This document shows positions 1-64,000 of a stretch of 64,000 nt of DNA, one piece after another. The notes beneath the pieces are model-generated. The model saw nothing but the letters and a program-made list of their open reading frames with translations, was not told where the DNA came from and did not search any database. Origin of the DNA: Acidimicrobiaceae bacterium (GTDB lineage: Bacteria > Actinomycetota > Acidimicrobiia > Acidimicrobiales > JAUTXP01); NCBI GenBank assembly GCA_030837965.1, contig JAUTXP010000062.1:1-64000 (forward strand). The letters are read 5' to 3'. Position 1 is the stretch's first letter; every line of letters starts with the position of its first letter. The position numbers were made by a program, and so were the translations under genes.

Positions 1-576
1 CTGATGCTCATGTCCGGCGACGTGCCGCGTGGATCGGTGTGCAGCTCGAACTCGGTGAGCACCGTGATCGAGGACTTGCAGTTCACGCTGGGTGAAGGAC
101 CGTGCATCGACGCCTACAACACCGAGCAGCCGGTCATCGAACCGGATCTCGCCGATCCCGAGGTGCAGCGCTGGATCGCGTTCAGCCCGGCGGCGGTCGC
201 CGCGGGAGCCCGCGCCGTCTTCGGCTTTCCGTTGCTGGTCGGCTCGGTACGCATCGGCGCTCTCAACCTGTATCGCGACGAGCCCGGCGAGTTGACGGAC
301 GATCAGCACGCCTACGCGCTCATGATGGCCGAGGTCGCGGCGCGCGCCGTGCTGGACATGCAGGCGCACGCGCCTCCGGGTGTGCTCGCCGCCGAGATGG
401 AGAACGGCCCGGACTTCCGATTCGTGGTGCACCAGGCCTCCGGCATGGTGTCGGTCCAGCTCGACGTGACCATTGCGGAGGCGCTCATACGGTTGCGGGC
501 CTTTGCTTTTGGCAACAATCGTCCCATCGGCGACGTGGCCACCGACATCGTGGACCGGCGAATTCGCCTGGATTGA
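1..576 (+). CDS. GAF-ANTAR regulator, 5' end outside window
   Basis: The frame is open from base 1, so the true start is upstream; about 191 codons are visible. The first 120 residues are a GAF sensor domain, with the LGEGPCIDAY loop and a GALNLY strand typical of actinobacterial GAF-ANTAR proteins. The last 50 residues are a helical ANTAR RNA-binding unit (around HQASGMVSVQL), slightly less canonical than in the next gene. ANTAR proteins are known to bind paired RNA hairpins and prevent transcription termination; the ligand here is unknown. A second GAF-ANTAR gene follows 41 bp downstream on the same strand, so the two probably form a tandem pair. Confidence 0.8.
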   Translation: MMLMSGDVPRGSVCSSNSVSTVIEDLQFTLGEGPCIDAYNTEQPVIEPDLADPEVQRWIAFSPAAVAAGARAVFGFPLLVGSVRIGALNLYRDEPGELTDDQHAYALMMAEVAARAVLDMQAHAPPGVLAAEMENGPDFRFVVHQASGMVSVQLDVTIAEALIRLRAFAFGNNRPIGDVATDIVDRRIRLD

Positions 577-617
577 CGTCGCGTAACATGGTCCCGTCCG
601 AGAAGAGAGAGGTTGTC

Positions 618-1349
618 ATGGCCAGAGAAGTGGTGCTCGCTCGGACGATGGTCGAGTTGGCAGACACCCTCGTCGATGAGTTCGACGTCGTGGAATTGCT
701 CACGCTGCTCACTGACCGATGCGTCGACGTACTCGACGTCGCCGCGGCCGGAATCATGCTGGCGTCGCCGTCCGGCGACTTGCGGGTTATGGCCTCGTCT
801 AGCGAAGCGATGCGCGTGCTCGAGCTGTTCGAGGTCCAAGCCCAAGAAGGCCCTTGTCTCGACTCCTTCCGCAGCGGTGAGCCTGTCGTGAATCAGGATC
901 TCGAGGCGGCCGACACTCGCTGGCCGAGATTCACGTCGGAGGCGATTGCTGCCGGCTTCAAGTCGGTGCACGCCCTGCCGATGCGGTTGCGCGGCTCGGT
1001 CATCGGCGCGCTCAACCTGTTCCACCTCGACACCGGGGAGATGCGGCAAGCCGATGTAATTGCCGCTCAAGCGTTCGCGGACATCGCCACCATCGCCATC
1101 CTCCAACACCGTGCCGTGCTCGGAGCGAAGTTGCTCAACGACCAGCTCAATCTCGCGCTGAACAGCCGTGTGCGCATCGAACAAGCCAAGGGCGTGCTGT
1201 CCGAGCGGGCCAGCGTGAGCATGCAGCAGGCGTTCGCGATGCTGCGCAGCCACGCCCGCAACAACAACTTGCGCCTCGCCGACATCGCGCAGGCCGTCAT
1301 CGACGGCAGCTTGTCCGTAGAAGCCCTCGGCCCGCCGCCGCCGGAGTAA
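618..1349 (+). CDS. GAF-ANTAR transcription antitermination regulator
   Basis: 243 residues starting at ATG 618 behind a purine-rich stretch (AGAGAGG). Residues 10-160 form a GAF domain with QEGPCLDSF and IGALNLF motifs. The C-terminal 60 residues are an ANTAR domain with the classic RIEQAKGVLSER helix followed by an AFAMLRSHAR helix and a final helix near LADIAQAVI. The protein is likely a cytosolic signal-dependent RNA-binding antiterminator. It is closely related to the preceding gene, which suggests a local duplication. No target hairpin pair was located in the window. Confidence 0.87.
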   Translation: MAREVVLARTMVELADTLVDEFDVVELLTLLTDRCVDVLDVAAAGIMLASPSGDLRVMASSSEAMRVLELFEVQAQEGPCLDSFRSGEPVVNQDLEAADTRWPRFTSEAIAAGFKSVHALPMRLRGSVIGALNLFHLDTGEMRQADVIAAQAFADIATIAILQHRAVLGAKLLNDQLNLALNSRVRIEQAKGVLSERASVSMQQAFAMLRSHARNNNLRLADIAQAVIDGSLSVEALGPPPPE

Positions 1350-1450
1350 CGGGCCGGCGGGCGGGCGGGTGGCGCGGCCGCGATGAGTCTTCGGACGCGC
1401 CACCGTCACTACTGGTGGAAGTAGCAAGCCGACGACACCAGGAGAACGGC

Positions 1451-1924
1451 ATGCCCCAGATCACCCCCAACCTGTGGTTCGACACCCAGAGCGAGGAGGC
1501 CGCCGAGTTCTACGTCTCGGTGTTCCCGAACTCGAAGATCACGAACGTCTCGTACTACGGGGAAGCCGGTCCTCGTCCGGCGGGCACCGTGCTGACCGTT
1601 GTCTTCGTGCTCGACGGACAGGAGTTCACCGCGATCAACGGTGGCCCGGAGTTCACGTTCGACGAAGCGGTCTCGTTCCTCATCAACTGCGCGGATCAAG
1701 AAGAGGTCGACTACTACTGGGACAAGTTGTCCGAGGGTGGCGAAGAGAGTCAGTGCGGGTGGCTGAAGGACAAGTACGGCCTGTCATGGCAAGTGGTCCC
1801 GGCCGCCATGGAGGTGCTGTTCGCCGACCCGGACCCGGCGCGCGCTGATCGAGCGATGAAGGCGATGCTCGGCATGCGCAAGCTCGACGTGGCTGCGCTC
1901 CAGGCCGCCGCCGACGGCGCGTAG
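1451..1924 (+). CDS. VOC-superfamily protein (PhnB/glyoxalase-like)
   Basis: 157 residues. The start ATG 1451 is chosen because GGAGAA lies just upstream and the family N-terminus (MPQITPNLWFDTQ) follows. The motifs ITPNLWF, AAEFYVSVFPNS, GQEFTAINGG and CGWLKDKYGLSWQVVP are those of the PhnB-like 3-dmu-9_3-mt subgroup of VOC proteins. These are mostly uncharacterised dioxygenase/glyoxalase-fold proteins; no reaction can be assigned. It stands alone between the GAF-ANTAR pair and the tRNA cluster. Confidence 0.85.
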   Translation: MPQITPNLWFDTQSEEAAEFYVSVFPNSKITNVSYYGEAGPRPAGTVLTVVFVLDGQEFTAINGGPEFTFDEAVSFLINCADQEEVDYYWDKLSEGGEESQCGWLKDKYGLSWQVVPAAMEVLFADPDPARADRAMKAMLGMRKLDVAALQAAADGA

Positions 1925-1936
1925 GTCGCTCCGACA

Positions 1937-1985
1937 TTGCCCGGGCAACTGCGCCCACCCTGTGAGTGCTGGATTGCCCGGGCAA
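1937..1985. repeat. pair of identical 12-bp palindromes
   Basis: TTGCCCGGGCAA occurs at 1937-1948 and again at 1974-1985, each preceded by AT or CAT. Centres are 37 bp apart. They lie between the VOC gene stop and the 3' end of the tRNA-Phe gene. Each copy is a perfect palindrome and the two can also pair with each other in RNA. They could be a paired operator or a termination/processing structure; the sequence does not decide. Confidence 0.6.
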
Positions 1986-2000
1986 CGCTGTGAGAAGGAG

Positions 2001-2073
2001 TGGTCGGGCGGGGCGTCGATCCCCGGACCTACCGCTTTTCAGGCGGTCGCTCTGCCGACTGAGCTACCCGACC
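2001..2073 (-). tRNA. tRNA-Phe (GAA)
   Basis: Read on the minus strand, 73 nt fold as a cloverleaf: acceptor GGTCGGG paired with CCCGACC, anticodon loop CTGAAAA with anticodon GAA, and discriminator A. CCA is not encoded. It is first of three adjacent tRNA genes in the same orientation. Confidence 0.95.
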
Positions 2074-2096
2074 ATGTGAGCGCGAAGGCCCACGTG

Positions 2097-2171
2097 CGGT
2101 CCCGACGGGATTTGAACCCGCGACCTCCGGCTTGACAGGCCGGCGTGCACTCCAAACTGCACCACGGGACC
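2097..2171 (-). tRNA. tRNA-Asp (GTC)
   Basis: 75 nt on the minus strand. The acceptor GGTCCCG pairs with CGGGACC, the anticodon loop CTGTCAA sits on a CCGGC/GCCGG stem giving anticodon GTC, and the discriminator is G as expected for Asp. CCA is not encoded (GCA follows). Confidence 0.95.
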
Positions 2172-2229
2172 AATGGGACGGCCACCTTACTGTGCGTCGA
2201 TGCACGCACTCGCGGTGATCCGGCCAACG

Positions 2230-2302
2230 CATCCCCAACGGGATTCGAACCCGTGCCGCCACCTTGAAAGGGTGGTGTCCTAGGCCACTAGACGATGGGG
2301 GC
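2230..2302 (-). tRNA. tRNA-Glu (TTC)
   Basis: 73 nt on the minus strand, with anticodon loop CTTTCAA on a CCACC/GGTGG stem giving TTC, and the characteristic Glu D-arm. The acceptor strands GCCCCCA and TGGGGAT leave a C2-A71 mismatch next to a G1-U72 wobble. Actinobacterial tRNA-Glu usually has TGGGGGT here, so the acceptor tip is unusually weak. CCA is not encoded. Confidence 0.93.
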
Positions 2303-2322
2303 TCGTCTCCCGCGGAGGCATG

Positions 2323-3594
2323 TCACGATAGCAGCCGCCACGTCGACCCCTGCGGGCCGTCGCTGACCTCGACGCCAAGCTTCACCAAGGCGTCGCGCAC
2401 GGCGTCGGCGTCGGCCCAGCGCCCGCCTTCACGGGCCGCGGCCCGCACCCACAGAAGGGCCTCCACGAAGGGGCCGACGGTCGTCGCCGGATCCTTGGGA
2501 CCGCTGGCCGCGGCTTCGCCCAGACGCACGATCATGGACCGCAGCGCCTGCCGGGCCTGTTCCATGTCGTCGGATTGGAGCGTGTCGCGCGACCAGGCCA
2601 CCAACGCGTCCTCCAACTCCAGCATGGCCCGGGCCGGGTCGTCGTCGAAGGCGGCCTCCAACTCGGAGACCCGCTCCTTGAGGGGCGACGTTGTCGCCGC
2701 AGCCGCAGCCGCAGCCGCAGCGGCCGGCGTCCTCTGGTCGGCCAAGGCGTCTGGGCCGACCTTGCGGGCGGGGCGGGAGTGGAGCGGATCGAGCCCGCCG
2801 ATGGCCACCGACGTTCCCGCCTCGAAGACGGCCTGATCGTCGCCTCGACGGGCGGTGACCACACCTCGCCCGACGACAGTCGCCGTCCCCCCGTCGAGGT
2901 CGAGCACCAGCCCGGTGTGCTCGTCCACCCCGAGCACGAAGGCGTCGTCCGGAAGCGATTCCTCCATGACCCGCAGCCGTCGCTCGCCTAAGTAGCAGTA
3001 GCGGGTGTCGTGGTTGCCGCCCTCGGCATTGTTGAAGTGGGGGATGACCGCGGCCCGCAGGCCGAGCGGGGCCAGCAGGTCCAGCCCTTCGAGCCAGTGC
3101 GGCTGCTCGCCGGCCTTGTAGATCTCGTAGACAGGCACGGTGAGCACGCCGAGGGTGAGCGCGGCGGCGCTGGCGAACACGACGCATCCCCCGCCGCCCG
3201 CGTGCAGCTTGTCGGCCAACAGCTTGGGGATGGGCGAGTCGCGCCATTGGCGCAGCGCGTAGGTGGGCGAGCCCGGGCCTGCGAACACGTAGTCGGCGGC
3301 TCGCACGGCGGCGAGCGCGGACTCGTAGGCGACCGGGTCCTGCTTGGCCAGCGACGCCGATCGGAACGAGGCCACGTCGATCGGGCGGCCCACGCTCTGC
3401 TTGAAGTACTCGACCGCCTTGGCCGCGATGTCGTCGGCGTTCTCCTGAAAGCCGAAGGGCGTGTCCAGCAGCACGGCCGTGACCTGCCCCGGCCCGGTTT
3501 CGTCGTCCAGTCGGGCGAACAGCTCACGGTGGGCCTTCACCATGGTCGGGCTGGTCTCGCCCGAGCCCATGATGGCCAACAGGCGCGGCGTCAT
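2323..3594 (-). CDS. S51/class I amidotransferase-like protein fused to CysRS C-terminal segment
   Basis: 423 residues. The N-terminal 270 residues resemble the peptidase S51/cyanophycinase-type fold: LLAIMGSGETSP at the N-terminus, FAGPGSPTYAL, and a nucleophile-elbow-like FASAAALTLG in place of the usual GTSAGA. A run of about ten alanines (GCCGCA repeats near 2700-2735) is followed by a helical region and then by a stretch matching the C-terminal segment of cysteinyl-tRNA synthetases (R-x2-AR ... WADADAVRD-x-L ... DGPQG-x-TWR). Start ATG 3594 overlaps the stop of the upstream hydrolase by 4 bp, so the two are translationally coupled. Function is unknown. Loss of the standard S51 elbow means peptidase activity should not be assumed. 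Confidence 0.75.
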   Translation of the reverse strand: MTPRLLAIMGSGETSPTMVKAHRELFARLDDETGPGQVTAVLLDTPFGFQENADDIAAKAVEYFKQSVGRPIDVASFRSASLAKQDPVAYESALAAVRAADYVFAGPGSPTYALRQWRDSPIPKLLADKLHAGGGGCVVFASAAALTLGVLTVPVYEIYKAGEQPHWLEGLDLLAPLGLRAAVIPHFNNAEGGNHDTRYCYLGERRLRVMEESLPDDAFVLGVDEHTGLVLDLDGGTATVVGRGVVTARRGDDQAVFEAGTSVAIGGLDPLHSRPARKVGPDALADQRTPAAAAAAAAAATTSPLKERVSELEAAFDDDPARAMLELEDALVAWSRDTLQSDDMEQARQALRSMIVRLGEAAASGPKDPATTVGPFVEALLWVRAAAREGGRWADADAVRDALVKLGVEVSDGPQGSTWRLLS

Positions 3595-4442
3595 GCGTAG
3601 AACCCGTCGGCCACCGCGTCCAGCAACGCGCCCGCCACCTTGTCGGGGTGCTGGGCGTGGAGGTCGTGATGCCCGGCCAAGGCCACGACCCTGCCCTTGC
3701 GCAGATGGCACACGGCCGTGTCGGCGTCGTCCCGGTTGGCCTCGGTGGGGATGAACAGAACCGGCACTTCGATGGCGGCCCAAAGCATGGACGGACGGTG
3801 CTCCCACAGCGAGCGCAAGATCTGCATGTGGCGCTCGAAGGTGAGCCAGGGCGCCACCGTGTCGTCCGCCCTGACCTCGAAGTTGGCGGCCATGCCGTGG
3901 ATGCCGGACTCGGGCCAGTCCGGGTGGGCTCGACGCAGGGTGTCGAGCAGGTCGGCCACCGGCATGCCCGCCAACGGCGGCGGGGCCAGGGCCGAGGCGC
4001 AGTCGTCCCAGACAGGAAACGATCTGGACAGCTCGATGGTGCCGCCATCGACCGCGGCCGCGCCCCGTAGTCGCTGGCCGTGGTGGGCGGCCAGGTCGAC
4101 GGCCAGGTTGCCGCCCCACGACTGGCCCACCACCACCGGCCGCTCGAAGCCCACCCCGGCCGCGACACCCTGGAGGTCGGCCGCCACAGTCGGGAAGTCG
4201 TAGCCGTGGTCGGGCTTGTCGGACAGGCCGTGACCACGCAGGTCGACCGCGGCCACCGGATGCCCGGCCCTGCTCAGCACGTCGGCCACGCCGTCCCACA
4301 TGCGGGCGTTGGACGCCAGCCCGTGCACCAAGAGAAAGGGCGCTGCCGCACTGTCGCCACCGTCGCCCCTGTCGCCCGGCCCGGGCCACACGTTGACGGC
4401 CAGGCTCACGCCTTCGGCGACCGGGATCCGGGTGTGCTCCAC
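3591..4442 (-). CDS. alpha/beta hydrolase
   Basis: 283 residues. The sequence shows the alpha/beta hydrolase core: FLLVHGLASNARMW (oxyanion HG), the nucleophile elbow VVGQSWGGN (Ser), and a C-terminal GHHDLHAQHP containing the likely catalytic His. The GTG start at 4442 is preceded by a TAGCGT box 9 bp upstream. The stop overlaps the start of the S51-like fusion gene by 4 bp. Substrate is not predictable. Confidence 0.85.
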   Translation of the reverse strand: MEHTRIPVAEGVSLAVNVWPGPGDRGDGGDSAAAPFLLVHGLASNARMWDGVADVLSRAGHPVAAVDLRGHGLSDKPDHGYDFPTVAADLQGVAAGVGFERPVVVGQSWGGNLAVDLAAHHGQRLRGAAAVDGGTIELSRSFPVWDDCASALAPPPLAGMPVADLLDTLRRAHPDWPESGIHGMAANFEVRADDTVAPWLTFERHMQILRSLWEHRPSMLWAAIEVPVLFIPTEANRDDADTAVCHLRKGRVVALAGHHDLHAQHPDKVAGALLDAVADGFYA

Positions 4443-4475
4443 GACCGCCCGACGCTACCCGCCCCCCAAACCGAA

Positions 4476-4506
4476 CTTTTCCACAGCAACAGGTGCTGTG
4501 GAAAAG
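4476..4506. terminator. 31-nt hairpin repeat, family A copy 1
   Basis: An inverted repeat with arms CTTTTCCACAGC and GCTGTGGAAAAG around a short loop, extended by one more pair on each side. It lies just downstream of the minus-strand DUF2017 gene and upstream of the hydrolase gene. There is no T-tract after the stem. It is the same element as at 29773, 47927, 53599 and 62714. Confidence 0.75.
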
Positions 4507-4522
4507 TTTGAGGGGGTGGGCG

Positions 4523-4975
4523 TTAGGGGAGCGGGAGCTGGTCGATCAGGCTGTCTTGCAGCCAGGTGAGGTACTGGTAGAGGGCGTAGCCGGGGGCGCG
4601 GGGGTCGTCCGGGTCGGTGGGCGGGTCGTCGTCCTCCTGCACGTCGAGCCGGGTGCCCAGCACCAGTCGCAACTCGTTCAGCGCCACCAGCCACGACTGG
4701 GCCTGCTCGTCGTCCAGCTCCTTGGCGCCGGCGGTGGCCATCAACACCTCGAGCGCGGTCCGGTGCCGGTCCCGCAGGTCGGCGCCCATCAGCCGTCGGT
4801 ACTCGGCCTCCAACTCGACGTCGGTCTGGGTGGCGTAGGCGGGCGGGAAGAGCCGACGCAGCGCCGGGTCGTCGTCCCCATCGCCGGACTCCGAGTCGAG
4901 CAGGGTCAGCAACTGTTGCGGCAGCGAGCGAAGCAGGTCGCGCTCGTCGTCCGACAGGTCCAGAGGCACGGTCAT
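4523..4975 (-). CDS. DUF2017 family protein
   Basis: 150 residues, using ATG 4975, which overlaps the clpS stop (ATGA). A start 24 bp further upstream is possible. The acidic helical sequence ([18 protein letters not shown] ... RRLFPPAYA ... [15 protein letters not shown]) matches DUF2017 proteins, which typically sit beside clpS in actinobacteria. The function is unknown; conserved linkage suggests a role with the Clp protease or its adaptor. Confidence 0.82.
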
Positions 4976-5271
4976 GTGTCGTGTTCCATGGTGGCCCACA
5001 AGCCGTGCTCGTGGAGCCGGAAGACATCCATCTCCGCACGCTCACGCGTCCCGCTCGACACCACCGCTCGCCCCTTGTGGTGCACGTCGAGCATGAGCTT
5101 GGTGGCCTTTTCCTTCGAATAGCCGAACAGCTTCTGGAACACGTAGGTCACGTAGGACATCAAGTTGATGGGGTCGTTCCAGACGATCACGACCCACGGC
5201 CGGTCGGGCTCGGCGACCGCGTCGATGCCGGGCTCGTCCAGCTCTGCGGGGGCTTGGGTGGGGGCGACCAC
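4972..5271 (-). CDS. clpS: ATP-dependent Clp protease adaptor ClpS
   Basis: 99 residues. The core [18 protein letters not shown] followed by [20 protein letters not shown] is the ClpS fold; the N-D-x-x-x-M segment and the following His-containing helix form the N-degron pocket. ClpS delivers N-end-rule substrates to ClpA/ClpC. A flexible N-terminus of about 20 residues precedes the core. No ATG is available, and GTG 5271 is the best start. This makes clpS overlap the 3' end of ctaA by 85 bp, an unusually long overlap. Confidence 0.88.
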
Positions 5272-6167
5272 GACAGGGATATTCCCACGGCGGCCAGATC
5301 GAGCCGGAGCACGGCCACCCAGACGGCCGTGGCGCCCGCGATGTGGATGCCCACCAGCAGGGGCGGGAGCCGGGTGAAGTACTGGGCGTAGCCGACGGCG
5401 GCCTGGGCCACGACCGCGGCCAGCAGGACCTCGGCCCGGCGCAGCACCTCCGACCCGACGCCCGAACGGGCCAGCGACACCAGCGTCAGCACGGTCATGA
5501 CCAGGAACAGCATCACGGCCACGCCGTGCAGCCGGGTCACCGCGTGCAGGGCGAAGGGCAGGCGCTCGGCCCGCTCGTCGCCGCCGTGCGGGCCGGACGA
5601 CGTGACGACGGTGCCGAGCACGATCACGACCGCCGCGGCCACGGTCAGCAGGCGGGTCATGCGGGCCTGGTCCCGGTCGACGCTGCCGGCGCGCACGGGC
5701 CTGTCGCTCTCGTCGGGCAGTGCGGCCCGGTCGTGCAGGACGACCGCGCACCACAACAACAGCATGGACACGCCGAAGTGGGCCATCACGAAGGGCGGGG
5801 CTAGGTCGAACAGGACCGTCAGCCCACCCAGCACGATCTGGCCCACGACTCCCGCGACCAGCCCGAGCGACAACCAGGTCAGGTCCCGCCGGCGGGGCGT
5901 GCGCCACAGCGACCCGAGCACGGCCAGCATCACCGCCACCGACACCAAGCCCGTGATGGTGCGGTTCACGAACTCGACCATGGCGTGGTACTCCAACGGC
6001 GCCACGACCCGCTGCTGCGAGCAGGTCGGCCAGTCCGGGCAGCCGAGCCCCGACCCGGTGAGGCGCACGGCCCCGCCCGTCACCACGATGAAGGCCAGGG
6101 CGCACAAGGCGAACAGCGTGACCCGGCGATAGCCGCGAGGGGTGAGCGAAAGCGGTCTGGAGGACAT
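5187..6167 (-). CDS. ctaA: heme A synthase CtaA
   Basis: About 326 residues with eight predicted membrane segments. Motifs include the first-loop [29 protein letters not shown] after it, [14 protein letters not shown], and [15 protein letters not shown] and [11 protein letters not shown] in the second half. CtaA oxidises heme O to heme A for the aa3-type oxidase encoded just downstream on the other strand. ATG 6167 lies inside a family-B hairpin repeat, so the repeat would encode the first residues (MSSR). A GTG 17 codons later, just before LFALCALAF, is an alternative that leaves the hairpin in the leader. Confidence 0.88.
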
Positions 6168-6199
6168 GGGGTGCGGTTTCGGCAGGCTATGTCCTCCAG
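6157..6199. repeat. 43-nt hairpin repeat, family B copy 1
   Basis: Arms CTGGAGGACAT and ATGTCCTCCAG enclose a loop with its own small stem. This copy lies between divergent ctaA and ctaB, so it is 3' of neither gene and cannot be a simple terminator. It contains the annotated ATG of ctaA. Confidence 0.75.
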
Positions 6200-6286
6200 T
6201 CCGGTTGGCTGGGGCGGCGGCGGGGGGCGGGTGCCTGCGGCTTGCTGGGGCGGACCCAGGCTTGGAGTGCGCCCGCCCGGCTGCCG

Positions 6287-6292
6287 TAATGT
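6287..6292 (+). promoter_or_regulatory. -10 box for leaderless ctaB transcript
   Basis: TAATGT lies 8 bp before GTG 6301. This is the TAnnnT-to-start spacing seen before many genes of the window, and fits transcription starting at or near the start codon. Confidence 0.45.
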
Positions 6293-6300
6293 GCACGCCC

Positions 6301-7200
6301 GTGCCCCTGGCCGCCCCCGCCGCGCCCCGTCTGCGCTCGCGCCTTGCGGCCTTCGTCGCGCTCACCAAGCCCCGGATCATCGAACTGCTGCTGGTGACGA
6401 CGGTCCCGACCATGTTCGTGGCCGCCCGGGGCGTGCCTTCGGGCTGGTTGGTCCTGGCCACCCTCGTGGGCGGCACTCTGGCCGCGGGCGGGGCCAACGC
6501 CATCAACATGTACGTCGACCGCGACATCGACCAGCTCATGGAGCGGACCAAGCACCGCCCGCTGGTCACTGGCGCGGTCACTCCCGCGGCCGCCCTCACC
6601 TTCGCCATCGCCCTCGAGGTCCTGGCCTTCGTCGAGCTGTGGGCCCTCGTCAACCTGCTCTCGGCCGTGCTGGCCGTCAGCGCCACGCTCTTCTACGTCT
6701 TCGTCTACACGCTGTGGCTCAAGCGCACGTCCCGCAACAACATCGTGATCGGCGGCGCGGCCGGCGCGGTACCCGTGCTGGTCGGCTGGGCCGCGGTGCG
6801 AGACGGGTTGAGCCTGGCCCCGCTCGTCCTCTTCGCCATCATCTTCGTGTGGACGCCGCCCCATTTCTGGGCCCTGGCCATCCGCTACAGGGACGACTAC
6901 GCGGCGGCCGACGTGCCCATGCTCCCGGCCGTCACCACGCTGGCCCGCACGGCTCGACAGATCGTCTTCTACACCGCCGCCCTCTGGGTCTGTTCCCTGT
7001 GGTTCGCGCAGGCAGGCGGCATGGGCCTCGTCTACCTGGTGGCCGCTGTACTGCTGGGCGGGGCCTTCCTCTTCAAGGCCGTGCAGCTTCAACGCGACGC
7101 CACCGCCCAACGGGCCATGCGCCTGTTCTCCTACTCCATCTCCTACGTGACGCTGCTGTTCGGCGCCATGGCCTTGGACCAAGTCGTCCACGTGAGATGA
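6301..7200 (+). CDS. ctaB: protoheme IX farnesyltransferase (heme O synthase)
   Basis: 299 residues from GTG 6301; ATG 6289 is an alternative that overlaps the -10-like box. The UbiA-type prenyltransferase signature is present: ALTKPRIIELLL, then NAINMYVDRDID with the Mg-binding Asp residues and ERTKHRPLVTG, and a second Asp-rich region at YRDDYAAADVPMLP. About nine membrane helices are predicted. It converts protoheme to heme O, the substrate of CtaA. It begins the plus-strand respiratory cluster and lies 54 bp upstream of the Cu-B-less subunit I gene. Confidence 0.92.
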   Translation: MPLAAPAAPRLRSRLAAFVALTKPRIIELLLVTTVPTMFVAARGVPSGWLVLATLVGGTLAAGGANAINMYVDRDIDQLMERTKHRPLVTGAVTPAAALTFAIALEVLAFVELWALVNLLSAVLAVSATLFYVFVYTLWLKRTSRNNIVIGGAAGAVPVLVGWAAVRDGLSLAPLVLFAIIFVWTPPHFWALAIRYRDDYAAADVPMLPAVTTLARTARQIVFYTAALWVCSLWFAQAGGMGLVYLVAAVLLGGAFLFKAVQLQRDATAQRAMRLFSYSISYVTLLFGAMALDQVVHVR

Positions 7201-7254
7201 CGCCGGATAGATTCCCGACCCGTCCCCGTCTCTGTCCCCGTCCCAGGAAGGCGT

Positions 7255-8922
7255 ATGACGCTCACCGAGACTCGCGCTGAGGACGACGCGCCGGGCGCAG
7301 CACCAGCCCCGAACGGGCTGAGCGCGCTCGACCGCAACTGGCTGACCACGGCCGACCACAAGCGCGTCGGGCTGCTCTACCTGTTCTTCTCGCTGATCTT
7401 CCTGCTCGTCGGCGGAGGCATCGGCGTGGCCATCAAGGCGGAACTGGCCGGCAGCGGCGTGCAGATCGTGGGCGACAATTTCAGCCGCCTGTTCTCCGAG
7501 CACGCGACCGTCTCCGTGCTGTTGTTCCTCGCCCCGGCGTGGGTCGGGCTGGGCTGTTTCGTGGTGCCCCTTCAGATCGGTGCGGCCCGGCTCGCCTTCC
7601 CGCGCGGCATGGCCTTCTCGCTCTGGCTGTACGTGTGCGGCGGCGGGCTCTTGATTCTGAGCTACATCATCGGCCCGCCCGGCGGCCCGGGCGCCAGGGG
7701 CTTGGGCCTCACCAGCGCGGCGGCCATGACCGCGCCCAAGGGCGGCGCCACCACGGCCACCGAGTTGTGGGTGGTCAGCCTCATGCTGTTGGCCGCCGCG
7801 TCGCTGCTGGCCGCGGCCAGCCTGGCCGTCACCGTCCTCAAGCTCCGAGTCGACGGGCTCACCATGCGCCGCCTGCCCATGTTCTCCACCGCCACGTTCG
7901 TAACCAGCGTGGGCATCCTCATGGCCACGCCCGTGTTCCTCGCGGGCTTGGCCCTCCTGTACGTCGACCAGCACTACGGCGGTCGCCTGTTCCTGCCGTC
8001 GACGGGCGGGTCGGCCACGGTGTGGCAGCACACGGTGTGGCTCTTCGGCAGGCCCGAGGTGTTCCTGCTCACCCTGCCCGCGCTCGGCGCCGCGGCCGAC
8101 ATCGTGGCCACCCATTCCCGCCGCGGCTTCCTCGACGACAGGCCCTTGCAGGCGGCCATCGCCTTGTTCGGCATCCTCGCCTTCGGCGCGTGGTGGCTGC
8201 CGCACAACGCGTCGAGCGCGTTGGTGCTGCCCAACCCGCCTGCCCTCAACGCCGTGCTCGGCCTGCCCGTCGCCATCGTCGTGCTGGTCTTGTTGGGCAC
8301 AGCGGCCAAGGGCAGGCTGCGCCCGCACGTGAGCCTTTTGTTCGTGGCCGGCTTCGTCCTGCTCCTGGCCTTCGGCGCGGCCAACGGGATCATCGCCGCC
8401 GTGGTAGGTGTGCACGGCCGGGCCTGGACCGCAGGCCACCTGCACGTGGTCGTGTTCGGCGCCCCCACCCTGCTGGTCGCCGGGGCCATCTACCACTGGG
8501 CCCCCAAGATGTTCGGCCGCCACCTGTCCGGGGCCGCGGGAGGCGCCGTGTTCCTGCTGTTGTTCGGCGGCTTCCTGCTGATGGGCTTGGGCGACTATCT
8601 GCTCGGCTACAACGGGGCGCCCGCCCACGTGGCCGACTTCGGCGGCGGGCACGACTGGACCACCTACAGCCAACTGGGCACGGTGGGCGCCGTGCTGCTG
8701 GCCTTGGGCGGGCTCGTGCTGCTGGGCGACCTGGTGCGGGCCGCGGCGGGGAAGGGCACGGGCCCGGCTGCGGGCGACGATCCGTACGAGGGCCTGACGT
8801 TGGAGTGGGCCGCGCCCTCGCCCCCGCCGCCGCACAACTTCGACTCGGTGCCGGAGGTGCGTTCGCCCTATCCGGTGCTCGACCTGCGTCCGCCCGCGGC
8901 CACCGCAGGAGGCGACCGATGA
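7255..8922 (+). CDS. heme-copper oxidase subunit I-like protein lacking Cu-B ligands
   Basis: 555 residues, about 12 membrane helices, full length for the family and intact. It aligns along its length with the canonical subunit I at 12303, including NWLTTADHKRVGLLY, the FVVPLQIGA loop and the LEWAAPSPPPPHNF tail. Low-spin heme ligand His83 and the His395/His397 pair are kept, so both heme sites can be ligated. The Cu-B/Tyr helix reads FGRPEVF instead of FGHPEVY (Arg266, Phe270), the HH ligand pair reads LPH (315-317), and the D-channel entrance Asp is Arg112. A normal oxygen-reducing centre therefore cannot form. The gene overlaps the subunit III-like gene by 4 bp. Confidence 0.85.
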   Translation: MTLTETRAEDDAPGAAPAPNGLSALDRNWLTTADHKRVGLLYLFFSLIFLLVGGGIGVAIKAELAGSGVQIVGDNFSRLFSEHATVSVLLFLAPAWVGLGCFVVPLQIGAARLAFPRGMAFSLWLYVCGGGLLILSYIIGPPGGPGARGLGLTSAAAMTAPKGGATTATELWVVSLMLLAAASLLAAASLAVTVLKLRVDGLTMRRLPMFSTATFVTSVGILMATPVFLAGLALLYVDQHYGGRLFLPSTGGSATVWQHTVWLFGRPEVFLLTLPALGAAADIVATHSRRGFLDDRPLQAAIALFGILAFGAWWLPHNASSALVLPNPPALNAVLGLPVAIVVLVLLGTAAKGRLRPHVSLLFVAGFVLLLAFGAANGIIAAVVGVHGRAWTAGHLHVVVFGAPTLLVAGAIYHWAPKMFGRHLSGAAGGAVFLLLFGGFLLMGLGDYLLGYNGAPAHVADFGGGHDWTTYSQLGTVGAVLLALGGLVLLGDLVRAAAGKGTGPAAGDDPYEGLTLEWAAPSPPPPHNFDSVPEVRSPYPVLDLRPPAATAGGDR

Positions 8923-9512
8923 CCGCCACCACCACGCCCATGGCCGCGCTGCCTTCGGCGGGCGGCGACCGGCCCCGCAACCTGTTGACCACCGGCGTGG
9001 CCTTGGGCTGCGCAGGGGCCACCATGTTCTTCGGCGCCCTGCTCGCCGCCTACGTCGAGCTGCGGGGCCACGTCCACCCGTGGCCGCCCAAGGGCGTGAA
9101 GCTCGACCTGTACCTGGGCAACCTGCTGGTCATCACCATGCTGCTCGCGTCGCTGGCCGTGCAGTGGGCCGTGTCTGCGGTCCTGCGCCGCGACCAGCGC
9201 CAGGCCTCGGCCGCATTCGCCATCACCGCCGGGTTCGGCCTGGCCTTTTTGAACCTGTTGTCCTACAGCGCGTCCCGGGCCGACTACGGCGCAGGGTCGA
9301 GCGCCTATGCCGTGATCGCGGCCACCCTGGCCCTGTCCGTCGGCATCGTGGTCGCCGTAGCCATCGGCTTCGTGATCCTCACCCTTTTGCGGGTGCGGGG
9401 CAGCCAGGTCACGGCCGACAATCCGGACCAGGCCCGGGCCGCAGCCTGGTTCTGGCACTACGCCACTCTCGCCTCGATCGTCGTCTGGTACGCGGTCGTC
9501 GTCCGGAAGTAG
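8919..9512 (+). CDS. cytochrome oxidase subunit III-like membrane protein
   Basis: 197 residues and about five membrane helices. Start ATG 8919 overlaps the preceding stop (ATGA). The first helix (TGVALGCAGATMFFGALLAAYVELRG) and the last, with AAAWFWHYATLASIVVWY, match the heme-copper oxidase subunit III fold, where a W-H-(F/Y) near the C-terminus is typical. It is shorter and more divergent than CtaE at 14432. The coupling suggests it is the obligate partner of the Cu-B-less subunit I-like protein rather than of the canonical oxidase. Confidence 0.78.
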   Translation: MTATTTPMAALPSAGGDRPRNLLTTGVALGCAGATMFFGALLAAYVELRGHVHPWPPKGVKLDLYLGNLLVITMLLASLAVQWAVSAVLRRDQRQASAAFAITAGFGLAFLNLLSYSASRADYGAGSSAYAVIAATLALSVGIVVAVAIGFVILTLLRVRGSQVTADNPDQARAAAWFWHYATLASIVVWYAVVVRK

Positions 9513-9520
9513 GAGTCCGA

Positions 9521-10525
9521 GTGTTCAGTTACGCCACCAAGGTGCTGATGGCCCTGTGCGGGTCGGCGCTGGTTGGGGCCGCGGTGTTCTACGCCGCGGT
9601 CGGCGGCCGGGCGGGGGCTGTGCTCATGCTGTTCCTCTCCCTCGCCGCTCTGCTTGCCATGCTCACCGTGATCGCCGCGGGCGTTCGCGACATCGCCCCG
9701 TTCGTCCCGGCCGACGCGCCGCCGCCGGAGCCCAGGGCGTCCACGCCGGGCGCGCCCGCCACCGGCTCGGGATGGCCCTTGTTCTCGGCCGCGGCGGTGA
9801 CCCTGCTGGCGGTGGGCGCGGCCACCGAGAGCGTGGTCCTCATCTTCGGCCTCATCGCCGTCGGCCTGGGTGCGCTGGGCTGGTTCTCCAAGGCCTGGTC
9901 GGACCATCCCACGTGGACGCCGCGGGTCAGCCATCGCATCACCGACCGGTTCGTCGCCCCCGTCGGCCTGCCCGTGGGCGGGTTCCTCCTGGCCGCCCTC
10001 ATCGCCGTCAGCTTCTCGCGCATCCTGCTGGCGTCCTCCGAGAAGGTGGCCCCCCTCGTTGCCCTGGTTGGCGCCGTGCTCGTGCTGGGCGCGTGCGCGT
10101 GGGTGGCGAGCAGGCCCCGGCTGGCGTCGTCCGCCCTCATCGCCCTGTCTGCACTGGCCGGCGTGTCGCTGGTGGGTGCGGGCATCGCCGGGGCCACGCA
10201 GGGCGAGCGCCCCTTCGAAAAGCACGAGAAGGTCGAGCCCGCGGAGATCACGGCCAAGGGCACCAACTTCCTCGAAAAGCAGGTACAGGTCCCGTCCACC
10301 GGCGACGTGACCATCCGCTTCACCAACGACGACGCGGGCACCTACCACAACGTGGCCGTCTACAAGGGCGACGGGGCCGAGGCCGAGGTCGTCTTCAACG
10401 GCGAAGGGTTCCCCGGTATCCGCAGGAAGACGTACGCCTTCAAGGCCCCGGCCGCGGGCACCTATCAGTTCCGCTGCGACTTCCACGCCAACATGGTCGG
10501 GACGCTCATCGTCGGCGGGAGTTGA
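9521..10525 (+). CDS. polytopic membrane protein with C-terminal cupredoxin domain
   Basis: 334 residues from GTG 9521; AGGAG overlaps the previous stop. The first 230 residues hold about seven hydrophobic helices. The last 90 are a plastocyanin-like cupredoxin with type I copper ligands visible: His276 (TYHNVAVY), Cys319, His322 and Met325 (RCDFHANM). The two-cysteine Cu-A motif of subunit II is absent. It replaces a conventional subunit II in this module and probably carries electrons outside the membrane to or from the heme protein. The following thioredoxin-like gene overlaps it by 4 bp. Confidence 0.8.
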   Translation: MFSYATKVLMALCGSALVGAAVFYAAVGGRAGAVLMLFLSLAALLAMLTVIAAGVRDIAPFVPADAPPPEPRASTPGAPATGSGWPLFSAAAVTLLAVGAATESVVLIFGLIAVGLGALGWFSKAWSDHPTWTPRVSHRITDRFVAPVGLPVGGFLLAALIAVSFSRILLASSEKVAPLVALVGAVLVLGACAWVASRPRLASSALIALSALAGVSLVGAGIAGATQGERPFEKHEKVEPAEITAKGTNFLEKQVQVPSTGDVTIRFTNDDAGTYHNVAVYKGDGAEAEVVFNGEGFPGIRRKTYAFKAPAAGTYQFRCDFHANMVGTLIVGGS

Positions 10526-11136
10526 TCCCGACGGACGCGCCCACCCCCAGGCCCCGTCGCACGGCGCTGTTGGCCCTGGTGCCGGTGGCCGTGCTGGCCG
10601 TGCTCGTGGCCGTGTTGGTGGGCACCGCCCGCACGGACGCCTCGTCGGCGTCCTCGGCGTCCTCGGCGTCCTCGGCGTCCTCGGGTGCGGCCACGGCCGG
10701 AGCCCGCACGCCCACCCTTCCCATCAGCGCGGCGCCCGCCTTCACCTTGGCCGACGTGCGCGACCCGGCTCGCACGGTCGCCTTCGACGGCCACCCGACC
10801 CGGCCGACGGTCATCAACTTCTTCGGGGCCTGGTGCCCGCCGTGCCGGGCCGAGATGCCGCTGCTGGCCGAGGCGGCCCGCACCCACACCGGCATCGACT
10901 TCATCGGGGTGGACGTGCAGGACGTACGGTCCGACGCGCTCGCCCTCATCCAGCAGTCGGGCATGGGGTATGCCGCGGGCGCCGACCCCGACCGCGACGT
11001 GGTGCGGGGGTATCGGCTGCGGGGCTTCCCCACCACCGTGTTCGTGGCTCCCGGCGGCCGAGTGGCGGCCACCCACGGGGGCCAGCTCTTCAAGTCTGAC
11101 CTGGGCCGCCTGCTCGACGAACTGGAGGCGGCGTGA
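10522..11136 (+). CDS. membrane-anchored TlpA/ResA-like thioredoxin
   Basis: 204 residues from TTG 10522, overlapping the preceding stop (TTGA). One N-terminal membrane anchor is followed by a Ser/Ala linker encoded by five tandem 9-bp units (near 10640-10685). The thioredoxin fold has active site NFFGAWCPPCRAEMP and cis-Pro region LRGFPTTVFV. Extracytoplasmic TlpA-like proteins keep cysteines reduced for copper or heme insertion. Translational coupling suggests service to the neighbouring cupredoxin, and possibly to CtaC downstream. Confidence 0.85.
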   Translation: MIPTDAPTPRPRRTALLALVPVAVLAVLVAVLVGTARTDASSASSASSASSASSGAATAGARTPTLPISAAPAFTLADVRDPARTVAFDGHPTRPTVINFFGAWCPPCRAEMPLLAEAARTHTGIDFIGVDVQDVRSDALALIQQSGMGYAAGADPDRDVVRGYRLRGFPTTVFVAPGGRVAATHGGQLFKSDLGRLLDELEAA

Positions 11137-11233
11137 GCCCGTCGTTCGACTTGTTCCGACGAGGACCGGTGCGGAAAGCTGACCCGGCTCTCGGCCCGAC
11201 CCGCACGTTCTCCAACCGCACGAGGGGTGTCGC

Positions 11234-12274
11234 GTGACATCGCGTAGCTCGCGTCCTACACGAGGCCGTCGCCTCACCACTGCCGCCATGGCCACGCTCG
11301 TGGCCGTGCTGCTGGGCGCGTGCGGCAAGACGACGATGCCCCAGGACGCCCTGGACCCGCAGGGGCCGGTGGCCCGCAAGCTCGACCACCTGATCTCGCC
11401 CGTGTTCATCGTGGCGGGCGTGTTCTTCGTGCTCGTCCAGTTCCTGACCCTGTTCTTCGCCGTGCGCTACCGGCGGCGGTCGGAGGACGAGGCCCCCGTG
11501 CAGGTGCACGGCAACGCCCGGCTCGAACTGGCATGGACGATCGTCCCCGCCGTCATCCTGTTCGCCGTCGCCGTCGGCACCCTCACCGTCATTGCCGACA
11601 TCAACCGTCCGGCCAAGGGCGCGGACGTGGTGCACGTCGACGTCATCGGCCACCAGTGGTGGTGGGAGTTCCACTACCCGACCGAGGGCGTGACGACGGC
11701 CAACGAGCTGCACGTACCCGTGGGCCGGTTGGTGGCCATCACGCTGACCTCAAAAGACGTGATCCACTCCTTCTGGCCGCCCAAGCTGGCGGGCAAGATC
11801 GACGCCGTGCCCGGCCGCCTCAACCACATGTCGCTCCAAGCCGACAAGCCGGGCACCTATTACGGCCAGTGCGCCGAGTTCTGCGGCATGGCCCATGCCG
11901 ACATGCGCCTGCGGGTGGTGGCCCACAGCGCGGGCGACTGGGCCAAGTGGGTGGCGGCCAACACGGCAACGCCCCGATTGCCCATCGAGTCGGTCGAGGC
12001 CAAGGCCGCGGCGGGCTCCACCCTGTTCCGACAGAAGGGCTGCGCGAGCTGCCACACCGTCGAGGGCTACTCCAAGGGGACGGTGGGCCCGAACCTAAGC
12101 CACCTCCAGCAGCGCAAGGTGTTCGCAGGCGCCATCTTCGAGATGAACGACGAGAACCTGCGCAAGTGGCTGCGCAACCCGCCCAAGGAGAAGCCGGGCT
12201 CGATCATGCCGAACCTGAACCTCTCCGAAGACGAGATCACCAACCTCATCGCCTACCTCGACACGCTCAAGTGA
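11234..12274 (+). CDS. ctaC: cytochrome c oxidase subunit II with fused cytochrome c (caa3 type)
   Basis: 346 residues from GTG 11234. The signal peptide has a lipobox-like LLGAC. Two membrane helices are followed by the cupredoxin domain with GHQWWWEFHYP and the Cu-A motif CAEFCGMAHADM. A C-terminal monoheme cytochrome c follows (CASCH, with Met in GSIMPNL). This caa3 architecture receives electrons from quinol:cytochrome c reductase or soluble cytochrome c and passes them through Cu-A to heme a of CtaD. It lies 97 bp after the thioredoxin-like gene and begins the canonical oxidase operon. Confidence 0.95.
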   Translation: MTSRSSRPTRGRRLTTAAMATLVAVLLGACGKTTMPQDALDPQGPVARKLDHLISPVFIVAGVFFVLVQFLTLFFAVRYRRRSEDEAPVQVHGNARLELAWTIVPAVILFAVAVGTLTVIADINRPAKGADVVHVDVIGHQWWWEFHYPTEGVTTANELHVPVGRLVAITLTSKDVIHSFWPPKLAGKIDAVPGRLNHMSLQADKPGTYYGQCAEFCGMAHADMRLRVVAHSAGDWAKWVAANTATPRLPIESVEAKAAAGSTLFRQKGCASCHTVEGYSKGTVGPNLSHLQQRKVFAGAIFEMNDENLRKWLRNPPKEKPGSIMPNLNLSEDEITNLIAYLDTLK

Positions 12275-12302
12275 GCCACGCTGAAGTGACCGGAGCCCGC
12301 CG

Positions 12303-14432
12303 ATGACCGACGTATCCCTCGCCCCCGCCGCTTCTTCGCAGGCCGCGGCCGAGCCGCGCCTGCTTCGTCGTCCGCTGCACCCGACCGGCATCTGGTCCTG
12401 GCTCACCACCATCGACCACAAGCGCATCGGCATCCTCTACGGCGGCACGTCGCTTCTGTTCTTCCTCGCGGGCGGCATCGAGGCCCTGCTCATCCGCCTC
12501 CAGCTCGCCCGGCCCAACGGCACCGTCATCCCTGCCGGGCTGTTCAACGAGCTGTTCACCATGCACGGCACGACGATGATCTTCCTGGTCGTCATGCCGC
12601 TGTCGGCCGCCTTCTTCAACTACTTGGTGCCCTTGCAGATCGGGGCCAGGGACGTGGCCTTCCCCCGGCTGAACGCGTTCAGCTACTGGACGTTCCTGTG
12701 CGGTGGCCTGTTCCTGTACTCCAGCTTCCTGCTGGGCGGGGCGCCCAACGGCGGCTGGTTCGGCTACGCGCCCAACACCACGGTGACCTTCAACCCGGGC
12801 CACAACATCGACTTCTGGGTCTTCGGCCTGCAGATCCTGGGCATCGCGTCGACCGTCGGCGCCGTCAACTTCGTCACCACCATCCTGAACCTGCGGGCTC
12901 CGGGCATGACCTTGTTCCGCATGCCCATCTTCACGTGGATGTCGCTGGTGGCGAACTTCCTGTTGCTGTTCGCCATGCCCATCATCACCGTGGCCTTGTT
13001 CTTGTTGATGTTCGACCGCAACTTCGGGTCCCACTTCTTCGACCCGACCGCGGGCGGCAACGCCATCTTGTGGCAGCACCTGTTCTGGCTCTTCGGCCAT
13101 CCCGAGGTGTACATCCTCATCCTCCCGGCCATGGGCATGGTCTCCGAGATCATCCCTGTCTTCGCCCGGAAGCCCTTGTTCGGCTACCGGGTCATGGTGA
13201 TCTCGGGGATCGCCATCGGGTTCATGGGCTGGGGCGTGTGGGTGCACCACATGTTCTCGACCGGACTCGGACCCGTGGCCGTGTCCGCCTTCTCCCTGTC
13301 CACCATGTTCATCGCCGTGCCCACCGGCGTGAAGATCTTCAACTGGCTCGGCACGCTGCACGGCGGGTCGCTCAAGTTCTCGACGCCCATGCTGTTCGCG
13401 GTCGGGTTCGTGGCCATGTTCACCATCGGCGGCCTGTCCGGCGTGACCCACGCGGTGTCGCCTCACGACCGTCAGCAGACCGACACGTACTACGTGGTGG
13501 CCCACTTCCACTACGTGCTGTTCGGCGGCTCGCTGTTCGGGATCATGGGCGGCATCTACTACTGGTGGCCCAAGTTCTTCGGCCGCTTCTTGAACGACCG
13601 CCTGGGCAAGTTCCACTTCTGGCTCTGGTTCATCGGGTTCAACATGACCTTCGGACCCATGCACTTGTTGGGCCTCCAGGGCATGCCCCGGCGGATCTAT
13701 CGGTACCCGACCGGGATGGGCTGGGACTTCTGGAACATGGTGTCGACCATCGGCGCCTTCACCATCGCCACGTCCGTGCTGATCTTCATCATCAACGTGT
13801 ACCGCAGCACCCGTCACCCCGTGTACGCCTCGTCGGACCCGTGGGACGGCCGGTCGCTGGAGTGGTCCATCCCTTCGCCGCCGCCCCACTACAACTTCGC
13901 CGAGGTCCCTGTGGTCACGCACGAGGACGACTACTGGCACCGCAAGTACACCGAGGACGCCAGCGGCAGGCTGGTGCGCCTGGAAGGCACGGCGCCCATC
14001 CCCGCGGTGATCACGGCCGAGGAGCGGGCCAATGGGAATGGGCACGGCAACGGGCACGGCCACGACGACCCGCCGGGCATCCATCTGCCTTCGCCTTCGT
14101 ACTTCCCGCTGGTGGCCTCGACCGGCTTGCCGGTGATGGCCTACGGCATGGTCTACGGACGGGACGCGGGCCAGAACTACGTGATCACCGCCATCGGCGC
14201 CCTCATCGTGCTGGTGGGTCTGTTCGCCTGGGCCATGGAGCCGTCGGTGGAGCCCGAGGAGCACGTCGAGTCCGGTGATGCTCCGGGCGGACCCGAGGCG
14301 CTGACCGGCGGGGGCGACGGACAGCCCGCGTTGGTCGGCGCGGGCGCGGGTGTCGACGCGGAAGACGACGGCGAGCGCATCCCACGCGACCTGCTCCGAG
14401 GCGGACAGACCGAGTCCGAGGAGGAGAGGTAA
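12303..14432 (+). CDS. ctaD: cytochrome c oxidase subunit I with C-terminal extension
   Basis: 709 residues. All catalytic residues are present: His88 (heme a), FGHPEVY with Cu-B His266 and cross-linked Tyr270, His315/His316, and His401 (heme a3)/His403 (heme a). Asp117 of the D channel and a Lys in PTGVKIFNW are also kept. After the usual LEWSIPSPPPHYNF tail there is an extra region with a His/Gly-rich linker and two more helices (ASTGLPVMAYGMVYG; VITAIGALIVLVGLFAWAME). This resembles a subunit IV-like domain fused to subunit I. It reduces oxygen and pumps protons, and is the internal control for the Cu-B-less paralogue upstream. Confidence 0.96.
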   Translation: MTDVSLAPAASSQAAAEPRLLRRPLHPTGIWSWLTTIDHKRIGILYGGTSLLFFLAGGIEALLIRLQLARPNGTVIPAGLFNELFTMHGTTMIFLVVMPLSAAFFNYLVPLQIGARDVAFPRLNAFSYWTFLCGGLFLYSSFLLGGAPNGGWFGYAPNTTVTFNPGHNIDFWVFGLQILGIASTVGAVNFVTTILNLRAPGMTLFRMPIFTWMSLVANFLLLFAMPIITVALFLLMFDRNFGSHFFDPTAGGNAILWQHLFWLFGHPEVYILILPAMGMVSEIIPVFARKPLFGYRVMVISGIAIGFMGWGVWVHHMFSTGLGPVAVSAFSLSTMFIAVPTGVKIFNWLGTLHGGSLKFSTPMLFAVGFVAMFTIGGLSGVTHAVSPHDRQQTDTYYVVAHFHYVLFGGSLFGIMGGIYYWWPKFFGRFLNDRLGKFHFWLWFIGFNMTFGPMHLLGLQGMPRRIYRYPTGMGWDFWNMVSTIGAFTIATSVLIFIINVYRSTRHPVYASSDPWDGRSLEWSIPSPPPHYNFAEVPVVTHEDDYWHRKYTEDASGRLVRLEGTAPIPAVITAEERANGNGHGNGHGHDDPPGIHLPSPSYFPLVASTGLPVMAYGMVYGRDAGQNYVITAIGALIVLVGLFAWAMEPSVEPEEHVESGDAPGGPEALTGGGDGQPALVGAGAGVDAEDDGERIPRDLLRGGQTESEEER

Positions 14433-15079
14433 TGGCGACCGACGCCCCCGCCGTGCAGGCCGAGCCCGCGCTCACCGCGCCCGAGGCCCACGCCCACGTC
14501 ACCAACACGGGCCTGTCCAACGAGAAGCTGGCCATGTGGGCCTTCCTCGGATCTGAGTGCCTGTTGTTCGGCGCCTTGATCTCGACCTACTTCCTCTACC
14601 GGGGCCGCAGCCCCGTGGGCCCGTATCCCAAGGACATCTACGACATCCCCTACACGTCGGTCAGCTCGTTCGTGCTGTTGATGAGCTCGCTGACCATGGT
14701 GCTGGCCTTGGCCGCTATCCAGCGGGGCGACTCGCGCCGGCTGCGGGTGTGGCTGTTGGCCACCGCGTTGCTGGGGTCGAGCTTCATCGCAGGCCAGGTC
14801 TATGAGTTCACGACGTTCATCCGCGAGGGCCTCACGCTCAAGACCAACCTGTTCGGGAGCAGCTTTTTCGTCCTCACCGGTTTCCACGGCGTGCACGTCA
14901 CCGTCGGCATCGTCATGCTGCTGTCGTTGTGGACGCTGTCGATGCGGGGCAAGCTCCCGCAGGAACGGGCCGAGGTCGTGGAGATCGCGGGTTTGTACTG
15001 GCACTTCGTGGACGTGGTGTGGATCGTGATCTTCACCGTCGTGTACCTGATCCCGTCACCGACCCCGCACGGAGGCTGA
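14432..15079 (+). CDS. ctaE: cytochrome c oxidase subunit III
   Basis: 215 residues. ATG 14432 shares a base with the stop of ctaD (TAATG). It has five membrane helices and the family motifs AFLGSECLLFGALIS, SSFFVLTGFHGVHV and YWHFVDVVWIVIF (the WHFVD signature). It stabilises subunit I of the caa3 oxidase. Confidence 0.95.
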   Translation: MATDAPAVQAEPALTAPEAHAHVTNTGLSNEKLAMWAFLGSECLLFGALISTYFLYRGRSPVGPYPKDIYDIPYTSVSSFVLLMSSLTMVLALAAIQRGDSRRLRVWLLATALLGSSFIAGQVYEFTTFIREGLTLKTNLFGSSFFVLTGFHGVHVTVGIVMLLSLWTLSMRGKLPQERAEVVEIAGLYWHFVDVVWIVIFTVVYLIPSPTPHGG

Positions 15080-15080
15080 C

Positions 15081-15443
15081 GTGAGCACCGAGGCCATCGA
15101 GGAATCCGAGGCCCATCGCCGGCCCCATGCCGAGGGCGGCGAGCACGGCGCCCATCCGACCGAGGCGACGTACATCAAGATCGCCATGATCCTGGCCGCC
15201 GTCACCGGGATCGAGGTGGCGCTGTACTACACGTCGTTCAACCAGCAGGCCACCAACGCCATGCTGATCGCGCTGGCGGGCATCAAGTTCGTGATGGTCG
15301 CCGCCTACTTCATGCACTTGAAGTTCGACAACAAGGTGCTGCGCAGGCTGTTCACCACCGGCTTCATCCTGGCCTCGCTCTGCTACGTGGCCTACCTGTG
15401 GACGTTGGGCGTGTTCAAGCTCTCGTTCCTGCCGTGGGCCTGA
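15081..15443 (+). CDS. cytochrome c oxidase subunit IV-like protein
   Basis: 120 residues from GTG 15081, two bases after the ctaE stop. A His-rich polar N-terminus is followed by three membrane helices with the prokaryotic COX4/CyoD pattern (IKFVMVAAYFMHLKFD). It is an accessory subunit of the caa3 oxidase. CtaD already carries a subunit IV-like C-terminal region, so the complex may have two such elements. Confidence 0.88.
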   Translation: MSTEAIEESEAHRRPHAEGGEHGAHPTEATYIKIAMILAAVTGIEVALYYTSFNQQATNAMLIALAGIKFVMVAAYFMHLKFDNKVLRRLFTTGFILASLCYVAYLWTLGVFKLSFLPWA

Positions 15444-16342
15444 CCGTTCTCGGTCACGGCCTGCTGGCCCACGCCGGGTCGGCAACCCATCCCTGGGCCT
15501 TCCACGCCCACCCCGACGTGTGGGCCCTCATGGCCTTCATCGTGGTCGGCTACGTCTGTGCCGTGCGCTACGTCGGCCCTCACAAGGCGGTGCCCGGCGA
15601 GCCGTTGCTGACCCGGCGCCAAGGCCTGCTGTTCGGCCTGGGCGTGCTGGCCCTGTGGGTGCATGCCGACTGGCCGGTGCACGACATCGGCGAGGGCTAC
15701 CTGTTCAGCGTGCACATGATCCAGCACACCGGGTTCACCTTGATCGCGCCGCCGCTTCTGCTGTTGGGGATGCCGGGCTGGATGACGCGCTGGCTCTTCG
15801 TCGACAACCCCAAGGTCCACGCCGTGGCCAAGCGGGTGCTGCGGCCCCTGCCCGCGGCCATCGTCTACAACCTGGTCACCGTCCTCACCCACTGGCCGGT
15901 GGTGGTCAACGCGTCGCTCACCCACCATCCGCTGCACTTCGGCGTGCACGTCGTGCTGTTCTTCAGCGCCGCGGCCATGTGGTTCCCCGTCCTCAACCGC
16001 GTGCCCGAGCTGCCCACCATGTCGCCGCCGCTGCGCATGCTCTATCTGTTCCTCCAGTCGGTGATCCCCACCATCCCCGCGTCGTTCCTCACCTTCGGCG
16101 ACCGGCCGCTGTACTCGTACTACGCGCACGTGCCCCACGTGCTGCACCTGTCGGCCGTGGACGACCAGCAGTTGGCCGGCGCGCTGATGAAGGTCTACGC
16201 AGGGTCCATCCTGTGGGGCGTGATCATCGGCGTCTTCTTCCGGTGGTACGCGGCCGAGCAGCCGCCCCGGCGCAGGCCCGACGCGGTGCTCACGTGGGAC
16301 GACGTGCAGATGGAGCTGGACCGCTCGTCGCCCGCCGGGTAG
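15434..16342 (+). CDS. ctaG: cytochrome c oxidase assembly factor CtaG (caa3 type)
   Basis: 302 residues from GTG 15434, overlapping the COX4-like gene by 10 bp. About seven membrane helices contain many conserved His residues (HADWPVHDIGEGYLFSVHM, QHTGFTLIAPPLLLLG, THWPVVVN, HHPLHFGVHV) typical of the caa3-type CtaG/YtmG family. It is needed to build the copper centres of the oxidase. Confidence 0.9.
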   Translation: MGLTVLGHGLLAHAGSATHPWAFHAHPDVWALMAFIVVGYVCAVRYVGPHKAVPGEPLLTRRQGLLFGLGVLALWVHADWPVHDIGEGYLFSVHMIQHTGFTLIAPPLLLLGMPGWMTRWLFVDNPKVHAVAKRVLRPLPAAIVYNLVTVLTHWPVVVNASLTHHPLHFGVHVVLFFSAAAMWFPVLNRVPELPTMSPPLRMLYLFLQSVIPTIPASFLTFGDRPLYSYYAHVPHVLHLSAVDDQQLAGALMKVYAGSILWGVIIGVFFRWYAAEQPPRRRPDAVLTWDDVQMELDRSSPAG

Positions 16343-16352
16343 CGGTTCGTTC

Positions 16353-16862
16353 ATGCGACGGCCGCTCGTCTTCGTGGTGGTCGCGGTGGTGGTCGTGGTC
16401 GGCGGCTTCCTCGCCTTTCGCCCGGCGTCGTCGGGAACGTCACACGTGGCCGCGGTGGGCGCGGCCGCACCCGGGTTCACCACCTTCGACCTGGACGGCA
16501 AGCGGGTGCGGCTGGGCGACGTGCACGAGCCCGTCCTGTTGAACTTCTGGGCCTCGTGGTGCATCCCGTGCCGCACCGAGTTCCCCATGCTGGCCAAGGT
16601 CAACGGGCACGGGGCCCGGGTGCTGGGCGTGGTGTTTCGCGACTCGACCGGCGACGCCCGCGCCTTTATGCGCGACCAGCACGCCACCTGGCCCGGCCTG
16701 CTCGACCCGCAGAGCAGGATCGCCGCGGCCTACGACGTGCACCCCAAGCCCGGCATCCCGGTCACCTATGCCATCGACGCCGCCGGCATCGTGCGGGCCA
16801 AGCACCTCGGTCCATTGACCGAGGACGACCTGTCGTCCCTGCTGGCCAAACTCCACCCCTGA
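16353..16862 (+). CDS. TlpA-like thiol-disulfide oxidoreductase
   Basis: 169 residues. One N-terminal signal-anchor helix is followed by a thioredoxin fold with NFWASWCIPCRTEFPML and the cis-Pro region KPGIPVTYAID. It follows ctaG by 10 bp and ends the respiratory operon. It is probably the ResA/TlpA partner for Cu-A or cytochrome c maturation of CtaC. A family-B hairpin lies 22 bp after its stop. Confidence 0.88.
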   Translation: MRRPLVFVVVAVVVVVGGFLAFRPASSGTSHVAAVGAAAPGFTTFDLDGKRVRLGDVHEPVLLNFWASWCIPCRTEFPMLAKVNGHGARVLGVVFRDSTGDARAFMRDQHATWPGLLDPQSRIAAAYDVHPKPGIPVTYAIDAAGIVRAKHLGPLTEDDLSSLLAKLHP

Positions 16863-16883
16863 CCCCCCGCCCTTCTCGTCGGA

Positions 16884-16926
16884 CTGGAGGACATAGCCAC
16901 CCGCTGGGTGTTCCTATGTCCTCCAG
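16884..16926. terminator. 43-nt hairpin repeat, family B copy 2
   Basis: CTGGAGGACATA and TATGTCCTCCAG arms enclose a loop with an inner ACCC/GGGT stem. It lies between the convergent stops of the thioredoxin-like and ABC permease genes, so it probably works as a bidirectional terminator. There is no U-tract. Confidence 0.8.
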
Positions 16927-16941
16927 ACGCGGGGGATGGGG

Positions 16942-17664
16942 CTACTCCCAGCGGAAGGTGAGGGCGGCCGCGACCGGGGCGACCACGGCCCACGCGGCCA
17001 GCACGGCCCAGGCCCGGCCGGGCACGGCGCCACCGCCGAGGGCGGAGTGCAGCGCGTCCGACAAGGCCGCCGCGGGCAGGGCCCGGGCGACGGTTCGCAA
17101 CCCGCCGGGCAGCTTGGCCAGCGGGACCACCATGCCGCCGAGCAGCAGCAGCACGAGGTAGAGCCCGTTGGCCGCGGCCAGCGTGGTCATGGCGGGCAGG
17201 GCGCCGGCCATGAGCAGGCCCAGTCCGGCGAATGCGACAGTGGCCAGGACCACTGCGCCCGCGGCCACGGCCATGTCGGCCCCACCTGCATGCCACCCCA
17301 ACGCCAGCGCCACCGGCACCAGCACGCCGACCTGCACGACCTCGACCACCACGATGGCCGCCGTCTTGGCCGCCAACAGTGCAGGCCGGCCCAACGGCGT
17401 CGACCCCAGCCGCTTCAACACGAGGTACTGCCGCTCGAACCCGGTGGCGATGGCCAGGCTCACCATGGCCGTGGACATGACGGCCAGGGCCAGCACGCCG
17501 GGGGCGAGGAAGTCGACTGGGTCCTTGGTACCGGTGGGCAGCACGTCCACCAACGAGAAGAAGACGAGCAGCAGCACGGGGATGCCGAGGGCGAGCAGCA
17601 CCGACTCCCCGCGTCGCAGGGTCATCGCCACCTCGGCCCGTGCCTGGGCCGCGAACCGCCTCAC
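16942..17664 (-). CDS. ABC-2 type transporter permease
   Basis: 240 residues from GTG 17664, which overlaps the ATPase stop (GTGA). Six membrane helices follow a short cytosolic N-terminus, with the ABC-2 pattern FLAPGVLALAVMSTAMVS and a GGMVVPLAKLPGGLRTVARALP stretch before the last helices. It forms an exporter with the ATPase upstream. Substrate is unknown; such pairs commonly export antibiotics, lipids or polysaccharides. Confidence 0.88.
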   Translation of the reverse strand: MRRFAAQARAEVAMTLRRGESVLLALGIPVLLLVFFSLVDVLPTGTKDPVDFLAPGVLALAVMSTAMVSLAIATGFERQYLVLKRLGSTPLGRPALLAAKTAAIVVVEVVQVGVLVPVALALGWHAGGADMAVAAGAVVLATVAFAGLGLLMAGALPAMTTLAAANGLYLVLLLLGGMVVPLAKLPGGLRTVARALPAAALSDALHSALGGGAVPGRAWAVLAAWAVVAPVAAALTFRWE

Positions 17665-18572
17665 GACGGGCCGCTCGACGTGAGCCGCAGGAACACGTCC
17701 TCCAATGTCTGGCGCCCGGCCCGCAGGTCGGCCAAGGGCAGGTCGTGCTCGGCCAGCCATGCGGTCAAGGCGGCCACGTTGCCAGGTGTGGCCGGTATCG
17801 ACGCCACGTACTCGCCGGGGCGCTCTTCGATCACGGCAGCACCGCCCAACGCGGCGCCCAAGCCGGCTGCGTCGATCCCGGGCGGCGCGCCGAAGCGCAC
17901 GTGGTCGCCTGCCGCGGCCGTCATCAACTCGGCTGGCGGGCCCGCGGCCACCACCCGGCCCTTGTCGATGATCACCACCCGGTCGGCCAAGCGCTCGGCC
18001 TCGTCCAGGTAGTGGGTCGTCAGCACCACGCACACGCCGTCGTCGCGCAACGAGCGCACCACGCCCCACAGCGTCTGGCGGGCGGCCGGGTCCATGCCCG
18101 CGGTGGGCTCGTCCAAGAAGGCGACCGACGGCCTGCCCACCAAGGCCAGCGCCAGCGACAGCCGCTGCTGCTCGCCTCCTGACAGCCTGCGGAACGGCGT
18201 GCGGGCCACCGGCTCCAAGCCCACCTGCGCCAACAGCTCGTCGGCCGGCATCGGAGCGTCGTAGTACGACGCGAACAGCCGCAGCGCGTCCCGCGCGTTC
18301 ATGGTCGGGTACACGCCGCCGCGCTGAAGCATCACCCCGACGCGCGGCGCCACGCGCCTCCGGTCGGCCACCGGATCGAGGCCGAGCACGCGCACCTGGC
18401 CCCCATGCGGTCTGCGGTAGCCCTCCAACGTCTCCACCGTCGTGGTCTTGCCCGCGCCGTTCGGGCCGAGCAGTCCGAGCACCGTTCCGGCCTCGGCCGA
18501 GAACGACACGCCGTCGACAGCGCACACGTCGCCATAGCGGACGACGAGGTCCTCAACCTCGACGGCAGGCAC
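17661..18572 (-). CDS. ABC transporter ATP-binding protein (DrrA/CcmA-like)
   Basis: 303 residues. Walker A GLLGPNGAGKTTTVE, Q-loop region, signature LSGGEQQRL, Walker B VAFLDEPTAGMDP and the H-loop TTHYLDEAE are all present. The extra C-terminal 80 residues are typical of ABC-2 exporters of the DrrA group. It is divergent from serS, with only 27 bp between the two start codons. Confidence 0.92.
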   Translation of the reverse strand: MPAVEVEDLVVRYGDVCAVDGVSFSAEAGTVLGLLGPNGAGKTTTVETLEGYRRPHGGQVRVLGLDPVADRRRVAPRVGVMLQRGGVYPTMNARDALRLFASYYDAPMPADELLAQVGLEPVARTPFRRLSGGEQQRLSLALALVGRPSVAFLDEPTAGMDPAARQTLWGVVRSLRDDGVCVVLTTHYLDEAERLADRVVIIDKGRVVAAGPPAELMTAAAGDHVRFGAPPGIDAAGLGAALGGAAVIEERPGEYVASIPATPGNVAALTAWLAEHDLPLADLRAGRQTLEDVFLRLTSSGPS

Positions 18573-18599
18573 GGACTCGCACGCTACCGTTCAGCCGTC

Positions 18600-19886
18600 A
18601 TGATCGACATTCGCAGCCTGCGCACGGATTTCGAGGCCACCAAGGCCGCGCTGGCCCGCAAGAAGGTCGACCCGGCCGACGTCGACCGGGCCGTGGCGCT
18701 GGACGGCAGGCTGCGCGATCTGGCCACCCAACGCGACGAGCTGCGGGCCCAGGTCAACACGCTCTCCAAGCAGGTCGGCCAAGCCCGGCGCGACGGTGAC
18801 GCGGCCACGGGCGACCAGCTCATGGCCGACAGCAGGCGGCTGGGCGACGAGGAGTCGAAGCTGGCCGACGAGGCCGCCGCGGTCGAGGCCGACCTGCGCG
18901 ACCTGCTCCTGCGCATCCCCAACGTGCCGTCCGACTCGGCGCCCGACGGCGACACCGACGCCGACAATCCGGTCCTGCGCATCCAGAACTACGCACCAGA
19001 ACGCTTCGGCGACCACCAACGGATTCCGCACTGGGAGATCGGCGCCGCCCTCGGCATCCTCGACCTCGAGCGGGCGGTGAAGATCTCGGGCTCCATGTTC
19101 TCCATGTTCCGCGGGCCGGGCGCCACCCTGGCCCGGGCCTTGTGCCAACTGGCATTGGACCGCAACGCCGACGCCTTCGAAGAGGTGCGTCCGCCCACCC
19201 TCGTCACGTCGGCCACCCTCACCGCCACTGGCCAGTTGCCGAAGTTCGCGGACGACGCCTACCACATCGAGCGCGACGACCTGTGGGCCGTGCCCACGGC
19301 CGAGGTCCCACTCACATCCCTGGCCAGAGACGAGATCCTCGACGAGGCCGACCTTCCCACCCGCCTCATGGCCTATACGCCGTGCTATCGCCGCGAGGCG
19401 GGATCGGCAGGCAGGGACACGCGCGGACTGCTGCGCGTCCACGAGTTCGACAAGGTCGAGATCCTCGCCTACACCACGCCGGAACAGGCCCCCGCCATGC
19501 TCGACGAGTTGGTGGCCAGGGCCGAAGGCACGATCGACGCCCTGGGGCTGGCCTATCGGGTCATCGAGATCTGCGTGGGCGACCTGGGCCAGTCCCACCA
19601 CCGCTCCTATGACATCGAGGTCTATGCGCCGGGGTGCGACATGTGGCTGGAGGTGTCGTCGGTCTCCTGGTTCAGCGACTACCAGGCCCGTCGGGCCAAC
19701 ATCCGCTACCGTCCGAGCGAGGGCAAGGGCACCGCTCTCGTCCACACGCTCAACGGCTCGGCCTTGGCCGTGCCCAGGGTGTGGGCCGCGCTGGTCGAGA
19801 CGTATCGACGAGACGACGGGTCCGTCGTCGTTCCCGACGCGCTGCGCCCGTACTTCCGCGGCATGGAGCGCATCGAGGCCCGGTGA
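18600..19886 (+). CDS. serS: seryl-tRNA synthetase
   Basis: 428 residues, normal length. Residues 1-110 are the N-terminal coiled-coil arm that binds the long variable arm of tRNA-Ser. Class II motifs follow: motif 2 YRREAGSAGRDTRGLLRVHEF, the CVGDLGQSHHRSYDIEVYAPG substrate region, and motif 3 HTLNGSALAVPRVWAALVET. The GQSHHRSYD segment is more divergent than usual GFSAAKTYD types. A TACCGT box lies 9 bp before ATG 18600. The zur gene overlaps its stop. Confidence 0.95.
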   Translation: MIDIRSLRTDFEATKAALARKKVDPADVDRAVALDGRLRDLATQRDELRAQVNTLSKQVGQARRDGDAATGDQLMADSRRLGDEESKLADEAAAVEADLRDLLLRIPNVPSDSAPDGDTDADNPVLRIQNYAPERFGDHQRIPHWEIGAALGILDLERAVKISGSMFSMFRGPGATLARALCQLALDRNADAFEEVRPPTLVTSATLTATGQLPKFADDAYHIERDDLWAVPTAEVPLTSLARDEILDEADLPTRLMAYTPCYRREAGSAGRDTRGLLRVHEFDKVEILAYTTPEQAPAMLDELVARAEGTIDALGLAYRVIEICVGDLGQSHHRSYDIEVYAPGCDMWLEVSSVSWFSDYQARRANIRYRPSEGKGTALVHTLNGSALAVPRVWAALVETYRRDDGSVVVPDALRPYFRGMERIEAR

Positions 19887-20335
19887 TCTCTGGAGGCCAG
19901 GGCCGGGAGGTCCACTCGGCCGCGGCCGCCCGCCTGGGCGATGTGGGCCAGCGCTACACGTCGGGCCGGCGGGCCCTGGTCCATGCCCTCACCATGTTCA
20001 CCGGCCCGGTCACGGTCGACACCATCCGCAGTTGGCAGCCGCTGGCCCTCAGTTCGTTGTACCGCAACCTGACCGTGCTCGAAGAGGCGGGAGTGGTCCG
20101 CCGGGTGGCGACCCACGACGAGGCGCCCCGCTACGAGTTGAACGAGGACCTCACCGAGCATCATCACCACTTGGTCTGCACGTCGTGTGGGCTGGTCGAG
20201 GACTTCGTCTTCCCGCCCGCACTGGAGCGGGCCGTGGCCAAGGCCGGAGCCGCCGCCGGTCGGGCCATGGACTTCGACACGGCCGAGCACCATCTGGAGC
20301 TGATCGGACTTTGCCGGGGGTGCCGCGCCGGATAA
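19883..20335 (+). CDS. zur: Fur-family zinc uptake regulator (Zur)
   Basis: 150 residues from GTG 19883, overlapping the serS stop by 3 bp. The winged helix with SSLYRNLTVLEEAGVV is the Fur-family DNA-reading helix. The dimerisation domain has HHHHLVCTSCG and a final CRGC, giving a CxxC ... CxxC structural zinc site. Immediate linkage to znuACB identifies it as Zur rather than an iron Fur. Its own stop codon lies inside the operator of the next operon. Confidence 0.9.
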   Translation: MISGGQGREVHSAAAARLGDVGQRYTSGRRALVHALTMFTGPVTVDTIRSWQPLALSSLYRNLTVLEEAGVVRRVATHDEAPRYELNEDLTEHHHHLVCTSCGLVEDFVFPPALERAVAKAGAAAGRAMDFDTAEHHLELIGLCRGCRAG

Positions 20336-20354
20336 GAATGAGAATCATTCTTAT
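20332..20354 (+). promoter_or_regulatory. Zur/Fur-type operator
   Basis: Perfect 10-bp inverted arms ATAAGAATGA and TCATTCTTAT are separated by GAA. This is the A/T-rich Fur/Zur box layout and stands out sharply in the G+C-rich surroundings. The arms contain the zur stop codon (TAA 20333-20335) and the site ends 28 bp before the znuA start. Zur with zinc bound probably represses znuACB here. Confidence 0.88.
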
Positions 20355-20381
20355 TTTGGCGGTAGCAGCAGGGAGGGTCTG

Positions 20382-21239
20382 GTGACGCGGCGACCGGTGT
20401 GTCGGCGGCTCGTGGTCGCGGCCGTGGCCGCCGCCGTGCCTGTGTTCGTGCTCGCAGCCGGGTGTGGATCAGATGGCGGAGGGGCCAGTCGGCCTGCCCA
20501 GGACGGCCGCCCGACAGTCGTGGCTGGCTTCTTCGCCTTGGCCGACGTCGTCCGGGCCGTCGCCGGACCTGGGGTGCGCGTCGTGGACCTGACACCGCCG
20601 GGCGTCGAGCCCCACGACCTCGAACTGTCGACCAGGCAGGTCGACGAGGTGCAGGACGCCGACGCGGTTGTGATCATGGCCCGGGCCTTTCAGCCCGCCG
20701 TGCAGCGGGCCGCCAACCGGGCCAAGGGCACGGTCGTGCGCGTGGCCATCCCTGACGCCGACCCGCACATCTGGCTCGACCCCGTGCGCATGCAGGACGT
20801 GGCCCAACAGGTCGCCGCAGCCATGCCCGGCGGGCACGCCGACGCCAGCGGGTTCGTGGCCCGACTGCAAGAGCTCGACCGTGCCTACCGCGACGGATTG
20901 CGGGACTGCGATCGGAGGACCATCGTGACCGCCCATGCTGCGTTCGGCTTCCTGGCCAAGCGATACGGCTTGGAGCAGGAGGCCATCACCGGACTGTCGC
21001 CCGAGGCCGAGCCCGACCCGAAGCGGCTGGCCCAGGTGGCCGATATCGTCCGCCGCACTGGGACGACGACTGTGTTCAGCGAGGAGCTGGTGTCGCCCAA
21101 GGTGGCCAAGGCCTTGGCTCGGGAGGCGGGCGTGAAGGTGGACGTGCTCAACCCGCTGGAGTCGGGGAGGCCGGGGACGTATCTGACCGCCATGGGCGAG
21201 AACCTGCGTCGGCTCCGCGCCGCGTTGGGGTGCCGATGA
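20382..21239 (+). CDS. znuA: zinc ABC transporter substrate-binding lipoprotein
   Basis: 285 residues from GTG 20382 with GGGAGGG upstream. The signal peptide ends in a lipobox-like LAAGC. The cluster A-I (ZnuA) pattern shows ligand His residues in GVEPHDLELS, DADPHIWLDP and VTAHAAFGFLAKRYG, with a C-terminal FSEELVSPK acidic ligand. The usual long His-rich loop is missing. It captures extracytoplasmic Zn for ZnuBC. Confidence 0.9.
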   Translation: MTRRPVCRRLVVAAVAAAVPVFVLAAGCGSDGGGASRPAQDGRPTVVAGFFALADVVRAVAGPGVRVVDLTPPGVEPHDLELSTRQVDEVQDADAVVIMARAFQPAVQRAANRAKGTVVRVAIPDADPHIWLDPVRMQDVAQQVAAAMPGGHADASGFVARLQELDRAYRDGLRDCDRRTIVTAHAAFGFLAKRYGLEQEAITGLSPEAEPDPKRLAQVADIVRRTGTTTVFSEELVSPKVAKALAREAGVKVDVLNPLESGRPGTYLTAMGENLRRLRAALGCR

Positions 21240-22006
21240 CCAGCGACGCCGTCCTGCGGGCCGAGCACTTGGGCTTCTCATACGGGGACCAGCGCGTGGT
21301 AGACGACGTGTCGTTGGCCGTGGCGCCGGGCGAGTTCGTGGCCCTCGTCGGTCCGAACGGGGCAGGGAAGTCCACGTTGTTGCGGCTGTTGCTGGGCCTG
21401 CTCGAACCCACGTCGGGGTGGGTTCGGCTGTTCGGCGAGCCGCCCAAGGAGATGCGGGACCGGTGGCGGCTGGGGTACGTGCCGCAACGCCTGGCCGTGC
21501 CCGCCGACCTGCCTGCGACCGTGGCCGAAGTGGTGGCCGCGGGCAGGCTGGCCCGCACCGGCTGGCGGAGGCGCTTTCGGGCTGCGGACCGCATCGAGAT
21601 CGAGCACGCCATGGAGTCGGTGTCGCTGCTCGACCTGCGGGACCGGCCCGTGCGCGAGCTTTCGGGTGGGCAGCAACAGCGCGCCTTCATCGCCAAGGCC
21701 CTGGCGGGCCAGCCCGATCTGCTCGTCTTGGACGAGCCGGTGGCGGGCGTGGACGCCGAGTCGCAAGAGCGGTTCCGCGACTCCCTCGTGCACTTGGTGC
21801 GCATGCACGCCGCCGCGGTGCTGCTCGTGTCGCATGAGCTGGGCGCGGTGGCCGACGATTTGAACCGAGTGGTCGTGGTCCGCGGCGGGCGGGTGTTCTT
21901 CGACGGGCCGCCTGCCGACCTGGCCGCCACTGGGGTGAGCCTCGGCGTGCACACGCAGGACCTGCCCTTGTGGCTGGAGTCGCTCCCGCCCCACAAGGAC
22001 CACTGA
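21236..22006 (+). CDS. znuC: zinc ABC transporter ATPase
   Basis: 256 residues from ATG 21236, overlapping the znuA stop by 4 bp. Walker A ALVGPNGAGKSTLLR, signature ELSGGQQQRAFIAKAL, Walker B LLVLDEPVAGVD and H-loop VSHELGAV are present. It powers the ZnuB permease. Confidence 0.93.
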   Translation: MTSDAVLRAEHLGFSYGDQRVVDDVSLAVAPGEFVALVGPNGAGKSTLLRLLLGLLEPTSGWVRLFGEPPKEMRDRWRLGYVPQRLAVPADLPATVAEVVAAGRLARTGWRRRFRAADRIEIEHAMESVSLLDLRDRPVRELSGGQQQRAFIAKALAGQPDLLVLDEPVAGVDAESQERFRDSLVHLVRMHAAAVLLVSHELGAVADDLNRVVVVRGGRVFFDGPPADLAATGVSLGVHTQDLPLWLESLPPHKDH

Positions 22007-22009
22007 CTC

Positions 22010-22849
22010 ATGCTGCCGCTGCCCTATCCGTTCGACCGCGACTACATGCAACTGGCCTTGGTGGCCGGGCTGGCTGTGGGCGCCACCGCGCCCTTGATCG
22101 GCGCCTTCCTCGTGCAGAAGCGCTTGTCCCTGCTGGGCGACGGCATGGGCCACCTCGCCTTCGCGGGCGTGGCCGCCGGGCTGCTGCTCGGGGTGTGGCC
22201 GGTACCCATCGCGTTGGCGGTTGCAGTCGCGGGCGCAGTCGCCATCGAGCGGTTGCGCAGGGGCGGACGGACCAGCGGCGATCTGGCCCTGGCCCTCGTC
22301 TTCTACTCGGGCATCGCCGCGGGCGTGGTGCTGGCAGGCCGGTCGGGCTCGTTCAACGCCAGCATCCTGGGCTACCTGTTCGGCTCCGTCCTCACCGTGA
22401 GCAACGCCGACGCCGTCACTGTGGTCGTGCTCGGGCTGGCCGTGCTGATCGTGTTGGCCGTCATGGGCCGCGTGCTGTTCGCCGTCGTGTTGGACGAGGA
22501 GTCGGCTCGGGTCGCAGGGCTGCCCGTCGACGGCGTCAACACCTTGCTGGCGGTGCTCGCCGCGGTGACGGTGGTGGCGGCCATGCGCGTGGTGGGCGTG
22601 CTGCTGGTGGCGGCCATGATGGTCCTGCCCGTGGCCGCGTCACAGGTGGTGGCATCGTCGTTTCGTCGAGCGGTGACGCTGGCCATGGCCATCGGAGTCG
22701 GCGCCGTCGTCGTGGGCCTGGGCCTGGCCCGGGTCTGGGCCCTGCCTCCCGGAGGCACCATCGTGCTGGTCACCGCGGCCGTCTACGCCGTGTTGTCCGT
22801 GGTCCGGTCGACGGCCCGATCGGCCATCCGGTTCCGGCCCCGCGCCTGA
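22010..22849 (+). CDS. znuB: zinc ABC transporter permease
   Basis: 279 residues starting three bases after the znuC stop. About eight helices of the ABC-3 metal permease family are visible, with FLVQKRLSLLGDGMGHLAFAG and NASILGYLFGSVLTVS characteristic of ZnuB/MntB proteins. It completes the Zur-controlled zinc importer. Confidence 0.92.
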   Translation: MLPLPYPFDRDYMQLALVAGLAVGATAPLIGAFLVQKRLSLLGDGMGHLAFAGVAAGLLLGVWPVPIALAVAVAGAVAIERLRRGGRTSGDLALALVFYSGIAAGVVLAGRSGSFNASILGYLFGSVLTVSNADAVTVVVLGLAVLIVLAVMGRVLFAVVLDEESARVAGLPVDGVNTLLAVLAAVTVVAAMRVVGVLLVAAMMVLPVAASQVVASSFRRAVTLAMAIGVGAVVVGLGLARVWALPPGGTIVLVTAAVYAVLSVVRSTARSAIRFRPRA

Positions 22850-22882
22850 GCCCGGCGGATCAGGCCAGGCCGATCAGGCCGG

Positions 22883-23662
22883 TCAGGTGGACGCGACGCG
22901 GACGTCGCGGGGGCCGGGCACGCGGGTATGGGCCAAGCCGTGTCGGTCGCACGCCAAGGCGAACAGGCGGGCGTCGCGCACGGCACAGCCCTTCGGGTCG
23001 TTGTTGAAGAACACGAACACGTCGGGCTCACGGCCGAACACCTCGGCCAGGGTCTCGGCCCAGCGGTCCAACGCCCGCTCGCCGTAACAGGGCTGGGGCG
23101 TGGCCTTGCCCTCGTGCAGGCGGAGATAGCCCCAGTCCGCGGTGCGCACCACGGGCGTGCGCCGGCGCGGGGTGTCGGCCAGGCAGAAGGCGGCGCCGTA
23201 CCGGCGCAGCACGTCGTAGGTCTCGTCGGTGAACCAGCTCTCGTGGCGGAACTCCACGGCCACGCGCACGTCGTCGGGGAAGAGGCTCAACGTGTGGTCC
23301 AGCTCGGGCAGCCGCTCGGCTTGCAGGTTGGGCGGAAGCTGCAACAGGACAGGACCGAGCTTCGACCCCAGCCCGCGGGCCCGCTCCATGAAGCGCTGCA
23401 CCGGCTCGTCCGCCTCGCGCAGCCGCTTGATGTGGGTGAGGTAGCGGCTCATCTTGACGACCATCACGAAGTCGTCGGGCGTGCGCTCGGCCCAGCGCAC
23501 GAACGTCTCCGCCTTGGGCAGGCGATAGAAGGCGTTGTTGACCTCTTGGGTCTGGAAGTGCTCGGCGTAGTGCTCGAGCCAGCGGGCCTGCGGAACGTCC
23601 GACGGGTAGTACGTGCCCTTCCAAGATGCGTACTGCCAGCCGGACGTCCCGATGTAGATCAC
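22883..23662 (-). CDS. DUF72 family protein
   Basis: 259 residues. The TIM-barrel-like DUF72 pattern is clear: MIYIGTSGWQYASWKG at the N-terminus, EVNNAFYRLP, LGPVLLQLPPNL, VAVEFRHESWF, and the C-terminal DVFVFFNNDPKGCAVRDAR. Function of this widespread family is unsettled. It is convergent with znuB, 33 bp away. Confidence 0.9.
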   Translation of the reverse strand: MIYIGTSGWQYASWKGTYYPSDVPQARWLEHYAEHFQTQEVNNAFYRLPKAETFVRWAERTPDDFVMVVKMSRYLTHIKRLREADEPVQRFMERARGLGSKLGPVLLQLPPNLQAERLPELDHTLSLFPDDVRVAVEFRHESWFTDETYDVLRRYGAAFCLADTPRRRTPVVRTADWGYLRLHEGKATPQPCYGERALDRWAETLAEVFGREPDVFVFFNNDPKGCAVRDARLFALACDRHGLAHTRVPGPRDVRVAST

Positions 23663-23723
23663 GGCGATGCCACCTCGACCCGCGTCCTCGACCTGCGTCC
23701 TCGACCGCGCCCCGGCCCGACCG

Positions 23724-24293
23724 CTACCGCCGGTTGAGGACCTTGGTCACGAAGTCCTTGCCCGTGATGACCACCCGGTCGAGGACGGCCACCGGAACTC
23801 CCAACAAGATGTTGGCGGGCGGCTGGTCGGGCTGAAGGGGATGAGGCCGGGTGGGGGCGGAGTCCTTGGCCTGCTCCAAGGCCTGGCCCAACTCCTCCAA
23901 CTGCTGGACGGTCATGGCCTCGCGCACCTTCGGGAAGAGATCGTCCTCTTCCTCCTGCACGTGGTGGCGGACGTTCTCGATCATCACCGCCACCTTGGCG
24001 TCGAAGCGTTCGGCCGTGGGCGGCATCTTCTCGATCTCGCTGAGCATGACCTTCACCGCGTGATGCTCTTCGAGGGCCTCGAAGATGGTGGGCGTGCTGT
24101 CGGCCAGCGCCTCACGTACGGCTGGGTAGAAGACCTGCTCTTCGATCCCCGCATGGATCGACAACTGGGTGACGATCTTTTGGACCACGTCGCCCTTGGC
24201 CTTGGTCCCGTTGCCCTTGGCCAACTCCTCGAATCGGGAGAAGAGGGCCTCGACGTTCTGGTGGTCTTGCTTGAGAAGGGTCAGCGCATTCAT
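23724..24293 (-). CDS. hemerythrin-like protein
   Basis: 189 residues from ATG 24293, preceded by GAGGGAAGG. A four-helix bundle with hemerythrin-type His/Glu ligands is seen: LLKQDHQNVEALF, LSIHAGIEEQVFYP, EEHHAVKVML and VRHHVQEEEDDLFP. It probably holds a di-iron centre for oxygen or NO sensing or storage. A C-terminal tail of about 60 residues, Pro-rich then hydrophobic, is extra to the domain. Confidence 0.88.
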   Translation of the reverse strand: MNALTLLKQDHQNVEALFSRFEELAKGNGTKAKGDVVQKIVTQLSIHAGIEEQVFYPAVREALADSTPTIFEALEEHHAVKVMLSEIEKMPPTAERFDAKVAVMIENVRHHVQEEEDDLFPKVREAMTVQQLEELGQALEQAKDSAPTRPHPLQPDQPPANILLGVPVAVLDRVVITGKDFVTKVLNRR

Positions 24294-24309
24294 GGCCCCA
24301 GACCTTCCC

Positions 24310-25176
24310 TCACGCGTAGAGCTCCAACCCGGCTGCATGGATGAGGCGGGCCGCGTCCAAGTCGGCCTTGTCCGCCCCGTCGCCGCCGTAGCCCTCCATC
24401 TCCAAGACGGCGGGCAGACGCTGCACCGCGGGATGGCCGAGGAAGGAGGCCAGTCCGTCCTCGCCGATCCAGCCCTCGCCCAGGTTGGCGTGCCGATCGC
24501 GATGCGCGCCCAGCGGCACCTTCGAGTCGTTCAAGTGCAGGCAGCGCAGGCGCGACAGGCCGACGGCGGCATTGAGCCCGTCGATCACCGCGTCCATTTG
24601 GGCGGGCGTGGAGAAGTCGATGCCCGCGGCCCACAGGTGTTGACTGTCGAGGCACACGCCGAGGCGCTCGCTGCCGCCCGCGGCGTCGATGACCAGGGCC
24701 AGCTCTTCGAAGGTGCGTCCGATGGTGCCGCCCGCGCCGGCGGTGTTCTCCAACAACAGGTCGCTGCCCGCGGGCACGGCTTCCAGCGCGGCGCCGATGG
24801 CGTCGGCGATGGCAGGAAGGCGCGGTTCGAGCCCGGCGCCCAAGTGGCTTCCGACATGCACGATCAGGGAGGCGGCGTCGAGGGCGGATGCCACCCGCAG
24901 GTTCTCGGTGAGGCAGGCGGCCGAGCGGGCGCACACGGCTTCGTCTGTGCTGCCCAGGTTGATCAGGTAAGTGGCGTGACAGACCCAGTCGCGCAGACAC
25001 GAGCTCGACCGCCTGCGTGCGGCCAGCGCGGCCAACTCGTCCACATCACGCGAGGTGGGGCGCCATTGACGCGGGCTCTGGGTGAAGACCTGGATGACGT
25101 CGCACCCAGCGGACTCGCCCCGCTCGATGGCCTTGCCCAATCCGCCCGACTGGCGGACGTGGGCCCCGAACAGCAA
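24310..25176 (-). CDS. nfo: deoxyribonuclease IV (AP endonuclease)
   Basis: 288 residues. The endonuclease IV fold is indicated by FGAHVRQSGGL, VFTQSPRQW, IVHVGSHLGAGLE, LLENTAGAGGTIG, CLDSQHLWAAGID, CLHLNDSKVPLGAHRDRHANLGEGWIG and VLEMEGYGG. These hold the Zn-binding His, Asp and Glu residues. It cuts 5' of abasic sites in base excision repair. It lies 16 bp before the hemerythrin gene on the same strand. Confidence 0.93.
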   Translation of the reverse strand: MLFGAHVRQSGGLGKAIERGESAGCDVIQVFTQSPRQWRPTSRDVDELAALAARRRSSSCLRDWVCHATYLINLGSTDEAVCARSAACLTENLRVASALDAASLIVHVGSHLGAGLEPRLPAIADAIGAALEAVPAGSDLLLENTAGAGGTIGRTFEELALVIDAAGGSERLGVCLDSQHLWAAGIDFSTPAQMDAVIDGLNAAVGLSRLRCLHLNDSKVPLGAHRDRHANLGEGWIGEDGLASFLGHPAVQRLPAVLEMEGYGGDGADKADLDAARLIHAAGLELYA

Positions 25177-25211
25177 CGCGCTGGAGGTCCGGCGAAGGGC
25201 CGAACTGCCGG

Positions 25212-25418
25212 CTAGGAGAGGCGGCGCGAGCGTCGGTAGACGCGGCGGCGGGCCAGCGGCTGCAACTCGACGCCGCCGTCGTCGATGACCTCTTCGATGA
25301 CTTCAGGCCTGCGGTCGACGTAGATGCGCCGACCTCCGCCTTGGAGCAGCGGGACGCAGACGGCGACGAGCACCATCAGCAGGACGAGGAGGAGGAAGAA
25401 CCCGATCATGGCCCGCAT
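25212..25418 (-). CDS. small single-pass membrane protein
   Basis: 68 residues (or 65 from ATG 25409). One strongly hydrophobic helix (MIGFFLLLVLLMVLVAV) is followed by a charged, Arg-rich tail containing RRIYVDRRPEVIEE. No family is recognised. It is divergent from the tiny hydrophobic gene at 25485, whose promoter-like element lies in the 66-bp gap, so the two may be co-regulated. Confidence 0.55.
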   Translation of the reverse strand: MRAMIGFFLLLVLLMVLVAVCVPLLQGGGRRIYVDRRPEVIEEVIDDGGVELQPLARRRVYRRSRRLS

Positions 25419-25448
25419 GTCCCCGCCGCGGTCATGGGTGAAACCGAG

Positions 25449-25474
25449 GTTTGCCCGGCCCCGTCAGCGGGGAC
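25449..25474 (+). promoter_or_regulatory. SigF/SigB-like promoter, copy 1
   Basis: GTTT (25449-25452), a 16-bp spacer, then GGGGAC (25469-25474), ending exactly 10 bp before ATG 25485. This resembles the stress sigma consensus GTTT-N15-17-GGGTA(T/C) of actinobacteria. The same spacing recurs at 39705. The short distance to ATG implies a leaderless or nearly leaderless transcript. Confidence 0.6.
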
Positions 25475-25484
25475 GCCGGAGGGC

Positions 25485-25544
25485 ATGTATATCGGCATCG
25501 GCACCCTCATCATCATCATCATCCTGGTCCTCCTGCTCACCTAG
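25485..25544 (+). CDS. 19-residue hydrophobic peptide
   Basis: ATG 25485 to TAG 25544. The peptide begins MYIGIGTL and is then almost entirely Ile/Leu/Val, enough for one short membrane helix with no charged residue. There is no Shine-Dalgarno site. Support comes from the promoter-like GTTT-N16-GGGGAC element, shared with the small hydrophobic gene at 39741, and from position in a cluster of small stress-type proteins. Similar very short hydrophobic proteins (DUF3309-like) are known, but no function is assigned. Confidence 0.55.
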   Translation: MYIGIGTLIIIIILVLLLT

Positions 25545-25645
25545 CAGCAGCGCTCGGCTCGGCAAACCCTCATTCCTCCGCACGCCCACGCTGCACCCGG
25601 AATCGCACCGGTACCGGGGCGGCGAGAAAGCGAGAACGAGAGCCC

Positions 25646-25876
25646 ATGGCTGACCGCACCACCTTCCATGTCATCCCTGACGCGCAGAGCTGGAAGGTCA
25701 AGAACGAGGACGACGCCACCTACGACGCCCTGGTCGACAACAAGGACAGGGCGGTCGAGTTGGCACGTGAGTACGCCAAGCAGGCACCGCTCGGCCAAGT
25801 GATCATCCACACGCGTGACGGCCGTATCGCCGAGGAGTTCACCTACGGCGAGGACCCCCGCGGCACGCCAGGCTGA
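25646..25876 (+). CDS. DUF2188 protein
   Basis: 76 residues from ATG 25646, with AGAACGAGAG upstream. The pattern FHVIPDAQSWKVKNE, ALVDNKDRAVELAREYAKQ and GQVIIHTRDGRIAEEFTYG is that of DUF2188, small soluble proteins often found among stress-response genes. Molecular function is unknown. It may be cotranscribed with the 19-residue peptide 101 bp upstream. Confidence 0.85.
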   Translation: MADRTTFHVIPDAQSWKVKNEDDATYDALVDNKDRAVELAREYAKQAPLGQVIIHTRDGRIAEEFTYGEDPRGTPG

Positions 25877-25934
25877 CACCAGCACGCCTGTCCCCAACGC
25901 CCCGGCCCAGCAGGTTCGTGGCACTATCGGCGTC

Positions 25935-27431
25935 GTGAATCGACCTCTTCGGACACCGGCGCTGATCGCCCTGCCGATCGCGGTGGTGGTGATGGCCGGC
26001 GTCGTGGCGTGCACGCGCTCCGAGCCACGCCCCATCGCCCAGGCCGGCGCGGCCAAGCCGAACATCGTGTTCGTGCTGGCCGACGACCTGTCCAGAAACC
26101 TGGTGCCGTTCATGCCCAACGTCCGGCGCATGCAGGCTCGGGGCGTGCGATTCAGCAACTACTTCGTGACCGACTCGCTGTGCTGTCCGTCGCGATCGTC
26201 GATCTTCACCGGCCGGTTCCCGCACAACACCGGCGTCTTCAAGAACGCCGGGCCCGACGGCGGGTTCAACGCCTTCAGGGACAAGGGCCAAGAGGACGAC
26301 ACCTTCGCTACCAGCCTGAAGGCCGCGGGCTATCGCACGGGCATGATGGGCAAGTACCTCAACGGCTACCTGCCCAAGCCCGACGGCAATGTCAACGGCT
26401 ATGTGCCGCCAGGCTGGGACGAGTGGGACGTGGCTGGCAACGGCTACGGCGGGTTCGACTACGCGCTCAACGAGAACGGGCAAGTGCATCGGTACGGCCG
26501 GGACCAGGCCGACTACCTCACCGACGTGATCGCGAACAAGGCCGTGTCGTTCATCAGCAACGCGGCGGACGCCAAGCAGCCCTTCGTCCTCGAGGTGGCC
26601 ACCTTCGCTCCGCACGCGCCGTACACGCCTGCTCCCCGGGATGCGGCCAAGTTCCCTGACACGCGGGCGCCGCGGGACCGGGCCTTCAACCACGACAACG
26701 CAGGGATGTCGTCGTGGCTGGCCGGTCTCGAACCGCTGACCGCGCAGGACATTTCGACCATCGATCAGGGATACCGCAAGCGGGCCCAGTCGGTGCAGGC
26801 CATCGACGCCATGCTCGGGCGCATCAACCAGACGCTCACCGACGCGGGTGTGGCGGGCAACACCTACGTGATCTTCAGTTCGGACAACGGCTACCACATG
26901 GGCGAGCACCGCTTGACCCCAGGAAAGATGACCGCCTTCGACACCGACGTGCGGGTTCCATTGATCGTGACCGGTCCGGGCGTACCCGGTTCACGCGTCA
27001 TCGAGCAGGTGGCGGAGAACATCGACGTGCGGCCCACGTTCGAGGACTTGGCGGGCGTGCCCGTTTCCAGCTCGGTCGACGGACACAGCCTGGCGCCGTT
27101 GATCTCGGGCGACAGCGTGGTCGACTGGCGCTCGGCCGCCTTGGTCGAGCACCGCGGGCCGGTGCGCGACCCAGCGGACCCGGACGCACCCGGCGCCGAG
27201 AGCCCCAACCCTCCGAGCTACAACGCCATCCGCACCGCGGACACGCTCTACGTGGAGTACGTGACCGGCGAGCGTGAGCTCTTCGACTTGAGGAGCGACC
27301 CGGACCAGCTCGTCAATGTGGCCGACGACGTCGACCCGTTGTCGGTGGCGCAACTCCACACGGCACTCGTCGCGGCTACGGAGTGTCAAGGCGCCGATGC
27401 CTGTTGGGCTGCGCAGCACACCGCGCAATAA
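25935..27431 (+). CDS. secreted sulfatase (lipoprotein)
   Basis: 498 residues from GTG 25935. The N-terminal signal ends in VVAC, a plausible lipobox. The type I sulfatase fold is clear: NIVFVLADD (metal Asp pair), the formylglycine motif CCPSRSSIFTGRFPHNTG in which Cys of C-x-P-S-R would be modified, YRTGMMGKYLNGY, FAPHAPYTP, and FSSDNGYHMGEHRL. It likely hydrolyses sulfate esters outside the cell. An arylsulfotransferase-like gene follows, so sulfated surface or environmental polymers are a plausible target. Confidence 0.9.
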   Translation: MNRPLRTPALIALPIAVVVMAGVVACTRSEPRPIAQAGAAKPNIVFVLADDLSRNLVPFMPNVRRMQARGVRFSNYFVTDSLCCPSRSSIFTGRFPHNTGVFKNAGPDGGFNAFRDKGQEDDTFATSLKAAGYRTGMMGKYLNGYLPKPDGNVNGYVPPGWDEWDVAGNGYGGFDYALNENGQVHRYGRDQADYLTDVIANKAVSFISNAADAKQPFVLEVATFAPHAPYTPAPRDAAKFPDTRAPRDRAFNHDNAGMSSWLAGLEPLTAQDISTIDQGYRKRAQSVQAIDAMLGRINQTLTDAGVAGNTYVIFSSDNGYHMGEHRLTPGKMTAFDTDVRVPLIVTGPGVPGSRVIEQVAENIDVRPTFEDLAGVPVSSSVDGHSLAPLISGDSVVDWRSAALVEHRGPVRDPADPDAPGAESPNPPSYNAIRTADTLYVEYVTGERELFDLRSDPDQLVNVADDVDPLSVAQLHTALVAATECQGADACWAAQHTAQ

Positions 27432-27527
27432 ACACATTTCGGGACAAGACGACGTTTCTTGACCGCTCCCGTAGTTTGTGGCTTGCGCCTCGGTTACATT
27501 GACGGCTCTTACCACCCGGGGGGGACG

Positions 27528-29045
27528 TTGATTCACACTTCACGGCGTCCCGCGGCCGGCCCTGTCATGTGGTCGATCGTGGGAACAGTTGTCATCTGCC
27601 TGGCTGCGCTCGTCGCAGCCGCCGCGCCCAGCTCTGCGGGCACGACCGTCACCACGTTGGGCATCACGTCGAGCCCGTCGCTGTATCCCGCGTTCGACCC
27701 CATCATCTCGGACTACGTCATTCGCTGTGACCCGGGCGAGAGCGTGCAGGTCTCGGTCAACGTGCCGACCGGCTACGAGGCGTTCGTCAACGGCGGCGGC
27801 GGGCACACGAGTTCGTTCACCACCCCGGTGAACCTGTTGGAGGGCCAGGCGTTCTCGGTCACCGTCTTGAACCTGAGCGCGGGTTCGGGCTCTACCTATC
27901 ACGCCCGTTGTCTGCCGACCGACTATCCGAACTTCACCTCGCAGAAGCCCGGCACGCCGCAGGCGGAGTACTACCTGACCACGGCCATGTACCCGGCCAT
28001 GTTCTCGCCAGGCACGCCGGTGGAGAACCAGTACCCCACCATCTGGAGCAACGACGGGGTGCCCGTCTGGTGGATGCCGATGCACAAGAAGACCTTGAAC
28101 ATGACGCTGCTGCCCAATGGCGATGTGGCCTTCATCGGCCTACAGACGTCGGTCGCCGAGGAGTTCGACCTCAATGGCAAGCCGGTGCGCTCGCTCGAAC
28201 TGCCTGGGAGCGGCGTCGAGGTCCACGAACTGCAACTGCTGCCCAACGGCAACTTCCTCACCGCGAGCAACCGCATCAAGCCCCACGTCAACCTCGCCTT
28301 CATGGGCGGCCCGACCGACGTGAACATGTGGGACGTTCTGATCGTGGAGGCCACGCCGAGCGGACACGTGGTCTGGTCCTGGTTGGCGAGCGACCACATC
28401 GACGTCCATGAGACGGCCGCGCAGTGGTACGACTACATCGTCACCTCGGGCGACGACGGCCGGGGCTACGACAACATCCATTTCAACTCGGCTGAGATGA
28501 GGGGCGACAAGGTGCTGCTGTCCTTCCGCCATCTCGACGCCGTCTACGAGGTGGACAAGGCCACGGGCGACATCGTCTACAAGCTCGGCGGCACCACCAC
28601 CTCCAAGAGTTTGGCCGTGGTCGACGACCCCGTGTTCACGGACGGCGGGAGTTTCGCGGGCCAGCACGACGCCCGGTACTTCGGTGAGCAGCCGGACCAG
28701 GTCACCATCCACGACAACGGCACCGGGAAGAACAGGGCCCCCAGGGCGGTCCGATACGCCATCGATCGGGCCGGGCACAAGGCCACCCTGGTCGAGTCCG
28801 TCACCGACAGCCTGGCCCCTTCGTCAGGATGCTGCGGGAGTGCCCGCAAACTCTCGACGGGAAACTGGCTGGCCGCGTGGGGCTTCAACACCGTCGTGTC
28901 CGAGGTGAACACGGCCGGGGAACACCAGGCCTTCATCAACTGGACCGACGCCGGCTTCGGGAACTACCGGGCCGAGCCCGTGATGCCTGGCATCCTCAGC
29001 CGCAACGCGCTGCGCAGCGCCATGGACACCCGCCTCGCCGGGTAA
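27528..29045 (+). CDS. secreted arylsulfotransferase-like protein
   Basis: 505 residues. TTG 27528 is chosen because a long G run (ribosome site) ends 2 bp upstream and a signal-anchor sequence (MWSIVGTVVICLAALVAAAAP) follows soon after. The body is a beta-propeller of the ASST type, with NDGVPVWWMPMHKKTLNMTLLPNGDV, VEVHELQLLPNGNFL, SDHIDVHETAAQWYDYI, NIHFNSAEM and GQHDARYFG. The His-containing motifs fit the active site of aryl sulfotransferases, which move sulfate between phenolic esters. Acceptor and donor are unknown. It follows a sulfatase by 96 bp. Confidence 0.82.
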   Translation: MIHTSRRPAAGPVMWSIVGTVVICLAALVAAAAPSSAGTTVTTLGITSSPSLYPAFDPIISDYVIRCDPGESVQVSVNVPTGYEAFVNGGGGHTSSFTTPVNLLEGQAFSVTVLNLSAGSGSTYHARCLPTDYPNFTSQKPGTPQAEYYLTTAMYPAMFSPGTPVENQYPTIWSNDGVPVWWMPMHKKTLNMTLLPNGDVAFIGLQTSVAEEFDLNGKPVRSLELPGSGVEVHELQLLPNGNFLTASNRIKPHVNLAFMGGPTDVNMWDVLIVEATPSGHVVWSWLASDHIDVHETAAQWYDYIVTSGDDGRGYDNIHFNSAEMRGDKVLLSFRHLDAVYEVDKATGDIVYKLGGTTTSKSLAVVDDPVFTDGGSFAGQHDARYFGEQPDQVTIHDNGTGKNRAPRAVRYAIDRAGHKATLVESVTDSLAPSSGCCGSARKLSTGNWLAAWGFNTVVSEVNTAGEHQAFINWTDAGFGNYRAEPVMPGILSRNALRSAMDTRLAG

Positions 29046-29113
29046 GGCCCGCCCGCCCGACGCGGCCGCCCGCCCGACGCGGCCGCGCCGCGCCGCGCCG
29101 TACCCCACTCGGT

Positions 29114-29156
29114 CTGGAGGACATAGCAACCCGCTGGGTGTGCCTATGTCCTCCAG
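29114..29156. terminator. 43-nt hairpin repeat, family B copy 3
   Basis: Same arms as the other B copies (CTGGAGGACATA / TATGTCCTCCAG), with an inner ACCC/GGGT stem almost identical to the copy at 16884. It sits between the convergent stops of the sulfotransferase-like and lipoprotein genes. Confidence 0.8.
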
Positions 29157-29188
29157 TCGTGTGAAGGAAGGGGGTGGTGCGTCGTGGG

Positions 29189-29752
29189 TCAGGCGAACTG
29201 CTTGACGGCCTCGTCGGCCCAGGCGCATGCGGCGTCGGCCGAGGTGGTCAGCAGCGTGCCGGTGGCCAGGGCCTTGCCGTGCAGGATCACGCAGACCCAC
29301 GACGTGCCCTGGTCCACGGCGTAGGCGCCGTCGCCGCGTGCTTGCGACGAAGTCGTCAGCCCGAGCGACCTGGCCCCTTGGGACCCTTCGTTCAACGCGG
29401 CCTTGGCCGCCTCGTTGGATGCGAACGTCACGAACGAGATCGACCCCGCCTCGGCCGGGTTGCCCGCGGCCACGAAGGCGCAGCGAAAGCCCTTCTTGGG
29501 GTCGGCCAAGTCGGCCGACGACCGGTCCATGTTCAGCGTCACCTGCTGGCCCGCGCTCTTGGACAGCGCGCCCGCATCGAGCTTGCTGCAGTCCTTGGGG
29601 GGCGCGATGTCGGACCGGCGCAAGGTGGAGTCGGTGGGCACGGTGCTGGGCGACGTGTTGTGCGAGGACTTGGTGCACCCGGTCAGGAGAAGGACGCCCA
29701 CTATGGCCGCGGCGCCTGCCGCGAGAGGGCGAGCAGCAGGGCTCGGCATCAT
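29189..29752 (-). CDS. DUF3558-like lipoprotein
   Basis: 187 residues from the first of two adjacent ATG codons at 29752. The signal peptide ends in VLLLTGC (lipobox). The mature part has CSKLDAGALSKSAGQQVTL, a Cys pair (CSKL, FRCAFV) and a C-terminal CAWADEAVKQF, the pattern of actinobacterial DUF3558-type cell-envelope lipoproteins. Function is unknown. Hairpin repeats of families A and B flank it on both sides. Confidence 0.75.
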   Translation of the reverse strand: MMPSPAARPLAAGAAAIVGVLLLTGCTKSSHNTSPSTVPTDSTLRRSDIAPPKDCSKLDAGALSKSAGQQVTLNMDRSSADLADPKKGFRCAFVAAGNPAEAGSISFVTFASNEAAKAALNEGSQGARSLGLTTSSQARGDGAYAVDQGTSWVCVILHGKALATGTLLTTSADAACAWADEAVKQFA

Positions 29753-29772
29753 CGGATCGTATTCCCCGCCGA

Positions 29773-29803
29773 ATTTTCCACAGCACCTGCTGCTGTGGAA
29801 AAG
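29773..29803. terminator. 31-nt hairpin repeat, family A copy 2
   Basis: TTTTCCACAGCA and TGCTGTGGAAAA arms; the loop (CCTGC) is in the opposite orientation to copies 1, 3 and 5. It lies 17 bp downstream of the stop of the minus-strand membrane glycosyltransferase gene, as expected for its terminator. Confidence 0.75.
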
Positions 29804-29819
29804 CGCGGGGGTGGGCCGG

Positions 29820-31985
29820 TCAGGAGCAGCGGTAGGTGCTGGGGGGACCGGTGATGGCGTATGCGGCCAGGCCGTCGCCCACGAACACGACGTGAGCGCC
29901 GGGGTCATTGCGCGTCCAGCGTGACTCGGGCGGCTCGTCTGGCGGCTGGCCTCCAGGCAGGCCGATGCGCCACCGGGCCAGGTCGATGCCCAGCTCGGGC
30001 TGCGGGCCGCCGACGGGCACGACCACGTACTCGATCCTGTGGCTGCGCACCATGGCCCGCCATGCCTCACACGTCTCCACCGGCTGCCACGCGCCCTGCG
30101 GCCCGCGCTGGCCCAGCATCTCCACGTGATTGTCCAAGGTGCGGCCATACAGCGGATAGGAGAAGACGAAGCCTGAGTAGCCGATGCGGGCGCCGTGCCG
30201 GCGCTCGGCCCAACGGGCCACGTCCAGGTTGACGAAGCGGCGCGACCGGTACCGGACCTGCATGGGCCAGCCCAACACCACGACGGCCGCCAGGCCGACA
30301 GCCAGCGCGGCCCGTCGGCGCTGGACGAGCCACGGCCAGGCCGCGACGAGCGCGAAGGCGACGGCTGCGGTCAAGATCGCAACAGGGGCGAAGCCCTTGG
30401 GCCAACTGTCGGCCCCGCCTCGGCCGAGCTGCGTGGCGGCCAGGACGACGCCCAGCACGGCGGTGACGAGCAGCCGAGCCCTCGTCCATCGGGCCATCAC
30501 CAGCGGCACGATCACCAAGGCGATGGCCACGGCCGGGAGCATGTAGCGCAGGTTGAACCCGAACAGGTTGGCGGTCACGAAGTGCACGCCGGGCGTGGCG
30601 ATGAGCTGCGGGGCCCACACCGTTCCCGGCGTCACGAAGAACACCGCGAAGGCGAACACGGCGACCACGGCGGGCACCAGTCGGTGTCGGCGCAAGGTGA
30701 TGATCCCCACGCCCATGGCCACGGCCATGATCCCGATGATCACGAACCAGGCCGAGCCCATGCCCGTGCGCAGTCCTGGCAACAGCGCCACGCGCCACAA
30801 GTGCCAGTCGGTCACGTGGCGCAACAGGTTGTGGCCGTACACGTCCATCGACGGCGTGGGCGGCCGGGCCAACTCGATGGGCCCGGCCCCGATCCGAAGA
30901 CCGGGGATGGGGTTGCCAATGGCGAACAGGTTGCGCAGGTACCAGTAGCTCCCGGTGGCGACGGTGGCCACGCTCCAGCGCACGATGGTGCCCAGTCGCA
31001 GGCCCTTGGGCGTGAGCACGGCCAGGCTCACGGCCAATGCCGCGATCGGCGCCACCAGGGTGAGCTTCGCCCCTAAGGCCAGGCCCGCGCCCAGTCCGCT
31101 GAAGATCGCTCCCGCTCGCCGTCCGTCCTTGGTGGACACGGCCCGCTCGTGCACCACGAAGGCGATGGCGGCCAACAGCCCCACCAACCCGAGCACGTCG
31201 TCCTTGGCCGTGCTGGCCTCGGAGACCACTACCACTGGGATGGTGAGAGCCACCGCCACGCCCGCCAGGCTGGCCGGGGCCACTCCCGCGTCCTCGCCGA
31301 TGCACCAGCCCGCCAGCAGGGCCAGCGGGACCATGGCGATGTTGAGCAGGATCGACAGCATGTCGTTGCCCATGGCCAGGTAGGCGATGGCGTGGAGCAG
31401 CGAGGTGTTGGCCGGGTAATAGGTGACGAGGGCCTCGCCGTTGAGGAACTGCAACCTGCTCGTCCAACCGCTCTGCACGAAGTTGGCGGCGAAGGGCATG
31501 TGGTACCAGAGGCTGTCGCCGTTGCCGGGCCCGCCTCCCCGGCCGATGCCGGTCTCGACACCCCGCCCCACCCATGTGGCCCACTGCCCGAGCACCAACG
31601 CGCTCGACGCGGCCACGATGACGACGTCGGCCACTGACCGGTGTCGCGTCGGGCCCGACTCGGTGGACTCGACCGACGCCTCGCCCTCGTCCGGCCCCGA
31701 CCGATCCTGGCCACGACCCTCGAGCAGGAAGGCCGATCCCGCACCAGCCGCGACCACGGCGGCCATCAGCGCCCAGGTCCTGAACAGCCCGACGCTGCCC
31801 AGCAGCTCGCTGATCACGACCAGGCCTGACAATGCCCCGATGGCGTCGGCCAGCACGGCCAGCGGACCGCTCCATCGGGGGGCCAATCGACGACGCCAGA
31901 CCCGAGCCGCCATCCATGCGCCGCCGCAGAGCAATGTCAGCCTGAGAACACCTACCGCGTATTCCACGCCGCTCAACAGACCCAC
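29820..31985 (-). CDS. polytopic membrane glycosyltransferase-like protein
   Basis: 721 residues with about 14-16 membrane helices and a soluble C-terminal domain of about 150 residues. The region around GNGDSLWYHMPFAANFVQSG is the extracytoplasmic first loop, with an acidic residue, and resembles GT-C glycosyltransferases that use polyprenyl-phosphate sugars. SEASTAKDDVLGLVGLLAA and GAKLTLVAPIAALAV are similar to ArnT/PMT-type helices. Likely it glycosylates a surface polymer or protein. The gene is divergent from the FN3 protein gene (129 bp between the chosen starts). Confidence 0.72.
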   Translation of the reverse strand: MGLLSGVEYAVGVLRLTLLCGGAWMAARVWRRRLAPRWSGPLAVLADAIGALSGLVVISELLGSVGLFRTWALMAAVVAAGAGSAFLLEGRGQDRSGPDEGEASVESTESGPTRHRSVADVVIVAASSALVLGQWATWVGRGVETGIGRGGGPGNGDSLWYHMPFAANFVQSGWTSRLQFLNGEALVTYYPANTSLLHAIAYLAMGNDMLSILLNIAMVPLALLAGWCIGEDAGVAPASLAGVAVALTIPVVVVSEASTAKDDVLGLVGLLAAIAFVVHERAVSTKDGRRAGAIFSGLGAGLALGAKLTLVAPIAALAVSLAVLTPKGLRLGTIVRWSVATVATGSYWYLRNLFAIGNPIPGLRIGAGPIELARPPTPSMDVYGHNLLRHVTDWHLWRVALLPGLRTGMGSAWFVIIGIMAVAMGVGIITLRRHRLVPAVVAVFAFAVFFVTPGTVWAPQLIATPGVHFVTANLFGFNLRYMLPAVAIALVIVPLVMARWTRARLLVTAVLGVVLAATQLGRGGADSWPKGFAPVAILTAAVAFALVAAWPWLVQRRRAALAVGLAAVVVLGWPMQVRYRSRRFVNLDVARWAERRHGARIGYSGFVFSYPLYGRTLDNHVEMLGQRGPQGAWQPVETCEAWRAMVRSHRIEYVVVPVGGPQPELGIDLARWRIGLPGGQPPDEPPESRWTRNDPGAHVVFVGDGLAAYAITGPPSTYRCS

Positions 31986-32021
31986 TCAAAGGGCATGGAC
32001 ACGGACAAAGGCCGCAGAATT

Positions 32022-32100
32022 CCCTTGTATTTCAAGGGTCCACTCGTTGTGGTGTGGGCATCCCACCGATATGGTCGGCAGGTCGCTCTAGGCGAGAGCG
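32022..32100 (+). promoter_or_regulatory. structured leader of four small hairpins
   Basis: Upstream of the FN3 gene start, four perfect short stem-loops follow each other: CCCTTG/CAAGGG (32022-32038), GTGGG/CCCAC (32054-32066), CCGA/TCGG (32066-32078) and CGCTCT/AGAGCG (32084-32100). They end 14 bp before TTG 32115. The GEMM c-di-GMP core (GACGCAAAGCC) is absent, and I do not recognise another RNA class. Confidence 0.4.
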
Positions 32101-32114
32101 TTACGGGGGGCAGG

Positions 32115-35033
32115 TTGAAAATCAAACGTCTTATCCAGGGGCATCCGGGCGAGTTCGCCCTGACTGCGCTGTTCATCATCGCACTGCTCGGCGGCGTGGG
32201 ACTCAACTCGATCCTCGCCAACCAGCGATCGCTCTTCAACTACTACGGCGGCGGCGGCGAGCCGACCGCCCCGCTCAGCGTTGGAGCCACCGGCGGCGAC
32301 ACGGTCATCAACGTGACCTGGAACGCCCCGGCCAGCGAGGGCGCCAGCCCGGTCACCGGCTACACCGTCTGGGTGCGCCACAACGGCTCCGTCGTCACCA
32401 CTGACACGGTGTCGGGCAGCACCTTCGCCGATCAGATCACCGGCCTCACCAACGGCCTGTCCTACGACATCACCGTGGCCGCGATGAACGCGACGGGCGC
32501 AGGGCCAGAATCCTCGCCACCGGTCTCAGCGACCCCGTCCGGCAAGCCCGGCCAGCCCACCATCGACACGGTGACGCCAGGGAACCAGACGTTGAACGTC
32601 GCCTGGTCCCCGCCCGTGGACAACGGCGGCACGCCGCTCACGGGCTACCTCGTCGACGTCACCGAGCCGTCGGGCGTCCCCGCGGTGGCTGACCAGACCG
32701 TCGGTCCGAACACCACCACGGCAACCTTCTCCGGCCTGGTGAACGGCAAGTCCTACTCGTTCACGGTGACGGCCCAGAACGCCAACGGCGATGGGTCGCC
32801 CTCGGCTGCCGTGGCGGGCACGCCGTCCACCACGCCTGGCGCGCCCACCATCACCTCGGTGACGCCCGGCAACCAGTCGTTGGACGTGAACTGGACTGCC
32901 CCTGTCAGCGACGGCGGGTCGGCCCTCACCGGCTACTCGGTGGTCGCCACCCCGCAAGGCGGCGGCACCCCGGTGTCCGTGAACGTCGGCGGCGGCGTCA
33001 CCTCGACGACCATCAACGGCCTGACCAATGGCCAGCCCTACGACGTCACCGTCACGGCCAGCAACGCCAATGGGGCGGGACCGGACTCAGCGTCGGTCGC
33101 AGGCACCCCCTCGACCACGCCCGCAGCGCCCACCATCACCTCGGTGACTCCTGGCAACCACACCCTTGACGTGGTGTGGACGGCCCCCAGCGACACGGGC
33201 GGCTCGGCCATCACCGGCTACACGGTGACCGCTGTCCCGCAGGGTGGCGGCACCACGAAGACGAAGTCGGTGGGGGTCACGCTTTCGACCACGATCGACA
33301 CCCTGGTCAATGGCACGACCTATGACGTGACCGTCAAGGCCACCAACACCAATGGCAGCGGACCCGACTCGGCCGCAGTCGCCGGGACCCCGTCCACTGT
33401 GCCAGGGGCACCCACCCTCAACACGGTGACGCCCGGCAACCACACGCTGAACCTGGCCTGGACGGCGCCCAACAACGGCGGCTCTGCCCTCACCGGGTAC
33501 AAGCTGTCGGCCACGCCACAAGGCGGCGGCTCGGCCGTAACCGGCACGGCCGCAGGCGGCGCCACGACGGGCTCGATCGTCGGGCTGGTCAACGGCACCA
33601 CCTACGACGTGACCGTCACGGCCACTAACGCCAACGGCGACGGACCCGTCTCCAACGTGGTGTCGGGGACCCCGTCCACCGTGCCGGGCGCCCCCACCAT
33701 CACGTCGATGACTCCTGGCGATCAGGAGCTGACCGTGACGTGGAACCCGCCCGCTGACACCGGCGGGTCGCCCATCACCGGCTTCACCGTGACGGCCACG
33801 CCGCAAGGCGGCGGCGCAGCCGTCGATGCCACCCCGGCGCCTGGTGCGTCGGCCACGTCGGCCACCATCACGGGGTTGACCAATGGCGTCACCTACGACG
33901 TGACGGTCAAGGCCGTCAACGCCAACGGGCCTGGACCGGCCTCGGCGGCCGTGCCGGGCACCCCCAGCGCGACCACCACCGTTCCCGACCCGCCGGTGAT
34001 CAACGCGGCCACGCCGGGCGACGGCACGGCCACCATCGACTTCAGCGCACCCATCAACAACGGCGGCCTGCCCGTCGACTTCTACCGGGTCACTGCGACC
34101 CCGGTGGGCGGGGGTGCGCCGGTCGTGGGCAACAACGTGACGGGCAGCCCCTACACCTTGGGCGGCCTGACCAACGGCGTCGACTACGACGTGGTCGTCG
34201 AGGCCCATAACGCCAACGGCTTCAGCGCTCCGTCGGCCTCCCGTCGGGTCCGCCCGACCGGGGCAGCCCCAGTGGTGCCGGTGGTGCGGCCGGGGTACTG
34301 GCTGGGCGCGGCCGACGGCGGGCTGTTCGCCTTCGGGCAGCACGGCTTCTTCGGCTCCATGGTCAACCACTTCCTGGCCGGGAAGATCGTGGGCATCACG
34401 TCCACGCCTGACGGCCAGGGCTACTGGATGGTCGGCCAGGACGGAGGCGTGTTCGCCTTCGGCAACGCCGGCTATCACGGCGGTATGGGCGGCATCCACC
34501 TGAACTCCCCGATCGCGGGGATCGTGGGTGCACCGGACGGCCAGGGCTACTGGCTGGTCGGTGAGGACGGAGGCGTGTTCGCCTTCGGCTCGGCTCATTA
34601 CGCGGGGTCGATGGGCGGCGTGAAGCTCACCGGACGGGTGGTCGCCATCGTGGCCACGCCGGACGGCCAGGGCTACTGGCTGGTCGGTGAGGACGGCGGG
34701 GTGTTCGCCTTCGGCAACGCTCCCTTCCTTGGTTCGACGGGTGGCCTCGTGCTGGATGCGCCGATCATGGGCATCGCCCGCAACGCGGACTCCACCGGCT
34801 ACTGGCTGGCCAGCAAGAAGGGGGCCATCTACCGCTTCGGCACCGCCGGCTCCTTCGGGTCCACTGCGGGCGACCGGCTCAATGCCCCGATGACGGGTAT
34901 CAGGGCCACGCCTGACGGACAGGGCTACTGGCTGACGGGCGGCGACGGCGGCGTGTTCGCCTTTGGCGACGCCGAGTTCGCAGGGACCATGGCCAACAAG
35001 GCCTTGGCCGCTCCGGTCGTCGGCATCGCCTAA
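32115..35033 (+). CDS. surface protein: seven FN3 domains plus six GYW/DGG repeats
   Basis: 972 residues from TTG 32115, chosen for the G-run 4 bp upstream and the following basic and hydrophobic N-terminus (FALTALFIIALLGGVGL), which acts as signal or anchor. Seven fibronectin type III domains of about 95 residues follow, sharing PTITSVTPGN-x-TLDV-x-W-x-AP and LTNG-x-YDVTV-x-A-x-NANG. The last 260 residues are six repeats of about 46 residues built on GYWLVGEDGGVFAFG and (G)S-x-GG. These repeats recur in the glycoside hydrolase at 53640. No catalytic motif is seen. Probably a cell-surface or secreted adhesive/matrix protein. Confidence 0.82.
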   Translation: MKIKRLIQGHPGEFALTALFIIALLGGVGLNSILANQRSLFNYYGGGGEPTAPLSVGATGGDTVINVTWNAPASEGASPVTGYTVWVRHNGSVVTTDTVSGSTFADQITGLTNGLSYDITVAAMNATGAGPESSPPVSATPSGKPGQPTIDTVTPGNQTLNVAWSPPVDNGGTPLTGYLVDVTEPSGVPAVADQTVGPNTTTATFSGLVNGKSYSFTVTAQNANGDGSPSAAVAGTPSTTPGAPTITSVTPGNQSLDVNWTAPVSDGGSALTGYSVVATPQGGGTPVSVNVGGGVTSTTINGLTNGQPYDVTVTASNANGAGPDSASVAGTPSTTPAAPTITSVTPGNHTLDVVWTAPSDTGGSAITGYTVTAVPQGGGTTKTKSVGVTLSTTIDTLVNGTTYDVTVKATNTNGSGPDSAAVAGTPSTVPGAPTLNTVTPGNHTLNLAWTAPNNGGSALTGYKLSATPQGGGSAVTGTAAGGATTGSIVGLVNGTTYDVTVTATNANGDGPVSNVVSGTPSTVPGAPTITSMTPGDQELTVTWNPPADTGGSPITGFTVTATPQGGGAAVDATPAPGASATSATITGLTNGVTYDVTVKAVNANGPGPASAAVPGTPSATTTVPDPPVINAATPGDGTATIDFSAPINNGGLPVDFYRVTATPVGGGAPVVGNNVTGSPYTLGGLTNGVDYDVVVEAHNANGFSAPSASRRVRPTGAAPVVPVVRPGYWLGAADGGLFAFGQHGFFGSMVNHFLAGKIVGITSTPDGQGYWMVGQDGGVFAFGNAGYHGGMGGIHLNSPIAGIVGAPDGQGYWLVGEDGGVFAFGSAHYAGSMGGVKLTGRVVAIVATPDGQGYWLVGEDGGVFAFGNAPFLGSTGGLVLDAPIMGIARNADSTGYWLASKKGAIYRFGTAGSFGSTAGDRLNAPMTGIRATPDGQGYWLTGGDGGVFAFGDAEFAGTMANKALAAPVVGIA

Positions 35034-35069
35034 CCCGGACGCGCCTGGCGCGCCTCACGGCTTGTCGTT

Positions 35070-35112
35070 CTGGAGGACATGGCCTGCGGATTCCGCCGGC
35101 TATGTCCTCCAG
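35070..35112. terminator. 43-nt hairpin repeat, family B copy 4
   Basis: Arms CTGGAGGACAT and ATGTCCTCCAG with inner TGCGG/CCGC stem, close to copy 1. It lies between the convergent stops of the FN3 protein and acyl-CoA synthetase genes. Confidence 0.8.
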
Positions 35113-35178
35113 TTCGCGTCTCGGCTGCGGTCCGGCGGGGTGCTCTGGCGGGCTGCGGGCTGGCGGCGGTCCGGGGCC

Positions 35179-36789
35179 TCAGCGCAGTTCGCGCTTGAGG
35201 ATCTTGCCGCTGGCATTGCGGGGCAGCTCGTCCAAGAAGACCACCTCACGGGGCACCTTGTAGCGGGCCAGGTGCTCCTTGACGTGGCCCTTGACCGCGG
35301 CCTCGGTGAGCTTGGCCCCTGGGCAGGCGACGACGAAGGCCTTGAGCCGTTGGCCGAACTCGTCATCGGCCACCCCGACCACGGCCACGTCGGCCACGTC
35401 GGTATGCCGGGCCAGCAGGTCCTCGACCTCGGACGGGAACACGTTCTCGCCGCCCGACACGATCATGTCGTCGTCGCGGCCCTCGACGAACAACAGGCCG
35501 TCGTCGTCGAAGTGGCCCATGTCGCCCACGGACATGAGCCCGTCGACCATGGCCTTGTTCCCGCCGCCCGTATAGCCCTCGAACAACAGCTCGTTGCCCA
35601 CGAAGATGCGGCCCGTCCGCCCCGCGGGCACTGGCTTGCCCTCGTCATCGAGGATGCGGACCGTGGTGCCCGTGGGCGGCCGCCCCGCCGTGCCCGGGGC
35701 CTGGCGAAGTTCCGCCGGAGTGGCGATGGAGGCCCACGCCACCTCGGTCGAGCCATAGAGGTTGTAGAGGTTGTCGCCGAAGGCGTCCATCCAGCGCACC
35801 GCCAACTCGCCGGTCAGGGCCGAGCCGCTGGCGGCCACGACCTTGAGGGAGGACGTGTCGTACCGGGCCCGGGTCTCCTCGGGCAGGGCCAGCATCCGTT
35901 GCAGCATGACGGGCACGACGGCCAGCGCGCTGGCCCGGTGGGTGGCGACGGCCCGCAGCGTCTGCTCGGGGTCGAAGCGCCGCTGCAACACGACGGTGGA
36001 CGACAGGGCCATGCCGATGGTGAGGTGGGCCAGCCCCCACGCGTGGAACGTGGGCGCGGCGATCACCGTGGTCTGCCGGGCCCGCAGCGGAATGCGTGAG
36101 AACAGGGCGACGGCCGAGTCGAGTGATCGGGGCGTGCCCCGCGCTGCGCCTTTGGGTGCGCCGGTGGTCCCCGACGTGAGGATCACAACCCGCCCCGGCG
36201 ATGCGGGCGGCTCCAGGTCGGTGTTGGGATGGTCGGCCACCAGTTGGTCGATGGTCGGCACCGGGGTGTCGCCTTCGCGCCAGGCCACCACGCAGACGCG
36301 GCTTTCGGTCGCGCCCGACACCACGTCGGCGAACTCGCTGTCGTAGACGATGGCGACTGCGCCTTCGCGGTCCAACACGTCGCACGTCTGCGGACCCGAG
36401 AACCCGGTGTTGAGGTACAGCACGTGGGCGCCCAGCTTGGACGCGGCGACGGTCGCCTCCACGAAGCCGCGGTGGTTGCGGCACAGCACGCCCACGCCGT
36501 CGCCTGCCTGCACGCCCAAGGCCCGCAGTCCGTGGGCCAGGGCGTTGGTGCGCTGGTGGACCTGGCTGAAGGTGAGGGCGCCCAAGTCGTCGATGAGGGC
36601 GACCTCGTCCGGATAGCGCACGGCCGACGCCACGTAGCCGCCCGCGGCCGTCGGACCCCACTTGGCCATGGCCCGCACCGAGCTGACCAGGCGGTCGGGT
36701 CGTCCCGCGTGCAGCACACCGGTGTCGACCAAGACCTTCAGCGCCCCCAATTGGCGGGGGACGGTGCTCAACCTGCCCAACAGGTCCAT
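35179..36789 (-). CDS. acyl-CoA synthetase (AMP-forming, class I)
   Basis: 536 residues from ATG 36789 behind TGAGGAGCGC. The ANL superfamily motifs are clear: the P-loop VVILTSGTTGAPKGAARGTPR, FHAWGLAHL, NLYGSTEVAWAS (A5), the hinge region VEGRDDDMIVSGGENVFPSE (A7-A8), and the final PRNASGKILKREL with the catalytic Lys. It activates a fatty acid or related carboxylate as CoA thioester. It follows the MBL hydrolase gene by 7 bp, so the two form an operon. Confidence 0.9.
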   Translation of the reverse strand: MDLLGRLSTVPRQLGALKVLVDTGVLHAGRPDRLVSSVRAMAKWGPTAAGGYVASAVRYPDEVALIDDLGALTFSQVHQRTNALAHGLRALGVQAGDGVGVLCRNHRGFVEATVAASKLGAHVLYLNTGFSGPQTCDVLDREGAVAIVYDSEFADVVSGATESRVCVVAWREGDTPVPTIDQLVADHPNTDLEPPASPGRVVILTSGTTGAPKGAARGTPRSLDSAVALFSRIPLRARQTTVIAAPTFHAWGLAHLTIGMALSSTVVLQRRFDPEQTLRAVATHRASALAVVPVMLQRMLALPEETRARYDTSSLKVVAASGSALTGELAVRWMDAFGDNLYNLYGSTEVAWASIATPAELRQAPGTAGRPPTGTTVRILDDEGKPVPAGRTGRIFVGNELLFEGYTGGGNKAMVDGLMSVGDMGHFDDDGLLFVEGRDDDMIVSGGENVFPSEVEDLLARHTDVADVAVVGVADDEFGQRLKAFVVACPGAKLTEAAVKGHVKEHLARYKVPREVVFLDELPRNASGKILKRELR

Positions 36790-36796
36790 GCGCTCC

Positions 36797-38116
36797 TCAG
36801 TTCTCGGTTCCGCCCGCGGCCGCCGTCTTGTCCAGGGACTCGGATGCGGCCCAGCCGAAGATGCCCTTCGACATGGTCGAGCGTTCCACGCGGGCACGCG
36901 TGCCGAACACCGCGGCACGGACCCGATGCACGCCCTCGTCGTCGGGCGCGGCCAGTGCGGCCCACTCAGCCAAATGGCCTGCTAGCCGCAGCGCGCCCTC
37001 GTTGTTGTCGGTGCCGTCGTCGGTGCCGTCGTCGGCTCCGGCGGCCAGCGCTTCGGCCCTGGCCGCCAACACTGAAGCCCCGCCCGCCAGGTCGGCCACC
37101 TCCCGGGCCAGAGCCGCGTCGGGCGCGGGCTTGAGGGTGGCCGGATTGCCGTCGTACCAACCGCCGTAGAGCCGCCAGATGTTGCGGACCACGAACTCGG
37201 GCTCGTCGTAGATCGGCCGCAGATAGGGCCGGGCCAGCAGGTGAGCGGGCGCCCGCACGGTGTGCACGATGTCGTCCAGCCTGGCCCCCTCGTTCATCAA
37301 GGCCAAGGTCTGGTCGTGGAGCGACTCGAGCAGCTCGGCCGTGTCGGTCAACGCGGCCCGCACGCGGTCGGCACCGACAACAGGGAAGCCGTGGCCGGGC
37401 AGCAGCAGGTCCGCGTCCAACGCCGTCATCTGTCTGAGGGCGACGGCCCACTCCAACGGATAGCGCTGCACCTTCTGCGGATTGCCCGCGTTGGGCGAGG
37501 CCCAGATGAACAGGTCGCCGCAGCACAGCGTCTTGGCGTCGGGCACCCACGTCCACGTGTGGTCGTCGGTCTCGCCCTTGGCATGGTGCAGCTCGAAGCG
37601 TCGGCCGCCCACGTCGAGATCGAGCCGGTGGTCATACGTCTGGTCGGGATAGCGGTAGTCGACGGGCCAGCGCAGGTTGGGCGCCTGGAACTGGCGCTGG
37701 TTGATGATGCCGTTGTATCCGGCCGTCTTGATGTACCGGTCGAACCGGTCGGGCAGCGCGGCGTGGGCCACGACCTTGGGCTGGGCCCAGCCCTGTGATG
37801 CGGACTCCTCCTCGAACACGGGGACGCCGAAGACGTGGTCGATGTGGCCGTGCGAGTACACGGCGGTGTCGAGCCGCTTGGCCGACCAGCGCCGCACTTC
37901 GCCGTGCACGGCTCGAGCCAGAAAGAGGCTCCCGGTGTCGATCAGGACCAGTCCCACGGCCGTATCGAAGGCGGAGACGTTGGCGAAAGACGGGACGAAT
38001 GCCGCTCCTTGGCCCACTTCGACCAGGCCGCCCATGGCCCCTACGGGATGGTGGTCCTCGATGTCGAGGTCGCCCCGCCAGAGCCGATCGGCCAGGTCCA
38101 GGACGTCCTCACCCAT
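36797..38116 (-). CDS. metallo-beta-lactamase fold hydrolase, alkylsulfatase-like
   Basis: 439 residues from ATG 38116; two in-frame GTG codons just upstream are alternatives. The dinuclear zinc motif VYSHGHIDHVFG (HxHxDH), ELHHAKGETDDHTW and LLPGHGFPVVG are present. The region EPEFVVRNIWRLYGGWYDGNP plus the following helices matches the dimerisation domain of SDS-hydrolase/BDS1-like alkyl sulfatases. A short DDGT tandem expansion (near 37010-37035) lies in a linker. It may hydrolyse alkyl sulfate or thioester substrates, feeding the downstream acyl-CoA synthetase. A TetR gene is divergent. Confidence 0.82.
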   Translation of the reverse strand: MGEDVLDLADRLWRGDLDIEDHHPVGAMGGLVEVGQGAAFVPSFANVSAFDTAVGLVLIDTGSLFLARAVHGEVRRWSAKRLDTAVYSHGHIDHVFGVPVFEEESASQGWAQPKVVAHAALPDRFDRYIKTAGYNGIINQRQFQAPNLRWPVDYRYPDQTYDHRLDLDVGGRRFELHHAKGETDDHTWTWVPDAKTLCCGDLFIWASPNAGNPQKVQRYPLEWAVALRQMTALDADLLLPGHGFPVVGADRVRAALTDTAELLESLHDQTLALMNEGARLDDIVHTVRAPAHLLARPYLRPIYDEPEFVVRNIWRLYGGWYDGNPATLKPAPDAALAREVADLAGGASVLAARAEALAAGADDGTDDGTDNNEGALRLAGHLAEWAALAAPDDEGVHRVRAAVFGTRARVERSTMSKGIFGWAASESLDKTAAAGGTEN

Positions 38117-38147
38117 CACCACCGAGCCTCCCTCGGGCGGGTCGCCC

Positions 38148-38153
38148 TAGCAT
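38148..38153 (+). promoter_or_regulatory. -10 box for leaderless tetR transcript
   Basis: TAGCAT lies 7 bp before GTG 38161 in a 44-bp divergent gap with no Shine-Dalgarno site, so the TetR mRNA is probably leaderless. Confidence 0.5.
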
Positions 38154-38160
38154 TCGCGGC

Positions 38161-38799
38161 GTGGCAGTAGACCCTAGTGCCATCGACGGCCGCTCGGCCC
38201 GGGCTCTGCGAACGCGTGAGGCGATCGTGGATGCCCTGCTGAGTCTCATCGCCGACGGTGAGTTGAAGCCCCCCGCGCCGCGGATCGCGCAGCGCGCGGG
38301 CGTGTCGCTGCGCTCCATCTATCAGCACTTCGAGGACCTCGAGGCGCTCTTCGCCGCGGCCCACGCCCGCTACACCCGACACCTCTTGACCTTGATCGAC
38401 GAGGTGCCCGACGACGGCCCGGTCGAGGAGCGCCTGGATGCGTTCGTGGCCCAGCGGGCCCAGGTGATGGAGGAGGTCACGCCCGCCCGGCGGGCCGCGT
38501 TGTTGCAGGAGCCGTTCTCGCAGCAACTGCGCGACGGCAGGGACCGCATCTACGACATCGCCACCGCCGAGGTGGCCCGCGTCTTCCGGCTGGAACTGGA
38601 GGCCGCCGCGTCCGAGGGCTCGGTCAAGGGCTCGGTCGAAGGCTCGGCTGCCAGCGCCCGCTCTGATCTCCTCGCCGCTCTCAGCATGGCCGCCAGTTGG
38701 GAGGCGTGGGACCACCTGCGGCTCGGGGGTCTTGACACCGAAGGCGCACAACGGGTCATGCGCTTGGCGCTGGCCGCACTCCTAGGAGCACGCCGTTGA
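38161..38799 (+). CDS. TetR/AcrR family regulator
   Basis: 212 residues from GTG 38161. The N-terminal helix-turn-helix (ALRTREAIVDALLSL, PAPRIAQRAGVSLRSIYQHFEDLEALFAA) is standard. The C-terminal ligand-binding part contains a low-complexity GSVKGSVEGSAAS insertion. It is divergent from the MBL hydrolase/acyl-CoA synthetase pair and overlaps the LLM oxidoreductase gene by 4 bp, so it probably controls one or both. Confidence 0.88.
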   Translation: MAVDPSAIDGRSARALRTREAIVDALLSLIADGELKPPAPRIAQRAGVSLRSIYQHFEDLEALFAAAHARYTRHLLTLIDEVPDDGPVEERLDAFVAQRAQVMEEVTPARRAALLQEPFSQQLRDGRDRIYDIATAEVARVFRLELEAAASEGSVKGSVEGSAASARSDLLAALSMAASWEAWDHLRLGGLDTEGAQRVMRLALAALLGARR

Positions 38800-39662
38800 A
38801 ATTCGGGATCATCTTCGCCAACACCGGCCCCGCGGCCGTGGACTTCGAGTACGCGGCCGAGCTGGCTCGGCTGGCCGAGGAGAACGGCTTCGAGTCGTTG
38901 TGGACGGTCGAGCACGTGGTGGTGCCCGCGGCCTACGAGTCGCAGTACCCGTACGCCAAGGACGGGCGCATGCCCGGCGGCGAGGACGTGCCCATCCCCG
39001 ACCCGTTGGTCTGGCTCTCGTTCGTGGCCGCGGCCACGACGCGCATCAAGTTGGCGACCGGCATCCTCATCCTCCCGCAGCGCAACCCGGTCGTGTTGGC
39101 CAAAGAGGTGGCCACCCTCGACGTGCTGTCGGGCGGACGGGCTGTGCTCGGGGTGGGGGTGGGCTGGCTGAAGGAGGAGTTCGACGCGCTGGGCGTGCCC
39201 TTCAGCGAGCGGGGCGCCCGCACCGACGAGGCCATCGAGGTATTGCGGATGCTGTGGCGCGACGCCGAGCCCTCGTTCGCCGGGCGCTTCACCGGCTTCG
39301 AGCGGGCCAAGTCGTTCCCCAAGCCCGCGCAGTCGGGCGGCCCGCCCATCGTCGTCGGCGGCCACACTCCGGCCGCGGCCCGTCGAGCCGGGCGGCTGGG
39401 CGACGGCTTCTTCCCGGGCCGGGGCAAGCTCACTGAGTTGGGGCCGCTGCTCGACGAGATGCGCCGCGCCGCGACCGAGGCCGGACGCGACGCCGACGCC
39501 ATCGAGGTCACCGCGGGCGGGGCCATGGACGTCGAGGGCGTGAAGCCCTATGCCGACTTGGGCGTGTCCCGCATGGTCATCCCGCCGCTGGGCTACGACC
39601 TGGGCACGCTGCGCGAGCAGCTTCCCCGCTTCGCCGAGTCGGTCATCTCCAAACTGGGCTGA
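38796..39662 (+). CDS. LLM-class (F420-type) oxidoreductase
   Basis: 288 residues from TTG 38796, overlapping the tetR stop (TTGA), with AGGAG 8 bp upstream. The bacterial luciferase fold is indicated by ESLWTVEHVVVP, TGILILPQRNPVVLAKEVATLDVLSGGR, GVGVGWLKEEFDALGVPF and PPIVVGGHTPAAARRAGRLGDGF. The subgroup is typical of F420-dependent enzymes of actinobacteria. Substrate is unknown. Confidence 0.9.
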   Translation: MKFGIIFANTGPAAVDFEYAAELARLAEENGFESLWTVEHVVVPAAYESQYPYAKDGRMPGGEDVPIPDPLVWLSFVAAATTRIKLATGILILPQRNPVVLAKEVATLDVLSGGRAVLGVGVGWLKEEFDALGVPFSERGARTDEAIEVLRMLWRDAEPSFAGRFTGFERAKSFPKPAQSGGPPIVVGGHTPAAARRAGRLGDGFFPGRGKLTELGPLLDEMRRAATEAGRDADAIEVTAGGAMDVEGVKPYADLGVSRMVIPPLGYDLGTLREQLPRFAESVISKLG

Positions 39663-39704
39663 CATTGCCGGAATGAGTGGGCGGCAGCGCCTGGCGTGAC
39701 TGAG

Positions 39705-39730
39705 GTTTGCCGGGCGCGAGCGGCGGGGAC
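39705..39730 (+). promoter_or_regulatory. SigF/SigB-like promoter, copy 2
   Basis: GTTT (39705-39708), 16-bp spacer, GGGGAC (39725-39730), then exactly 10 bp to ATG 39741. The flanking bases GAGGTTTGCC are also shared with copy 1 at 25449. Confidence 0.6.
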
Positions 39731-39740
39731 GAAGCCCCAC

Positions 39741-39827
39741 ATGCTGACCATCCTGTTGATCGTCCTCCTGGTTGTCCTGCTCTTTGGCGGCGGCGGGTAT
39801 TACGCCCGGGGCCGGCGCCGGCTGTAG
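39741..39827 (+). CDS. 28-residue DUF3309-like membrane peptide
   Basis: ATG 39741 to TAG 39827. A hydrophobic helix (MLTILLIVLLVVLLF) is followed by GGGGYY and a basic RGRRRL tail. This fits tiny DUF3309-like proteins. The start is supported by the promoter-like element shared with the gene at 25485. There is no ribosome-binding site, consistent with a leaderless mRNA. A strong hairpin at 39867 follows. Confidence 0.62.
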   Translation: MLTILLIVLLVVLLFGGGGYYARGRRRL

Positions 39828-39866
39828 CAGCCCCCCAGTTCCAACCGTTTTGCCCTCCGGGCGGTC

Positions 39867-39901
39867 GGGGGCGCAACATCGTCCTCCCGTGTTGCGCCCC
39901 C
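39867..39901. terminator. 12-bp-stem hairpin overlapping lipoprotein start
   Basis: GGGGGCGCAACA (39867-39878) pairs perfectly with TGTTGCGCCCCC (39890-39901) across an 11-nt loop. It lies 40 bp after the small peptide stop and covers the GTG/TTG start region of the next gene. It may terminate the peptide transcript, limit translation of the lipoprotein, or both. Confidence 0.6.
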
Positions 39902-40443
39902 GCCGCCGGATTCCTTTTCTGGCTTCCGTGGCCGCCATGGCTGTGCTGGTCATGATGAGTGCCGGATGCAGCAGGAGCCCGGCTCCCGCATCCGCCCCGC
40001 CCACGACGGTTGCCACTTCGGCGTCGACCCAGCCCAGCACCTCGGTGCCCGCAGGCGGAACGACCCGCTTCACCCTTGGCCCGTGCCAGCCCGTGCCTCC
40101 CCCCGCCGCGCCGGCCGCGTGGATCCCGTCGGATCTGCCCTTGCCGCCGGGCACGTTCACGGTGCAGGACTTCACCCCGCAGGGCTCGCCTTCAGGGACG
40201 TACCAAGCCATCCTGGCCGTGCCCAACCGCCTGGCCGACTTCGTGCGTTACGTGGCCGCCCAGTGGCACGACGCCGGATGGGCCCAGGGCCGGGGCGAGG
40301 CCGAGCAGGGCGAGGCCGAGAACACCTACTCCCGACTGGCCGCCGCAGGCGGCGGCTCCGGCCGCCAAGGCGGCGCCTGGCGCGCCCGCGAGGCCTACTG
40401 CGACAAAGGCACCGTCGAACTCCTCCTGATCCTCAAGAAGTAA
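39889..40443 (+). CDS. hypothetical lipoprotein
   Basis: 184 residues from GTG 39889 (TTG 39892 is an alternative). The N-terminus has an Arg-rich n-region, then ASVAAMAVLVMMSAGC, a lipobox. A Ser/Thr/Pro-rich linker precedes a globular domain of about 110 residues with PSDLPLPPGTFTVQDF and FVRYVAAQWHDAGW. I do not recognise the family. The start codon is buried in a 12-bp hairpin, so translation may be low or conditional. Confidence 0.68.
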   Translation: MLRPRRRIPFLASVAAMAVLVMMSAGCSRSPAPASAPPTTVATSASTQPSTSVPAGGTTRFTLGPCQPVPPPAAPAAWIPSDLPLPPGTFTVQDFTPQGSPSGTYQAILAVPNRLADFVRYVAAQWHDAGWAQGRGEAEQGEAENTYSRLAAAGGGSGRQGGAWRAREAYCDKGTVELLLILKK

Positions 40444-40512
40444 CCCGCCGGTGGTCCCTTGCGACCACCGCCTCCTCGCCGTCCCCGCCCTCACCTCGCG
40501 CCCCCTCCGCTT

Positions 40513-40555
40513 CTGGGCACCTTTTCTTGTCCCTGGGCGAAGAAAAGGTGCCCAG
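40513..40555. terminator. long perfect hairpin after tRNA-Lys
   Basis: CTGGGCACCTTTTCTT pairs with AAGAAAAGGTGCCCAG around a short loop. It lies 42 bp downstream of the minus-strand tRNA-Lys 3' end and 69 bp after the lipoprotein stop, so it can end both transcripts. The arms differ from families A and B. The gap 40444-40746 otherwise holds only the tRNA and the -10 box at 40735. Confidence 0.7.
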
Positions 40556-40596
40556 AACGAGAAACCCCCCGGCGCGCGAGGACGGGCGGGGGGGAG

Positions 40597-40668
40597 TAGG
40601 GGCGGGGAGGATCGAACTCCCGACGCGCAGATTAAAAGTCTGCCGGTCTACCACTGACCTACGCCCCT
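40597..40668 (-). tRNA. tRNA-Lys (TTT)
   Basis: 72 nt on the minus strand. Acceptor AGGGGCG pairs with CGCCCCT, anticodon loop CTTTTAA on a GCAGA/TCTGC stem gives anticodon TTT, T-arm GGGAG/CTCCC encloses TTCGATC, and the discriminator is A. CCA is not encoded. Confidence 0.95.
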
Positions 40669-40734
40669 GACCCGGTGCAGGTTAGGTGCGCGCCACCGCC
40701 GTTCTGCTCGAATCAGCGGGCTGGACGCCACCGC

Positions 40735-40740
40735 TAGAGT
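40735..40740 (+). promoter_or_regulatory. -10 box for leaderless dksA-like gene
   Basis: TAGAGT lies 6 bp before ATG 40747. No Shine-Dalgarno sequence is present, so the transcript probably begins at the start codon. Confidence 0.5.
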
Positions 40741-40746
40741 CGGCCC

Positions 40747-41139
40747 ATGGACCTCGACGACGCCCGGCGGCGGTTGGACGAAGAGCGCACTCGGCTGGAA
40801 GAGGTGCGGGCAGGCTTCGACGACCTCCACAACGAGTCGGAGGACGAGAGCCTGTCCGAGCTGTCCTCCAACGATCAGCACCAGGCCGACGTGGGCACCG
40901 AGACGTTCAACCGCGAGCGCGACCTGTCAATCCTCGAACGGGTCGAGGGCGAATTGGCCGACATCGAGCACGCCATGCAGCGGCTCGACGACGGCTCGTA
41001 CGGCACGTGCGAGGCCTGCGGCAAGGTCATCGGGGACGACCGCCTCGAAGCCATGCCCGCGGCCCGCTTCTGCCTTGAGGACCAGGCCACTGCTGAGCGC
41101 GAGGCCAGGACCGGCGCCTCCGAGCCCGGTCCGGCCTAG
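40747..41139 (+). CDS. DksA/TraR-family zinc-finger-like protein
   Basis: 130 residues. A long N-terminal acidic coiled coil (RLDEERTRLEEVRAGFDDL) is followed by the TraR/DksA core TFNRERDLSILERVEGELADIEHAMQRLDDGSYGTCEACGKVI. The C-terminal finger has Cys-x2-Cys (CEAC), but the second pair reads C-L-E-D, so the fourth zinc ligand is Asp or absent. Family members bind RNA polymerase through the secondary channel in proteobacteria, or act as CarD/DksA-like stress factors. Here the role is inferred only. Confidence 0.85.
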   Translation: MDLDDARRRLDEERTRLEEVRAGFDDLHNESEDESLSELSSNDQHQADVGTETFNRERDLSILERVEGELADIEHAMQRLDDGSYGTCEACGKVIGDDRLEAMPAARFCLEDQATAEREARTGASEPGPA

Positions 41140-41142
41140 CCG

Positions 41143-42582
41143 TTGCGCAAACGGGTCCTCGGCGCACTGGCCGCCGTGGTCGTGGGGTCCGGCGGGGCGG
41201 CCGCGGCCGTGCTCTCTGATCAGGACCGCCGCCACCGCTTGGACCGCCAGGCCCGGGTCTGGCGCCTCACCGCCCGACGCAGTCTCCACTACATGCGCAT
41301 GCGCGTGAAGGGCAGGGCCGCCACCGAGGAGGAGCGGGCCAAGCTCGAGCAGCAGTTCGCCATCCGCACCGCCGAGGACGTGGCCGAGGTCCTGGGCGGC
41401 ATGAAGGGGGCGATCATGAAGGCGGGGCAGATGCTCTCCTTCATCGCCGACGGCCTGCCGCCCGAGGCCCAAGCCGCGCTGGCCACGCTCCAGGCCGACG
41501 TGCCGCCCATGGCTCCGAGCCTGGCGGAGGGCGTCATCCGCGACGAGCTCGGCGCCGACCCGTCCCGCCTCTTCCTCGATTGGGAGCCGGTGCCCGTGGC
41601 CGCGGCGTCCATCGGCCAGGTGCACAAGGCGGTGATGCCCGACGGCAGGCTGGTGGCGGTCAAGGTCCAGTACCCGGGCGTGGACAAGGCCATCAAGAGC
41701 GACCTGGACAACGCCGAGCTGCTCTACGGCCTGTTCGCCCAGTTCGCCTTGAAGAACCTGGACGTGAAGGCGTTGGTCGACGAACTCCGGGCCCGCATGG
41801 CCGACGAGCTCGACTACCGGTTGGAGGCCCGCTTCCAAGCCGAGTTCGCCGAGCGCTACGACGGGCACCCGTTCATCCATGTGCCCAAGGTCGTGCCCGA
41901 GCGCAGCGCCAGGCGGGTCCTCACCACCGAGTGGGCCGACGGCAAACGGTGGGACGATTTCCTGGCGGGCGCCGACCAGGCGGCCAAGGACCGGGCGGGC
42001 GAGGTGCTGTTCCGCTTCGCCCAAGGCTCCATCCATCGGCACGGCGTCTTCAACGGCGATCCCCACCCGGGCAACTACCGCTTCCATGACGACGGGCGGG
42101 TCACGTTCCTCGACTTCGGTCTGGTCAAGCGGTGGTCGCCCGGCGAGTTCGACGCGCTGACGCCGGTGCTCGACGCCATCCTCGATGCCGACGCGGTGCG
42201 GGCCGTGGCCGCCGCCGTGGATGCGGGCTTCCTCCCCGCCGGCCACGGCTTCGACCCCGCCTTCGTCTTCGACTACATCCGCGGGCCTTACGAGCCCTTC
42301 GAGCACGAGTCGTTCACCTACACCCGCGGCTGGGTGGCCCACGCCTTGCAGAAGGTGATCGACATCCAGGGCCATTACGGGGACCTGATCAAGCAGCTCA
42401 ACATGCCCACGTCCTACGTCATCCTCGACCGGGTGGTGTGGGGCGTGAGCGCGCTGCTCGGCAGGCTGCGGGCCACCAACGAGTGGCGCGGCATCCTCCA
42501 GGAGTACCGCAAGGACGCGGCGCCGGTCACCGAGCTTGGGCGCATCGACGCCGAATGGCGGGCGTCTCGTCAGACGGCATGA
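41143..42582 (+). CDS. ABC1/UbiB-family atypical kinase
   Basis: 479 residues from TTG 41143, three bases after the DksA-like stop. The family signature is clear: LGGMKGAIMKAGQMLSF (KxGQ), LFLDWEPVPVAAASIGQVHKAVM (A-rich loop and catalytic AAASIGQV), VAVKVQYPGV (Lys), VLTTEWADGKRWDD, FNGDPHPGNYRF and VTFLDFGLVKRWSP (DFG). UbiB proteins are atypical ATPases linked to quinone or lipid metabolism. Its target here is unknown. Confidence 0.9.
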   Translation: MRKRVLGALAAVVVGSGGAAAAVLSDQDRRHRLDRQARVWRLTARRSLHYMRMRVKGRAATEEERAKLEQQFAIRTAEDVAEVLGGMKGAIMKAGQMLSFIADGLPPEAQAALATLQADVPPMAPSLAEGVIRDELGADPSRLFLDWEPVPVAAASIGQVHKAVMPDGRLVAVKVQYPGVDKAIKSDLDNAELLYGLFAQFALKNLDVKALVDELRARMADELDYRLEARFQAEFAERYDGHPFIHVPKVVPERSARRVLTTEWADGKRWDDFLAGADQAAKDRAGEVLFRFAQGSIHRHGVFNGDPHPGNYRFHDDGRVTFLDFGLVKRWSPGEFDALTPVLDAILDADAVRAVAAAVDAGFLPAGHGFDPAFVFDYIRGPYEPFEHESFTYTRGWVAHALQKVIDIQGHYGDLIKQLNMPTSYVILDRVVWGVSALLGRLRATNEWRGILQEYRKDAAPVTELGRIDAEWRASRQTA

Positions 42583-43100
42583 CCCGCTACGCCGCGCTGT
42601 TGCGGGGCATCAACCTGCCTCGGTACAAGCGGGTGAGCATGGCCGAACTGCGCACGCTCGTCGAGGGACTGGGCCATGTCGACGTGAAGACGGTGGTGCA
42701 GAGCGGCAACGTGGTGTTCTCCACGGGCCGACGGGGCGTGCACGCATTGGCCAAGGAGCTTGAGCACGCCATCGACTCGAAGCTGGGGCTGGACGTGCGC
42801 GTGCTCGTGCGCTCGCAGTCGGACCTGAGAAAGGTGATCGAGGCCAACCCGATGCCCGAGGCTGCGGCCGACCCGGCCCGCTTCCATGTGGTGTTCCTCT
42901 CGGCGTCGCCCAAGGCCCCTGGCCTCGACCCCGCCGCGGTGGCGCCCGACGAGTTCCGATTCGGCGCCGGCGTCGTCTACGCCTGGTATCGCAGCGGGAT
43001 ACAGGAGTCGAAGCTGGCCGGGCTGCTCACCGACAAGCGCTTGGGCGTGGTGGCCACATCGCGCAACTGGAACACGGTCAACAAGCTGGCATCGGCCTAG
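42579..43100 (+). CDS. DUF1697 protein
   Basis: 173 residues from ATG 42579, overlapping the UbiB-like stop by 4 bp. The motifs ALLRGINLPRYKRVSMAELR, VVQSGNVVFST and the C-terminal ATSRNWNTVNKL match DUF1697. It is a small cytosolic protein of unknown function. The 3' end overlaps that of the convergent metallopeptidase gene by 4 bp. Confidence 0.9.
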   Translation: MTRYAALLRGINLPRYKRVSMAELRTLVEGLGHVDVKTVVQSGNVVFSTGRRGVHALAKELEHAIDSKLGLDVRVLVRSQSDLRKVIEANPMPEAAADPARFHVVFLSASPKAPGLDPAAVAPDEFRFGAGVVYAWYRSGIQESKLAGLLTDKRLGVVATSRNWNTVNKLASA

Positions 43101-43621
43101 GCCGACGCGCCGGGCGCGCCCGCGCCTTCTTCGCCCGCCGCTTCGCCCGCTTCGCCGTCCAGGCCTTTGGCGATGAGGAAGCCCTTGGCCCGCTCGGCCT
43201 TGGGGTACCGGTCGACCAGGGACCAGAAGCGGGCGTCGTGGGCGGCCACCACCAAGTGGGCCAACTCGTGGACGATGACGTAGTCGAGCACCCACGAAGG
43301 AAAGCGGGCCACCCGGCTGGAGATGCGCACGGTGCGGTCGACCGGCGTGCACGAGCCCCACCGCGACTGCTGGTTGTCGACCCAGCGGATGGCGTCGGGC
43401 ACGGGCAGGCCGTGACGGGCGGCCAAGAGCCTGGCCCGCTCGGCCAGGTCGACCTGCTCGGCGGCCGACCGGCGTTGCATGCGTCGCACCATCACGCCCA
43501 CCCAGCGCTCCTCCTCGGCCTTGGTCATGGTGGCCGGGATGGAGACACGCAGCACCTCACCCATCTGCTGGGCGCTGATGGTCTTGCGCCTTCGGGCGCT
43601 GCGGACGACTTCGACCTGCAC
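43097..43621 (-). CDS. YgjP-like M48-type zinc metallopeptidase
   Basis: 174 residues from GTG 43621, with a TAACTT box 6 bp upstream (leaderless). The zinc motif VIVHELAHLVVAAHDARFW (HELAH with third His in the next helix), and RWGSCTP just before it, are typical of the YgjP/DUF45 family. The C-terminal tail is Gly/Ala/Glu-rich and non-conserved. Confidence 0.88.
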   Translation of the reverse strand: MQVEVVRSARRRKTISAQQMGEVLRVSIPATMTKAEEERWVGVMVRRMQRRSAAEQVDLAERARLLAARHGLPVPDAIRWVDNQQSRWGSCTPVDRTVRISSRVARFPSWVLDYVIVHELAHLVVAAHDARFWSLVDRYPKAERAKGFLIAKGLDGEAGEAAGEEGAGAPGASA

Positions 43622-43630
43622 GGGCCGAAG

Positions 43631-44233
43631 TTAGAGGACGGTGGTGGCCGCGGCTTGGACCTCGTCGTCGGGCGGCGCGGCCCGTTCGCCGGGCGTCGGA
43701 CCCGGCTCGATCCACCAGCCGCAGAGGTTGAAGTTGCTGTGCCACTTGGCGCCCAACGCCCGGCCCACCCGATTGATGACCCCGCCATGGGTCACGACCA
43801 AGAGCGCGCTCTCGGGCCGGCCCGCCAGCCGCTCCACCACCTCCATGACCCGCTGCCCGAACTCGGTGTGCCCCTCGCCGTTGGGCGGTCGTTCGAGGTG
43901 CCCCTCACGCCATGCCTCCAACTGCCCGGGCCAGCGCGTCGTCACCTCTTCGACGGTGAGCCCGCTCCAGTCGCCCACATGGCGCTCCTGCAAGCCGGGC
44001 TCGAGTTCGGGCGGCGGCAGGCCCAGGGCGTCGGCGATCAGTTCGGCCGTGCGCCGGGCCCGCTGCTGGTCGGACGTGACCACGCCATCGAACCCGTGGC
44101 CGGCCAGCCATTCGGCCGCGGCCCGGGCCTGGGCCTCGCCCGCCGGGCTCAGGGGAGGGTCGGCCTGCCCCTGCCAACGCTGTTGCGCGTTCCACACGGA
44201 CTGGCCGTGGCGCAGAAGGAGGAGTCGAGCCAT
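43631..44233 (-). CDS. histidine phosphatase family protein
   Basis: 200 residues. LLLRHGQSVWNAQQRWQGQ contains the phospho-accepting His, with SDQQRARRTAEL (Arg), ERHVGDWSGLT, and the second His in LVVTHGGVINR. It belongs to branch 1 of the phosphoglycerate mutase-like superfamily. Substrate is unknown. It is 9 bp upstream of the metallopeptidase gene. Confidence 0.9.
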   Translation of the reverse strand: MARLLLLRHGQSVWNAQQRWQGQADPPLSPAGEAQARAAAEWLAGHGFDGVVTSDQQRARRTAELIADALGLPPPELEPGLQERHVGDWSGLTVEEVTTRWPGQLEAWREGHLERPPNGEGHTEFGQRVMEVVERLAGRPESALLVVTHGGVINRVGRALGAKWHSNFNLCGWWIEPGPTPGERAAPPDDEVQAAATTVL

Positions 44234-44278
44234 GGCCGACTAGCTTCGCGGCCCGGGAAGAGCAGGAGGAATCCGACG

Positions 44279-45130
44279 ATGGCGCTGCCGGTCGAGAAGC
44301 TGGGAACGACGTACGACGAGGTCACGGCGGCCATCGACCCCGAACGGTCCCGCCAGTACGCGGCGGCCACCAACGACGACAACCCCGCCTACGAGGCCGG
44401 CAAGTTCGCCCCGCCCGTGTTCGGGGTGGTGCCCACGTGGGAGGCCATGGGCATGCCGGTCGCGGACATGGTGCCGGGCGAGGCCCTGATGATGATCGTG
44501 CACGGCGAGCAGGACATGCACTTCCATCAGCCGCTCGTCCCCGGACGCAGCCTGAAGACCACGGCCGAGGCCTACAGCGTGCGGGTCGGCGGGTCGGGCA
44601 CGCGCCTCACTGTGCGCCTCAGCAGTGCCGACGCCGAGACGGGCGAGCCCGTGCTCGAGCAGTACGCGACGACGTTCATCCGGGGCATGGCCGACGGCGA
44701 GGGCGCGGGGCCTGACAAGCCCGAGCACACCTTCCCCGAGACGGCCAGGGCCCATCAGGTCGGTCAGTTCACCACCCATGTGGACGACGATCAGACGTAC
44801 AGGTACAAGGAGGCGTCGGGCGACCCGATGCCCATCCACGTGGACGACGCCTTCGCCAAGAGCGTGGGCCTGCCCGGCATCATCGCCCACGGGCTGTGCA
44901 CCATGGCCATGACCAGTCAGGCCGTCATCAAGACAGTGGCCGACGGCGACCCCAGCAGGCTCAAGCGGCTGGCCGTGCGCTTCTCCAAGAACGTCTTCCC
45001 CGGCGACGACGTGACCACCACGATCTACGAGGCGGGCCAGGCCGACGGCCGCACGCGCTACGCCTTCGAGACCCACAGCAGCCGCGGCGACCTCGTCATC
45101 AGCAACGGGCTGGCCGAGGTCGAGGGCTAG
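44279..45130 (+). CDS. MaoC-family (R)-enoyl-CoA hydratase-like protein
   Basis: 283 residues from ATG 44279 with AGGAGG 9 bp upstream. Two hot-dog domains are fused. The N-terminal half has YAAATNDDNPAYEAG and FHQPLVPGRSL. The C-terminal half has the hydratase-2 motif GDPMPIHVDDAFAKSVGLPG with the catalytic Asp/His, and IAHGLCTMAM. It likely hydrates trans-enoyl-CoA or a related thioester. Full length is normal for the double hot-dog type. Confidence 0.88.
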   Translation: MALPVEKLGTTYDEVTAAIDPERSRQYAAATNDDNPAYEAGKFAPPVFGVVPTWEAMGMPVADMVPGEALMMIVHGEQDMHFHQPLVPGRSLKTTAEAYSVRVGGSGTRLTVRLSSADAETGEPVLEQYATTFIRGMADGEGAGPDKPEHTFPETARAHQVGQFTTHVDDDQTYRYKEASGDPMPIHVDDAFAKSVGLPGIIAHGLCTMAMTSQAVIKTVADGDPSRLKRLAVRFSKNVFPGDDVTTTIYEAGQADGRTRYAFETHSSRGDLVISNGLAEVEG

Positions 45131-45138
45131 GGCCCGCT

Positions 45139-45381
45139 CTGGCCGACCTGCGGCTGTTCGCCGGAGCCCGGGAGGCGGCCGGGACCGGTCGTGACGACGT
45201 GCCTGGTGCCACCGTGCAGGCCGTGCTCGACGCGGCCTGCGCCCGCTACGGCCCCGCCTTCGCCGCCGTGTTGTCGACCTGCCGTGTGTGGGTCAACGGC
45301 GAGCCTGCCGAGCCGAGCACGCCCGTCGTCGAGAGTGACGAGGTGGCCGTGCTCCCGCCCGTGTCCGGCGGCTCCGGTTGA
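45139..45381 (+). CDS. MoaD/ThiS-like sulfur carrier protein
   Basis: About 80 residues with the beta-grasp pattern LRLFAGAREAAGT, VWVNGEPAE and DEVAVLPPVSGG. No ATG, GTG or TTG is available in frame before the conserved core, and CTG 45139 is the best start, 8 bp after the MaoC-like stop. The protein ends GG-S-G rather than in a terminal Gly-Gly, so two residues would have to be removed before activation, as in carriers processed by JAMM-type peptidases. The downstream gene overlaps it by 4 bp. Confidence 0.72.
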   Translation: MADLRLFAGAREAAGTGRDDVPGATVQAVLDAACARYGPAFAAVLSTCRVWVNGEPAEPSTPVVESDEVAVLPPVSGGSG

Positions 45382-46310
45382 ACACACCGAGGCACCGCGC
45401 CCGCCCGGCCGCGCCCGCGACTGCTCGCTCCCCCGGCGCCGCAGCGACCGCGCCCTCCCGTTCTCGTCAGGTCGCGAGGGGCAAAACCCGAACTGAGGCT
45501 GACAAGAAGGGCGTGGCGGCGGCGAACAAGAAGGCGGCCAGGCCGGGCGGGCGGGCCGGGCCGGGCGGGCCGGACGGGCCGCACGGCAGGCTGGGCCTGG
45601 CGTGGGCCGTGGCGACGGCGGCCGTGGTGCTGGCCGGACCCGTCCCCGCGGGCGTGTGGATGGCTGTCCATGCGGGTCTGGCCTGCGTGCAGGTCGAGCG
45701 GTCGTGGGCCACGTCGGCCCGCACCACGCTGGCCGCCGCGGCCGGGGCCGCACTGTTCGCCTTCGCTTGCGCCTTCGGCCTGATCGGGGCCGCGGTGGGC
45801 GCGGCAGTGGCGGCGTCGGCCGCGGCCGTCACCACCGCGGGCGAAGGCGCGCTGCGGCCTCGCACGGTGGGCACCGCCGTGTGGCTCGGCGCCGCAGCCG
45901 GGTCGTTGGTGTTGGCCCGGACCATGGGCGCGGTGCCCGGGCTGTTCCTGCTCGGTTTGGTGTGCGCCTACGACACCGGCAACTACCTGGTGGGCACCGG
46001 CGCCCAGAACGCGTGGGAGGGTCCGGCTGCGGGCATCGCCGCCCTCGGCCCGGTGACGGTCACGGCCGCCACCATCGCCGTCCCGCCCTTCGTCGAGGTG
46101 GGCCCGTGGCTGCTCGGCGCGCTGGCCGCCGTGCTCACCCCCCTGGGCGAATACGCAGGGTCGACCCTGCTGGGGCGAGGGCAGGGCAAGACGAACAGCA
46201 AGACGAAGACCAGGAGCAAAAAGGCCCGAGTGCCTGCGCTGCGTCGGCTCGACGCGCTGTTGGTCGTCGGACCGTTATGGGTGGCGGCCGCCGAACTCTT
46301 GCGCAGCTAA
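45378..46310 (+). CDS. divergent CdsA-like membrane protein
   Basis: 310 residues from TTG 45378, overlapping the MoaD-like stop (TTGA). A basic, Ala/Pro-rich N-terminus of about 65 residues is followed by about seven helices. CAYDTGNYLVGTGAQNAWEG and GEYAGSTLLGRG ... ALRRLDALLVVGPLW align with the ADTGAY ... K-x-WEG and S-x-(L)-x-R ... DR-x-D signatures of phosphatidate cytidylyltransferases. The GHGG part of the signature is missing, so activity is uncertain. Confidence 0.6.
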   Translation: MNTPRHRARPAAPATARSPGAAATAPSRSRQVARGKTRTEADKKGVAAANKKAARPGGRAGPGGPDGPHGRLGLAWAVATAAVVLAGPVPAGVWMAVHAGLACVQVERSWATSARTTLAAAAGAALFAFACAFGLIGAAVGAAVAASAAAVTTAGEGALRPRTVGTAVWLGAAAGSLVLARTMGAVPGLFLLGLVCAYDTGNYLVGTGAQNAWEGPAAGIAALGPVTVTAATIAVPPFVEVGPWLLGALAAVLTPLGEYAGSTLLGRGQGKTNSKTKTRSKKARVPALRRLDALLVVGPLWVAAAELLRS

Positions 46311-46330
46311 CGGCTAACGCCAGTGCCGTT

Positions 46331-47185
46331 TCAGCGGTGGTAGTCGTAGAAGCCGCGGCCGGACTTGCGGCCCAGCAACTCGGCCGTGACCATGCGCCGA
46401 AGCAGGGGGACAGCCGAGTAGTTCGGGTCCCTGAACTCGTCGTAGAGGGCGTCGAGGATGGCCAGGCTGGTGTCCAGGCCGACCAGGTCGAGCAGGGCGA
46501 ACGGCCCCATGGGGAACCCGCACCCGCCCTTCATGGCCTCGTCGATGTCCTCCTTGGTGGCCACGCCCGACTCCAGCAGCCGCACCGCGTTGTTGAGGTA
46601 CGGGAACAGCAGGGCGTTGACGATGAAACCCGCTTGGTCCTTGACCACCACTGCGTTCTTGCCGCAGGCCTCGGCAAAGCCTTTGGCCGCCTCGACGGTC
46701 TCGTCCGAAGCGGTGAGGGGGCGCACGATCTCGACGAGGGTCATGACCGGCGCCGGGTTGAAGAAGTGGACGCCGCAGACCTTGTCCGGCCGCCCCGTCT
46801 CCATGGCCAGCTCCACTACGGGCAGGGTGGACGTGTTGGTGGCGATGATGGTGTGCTCGGCGCAGATGCGGTCGAGCTCGTTGAACAGGTGCTTCTTGAC
46901 GGCCAGGTCCTCGACGATGGACTCGATCACCAGATCGCACTCGGCCAGCTCGCCCAAGTCAGACGTGACCGTCACTCGCGACAGCGCCGCGTTGCGGTCC
47001 TCCTCGCTCAGCCTGCCTCGCTCCACCTGCTTGGCCAACGACTTCTCCAACGAGGCCAGCGTGGCGTCCGCCGTCTCCTGGTGCCGCGACCGCAAGACCA
47101 CTTCGTGCCCGTTCTTGGCCGCTGCCTCGGCGATGCCGGAGCCCATGATCCCGGACCCGACGATGCCCACCCGCTTGATCGACAT
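46331..47185 (-). CDS. 3-hydroxybutyryl-CoA dehydrogenase
   Basis: 284 residues. The Rossmann fold VGIVGSGIMGSGIAE binds NAD(P). VIESIVEDLAVKKHLF, NTSTLPVVELA, GVHFFNPAPVMTLVEIV (catalytic His and substrate loop) and DQAGFIVNALLFPYLNNAVRLLE are the family signature. It oxidises or reduces 3-hydroxyacyl-CoA in fatty acid or butyrate/PHB metabolism. A TAACCT box lies 6 bp before the ATG at 47185 (leaderless). Confidence 0.94.
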   Translation of the reverse strand: MSIKRVGIVGSGIMGSGIAEAAAKNGHEVVLRSRHQETADATLASLEKSLAKQVERGRLSEEDRNAALSRVTVTSDLGELAECDLVIESIVEDLAVKKHLFNELDRICAEHTIIATNTSTLPVVELAMETGRPDKVCGVHFFNPAPVMTLVEIVRPLTASDETVEAAKGFAEACGKNAVVVKDQAGFIVNALLFPYLNNAVRLLESGVATKEDIDEAMKGGCGFPMGPFALLDLVGLDTSLAILDALYDEFRDPNYSAVPLLRRMVTAELLGRKSGRGFYDYHR

Positions 47186-47242
47186 GCCCCGAGGTTACCG
47201 GCGAGTAAGGAAGGGCTTCCAGACGAGTAACGTCCACGCCTC

Positions 47243-47908
47243 ATGAACGGAGTGGTCGCGCTGGTCGGCGGGGGCGAGTGGCGAGAGGGCTGCACCTTCG
47301 ACCGGGGCCTGCTCGATGCCAGCGGGGCCGACGAGGTGTTGATCGTGCCCACGGCCGCGGCCTACGAGCACCCGGATCGGGCCGTGGCCACCGCTACTGC
47401 CTATTTCGAGGGCTTGGGCGTCAAGGCCCGCGGCCTCGACGTGCTGAGCAGGCCGGACGCCGAGGACGAGGCCAACGCCGACGTGGTGCGGGCGGCGCGG
47501 TTCGTCTATCTGGGCGGCGGCTCGCCGTTGCACCTGCGCTCGGTCCTCAAGGAGTCGAAGGTCTGGGATGCGCTGCTGGCCGCCTGGCAGGACGGCGCCG
47601 TGGTGGCCGCGTCGTCGGCCGGGGCCATGGTCATCACCGATCCGATGGTCGACCCCCGCGGCGGCGCCTTCACGTTGGGGCTCGGCCTGGTCGAGCAACT
47701 GGCCGTCATTCCCCACTTCGACGGGTGGTCGCACGACAAGGCCCATCGCACGCTGACCATCGCGGCCGCGGGCCTGCCCGTAGTGGGCATCCCCGAGCAG
47801 ACCGCGCTCATCCGCGACGCCGACGGGTCGTGGCGCAGCGAAGGCGTGGGCGACGTGGCCGTGTTCCGCGACGGCGCCCCTTCGGACTTCACCGCCCTCC
47901 CCGGCTGA
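47243..47908 (+). CDS. S51/cyanophycinase-like peptidase family protein
   Basis: 221 residues. VVALVGGGEWREG, VYLGGGSPLHLRSV and the nucleophile elbow VVAASSAGAMVITD (Ser in SAGA) place it in the peptidase S51/cyanophycinase group, here with the canonical elbow that the fusion protein at 2323 lacks. HFDGWSHDKAH and GIPEQTALI follow. Substrate may be a dipeptide or cyanophycin-like polymer. It is divergent from the 3-hydroxyacyl-CoA dehydrogenase gene. Confidence 0.82.
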   Translation: MNGVVALVGGGEWREGCTFDRGLLDASGADEVLIVPTAAAYEHPDRAVATATAYFEGLGVKARGLDVLSRPDAEDEANADVVRAARFVYLGGGSPLHLRSVLKESKVWDALLAAWQDGAVVAASSAGAMVITDPMVDPRGGAFTLGLGLVEQLAVIPHFDGWSHDKAHRTLTIAAAGLPVVGIPEQTALIRDADGSWRSEGVGDVAVFRDGAPSDFTALPG

Positions 47909-47926
47909 CCGGGCCGCGCCCCCGCG

Positions 47927-47957
47927 CTTTTCCACAGCAGCAGGTGCTGTGGAAAAG
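47927..47957. terminator. 31-nt hairpin repeat, family A copy 3
   Basis: CTTTTCCACAGC and GCTGTGGAAAAG arms between the convergent stops of the S51-like gene and the cyclophilin gene (one base from the latter stop). Likely bidirectional terminator. Confidence 0.8.
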
Positions 47958-47958
47958 A

Positions 47959-48522
47959 TCAGGCGTCGGCGGGGGCCTCGGTGATGGTCACCGACTCGAT
48001 GACCACCTTCTCCGTGGGCGTGCCCGAGCGCGATCCAAGCTTGTCGATCTTGGCCACCACATCGAGCCCAGCGACGACCTTGCCGAACAACGAGTACTGC
48101 GGGGGCAGGCGCATGCCGTCCGGGCCGCTGATCACGAAGAACTGCGAGCCGTTGGTGTTGGGCCCGGCGTTGGCCATGGCCAGCGAGCCCAGCTCGTAGC
48201 GGCCGGGCGCGGGAAGCTCGTCGGCGAACTTGTAGCCGGGACCGCCCGTCCCGTTGCCCGAGGGGTCGCCGCCTTGGAGCACGAAGCCGGGGATGATGCG
48301 GTGGAACACGATCCCGTCGAAGTAGTGGTACCGGGCCAGGACGACGAAGTTGTTGACCGTCTTGGGCGCGGCGATGGGATCGAGGACGATGCGCATGGTC
48401 CCGTGTGAAGTCACCATCTCGGCCGTGTAGCTGTTGGCCGGGTCGATGCACATGGGGGGCGGCTCGTCGAAGCGCTGTCGCTTCGGGCTCGAGCCGTCGG
48501 CGGCGGGGCACTCGGTGGGCAT
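47959..48522 (-). CDS. cyclophilin-type peptidyl-prolyl isomerase
   Basis: 187 residues. The cyclophilin core is complete: VNNFVVLARYHYFDGIVFHRIIPGFVLQGGDP with catalytic Arg, ELGSLAMANAGPNTNGSQFFV and LFGKVVAGLDVV. There is no signal sequence, so it is cytosolic unless its partner tethers it. It starts one base inside the stop of the membrane-anchored cyclophilin gene, so the two are coupled; both share a CP-x-DGSSP ... PPMCI N-terminal segment, indicating tandem duplication. Confidence 0.93.
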   Translation of the reverse strand: MPTECPAADGSSPKRQRFDEPPPMCIDPANSYTAEMVTSHGTMRIVLDPIAAPKTVNNFVVLARYHYFDGIVFHRIIPGFVLQGGDPSGNGTGGPGYKFADELPAPGRYELGSLAMANAGPNTNGSQFFVISGPDGMRLPPQYSLFGKVVAGLDVVAKIDKLGSRSGTPTEKVVIESVTITEAPADA

Positions 48523-49325
48523 CAGGCCTCCTCGATCTTCACGGACGTGATCGTCACCTTGTGGCTGGGGTGGCCGCCGAGACACGTCTGGTCGCCGTCG
48601 GGGCACTTCTCGAACAGGGCGCCGATCTTCTTCCAGACGGCCAGGCCCTCGCCCTTGACCTTGCCGAACGTGACGTAGGTGCCTTGCGAGTTGAGGGCCG
48701 ACGCCTTGTTGCCGTAGACGAGGAAGTACTGGGCCGCGCCGCTATTGGGGCCTTGGGCCCTGGCCATCACGATGTCGCCCTCGCTGTACTTGAAGCCGCT
48801 GCCCTCGTCGTCGATCGTGTAGCCCGGCCCTGGGTCGGCGATCGACTCGGTGTGCGGCGCGCCGCCTTGCAGGATCTCGATGGAGTCGTCGATCCGGGTG
48901 ATGGTCGTGTTGTCGTAGTAGTGGTAGCGCGAGAGGAAGATGAAGTTGTTCACCGTCTTCGGCGTCTTGTCAGTGTCGAGGTCGATGTCGTAGTCGCCCT
49001 CGGTCGTGCTGACGTGAGCGGTGTACTTCTTCTTGTTCTTGGCGTTGATGCACATGGGCGGCTTCTTCTTGAAGTCGAGCGTGCGCGGCGACGAGCCGTC
49101 CAGCTTGGGACAGGCCGACTTCGGCAGCGTCTCGCCCGCGGTCACCGTGGTGTCGGTGTTGTCGCCGCCCCGGCTGGCGGCAAAGGCCACGATGCCGATG
49201 AGCGCGACGGCTACGACGATGGCGAAGGCCTGGTTGCGGCGCTTGCGCCGTCGTTGCGCGGCTTTGATCTGCTCTTGCCGGAACTGCCTTCCGGCTTTCT
49301 GGCGCTGTCGCTTTGGCTGAGGCAC
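48522..49325 (-). CDS. membrane-anchored divergent cyclophilin-like protein
   Basis: 267 residues from GTG 49325, with a TAGCTT box 8 bp upstream; a TTG at 49352 would add nine residues. A basic N-terminus ([26 protein letters not shown]) precedes one helix ([18 protein letters not shown]) and an extracytoplasmic cyclophilin-like domain. The active-site Arg motif FHRIIPGF reads [10 protein letters not shown] here, and QFFV reads QYFLV, so isomerase activity may be weak. It precedes the canonical cyclophilin in one operon. Confidence 0.85.
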
Positions 49326-49365
49326 GGGCCGAAAAGCTACTTGCTTCCCCAACTACCTTGTCTTC

Positions 49366-50580
49366 GTGGCCCTCGTCGTGCAGAAGTTCGGCGGCACTTC
49401 CGTCGCCGATGCCGAGCGCATCCGCGCCGTCGCCGACCACGTGGCCCGCTCTCGAAGGCAGGGTCAGCAGGTCGTCGTGGTGGTCAGCGCCATGGGCAAG
49501 GAGACCGACGAACTCATCCATCTGGCGGGCCAGGTATCGCAGACCAGGCCGGGCCGCGAGATGGACATGCTGCTCACCGCGGGCGAGCGCAAGGCCATGG
49601 CCTTGCTGTGCATGGCCCTGCACGATTTGGGCGTGCCCGCCGACTCGTTCACCGGCAGTCAGGCCGGGATCATCACCGACACCTTCCACGAGCGGGCCAA
49701 GATCCTGGAGATCAAGGCCGACCGACTGCGTGAGTGCCTGGCCGCCGACAAGGTCCCGGTGGTCGCGGGCTTTCAAGGCGTGTCGACCGAGCGGGACGTG
49801 ACCACGTTGGGCCGAGGCGGGTCGGACACCACCGCCGTCGCCCTCGCCGCCGCCTTGAACGCCGACGCCATGGAGAAGTACAGCGACGTCCCCGGCGTCT
49901 TCAGCGCCGACCCCCGGCTGGTGCCGGGTGCGCGCCGCCTGCCTCACGTGAGCTACGACGAGATGCTCGAGATCGCAGCGACGGGCAGCGGCGTCATCGC
50001 CTTTCGGGCCGTCGAGTTCGCCCGCAACCACAGTGTGCCGATGCACGTCCGCTCCAGCTTCACGTGGGAGCCGGGGACGTGGATCAGGGAGGAAGACCCC
50101 ACGATGGAGCAGCCCATCATCTCGGCCGTCACCCACGACACGTCCGAGGCCAAGGTGACGGTGGCGGGCGTGCCCGACCAGCCCGGCATTGCGGCCCGGC
50201 TGTTCCGGTCGCTGGCCGACAAGAGCGTGAACCTGGACATGATCGTGCAGAACGTGTCGCTGCACGGGACCACCGACATCTCGTTCACCGTCCCCAAGTC
50301 CGACCTCGACATCGCGTTGGAGGTCTGTCGCAGCCACGCGGATGAGATCGCGGCCGACGACGTGCTGGCCGACAGCCAGATCGCCAAGGTGTCGTTGGTC
50401 GGCGCGGGCATGAAGACCAACCCGGGCGTGGGCGCCCGCATGTTCGAGACGCTGGCCGATGCCGGCATCAACATCGAGATGATCTCGACCTCGCCCATCC
50501 GAATCACCTGCGTGGTCAGGGCCGAGCAGGTCGAGTTGGCCGTCCAAGTGCTGCACCGGGCGTTCGAGCTCGAGGGGTGA
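49366..50580 (+). CDS. lysC: aspartate kinase
   Basis: 404 residues from GTG 49366; a TACCTT box lies 6 bp upstream (leaderless). Kinase motifs: [62 protein letters not shown] and the [14 protein letters not shown] regulatory loop. Two C-terminal ACT domains ([35 protein letters not shown]) mediate Lys/Thr feedback. It starts the aspartate family pathway. Its usual neighbour asd lies 11 kb away, beyond the polysaccharide cluster. DUF4012 overlaps its stop. Confidence 0.95.
50104..50580 (+). CDS. probable internal start: aspartokinase beta subunit
   Basis: ATG 50104, in frame within the aspartokinase gene, is preceded by AGGGAGGAAG at a suitable distance. It would give a 158-residue protein with both ACT domains. 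Corynebacterial and Bacillus aspartokinase II genes encode an alpha2-beta2 enzyme by exactly this kind of in-frame internal initiation, so it is the likely beta subunit. Confidence 0.6.
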
Positions 50581-52472
50581 CCGACCCGGGCGAGCCCATT
50601 GACCCACCCGGCGACGAACAGGCCGACATCGACGTCGCCGCCCCCGCCCCCGCAGTGTCCGCCTCGAGCGCGGCGCGGCGGGCCCGCGCTCGACGCAAGC
50701 GCAGGACTCGCAGGGCGGCGGTGGTCGGCGCCCTCGTCCTGGTGTGGGTTGCAGCCTGCGCTGTCCTTCTGCTGAGGGCGCGTGACGACGCGGCCAACGG
50801 GCTCGACTCGGTCAGCGGCGCAGAGAAGCAGGCCAATCCCGGCGACCTTTTGTCAGGCAAGCCCTCGGCCCGGCTGGTGGACGCCAAGGCCTCGTTCGCG
50901 TCGGCCCGCAGCCGGCTGAAGAACCCGGTCCTCACGCCCATCCGCTGGGTCCCCGTGGTGGGCCGCCAACTGCGGGCGGCCACGGCCATGGCCGGGGCTG
51001 CGACCCGCGTCACCGACATCGGGTCGGACACGGTGACCGAGGCCCGTGCCGTCCTCGGCGGCCCGCACGCCAACGGCCAGGAACGGGTCGTCATGCTGCG
51101 CAGGCTGGGCCAGATCGCGGCCACCGCCGACCGGCGCATGCGGTCGGTCTCGCTCGGACCCAAACACGCGTTGGTGGGGCCGCTGGCCGACAAGCGGGCC
51201 GACCTCGAAGACAAGCTGGCCCGGGTGCGCAAGGCCTTGTCCGACGGCAGCGTGGTCGCCGCGGGCTTGGCCGGCGTGTTCGACGGGCCCCGGCACTATC
51301 TCGTCCTGGCCGCCAACAACGCCGAGATGCGGGCCGGCTCCGGGATGTTCCTGAGCGCGGGCGAACTGCAAGTGACCAACGGCGTCATGACGCTGGGGGA
51401 GTTCCGGCCCACGGGCGAACTGGCCATCGCACCGGAGAAGGCGCCGCCCATCAACGACGCCGACCTGGCGGGCCGCTGGGGCTTCCTCAATCCCAATCGG
51501 GAGTGGCGCAACCTCGGCCTGTCGCCCCGCTTCGCGGCCAGCGCCCAGTTGGCGGCGCGCATGTGGCCGCTGGTGGGCGGCTCGGTCGGCGGCTCGGCGG
51601 GCGGCTCGCCGCCGGGCTCGGCGCCCGATGGCGTGATCGTCCTCGACCCCGTCGGCCTGCAACTGCTCATGCGGGCCACCGGCGCGGTGGACACGCCTGC
51701 CGGGCTCATCACGCCCGAGAAGGTCGTCGACTACCTGACCCACGACCAGTACGCCGCCATCCCGCCGCCCAGCGCCAAGTTCGACGCGGCCCAGGCGGCC
51801 CGGCGCGAGCAACTCGGCCTGTTGGCGGGCCGCCTGGTCGAGCGACTGTCCGGCCAGCCCGTGGACGTGGCCGCGCTGGCCTCGTCGCTGGCCGACGCGG
51901 CCCACGGCCGCCATCTGTTGGCCTGGTCGAGCAGGCCCGACGACGGCGAGGTCTGGCGCCGGGCGGGCGTGACCGGTGACCTGACCGACAAGTCGCTCGT
52001 TGTGTCGATCCTCAATCGGGGCGGCAACAAGCTGGACCACTTCCTCGACGTGGACTCGCGCCTGACGCTGCACCCGGTGGCCAACGAGGAGGAGGCCGTC
52101 CTCACGCTGACGCTGACCAACGCCACGCCCGAGGGCGAGAACGTCTACGTGGCCGGGCCGTATCCGGGCAGCGGTGTTGGGGCCGGGGAGTACACGGGCA
52201 TCGTGGCCGTGAACCTGCCTGCCTTTGCCGGCGCGGTCACGGTCGACGGCTTCTCGACCTACTCGGCCGCCGGTCCCGACGGGCCTACCCAGGTGGTGGC
52301 CGTCCCTGTGGTGATCGGCAGGGACCAGGCCAAGACGGTGACGGTCAGGTTCCGGCTGCCCAAGCGCGGGGACCTGCACATCGAGCCCGCGGCCCGGGTG
52401 CCAGGCATCCACTGGAGCGTGCCCGGTCAGTCGTGGACCGACGACCGGGGCCGGTCGTTGCACTGGGGTTGA
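50577..52472 (+). CDS. DUF4012 membrane-anchored protein
   Basis: 631 residues from GTG 50577, overlapping the aspartokinase stop by 4 bp. A basic cytosolic N-terminus ([13 protein letters not shown]) and one helix ([19 protein letters not shown]) lead to a large extracytoplasmic region with the DUF4012 core ([41 protein letters not shown]). A Gly/Ser expansion ([11 protein letters not shown]) interrupts it. DUF4012 proteins sit in actinobacterial polysaccharide clusters and resemble LytR-like or cell-wall glycopolymer factors in context. Function is unknown. Confidence 0.82.
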
Positions 52473-53665
52473 GGGCACTGGGGTTGAGCGGGGAGAGCGG
52501 GCTGCGGGTCCTGCACGTGGCCCAGTCGAGCGAGTACGGCCTGGGGCGGTACTTGGCCGACCTGGTGGACGAGCAGCTTCGAGCCGGGTGGCAGGTGGCG
52601 GTGGCGGGCGACCCGGCCAGCGAGGTGCGCACGCGGGTCGTGGCCGCGGGCGGGGCCTGGGTGGCATGGGCCGCGTCCCGCCAACCGGGGCCATCGGTGG
52701 TGGGCGAGACCCAGGCCTTGGGCCGTGTCATCGACGCGCTGGCGCCCGACGTCGTCCACCTGCACTCGTCCAAGGCCGGGCTGGCCGGGAGGCTGGCGAT
52801 GCGGGGGACGCGCCCGACCATCTTCCAGCCCCATGCCTGGTCGTTCTTCGCGGTGACCGGCGTGCGCAGGCCGCTGACCGTGTGGTGGGAGCGGCTCGGG
52901 GCCCGATGGGCCCATGCCGTGTTGTGCGTGAGCGAGGACGAGCGGGTCCAAGGCCAGGCCGCGGGCATCAAGGCCCGTTTCCACGTCGTGCCGACCGGCG
53001 TGGACACCGAGCTGTTCCAGCCAGGCCCGGCGGTCGAGGCCCGGCGCCGACTGGGTCTGGACGAGGCGCCCACCGCAGTGTGCGTGGGCAGGCTGGCCGT
53101 GTCGCAGAAGGGCCAGGACCTGTTGGTGGCGGCCTGGCCCGAGGTGGCGGCCCGCGTCCCTGGGGCCCGACTGGTGCTGGTGGGGGACGGGCCCGATCGC
53201 GCGTCGCTGGAAGCGGCCGCAGCGCCGCTCGTGCCGGCCGCGCCGCTCGTGCAGTTCGTGGGCCGGCAGGACAACGTGGTGTCGTGGTATCAGGCCGCCG
53301 ACGTGGTCGTGCAGCCGTCGCGCTATGAGGGACTGTCGCTGACCGTGCTCGAGGCCATGGCGTGCGGGCGGCCGGTGGTGGCGGGCGACGCGGTCGGGAT
53401 GGGCGAGACGATCGGTGACGCAGGCCAGGTCGTCCCTGTGGGCGACGTGCCCGCCTTGGCCGAGGCGGTGGCCGTGCGGTTGGCGGACCCGAGACGGGCG
53501 GCTCAGGAGGGGGGAGCCGCCCGTCTTCGGGTCCACGACCGGGCCAGTCGGCGGCGGTGGGCCGAGGGCGTATTGGCCCTCACCGCCCACCTCGCCGACT
53601 TTTCCACAGCACCTGCTGCTGTGGAAAAGCGCGGGGTGCTCAGGCCGCGGGGACCATGGCGGTGA
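52469..53665 (+). CDS. family 4 glycosyltransferase
   Basis: 398 residues from TTG 52469, overlapping the DUF4012 stop (TTGA). The GT-B fold is shown by RVLHVAQSSEYGLGRYLADL, HLHSSKAGLAGRLAM, VVPTGVDTELFQPG, CVGRLAVSQKGQDLLVAAW, and the nucleotide-sugar site PSRYEGLSLTVLEAMACGRPVV. The 3' end runs through a family-A hairpin, so the last residues (FSTAPAAVEK and beyond) are encoded by the repeat. The stop lies 26 bp inside the convergent glycoside hydrolase gene. Confidence 0.9.
   Translation: MRALGLSGESGLRVLHVAQSSEYGLGRYLADLVDEQLRAGWQVAVAGDPASEVRTRVVAAGGAWVAWAASRQPGPSVVGETQALGRVIDALAPDVVHLHSSKAGLAGRLAMRGTRPTIFQPHAWSFFAVTGVRRPLTVWWERLGARWAHAVLCVSEDERVQGQAAGIKARFHVVPTGVDTELFQPGPAVEARRRLGLDEAPTAVCVGRLAVSQKGQDLLVAAWPEVAARVPGARLVLVGDGPDRASLEAAAAPLVPAAPLVQFVGRQDNVVSWYQAADVVVQPSRYEGLSLTVLEAMACGRPVVAGDAVGMGETIGDAGQVVPVGDVPALAEAVAVRLADPRRAAQEGGAARLRVHDRASRRRWAEGVLALTAHLADFSTAPAAVEKRGVLRPRGPWR
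53599..53629. terminator. 31-nt hairpin repeat, family A copy 4, inside a coding end
   Basis: CTTTTCCACAGC and GCTGTGGAAAAG arms with the loop in reverse orientation. It lies within the last codons of the glycosyltransferase gene and just downstream of the convergent glycoside hydrolase stop (53640). Confidence 0.78.
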
Positions 53666-55553
53666 AGGTGGCGCCAGTGTCGGCGGCCGAGCCGAGGAAG
53701 TCGGCGTCGCCGTAGGCGAAGATCCCGCCGTCGGCCGCAGCGAACCAGTAGCCGCTGCCCGAGGGCGTGGCCACCATGCCGACGATGGGCCGGTTGAGGT
53801 GGATGGCGCCGGTCGAGCCGAGGAAGGGGGCGTTGTAGGCGAAGATGCCGCCGTCGGCCGCCACCATCCAGTAGCCGTTGCCGTTGGGGGCGGCGGCCAT
53901 GCCCACGATGGGCTTGTTGAGGGGCAGCCCGCCGGTGGAGCCGAAGAAGCGGGCGTCGCCGTAGGCGAACACGCCGCCGTCCGTCGCCACCAGCCAGTAG
54001 CCCCGTCCGCTCGGCGTGGCCGCCATGCCCACGATGGGCTTGTTGAGGGGCATGCCGCCGGTCGAGCCGAAGAAGGCGGCGTCGCCGAAGGAGAAGATGC
54101 CGCCGTCGGTGGCCACCAGCCAGTAGCCCCGTCCGGTGGGCGTGCCCGCCATGCCCACGATGGGCCGGTTCAGGTGCAGGTGGTCGATCCCGCCCAGGTT
54201 GGGGGCGTTGCCGGTGGAGAAGACGGCGCCGTTGTCGGTCACCGACCAGCTTCCGCCGCCGTCCTTGGTGCCCGCCGAGGCCACGATGTGATGGCCGGGC
54301 GCCACTGCGAAGTTGGCGATCGAGCCCGCCGCAGCAGACGAGTAGGTGAAGATGCGACCGTCAGCCGCGATCAGCTTGTAGCCCTTGCGACGGGCCGTGG
54401 CGCTGGCGGTGGCGGGCGTGGCCGGGGCAGCCGGGGCCGGCGTGCCGGTCGACGGAGCCGCGGGAGGCGTGACGACCTGGACGTTGCCGCCGCCGGTCAG
54501 CATGGCCTTGATGGCGTTGTAGGCGGGCTTGGGGCTGTAGTCGGTGTGCAGCAGGCCGTAGTGCTGGTCCTGCGTGGTGCCGTTGGTCCGGTCCCGGTCG
54601 TTGTACCAGAAGAGCTGGGTCACGTACGGGTGCTTGGCTGCGAACCAGGCCACCGAGCGGGTGAAGTAGTCGGCCTGCTGGGCCTCGGACACGCCCAGCA
54701 TCCACGGCTCCTCGCCGCCTGCGTTGGCGTGGCTGGACCAGCCGAACTCGGTGCCCCAGATGGGCTTGTTGCCGTCGCCCCGCTGGACCATGAGCGTGTG
54801 CACGGCCTTGATGTGGTCCATGCGCCACCACTGTCCGGTGTCGGGGGTCTCGGGGGCGTCGTCGGCCGGGCCCTGGTACGGGTGGGTGGACAGGACGTCG
54901 AAGCTGCCCTGGATACCGCCGTCGTACATGCGGGTCAGCCAGTCGGTGTCGTTCTGGGCGGTCACGCCCGCCACCACCAGAGCGGACGGGTCGTTGCGCT
55001 TGAAGGAGGGGTAGGCGGCCCGGACCAGGGCGGCGTAGCCCGCGGGGTCGGTGGTCGACCAGAAGGCGTCCAGGTTGGGCTCGTTCCAGACCTCGTAGGC
55101 GCCCACCCGGCCCTTGAAGTGGTTGGCCAGCCAGCCCGCGAAGTCGGCGTAGTCCTGGGGGTTGGTCGGCGGGACGTTCTTGGCTTGGTTGCCGTTGGCC
55201 CATGCCGGCGTGTCCAGCAGGGTGATGAGGACCTTCATGTTGCGGGCCCTGGCCATGTTGACGATCGAGTCGGCCCGGTCGACGTACCAGGAGGCGATGT
55301 TGCCCTTGCCGTTCTCCTCGAAGGCCCGCCAGGCCATGTCGACGCGGACCCACTGCATGCCCGCGGCCGACATCATGTCGAGGACCCGGGCCCGGCCTGC
55401 GTCGTCATAGCTCGACCACATGCCGTGGAACTGGACGCCCATGCTGGGCAGGGTGGCCGCCGAAGCGGCGGGGGTTGCTGCGGGAGAGGCGATGAGCAGT
55501 GCCGCCGTCGTCCCGATCGTTGCAACGGCAGCAAGCAGCCGGCGCAGTCTCAT
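53640..55553 (-). CDS. secreted glycoside hydrolase with GYW/DGG repeats
   Basis: 637 residues. A signal peptide (MRLRRLLAAVATIGTTAALL ... AAS) is followed by a TIM-barrel domain of about 330 residues of GH5/GH39 type, with VRVDMAWRAFEE, the acid/base motif YEVWNEPNLDAFW and the nucleophile region WGTEFGWSSH. A linker then leads to six repeats of about 46 residues (GYWLVATDGGIFSFG, FFGSTGGMPLNKPIVGM) shared with the FN3 protein at 32115. It likely trims or degrades the polysaccharide made by the cluster. An AGGAGG site 6 bp before ATG is controlled by a c-di-GMP riboswitch. Confidence 0.9.
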   Translation of the reverse strand: MRLRRLLAAVATIGTTAALLIASPAATPAASAATLPSMGVQFHGMWSSYDDAGRARVLDMMSAAGMQWVRVDMAWRAFEENGKGNIASWYVDRADSIVNMARARNMKVLITLLDTPAWANGNQAKNVPPTNPQDYADFAGWLANHFKGRVGAYEVWNEPNLDAFWSTTDPAGYAALVRAAYPSFKRNDPSALVVAGVTAQNDTDWLTRMYDGGIQGSFDVLSTHPYQGPADDAPETPDTGQWWRMDHIKAVHTLMVQRGDGNKPIWGTEFGWSSHANAGGEEPWMLGVSEAQQADYFTRSVAWFAAKHPYVTQLFWYNDRDRTNGTTQDQHYGLLHTDYSPKPAYNAIKAMLTGGGNVQVVTPPAAPSTGTPAPAAPATPATASATARRKGYKLIAADGRIFTYSSAAAGSIANFAVAPGHHIVASAGTKDGGGSWSVTDNGAVFSTGNAPNLGGIDHLHLNRPIVGMAGTPTGRGYWLVATDGGIFSFGDAAFFGSTGGMPLNKPIVGMAATPSGRGYWLVATDGGVFAYGDARFFGSTGGLPLNKPIVGMAAAPNGNGYWMVAADGGIFAYNAPFLGSTGAIHLNRPIVGMVATPSGSGYWFAAADGGIFAYGDADFLGSAADTGATFTAMVPAA

Positions 55554-55556
55554 AAT

Positions 55557-55600
55557 CGCCCTCCTGTGGTGGTTCCCACGGAGGGCGTCGCTGCGCCCCC
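55557..55600 (-). promoter_or_regulatory. riboswitch expression platform (ribosome-site sequestering)
   Basis: In RNA order: strand a GGGGGCG (55600-55594), strand b CGCCCTCC (55587-55580), strand c GGAGGGCG (55564-55557). Strand c contains the Shine-Dalgarno AGGAGG of the hydrolase gene. Strand b can pair perfectly with c (8 bp, site hidden) or with a (7 bp with one G-U, site free). The two are mutually exclusive, as expected for a translational switch. Confidence 0.7.
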
Positions 55601-55602
55601 AT

Positions 55603-55683
55603 TCGGTAGCCCGGCCGCCTTAGAGGAGAATCCTCAGTAGGCCCGTTGGCTTTGCGTCGCCCGGGTTTCCCCGGGGTTGCCGT
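55603..55683 (-). promoter_or_regulatory. cyclic-di-GMP-I (GEMM-I) riboswitch aptamer
   Basis: Read on the minus strand: CGGCAACC, a stem CCCGGG-GAAA-CCCGGG closed by a GNRA tetraloop, then the highly conserved GACGCAAAGCC, GGGCCT, a P2 hairpin with GAGGA/TCCTC, and GGCCGGGCTACCG closing back on CGG. This is the GEMM-I consensus element by element. It lies about 40 nt upstream of the ribosome site of the secreted glycoside hydrolase. Confidence 0.92.
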
Positions 55684-55806
55684 TTCGTGGGTGTTGGTGT
55701 CTTCATCCAAGTTTCGGCGCGTTTGTTGTGCGGGTTGAGCAGGAAACCCACGCTTCGTGGCGACGGCCCCTCGCCCCCCACCCCCCACCCGCCGCCCTTC
55801 GCCCGT

Positions 55807-55849
55807 CTGGAGGACATAGGCACACCCATCGGGTACCTATGTCCTCCAG
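55807..55849. repeat. 43-nt hairpin repeat, family B copy 5
   Basis: CTGGAGGACATA and TATGTCCTCCAG arms with an inner CCC/GGG stem. It lies upstream of both divergent units (riboswitch-hydrolase and BY-kinase), so it is not at the 3' end of any gene. The rest of the 389-bp gap holds the riboswitch, a G-rich stretch (55860-55900) and the BY-kinase promoter. Confidence 0.75.
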
Positions 55850-55907
55850 TCCCGGCTTGTTGGGCGGGGTGGGGCGGGGGGAACGCAGGGTGGGGCGGGG
55901 CGGCCTG

Positions 55908-55913
55908 TAGCCT
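55908..55913 (+). promoter_or_regulatory. -10 box upstream of leader peptide and BY-kinase
   Basis: TAGCCT lies 9 bp before ATG 55923, the spacing seen at other leaderless genes of the window. Confidence 0.4.
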
Positions 55914-55922
55914 CTGACGGCG

Positions 55923-55943
55923 ATGCGCGGGCGACCCGACTGA
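55923..55943 (+). CDS. six-residue upstream ORF coupled to BY-kinase
   Basis: ATG CGC GGG CGA CCC GAC TGA encodes MRGRPD. Its stop shares one base with the ATG of the BY-kinase gene (TGATG). No Shine-Dalgarno is visible for the kinase, so a leaderless mini-ORF delivering ribosomes by termination-reinitiation is plausible. Confidence 0.35.
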   Translation: MRGRPD

Positions 55944-57277
55944 TGGCCGAGGAGCTCAACCTCGGGGCCCTGGTTCGGGACCTCCGGCGCCGATGGCGGA
56001 TCGCCACCGCGGTGGCCCTCGCCTTCGTGATCGGCGCGACCCTCTACGCCTACCAGCTCCCCAACTCGTACCAGGGCCGCGTCGTGGTCGCCTTCGCCCC
56101 CCGCAAGGATGTGAACATCGGCGGCGACATCGTGCGCCAGGTGCTGCCCAAGTACGTGGCCTACGCCACGGCCCGCGCCACCCTCGACCGGGTGGCCAAC
56201 GACCTGGGCGAGCGCCCCGCCATCCTGCGCCAGGCCGTCACCGCGGGGGTGGCCGTGGACAGCGGCAACCTCAGCATCACGGCCGAGTTGGGCTCGGCCC
56301 GTCGGGCGGCCGACGCGGCCAACGCGGTGGCCGCAGCCGTCATCTCCTTCGCCGACGTCGACCCCCTCCTTCAGGCCGTCATCGTCGCCCCCGCCCTGCC
56401 CGAATCCGTCCCGTCCGGCCCGCCCCGCACCCTGATCGAGGCGGCCGCCTTGGTGGTTGGCGTCCTGCTCGGCGCAGTGGGCGCCTACCTCCTCGAACGG
56501 GGACGGCCCCGACTGCGCACGTGGCGCGACGTCAGCGTGGTCACCGGCCTCGAAGTGCTGGGCCGGCTGCCCACGTCCCGGCGGGTCCAAGGCGGCCCGC
56601 TGGCCGGACTCGAGGACCCGGCCGTGGGCACCGCGGTGCGGACGCTGCGCACCCGCCTGGAGCGGGTGTCGCGGGACCGCCCGGTGCACGTGCTGATGCT
56701 CACGTCGTCGGTGGCGGGCGAGGGAAAGACCACTATCGCCTGCCTGCTGGCCGCCTCCCTGGTGCGGCTCGACGCGTCCGTCCTCATCATCGACGCGGAC
56801 CTGCGCAGGCCCAGCCTCCACCGGGTCTTGAACGTGGATGCCGCCCCCGGCCTGTCCGAGGTGCTGCGAGGCAAGATCCCCCTCGAACAGGCCATCCGCC
56901 CCACCACCATCCCCGGCCTGAAGGTGCTGGCCACCTCGCCGGACACGGACGCGGGCGACCTGCTGGCCCGCCACTTCGGCGGCCTGCTGAGCCAGGCCCG
57001 AGGCCTGGTCGACATCATCGTCCTCGACGCCCCTCCCCTCCTCGGCACCGACGACGCCCGCACCCTGGCCTCACTGGCCGAGGGCGTGCTGCTGGTCGTT
57101 GGCGTGGGCGGCCAGGCCTCGGCCGCGGCCGAGGCGGCCACCGTCCTCGAAGGGCTGCACACCCGCGTGCTTGGCGCGGTCGCCAATCGCAGCAGGGACG
57201 ACAGCCGCATCTCGTCGTACGGCTACGTGTACGACGTGCAACAGCCGCGTGAGCGCGAGGCGAAATTCCAGATCTGA
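55943..57277 (+). CDS. polysaccharide co-polymerase / BY-type tyrosine kinase
   Basis: 444 residues. An N-terminal Wzz-like part has two membrane helices (ATAVALAFVIGATLYAY; LIEAAALVVGVLLGAVGAYLLE) around an extracytoplasmic segment. A cytosolic P-loop kinase follows: Walker A SSVAGEGKTTIA, Walker A' VLIIDADLRRPSLH and Walker B IIVLDAPPLLGTDDA. The C-terminus has only a short Tyr cluster (YGYVYD). Such proteins set chain length of Wzy-made polysaccharides through autophosphorylation cycles. It is the first gene of the rightward part of the cluster. Confidence 0.9.
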   Translation: MAEELNLGALVRDLRRRWRIATAVALAFVIGATLYAYQLPNSYQGRVVVAFAPRKDVNIGGDIVRQVLPKYVAYATARATLDRVANDLGERPAILRQAVTAGVAVDSGNLSITAELGSARRAADAANAVAAAVISFADVDPLLQAVIVAPALPESVPSGPPRTLIEAAALVVGVLLGAVGAYLLERGRPRLRTWRDVSVVTGLEVLGRLPTSRRVQGGPLAGLEDPAVGTAVRTLRTRLERVSRDRPVHVLMLTSSVAGEGKTTIACLLAASLVRLDASVLIIDADLRRPSLHRVLNVDAAPGLSEVLRGKIPLEQAIRPTTIPGLKVLATSPDTDAGDLLARHFGGLLSQARGLVDIIVLDAPPLLGTDDARTLASLAEGVLLVVGVGGQASAAAEAATVLEGLHTRVLGAVANRSRDDSRISSYGYVYDVQQPREREAKFQI

Positions 57278-57299
57278 TGCGGATGCCGGAGTCGGGCTG

Positions 57300-58070
57300 A
57301 TGCGGCGACGACCGCCGCTGGCCCTGGCCTATCACGGCGTGGAGCGCGTCCGGCTGCGCGACGACCCGTTCCGACTGTTCACGGACCCGGCTGCTCTGCG
57401 CCGTCACATCACGCTGCTGCGCAAGTGGGGCTATGAGTTCGTGACCTTCGCCGAGTTGGCCCGCAGGCTCCAAGAAGGCGGGGGCCGGGCCGACAACTCG
57501 GTGGCCATGACCTTTGACGACGGCTTCTCCGACAACCACTCGGTGCTCCTGCCCCTCTTGCAGGACGAGGGCGTGACGGCCAGCGTCTATGTGGTCGCGG
57601 CCGACATGGGCAAGCCCCACCACGTCGTTCCATGGCGACGCTGTCTGCACCCCGAAGAGGTTGTGGAGCTGCATCAGGCGGGCGTCGAGATCGGGGCCCA
57701 CTGCGTGGACCACGTCGACCTCGAAACGCTGTCGTACGAGGCCGCCCTCGACCAGCTCGTGCGCTGCAAGGCGTTGCTCGAGGACGTGATCGACGCGCCG
57801 GTGCAGACGGCCGCCTACCCCTACGGGCGGGCCAACGAGGAGACCCGAAGGGCGTGCAAGGACGCGGGCTTTCTGGCCGCCTGCCGCACCAGCGGCAACG
57901 GGTCGTGGGACGACCCGTGGAACCTGCCCCGCCAGGACATGATCGCGGCGTGCACCACGCTCGGCCTGTGGCTCAAGCGCGACGACCGGTACCAGCCCGT
58001 GGTCGAGACGTTCCCCGGGCGAGTGGTGCGCGGCCTGTTCCATCGCGGCCAGGTGCTGATCGGCCGATGA
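57300..58070 (+). CDS. polysaccharide deacetylase
   Basis: 256 residues. The NodB domain has AYHGV, VAMTFDDGFSDNH (catalytic Asp and metal Asp), IGAHCVDHVDL (metal His residues), TAAYPYGRANEETRRACKDAGF and the closing domain. There is no signal peptide, so it may act on lipid-linked or cytosolic sugar intermediates, or be exported otherwise. It lies 22 bp after the BY-kinase gene. Confidence 0.9.
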   Translation: MRRRPPLALAYHGVERVRLRDDPFRLFTDPAALRRHITLLRKWGYEFVTFAELARRLQEGGGRADNSVAMTFDDGFSDNHSVLLPLLQDEGVTASVYVVAADMGKPHHVVPWRRCLHPEEVVELHQAGVEIGAHCVDHVDLETLSYEAALDQLVRCKALLEDVIDAPVQTAAYPYGRANEETRRACKDAGFLAACRTSGNGSWDDPWNLPRQDMIAACTTLGLWLKRDDRYQPVVETFPGRVVRGLFHRGQVLIGR

Positions 58071-58135
58071 CGTCGGTGAGCAGATGACGTCGGCCCGCGG
58101 GTGAGCAGATGACGTTGGTCTCCAGATGACGTTGG
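58066..58135 (+). repeat. four direct repeats GATGACGTYGG
   Basis: GATGACGT(C/T)GG occurs at 58066, 58083, 58108 and 58125 (steps of 17, 25 and 17 bp), several preceded by GAGCA or CCA. The first spans the deacetylase stop and the last contains the ATG of the polymerase gene. They may be an operator array, or a slippage-prone start region offering several in-frame or out-of-frame ATGs. Confidence 0.6.
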
Positions 58136-59556
58136 CCAGCAGAGCCTGGGCGCCTTCCGAGCGCAGGCTGCCGGTCGTGCTTACGGCGGCCGCGTTGGGC
58201 GCGGGCTTCGTCTGCACCGCGGTGGCGTCGCGGTTCGGGGGACGCTTCGGCCCCGTCCTGCTCATCGCCTTGGCCCTGGCCCCGGCCGTCTTCATCGCCG
58301 CCGTGGTCCGCCCGTGGCTGGGCATCGCCTACGTCTTCGCCAGCATCCCGGTGGGAAGCACGGGCCTGCCCAAGGTGCCCATGCAAGTGGTACAGGGCAT
58401 GATCGTGCTGGCCGTGGTGGTGCTGCTGATCAGCCGAGTGGCGGAGGGCCGCATCCCCTTGGAGTGGACCACCTCGCTGTGGTGGTTCCTGGGCTTCGTC
58501 ATGTGGGCCGTGGTGGCCTTGCCGTCGGCCGCGGACAACGCCTTGGCCGTGCGCCAGACCCTGTTGTTCGCGGGGGAGCTGGTCTTCGCGGCCGTGGTGG
58601 TCACCGCGTGCGATACCCCGGCCAAGGTCCGACGAGCCGTGGGCGCCTTGCTGGTGGTGGCGTCGGGCATCGCCGTCACCGCGCCCATCGGCATGGGCCA
58701 GGTGTCGTCCCAGTTCGGGGGGTCGGTGGTCAGCGGTCGGGCCCAAGGCGTGTTCCACCAGCCCAACGAACTGGGCACGTTCTGCGCGGTGGCCGTCCTG
58801 GCCGCGGTGGGCATGGCCCTGGGCGGCGCCACCCGACGGTCGCGTCGGACCGCGGCCTTCGCCACCGTGCTGCTCACCGTCCCGCTGTTGTTGTCGCTGT
58901 CTCGAGGCGCGTGGATCGGCGTCACCTTCGGGCTGCTCGCCCTCTCCGTGATGCTGCCCGAGGCCCGGCGCATGCTGTTGTCCATCGGCATCCCCGTCGT
59001 GCTGCTGGCCGTGCTCATTGGCTCGTTCGCGCCCTCGTCGCCCGAGGTGCAGGTGGTGAGCGAACGGGCCAAGTCCATCGTGGGCGAGCGCAACCCGTAC
59101 GACGACCGGCCCCACATCTGGGCCGAGGGCAAGCGGGAGTTCCTGGCCGATCCGTGGACCGGGCAGGGGCCGGGATCGTTCCCTGTGGTGGCGGCCCGGT
59201 CGGGCTCGGAGACGGTGACGTTCTATCCCGAGCATGCCCACAACCTGCTGCTCACCTTCGGGGCCGAGATCGGCCTGCCGGGCGTGCTGTTCGCCCTCGG
59301 CTTCTTCGCGGCGGTGACCGTCTCCGTGCGACGGGCCTTGCGCCGGGCCCGGGCCGCGGGGCGGACCAGGGACGCGGCCCTGCTGGCCGGGCTGGCCGCG
59401 GCCATGGTCGCCATCGTGGGCCAAGGCATCCTCGACTACGCGCTGCGCTCGGCCGTGATCTTCACGACGGTGACCGGCGCGTTGGGCGCGCTGCTGGCCC
59501 TGGCCCGGGCCATCAACACTTCGAGCGCCGTCCCTCGCCCCGTCCCGGTCGAGTGA
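58126..59556 (+). CDS. O-antigen ligase/polymerase-like (Wzy) membrane protein
   Basis: 476 residues and about 11-12 membrane helices. FHQPNELGTFCAVAVLA, LLSLSRGAWIGVTFG, and the large extracytoplasmic loop with RPHIWAEGKREFLADPWTGQGPGSFP and EHAHNLLLTFGAEIGLPGVLFALGFF match the Wzy_C/O-antigen ligase family. It probably polymerises lipid-linked repeat units outside the membrane. The start lies within a direct repeat array, so the exact N-terminus is uncertain. Confidence 0.88.
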   Translation: MTLASRAWAPSERRLPVVLTAAALGAGFVCTAVASRFGGRFGPVLLIALALAPAVFIAAVVRPWLGIAYVFASIPVGSTGLPKVPMQVVQGMIVLAVVVLLISRVAEGRIPLEWTTSLWWFLGFVMWAVVALPSAADNALAVRQTLLFAGELVFAAVVVTACDTPAKVRRAVGALLVVASGIAVTAPIGMGQVSSQFGGSVVSGRAQGVFHQPNELGTFCAVAVLAAVGMALGGATRRSRRTAAFATVLLTVPLLLSLSRGAWIGVTFGLLALSVMLPEARRMLLSIGIPVVLLAVLIGSFAPSSPEVQVVSERAKSIVGERNPYDDRPHIWAEGKREFLADPWTGQGPGSFPVVAARSGSETVTFYPEHAHNLLLTFGAEIGLPGVLFALGFFAAVTVSVRRALRRARAAGRTRDAALLAGLAAAMVAIVGQGILDYALRSAVIFTTVTGALGALLALARAINTSSAVPRPVPVE

Positions 59557-61652
59557 GGCCGCTGCGGGTCACGGTCGTGGCGGGCCACGCCGTGCTGGGC
59601 GGGGCCGAGGCCTGGCTGTTGCGACTGCTCGACGCCACTGACCGACTGTCGGTCGACGCCGTGCTCTTGCAGGACGGACCGCTGGCCGCGGCCTTGCGGG
59701 AGCGGGGCATCGACGTTCGCGTGCGCGAGGTGGGAACGCAGCCGTGGTCGTTGGCCGCGCCGGTGGTCGGGCTGGCGCGCCAGCTGCGGGCGGGCGACGC
59801 CGACGTGGTCTTGGCCAACGGGGTCAAGGCCGCGCTGGTGGCCGTGCCCGCGGCCCGGCTGGCGGGGGTGCCCGTGGTGTGGGCCAAGCACGACCACATG
59901 TACGACGACGTGGTGGCCCGGCCGTTGGCCCGGCTGGCCGACGGCGTGGTCGGCGCGGTGGAGGAACTGGTGGAGCCGTGTGGGCGGGCCGACGCCGTCG
60001 TGGTCCCGCCGCCGCGGCCGGACAGGCCCCCTGCGCCCCGGGATGCGGCCAAGACCTTTTGGCGGCAGGCGGGGGTGGACGTCGCCGAAGGTCTGGTGTT
60101 GGGGATGGTGGGCCGCTTGGTCGCCTACAAGGGGGTGGACGACGCCATCGCCGCGGTAGGCCAGTCGCCTGAGTGGCATGTGGCCGTGGTCGGCGACGAC
60201 GACCCCGCGGCCGCGGGGGAGCGGGAGCGGCTCGAAGCCCTGGCTCGGTCATCGGGCGTGGCCGACCGAGTCCACTTCACCGGGGCCGTGCCCGACGCCT
60301 CGCACTGGCTGGCCGGTTTCGACGCCCTGGCCGTGCTCACCAAGCCCGCGGGGCCGCGCATGCCGACCAAGGAGGGCTTCGGCACGTCGGCCTTCGAGGC
60401 CATGGTGGCGGGCGTGCCCGTGGTGGCCGTGGAGGGCGGCGCCGTGGTGCGCCGGCTGGCCGGGCGGGCCGGGGTCGACGGGATCGGCGGGATCGGCGTG
60501 CCCCCCGCCTCGCCCGACGCAGTGGCCGCGGCCCTGCACCGCTTGACCGACCCCGAGGTCCGGGCGGCCATGGGCGCGGCCGCCAAGGAGCTGGTGGCCG
60601 ACCACCCGGATGCGGCCACCGCCGCGTCCCAGTTGGCCACCTGCCTCAGCGCCGTCGCCCATCGCCCAGGCGCGGGCCTGAACGCGGGGCCGCCGATCAG
60701 CGTCATCACCACCGTCAAGGACGAAGGCGAAGGCGTCGACCGTCTGCTCTCGCTGCTGACGCCCCAGTTGCGCGAGGGCGACGAGATCGTGGTGGTGGAC
60801 GGCGGGTCGAGCGACGACACCGTCGACCGGGCCCAGGCCTGGCCAGGCGTTCGGGTGATCGTGGCCCCCGGCGCGGGCATCTCGGCGGGCCGCAACCGGG
60901 CCGTGGCCGAGGCCCGCAACCACGTGGTCGCGGCCACCGATGCGGGCTGCGACCCCCGCCCCGACTGGTTGGACGCGCTGCGGGCGGCCGCGGCCGAGTC
61001 GCCCTGGCCCGACCTCATGACCGGCCTGTACGACGTGGCCGCCGACGGGCCCATGGAGGAGGCGCTGGCCCTCGCCTGTTACCCGGCCGTGGACGAGGCC
61101 AGGCGGGCAGGCGTGTGGACCCGCGTGTACGGGGCCGTGCTGGGCCGGGCCTTCGACCCCACGCTGCCGACGGGCCGCTCGGTCGCCTTCAGCACGGCGG
61201 CATGGGAGGCGGCGGGCGGGTTCCCCGAAGGGCTGGCCACGGCCGAGGACGTGACCTTCGGACGGGCCATCGCCGACGCAGGGGGCCGGGCCGTGCTGGC
61301 GTCCGACGCGGTGGTGGTCTGGGAGCAGCGCCACGGGCTGCGGGCCACGGCCCGCATGTACCACTCGTACGGCGTGGGCGACGGCCAGTCCGGTCACCCG
61401 TTGCTGGTCGGGCGCAACCTGGCCCGGCTGGGCGCCTATGTGATCGGCCCGCTGGTCTGGCTGGGGGGCGGTCGGGCGGGCAGGCGGCTCGTCGCTGCGG
61501 GCGCAGCCGTATACCTCTCGGTCCCTGTGGCCAGGGCCCGTCGCCGCCGGGCGGGCTGGCGCACGTGGCTCCTGTTGCCGGTGGCCTTGGCCGTCAAGGA
61601 CGTGGCCAAGGCGTGGGGCTGTATCTCCGGGCTGTGGCCGCGCCAGGCCCCG

Positions 61653-61655
<3 letters not shown>
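59553..61655 (+). CDS. fused GT4-GT2 glycosyltransferase
   Basis: 700 residues from GTG 59553, overlapping the polymerase stop (GTGA). Residues 1-365 are a GT-B family 4 enzyme: VVAGHAVLGGAEAWLLRLL, GMVGRLVAYKGVDDAI and PTKEGFGTSAFEAMVAGVPVVA. Residues 370-700 are a GT-A family 2 enzyme with ISVITTVKDEGEGVDRLL, EIVVVDGGSSDDTVD, TDAGCDPRPDWLDAL and AEDVTFGRAIADAGG, followed by two C-terminal helices. Two successive sugar transfers by one polypeptide are likely. Confidence 0.9.

Positions 61656-64000
<2,345 letters not shown>

Follow-up and report, generated by a model that had tools for sequence, protein, structure and literature searches.

A block of three genes encoding the proteins P1, P2 and P3 sits between ctaB and an intact caa3 oxidase operon (ctaCDEFG) in the window, by which we mean the whole 64,000-nucleotide stretch of Acidimicrobiaceae DNA that was analyzed, and on balance we favor reading it as an oxidase-core paralogue (subunits I, III and IV) that is catalytically dead and is retained across Acidimicrobiales to accompany the neighboring caa3 oxidase in a non-catalytic capacity. 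Most of the caa3-bearing Acidimicrobiales also carry a dead subunit I twin in the same cluster. Heme-copper oxidases are among the best-studied membrane enzymes, and subunit I is usually judged by its Cu-B site. Here a subunit I paralogue stripped of Cu-B has been kept beside a working oxidase, along with subunits III and IV of its own, through much of the history of the order. A description of the module was not found in the open-access literature that was searched, and one may exist in subscription journals.

Organization of the block and its neighbors

The genes of the block and the flanking oxidase cluster are as follows.

6142..7200, + strand: ctaB, heme O synthase (gene order, identity to relatives)
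7255..8922, + strand: P1, Cu-B-less COX1-like subunit, 555 aa (PF00115, alignments, AF2, Foldseek)
8919..9512, + strand: P2, subunit III-like membrane protein, 197 aa (PF00510 COX3, E=5.8e-8)
9521..10525, + strand: P3, subunit IV-like/three-TM/cupredoxin fusion (hhalign, Pfam, AF2, Foldseek)
10522..11136, + strand: P4, TlpA/ResA-like thioredoxin with WCPPC, 204 aa (Pfam, NCBIfam)
11234..12274, + strand: ctaC, canonical subunit II (Cu-A motif, CAEFCGMAHADM; fused cytochrome c, CASCH)
12303..14432, + strand: ctaD, intact catalytic caa3 subunit I (TIGR02891 above cut-off; ligands complete)
14432..15079, + strand: ctaE, subunit III (Pfam)
15081..15443, + strand: small caa3 subunit IV, COX4_pro type (PF03626, E=1.2e-12)

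All of the coordinates and residues given for the 7255–11136 module in the original prediction were recovered. The upstream boundary of the block is ctaB, which is 67–83% identical to the gene at the same position in relatives, and its true start may lie within the open reading frame at 6142..7200. The P1 frame is open over 555 aa and matches PF00115 (E=4.6e-70), and the AF2 model (pTM 0.80) has the 12-TM fold of subunit I (Foldseek match to a solved oxidase subunit I, E=7.5e-23; TM ~0.77 to 2gsm). P1 and the caa3 CtaD at 12303 are the only COX1-family proteins of the genome. Alignment with this CtaD and with solved actinobacterial oxidases places H83, H395 and H397 of P1 at the canonical heme ligands, all three of them kept as had been claimed; H83 and H397 correspond to the low-spin pair (a predicted bis-His site) and H395 to the high-spin proximal His. 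The segment FGRPEVF aligns with the canonical FGHPEVY, with R266 in place of the Cu-B His and F in place of the cross-linked Tyr; this replacement and the loss of the D-channel Asp had both been noted correctly, and the K-channel Thr/Lys and the MPRR (heme-propionate) arginines are absent as well. At least one of the HH ligands had been thought replaced, in a segment reading LPH, and here the loss stands and extends to both, while the His of LPH is not a retained ligand. In the gap-free alignment of WWLPHN with WVHHMF it is L and P that replace the HH pair and the His falls one residue past it, so that all three Cu-B His are lost (R, L and P instead). A Cu-B His at a shifted position was looked for, and the aligned P1 proteins share no His around this site. 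The Cu-B triad is kept in none of 63 P1 sequences, and these alignments support the conclusion, drawn from the window copy alone in the original prediction, that the usual reduction of O2 is beyond P1.

The start of P2 at 8919 has a 4-bp overlap with the end of P1, and its product lacks the conserved Glu (GSE) of CtaE when aligned with the window CtaE. P3 starts at a GTG codon (9521) and has three parts: an actinobacterial subunit IV-like part (approximately residues 1–130), three TM helices with an invariant Ser-Arg, and a cupredoxin (Cupredoxin_1, E=7.2e-9). Residues 13–125 match the subunit IV-like proteins of the class by hhalign (97.8%, E=8.6e-13); the comparison family comes from aa3 operons of this class, in which such a protein is encoded after subunit III, and one of its members reaches PF12270 weakly (E=8e-5, below the cut-off). 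Because P3 begins with this part, P1-P2-P3 repeats the subunit order I-III-IV. The earlier description of the module was right as to the subunit III-like protein and the cupredoxin, and missed both the subunit IV-like start of P3 and the tracking of the caa3 oxidase described below. The type I copper site was also correctly seen, with predicted ligands His276, Cys319, His322 and Met325 (numbering from GTG 9521) and an amicyanin-like motif spacing (CxxHxxM), on a cupredoxin fold that AF2 models with pLDDT ~85, the TM part being modeled poorly; the best Foldseek matches are auracyanin (E=5.6e-8) and amicyanin (1.3e-6). Conversion of a subunit II into the C-terminal half of P3 was considered and rejected, as the cupredoxin alone aligns with CtaC and the TM helices do not. 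There is no Cu-A subunit II among P1–P4, and the downstream ctaC goes with the intact ctaD.

P4 starts with TTG (10522), has a 4-bp overlap with P3, matches AhpC-TSA (E=1.5e-13) and, judging from gene orders, is found mainly in the copper-bearing clade. In the window copy a run of near-identical SSA repeats separates the TM helix from the thioredoxin domain, forming a low-complexity linker that is absent from aligned relatives.

In the caa3 neighbor the Cu-A, heme c and Cu-B motifs are kept at the loci of relatives wherever the gene is complete. The window CtaD (12303–14432) is extended at its C-terminus by a segment similar (hhalign 95%) to a portion of the actinobacterial subunit IV-like proteins. 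The sole strong QcrB-like match of the genome (G000:C83:235-618) is located at the end of a contig and contains one in-frame stop, and the bc complex of the source organism is incomplete in the assembly.

Distribution, origin and selection

Among the 395 genomes searched from the class, three relatives of P1 with 55–57% identity were identified, each ~5 kb upstream of ctaD and in the same gene order as the window, with RPE[VI]Y at the Cu-B segment and A-G for HH. Since these relatives have replacements in common with P1 and share its gene order, the replacements cannot be put down to chance or to sequencing error. Three further records (L055–L057) came from a scan of named genomes, all from Actinomycetota bins and one of them Acidimicrobiaceae; two other candidates from the profile scan, in an Anaerolineae (L058) and a Flavobacteriales (L059), are ordinary HPEVY oxidases and were rejected. 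No module was found in viral contigs.

A P3 profile has matches in 268 of 397 genomes of the order; the cupredoxin is covered by ~30 of the matches listed, and most others end before it. We inspected 40 loci and then 20 more, placing the module in ~60 Acidimicrobiales loci, with the order ctaB-P1-P2-P3-ctaC-ctaD at every one save where a contig or the stretch ends; P1 is always between ctaB and P2-P3 at each locus uncut by a contig end. Conservation in other Acidimicrobiia, one of the checks proposed with the original prediction, is supported, and the two conditions that were to refute that prediction, shifted Cu-B ligands and a unique decaying copy, both came out negative. The module is present in a genome taken as Ilumatobacter coccineum YM16-304 (PMC3910706) and absent from one taken as Acidimicrobium ferrooxidans (PMC3035218). 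Of 23 P3-less genomes chosen for a check, 21 also lack a caa3-type CtaD, and another (G406) has both the module and a caa3 CtaD, interrupted by a contig end. There is one exception to the linkage, which counts against the partner reading: G405 (L188, G405:C84), 99% complete, has ctaB-P1-P2 and a short P3, and a caa3 CtaD was not found in it. P1–P3 tracks the caa3 oxidase as a matter of gene linkage, which is known from synteny, and synteny does not show contact. Counts of PF00115 matches overestimate the number of terminal oxidases in Acidimicrobiales genomes.

In a maximum-likelihood tree 27 P1 proteins group together (SH-aLRT 100), and the long stem of this clade joins the actinobacterial aa3-type CtaD and not the caa3 CtaD, with a joining branch (87%) that is not strong. 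P1 probably has a single origin from an actinobacterial aa3-type CtaD, and a tandem duplication of the adjacent ctaD was rejected on account of this nearer relationship.

In close pairs (82–84% identity) P1 has a dN/dS of 0.17–0.22 by the Nei-Gojobori method. For a heme-less pair the P1 value is 0.36, with 0.22–0.23 for P2 and P3 of the same pair; P2 and P3 values of some other pairs are inflated, as open frames and not trimmed genes were compared. The block is under purifying selection even where the heme ligands have been lost. The rate of evolution of P1 exceeds that of ctaD, a difference that slow decay could also explain.

Graded loss of cofactor sites and possible roles

The proton channels are gone in all P1 proteins, and the cross-linked Tyr in many, including that of the window, with some relatives retaining it. 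The heme ligands are lost to different extents according to the state of P3. Where P3 bears copper, 25 of 27 members keep the low-spin pair and 10 of 27 the high-spin ligand, whereas in copper-less members the figures are 10 of 36 and 3 of 36. H83 and H397 are the only invariant His across nine aligned P1 proteins, and the high-spin position is variable across the family (H, Q, N, A, T and others). As read from these alignments, the low-spin pair is constrained in copper-bearing members only. In a large sister lineage the genes persist although copper is gone and, for the most part, so are the low-spin ligands. The association of heme with copper rests on approximately two changes of the copper state on the CtaD tree and may not be independent, which weighs against the favored reading. 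In three members on the Ilumatobacter side (L092, L101 and L149) the C-terminal domain of P3 looks like a cupredoxin without copper ligands, which suggests that loss of copper preceded loss of the domain.

Since the block persists in many lineages without any redox ligand, its common role would be structural or otherwise non-catalytic support, in dimerization, stability or assembly of the caa3 oxidase or as a supercomplex scaffold. The clade of the window would probably also hold a single low-spin heme together with a single type I copper, by which electrons would be relayed or buffered on their way between carriers in the periplasm and the caa3 oxidase. With the oxygen-reduction parts lost and, in this lineage, one heme and a blue copper seemingly kept, the dead twin probably supports the real oxidase rather than a chemistry of its own. 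We put forward more tentatively the possibility of an oxidase heteromer, in which a catalytic caa3 half is paired with a dead P1-P2-P3 half that would serve as a blue-copper/low-spin-heme port in some lineages and as a scaffold in others; if so, a pseudo-oxidase subunit would be a regular component of such a respiratory complex. P1 would be a natural respiratory pseudoenzyme whose cofactor sites have been lost stepwise across living species, and these graded losses let the non-catalytic roles of the oxidase scaffold be probed.

A redox relay may instead be the primary function, with P1–P3 a CuA-free electron-transfer complex (type I copper and low-spin heme) providing, for example, a quinol/cytochrome route into the caa3 oxidase, and with the copper- and heme-less lineages repurposed later. 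The retention of the low-spin ligands in nearly all copper-bearing members, which keep neither Cu-B nor, consistently, the high-spin ligand, fits this explanation, as do the likeness of the cupredoxin to auracyanin and amicyanin and the placement of the copper-bearing clades, which make up two of the main three branches of P1 and include early-branching members of the third. However, a large clade keeps the genes under selection after losing both centers, no quinone site is demonstrable, and the TM-cupredoxin part occurs elsewhere without P1, and we regard a primary relay as doubtful. The original prediction that blue copper is used instead of Cu-A does not follow, because the cupredoxin half predates P1, or at least exists without it, and lies beside ordinary caa3 oxidases elsewhere.

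The location of the block between ctaB and ctaC, the TlpA-like P4, and the TM-cupredoxin gene found between ctaG and ctaB/SCO in other classes would each fit an assembly or maturation factor, in which the block is a membrane platform that delivers heme A and copper to the caa3 oxidase together with CtaB, CtaG, SCO and TlpA. The ordinary caa3 clusters of other classes do without P1 and P2, however, and a 12-TM core with subunits III and IV is large for a chaperone, making this explanation unlikely.

The case for a gas sensor (NO, O2 or H2S) or an alternative reductase, acting on a high-spin heme without Cu-B, draws on H395 in the window copy and on Arg266, which is on the Cu-B side in most members of its clade. 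The high-spin ligand is gone, however, in 17 of 27 copper-bearing members, some with the same operon and 48–54% identity (AQVH in L055 and GNVH in L056), and such an activity is most improbable. For the same reason the two-heme complex originally envisaged does not hold for the family, in which the high-spin ligand is labile and the low-spin pair alone is constrained, in copper-bearing members. NO/O2 sensing at a five-coordinate heme is accordingly no function of the family. A functionless decaying duplicate would account for the lost catalytic residues and the faster evolution relative to ctaD, and is practically excluded, for the window copy as a unique decaying gene as well as for the family, by synteny with a conserved three-gene order, intact frames in dozens of species, dN/dS of ~0.2 with no relaxed selection in the pseudogene test, and a single old origin.

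Comparison with known systems

The actinobacterial aa3 CtaD (NF050116; M. smegmatis III2-IV2 supercomplex, PDB 6adq) is homologous to P1 over its full length (E=1.9e-128), and the two have in common the 12-TM fold and, in the window copy, the low-spin ligands. P1 differs in having lost Cu-B, the cross-linked Tyr, the D- and K-channels and the propionate arginines and in having no Cu-A subunit II of its own, and it scores 323.9 bits against the NF050116 cut-off of 880. The neighboring caa3 oxidase (ctaC-ctaD-ctaE) shares with P1–P3 an operon and the subunit order I, III, IV, but its CtaD is catalytically intact, ~34–36% identical to P1 and not the nearest relative of P1 in the tree. NO reductases of the NorB type have the superfamily fold in common with P1, and the ordinary Cu-B is absent from both. 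NO reductases need a second metal held by His, whereas P1 has no His at the three metal positions and none conserved nearby; of the profiles applied, the Pfam COX1 and CtaD models fit P1 best.

The copper-bearing part of P3 has relatives of its own. Matches in other classes and orders, identified with a profile of the P3 membrane part, are separate proteins of ~220–360 aa with three TM helices and one or two cupredoxin domains, and their genes adjoin ctaG in ordinary caa3 clusters without P1 or P2. Many caa3 clusters of Actinomycetota encode such an uncharacterized protein right after ctaG (L170–L187), with a conserved Ser-Arg motif and, in some, altered copper ligands or no cupredoxin. The stand-alone proteins of other Actinomycetota are homologous to P3 from approximately residue 122 and many have type I ligands, but unlike P3 they have no subunit IV-like fusion and no P1 or P2 beside them. 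Given these TM-cupredoxin genes beside ctaG elsewhere, the copper part of P3 probably accompanied the caa3 oxidase before it was joined to the dead core.
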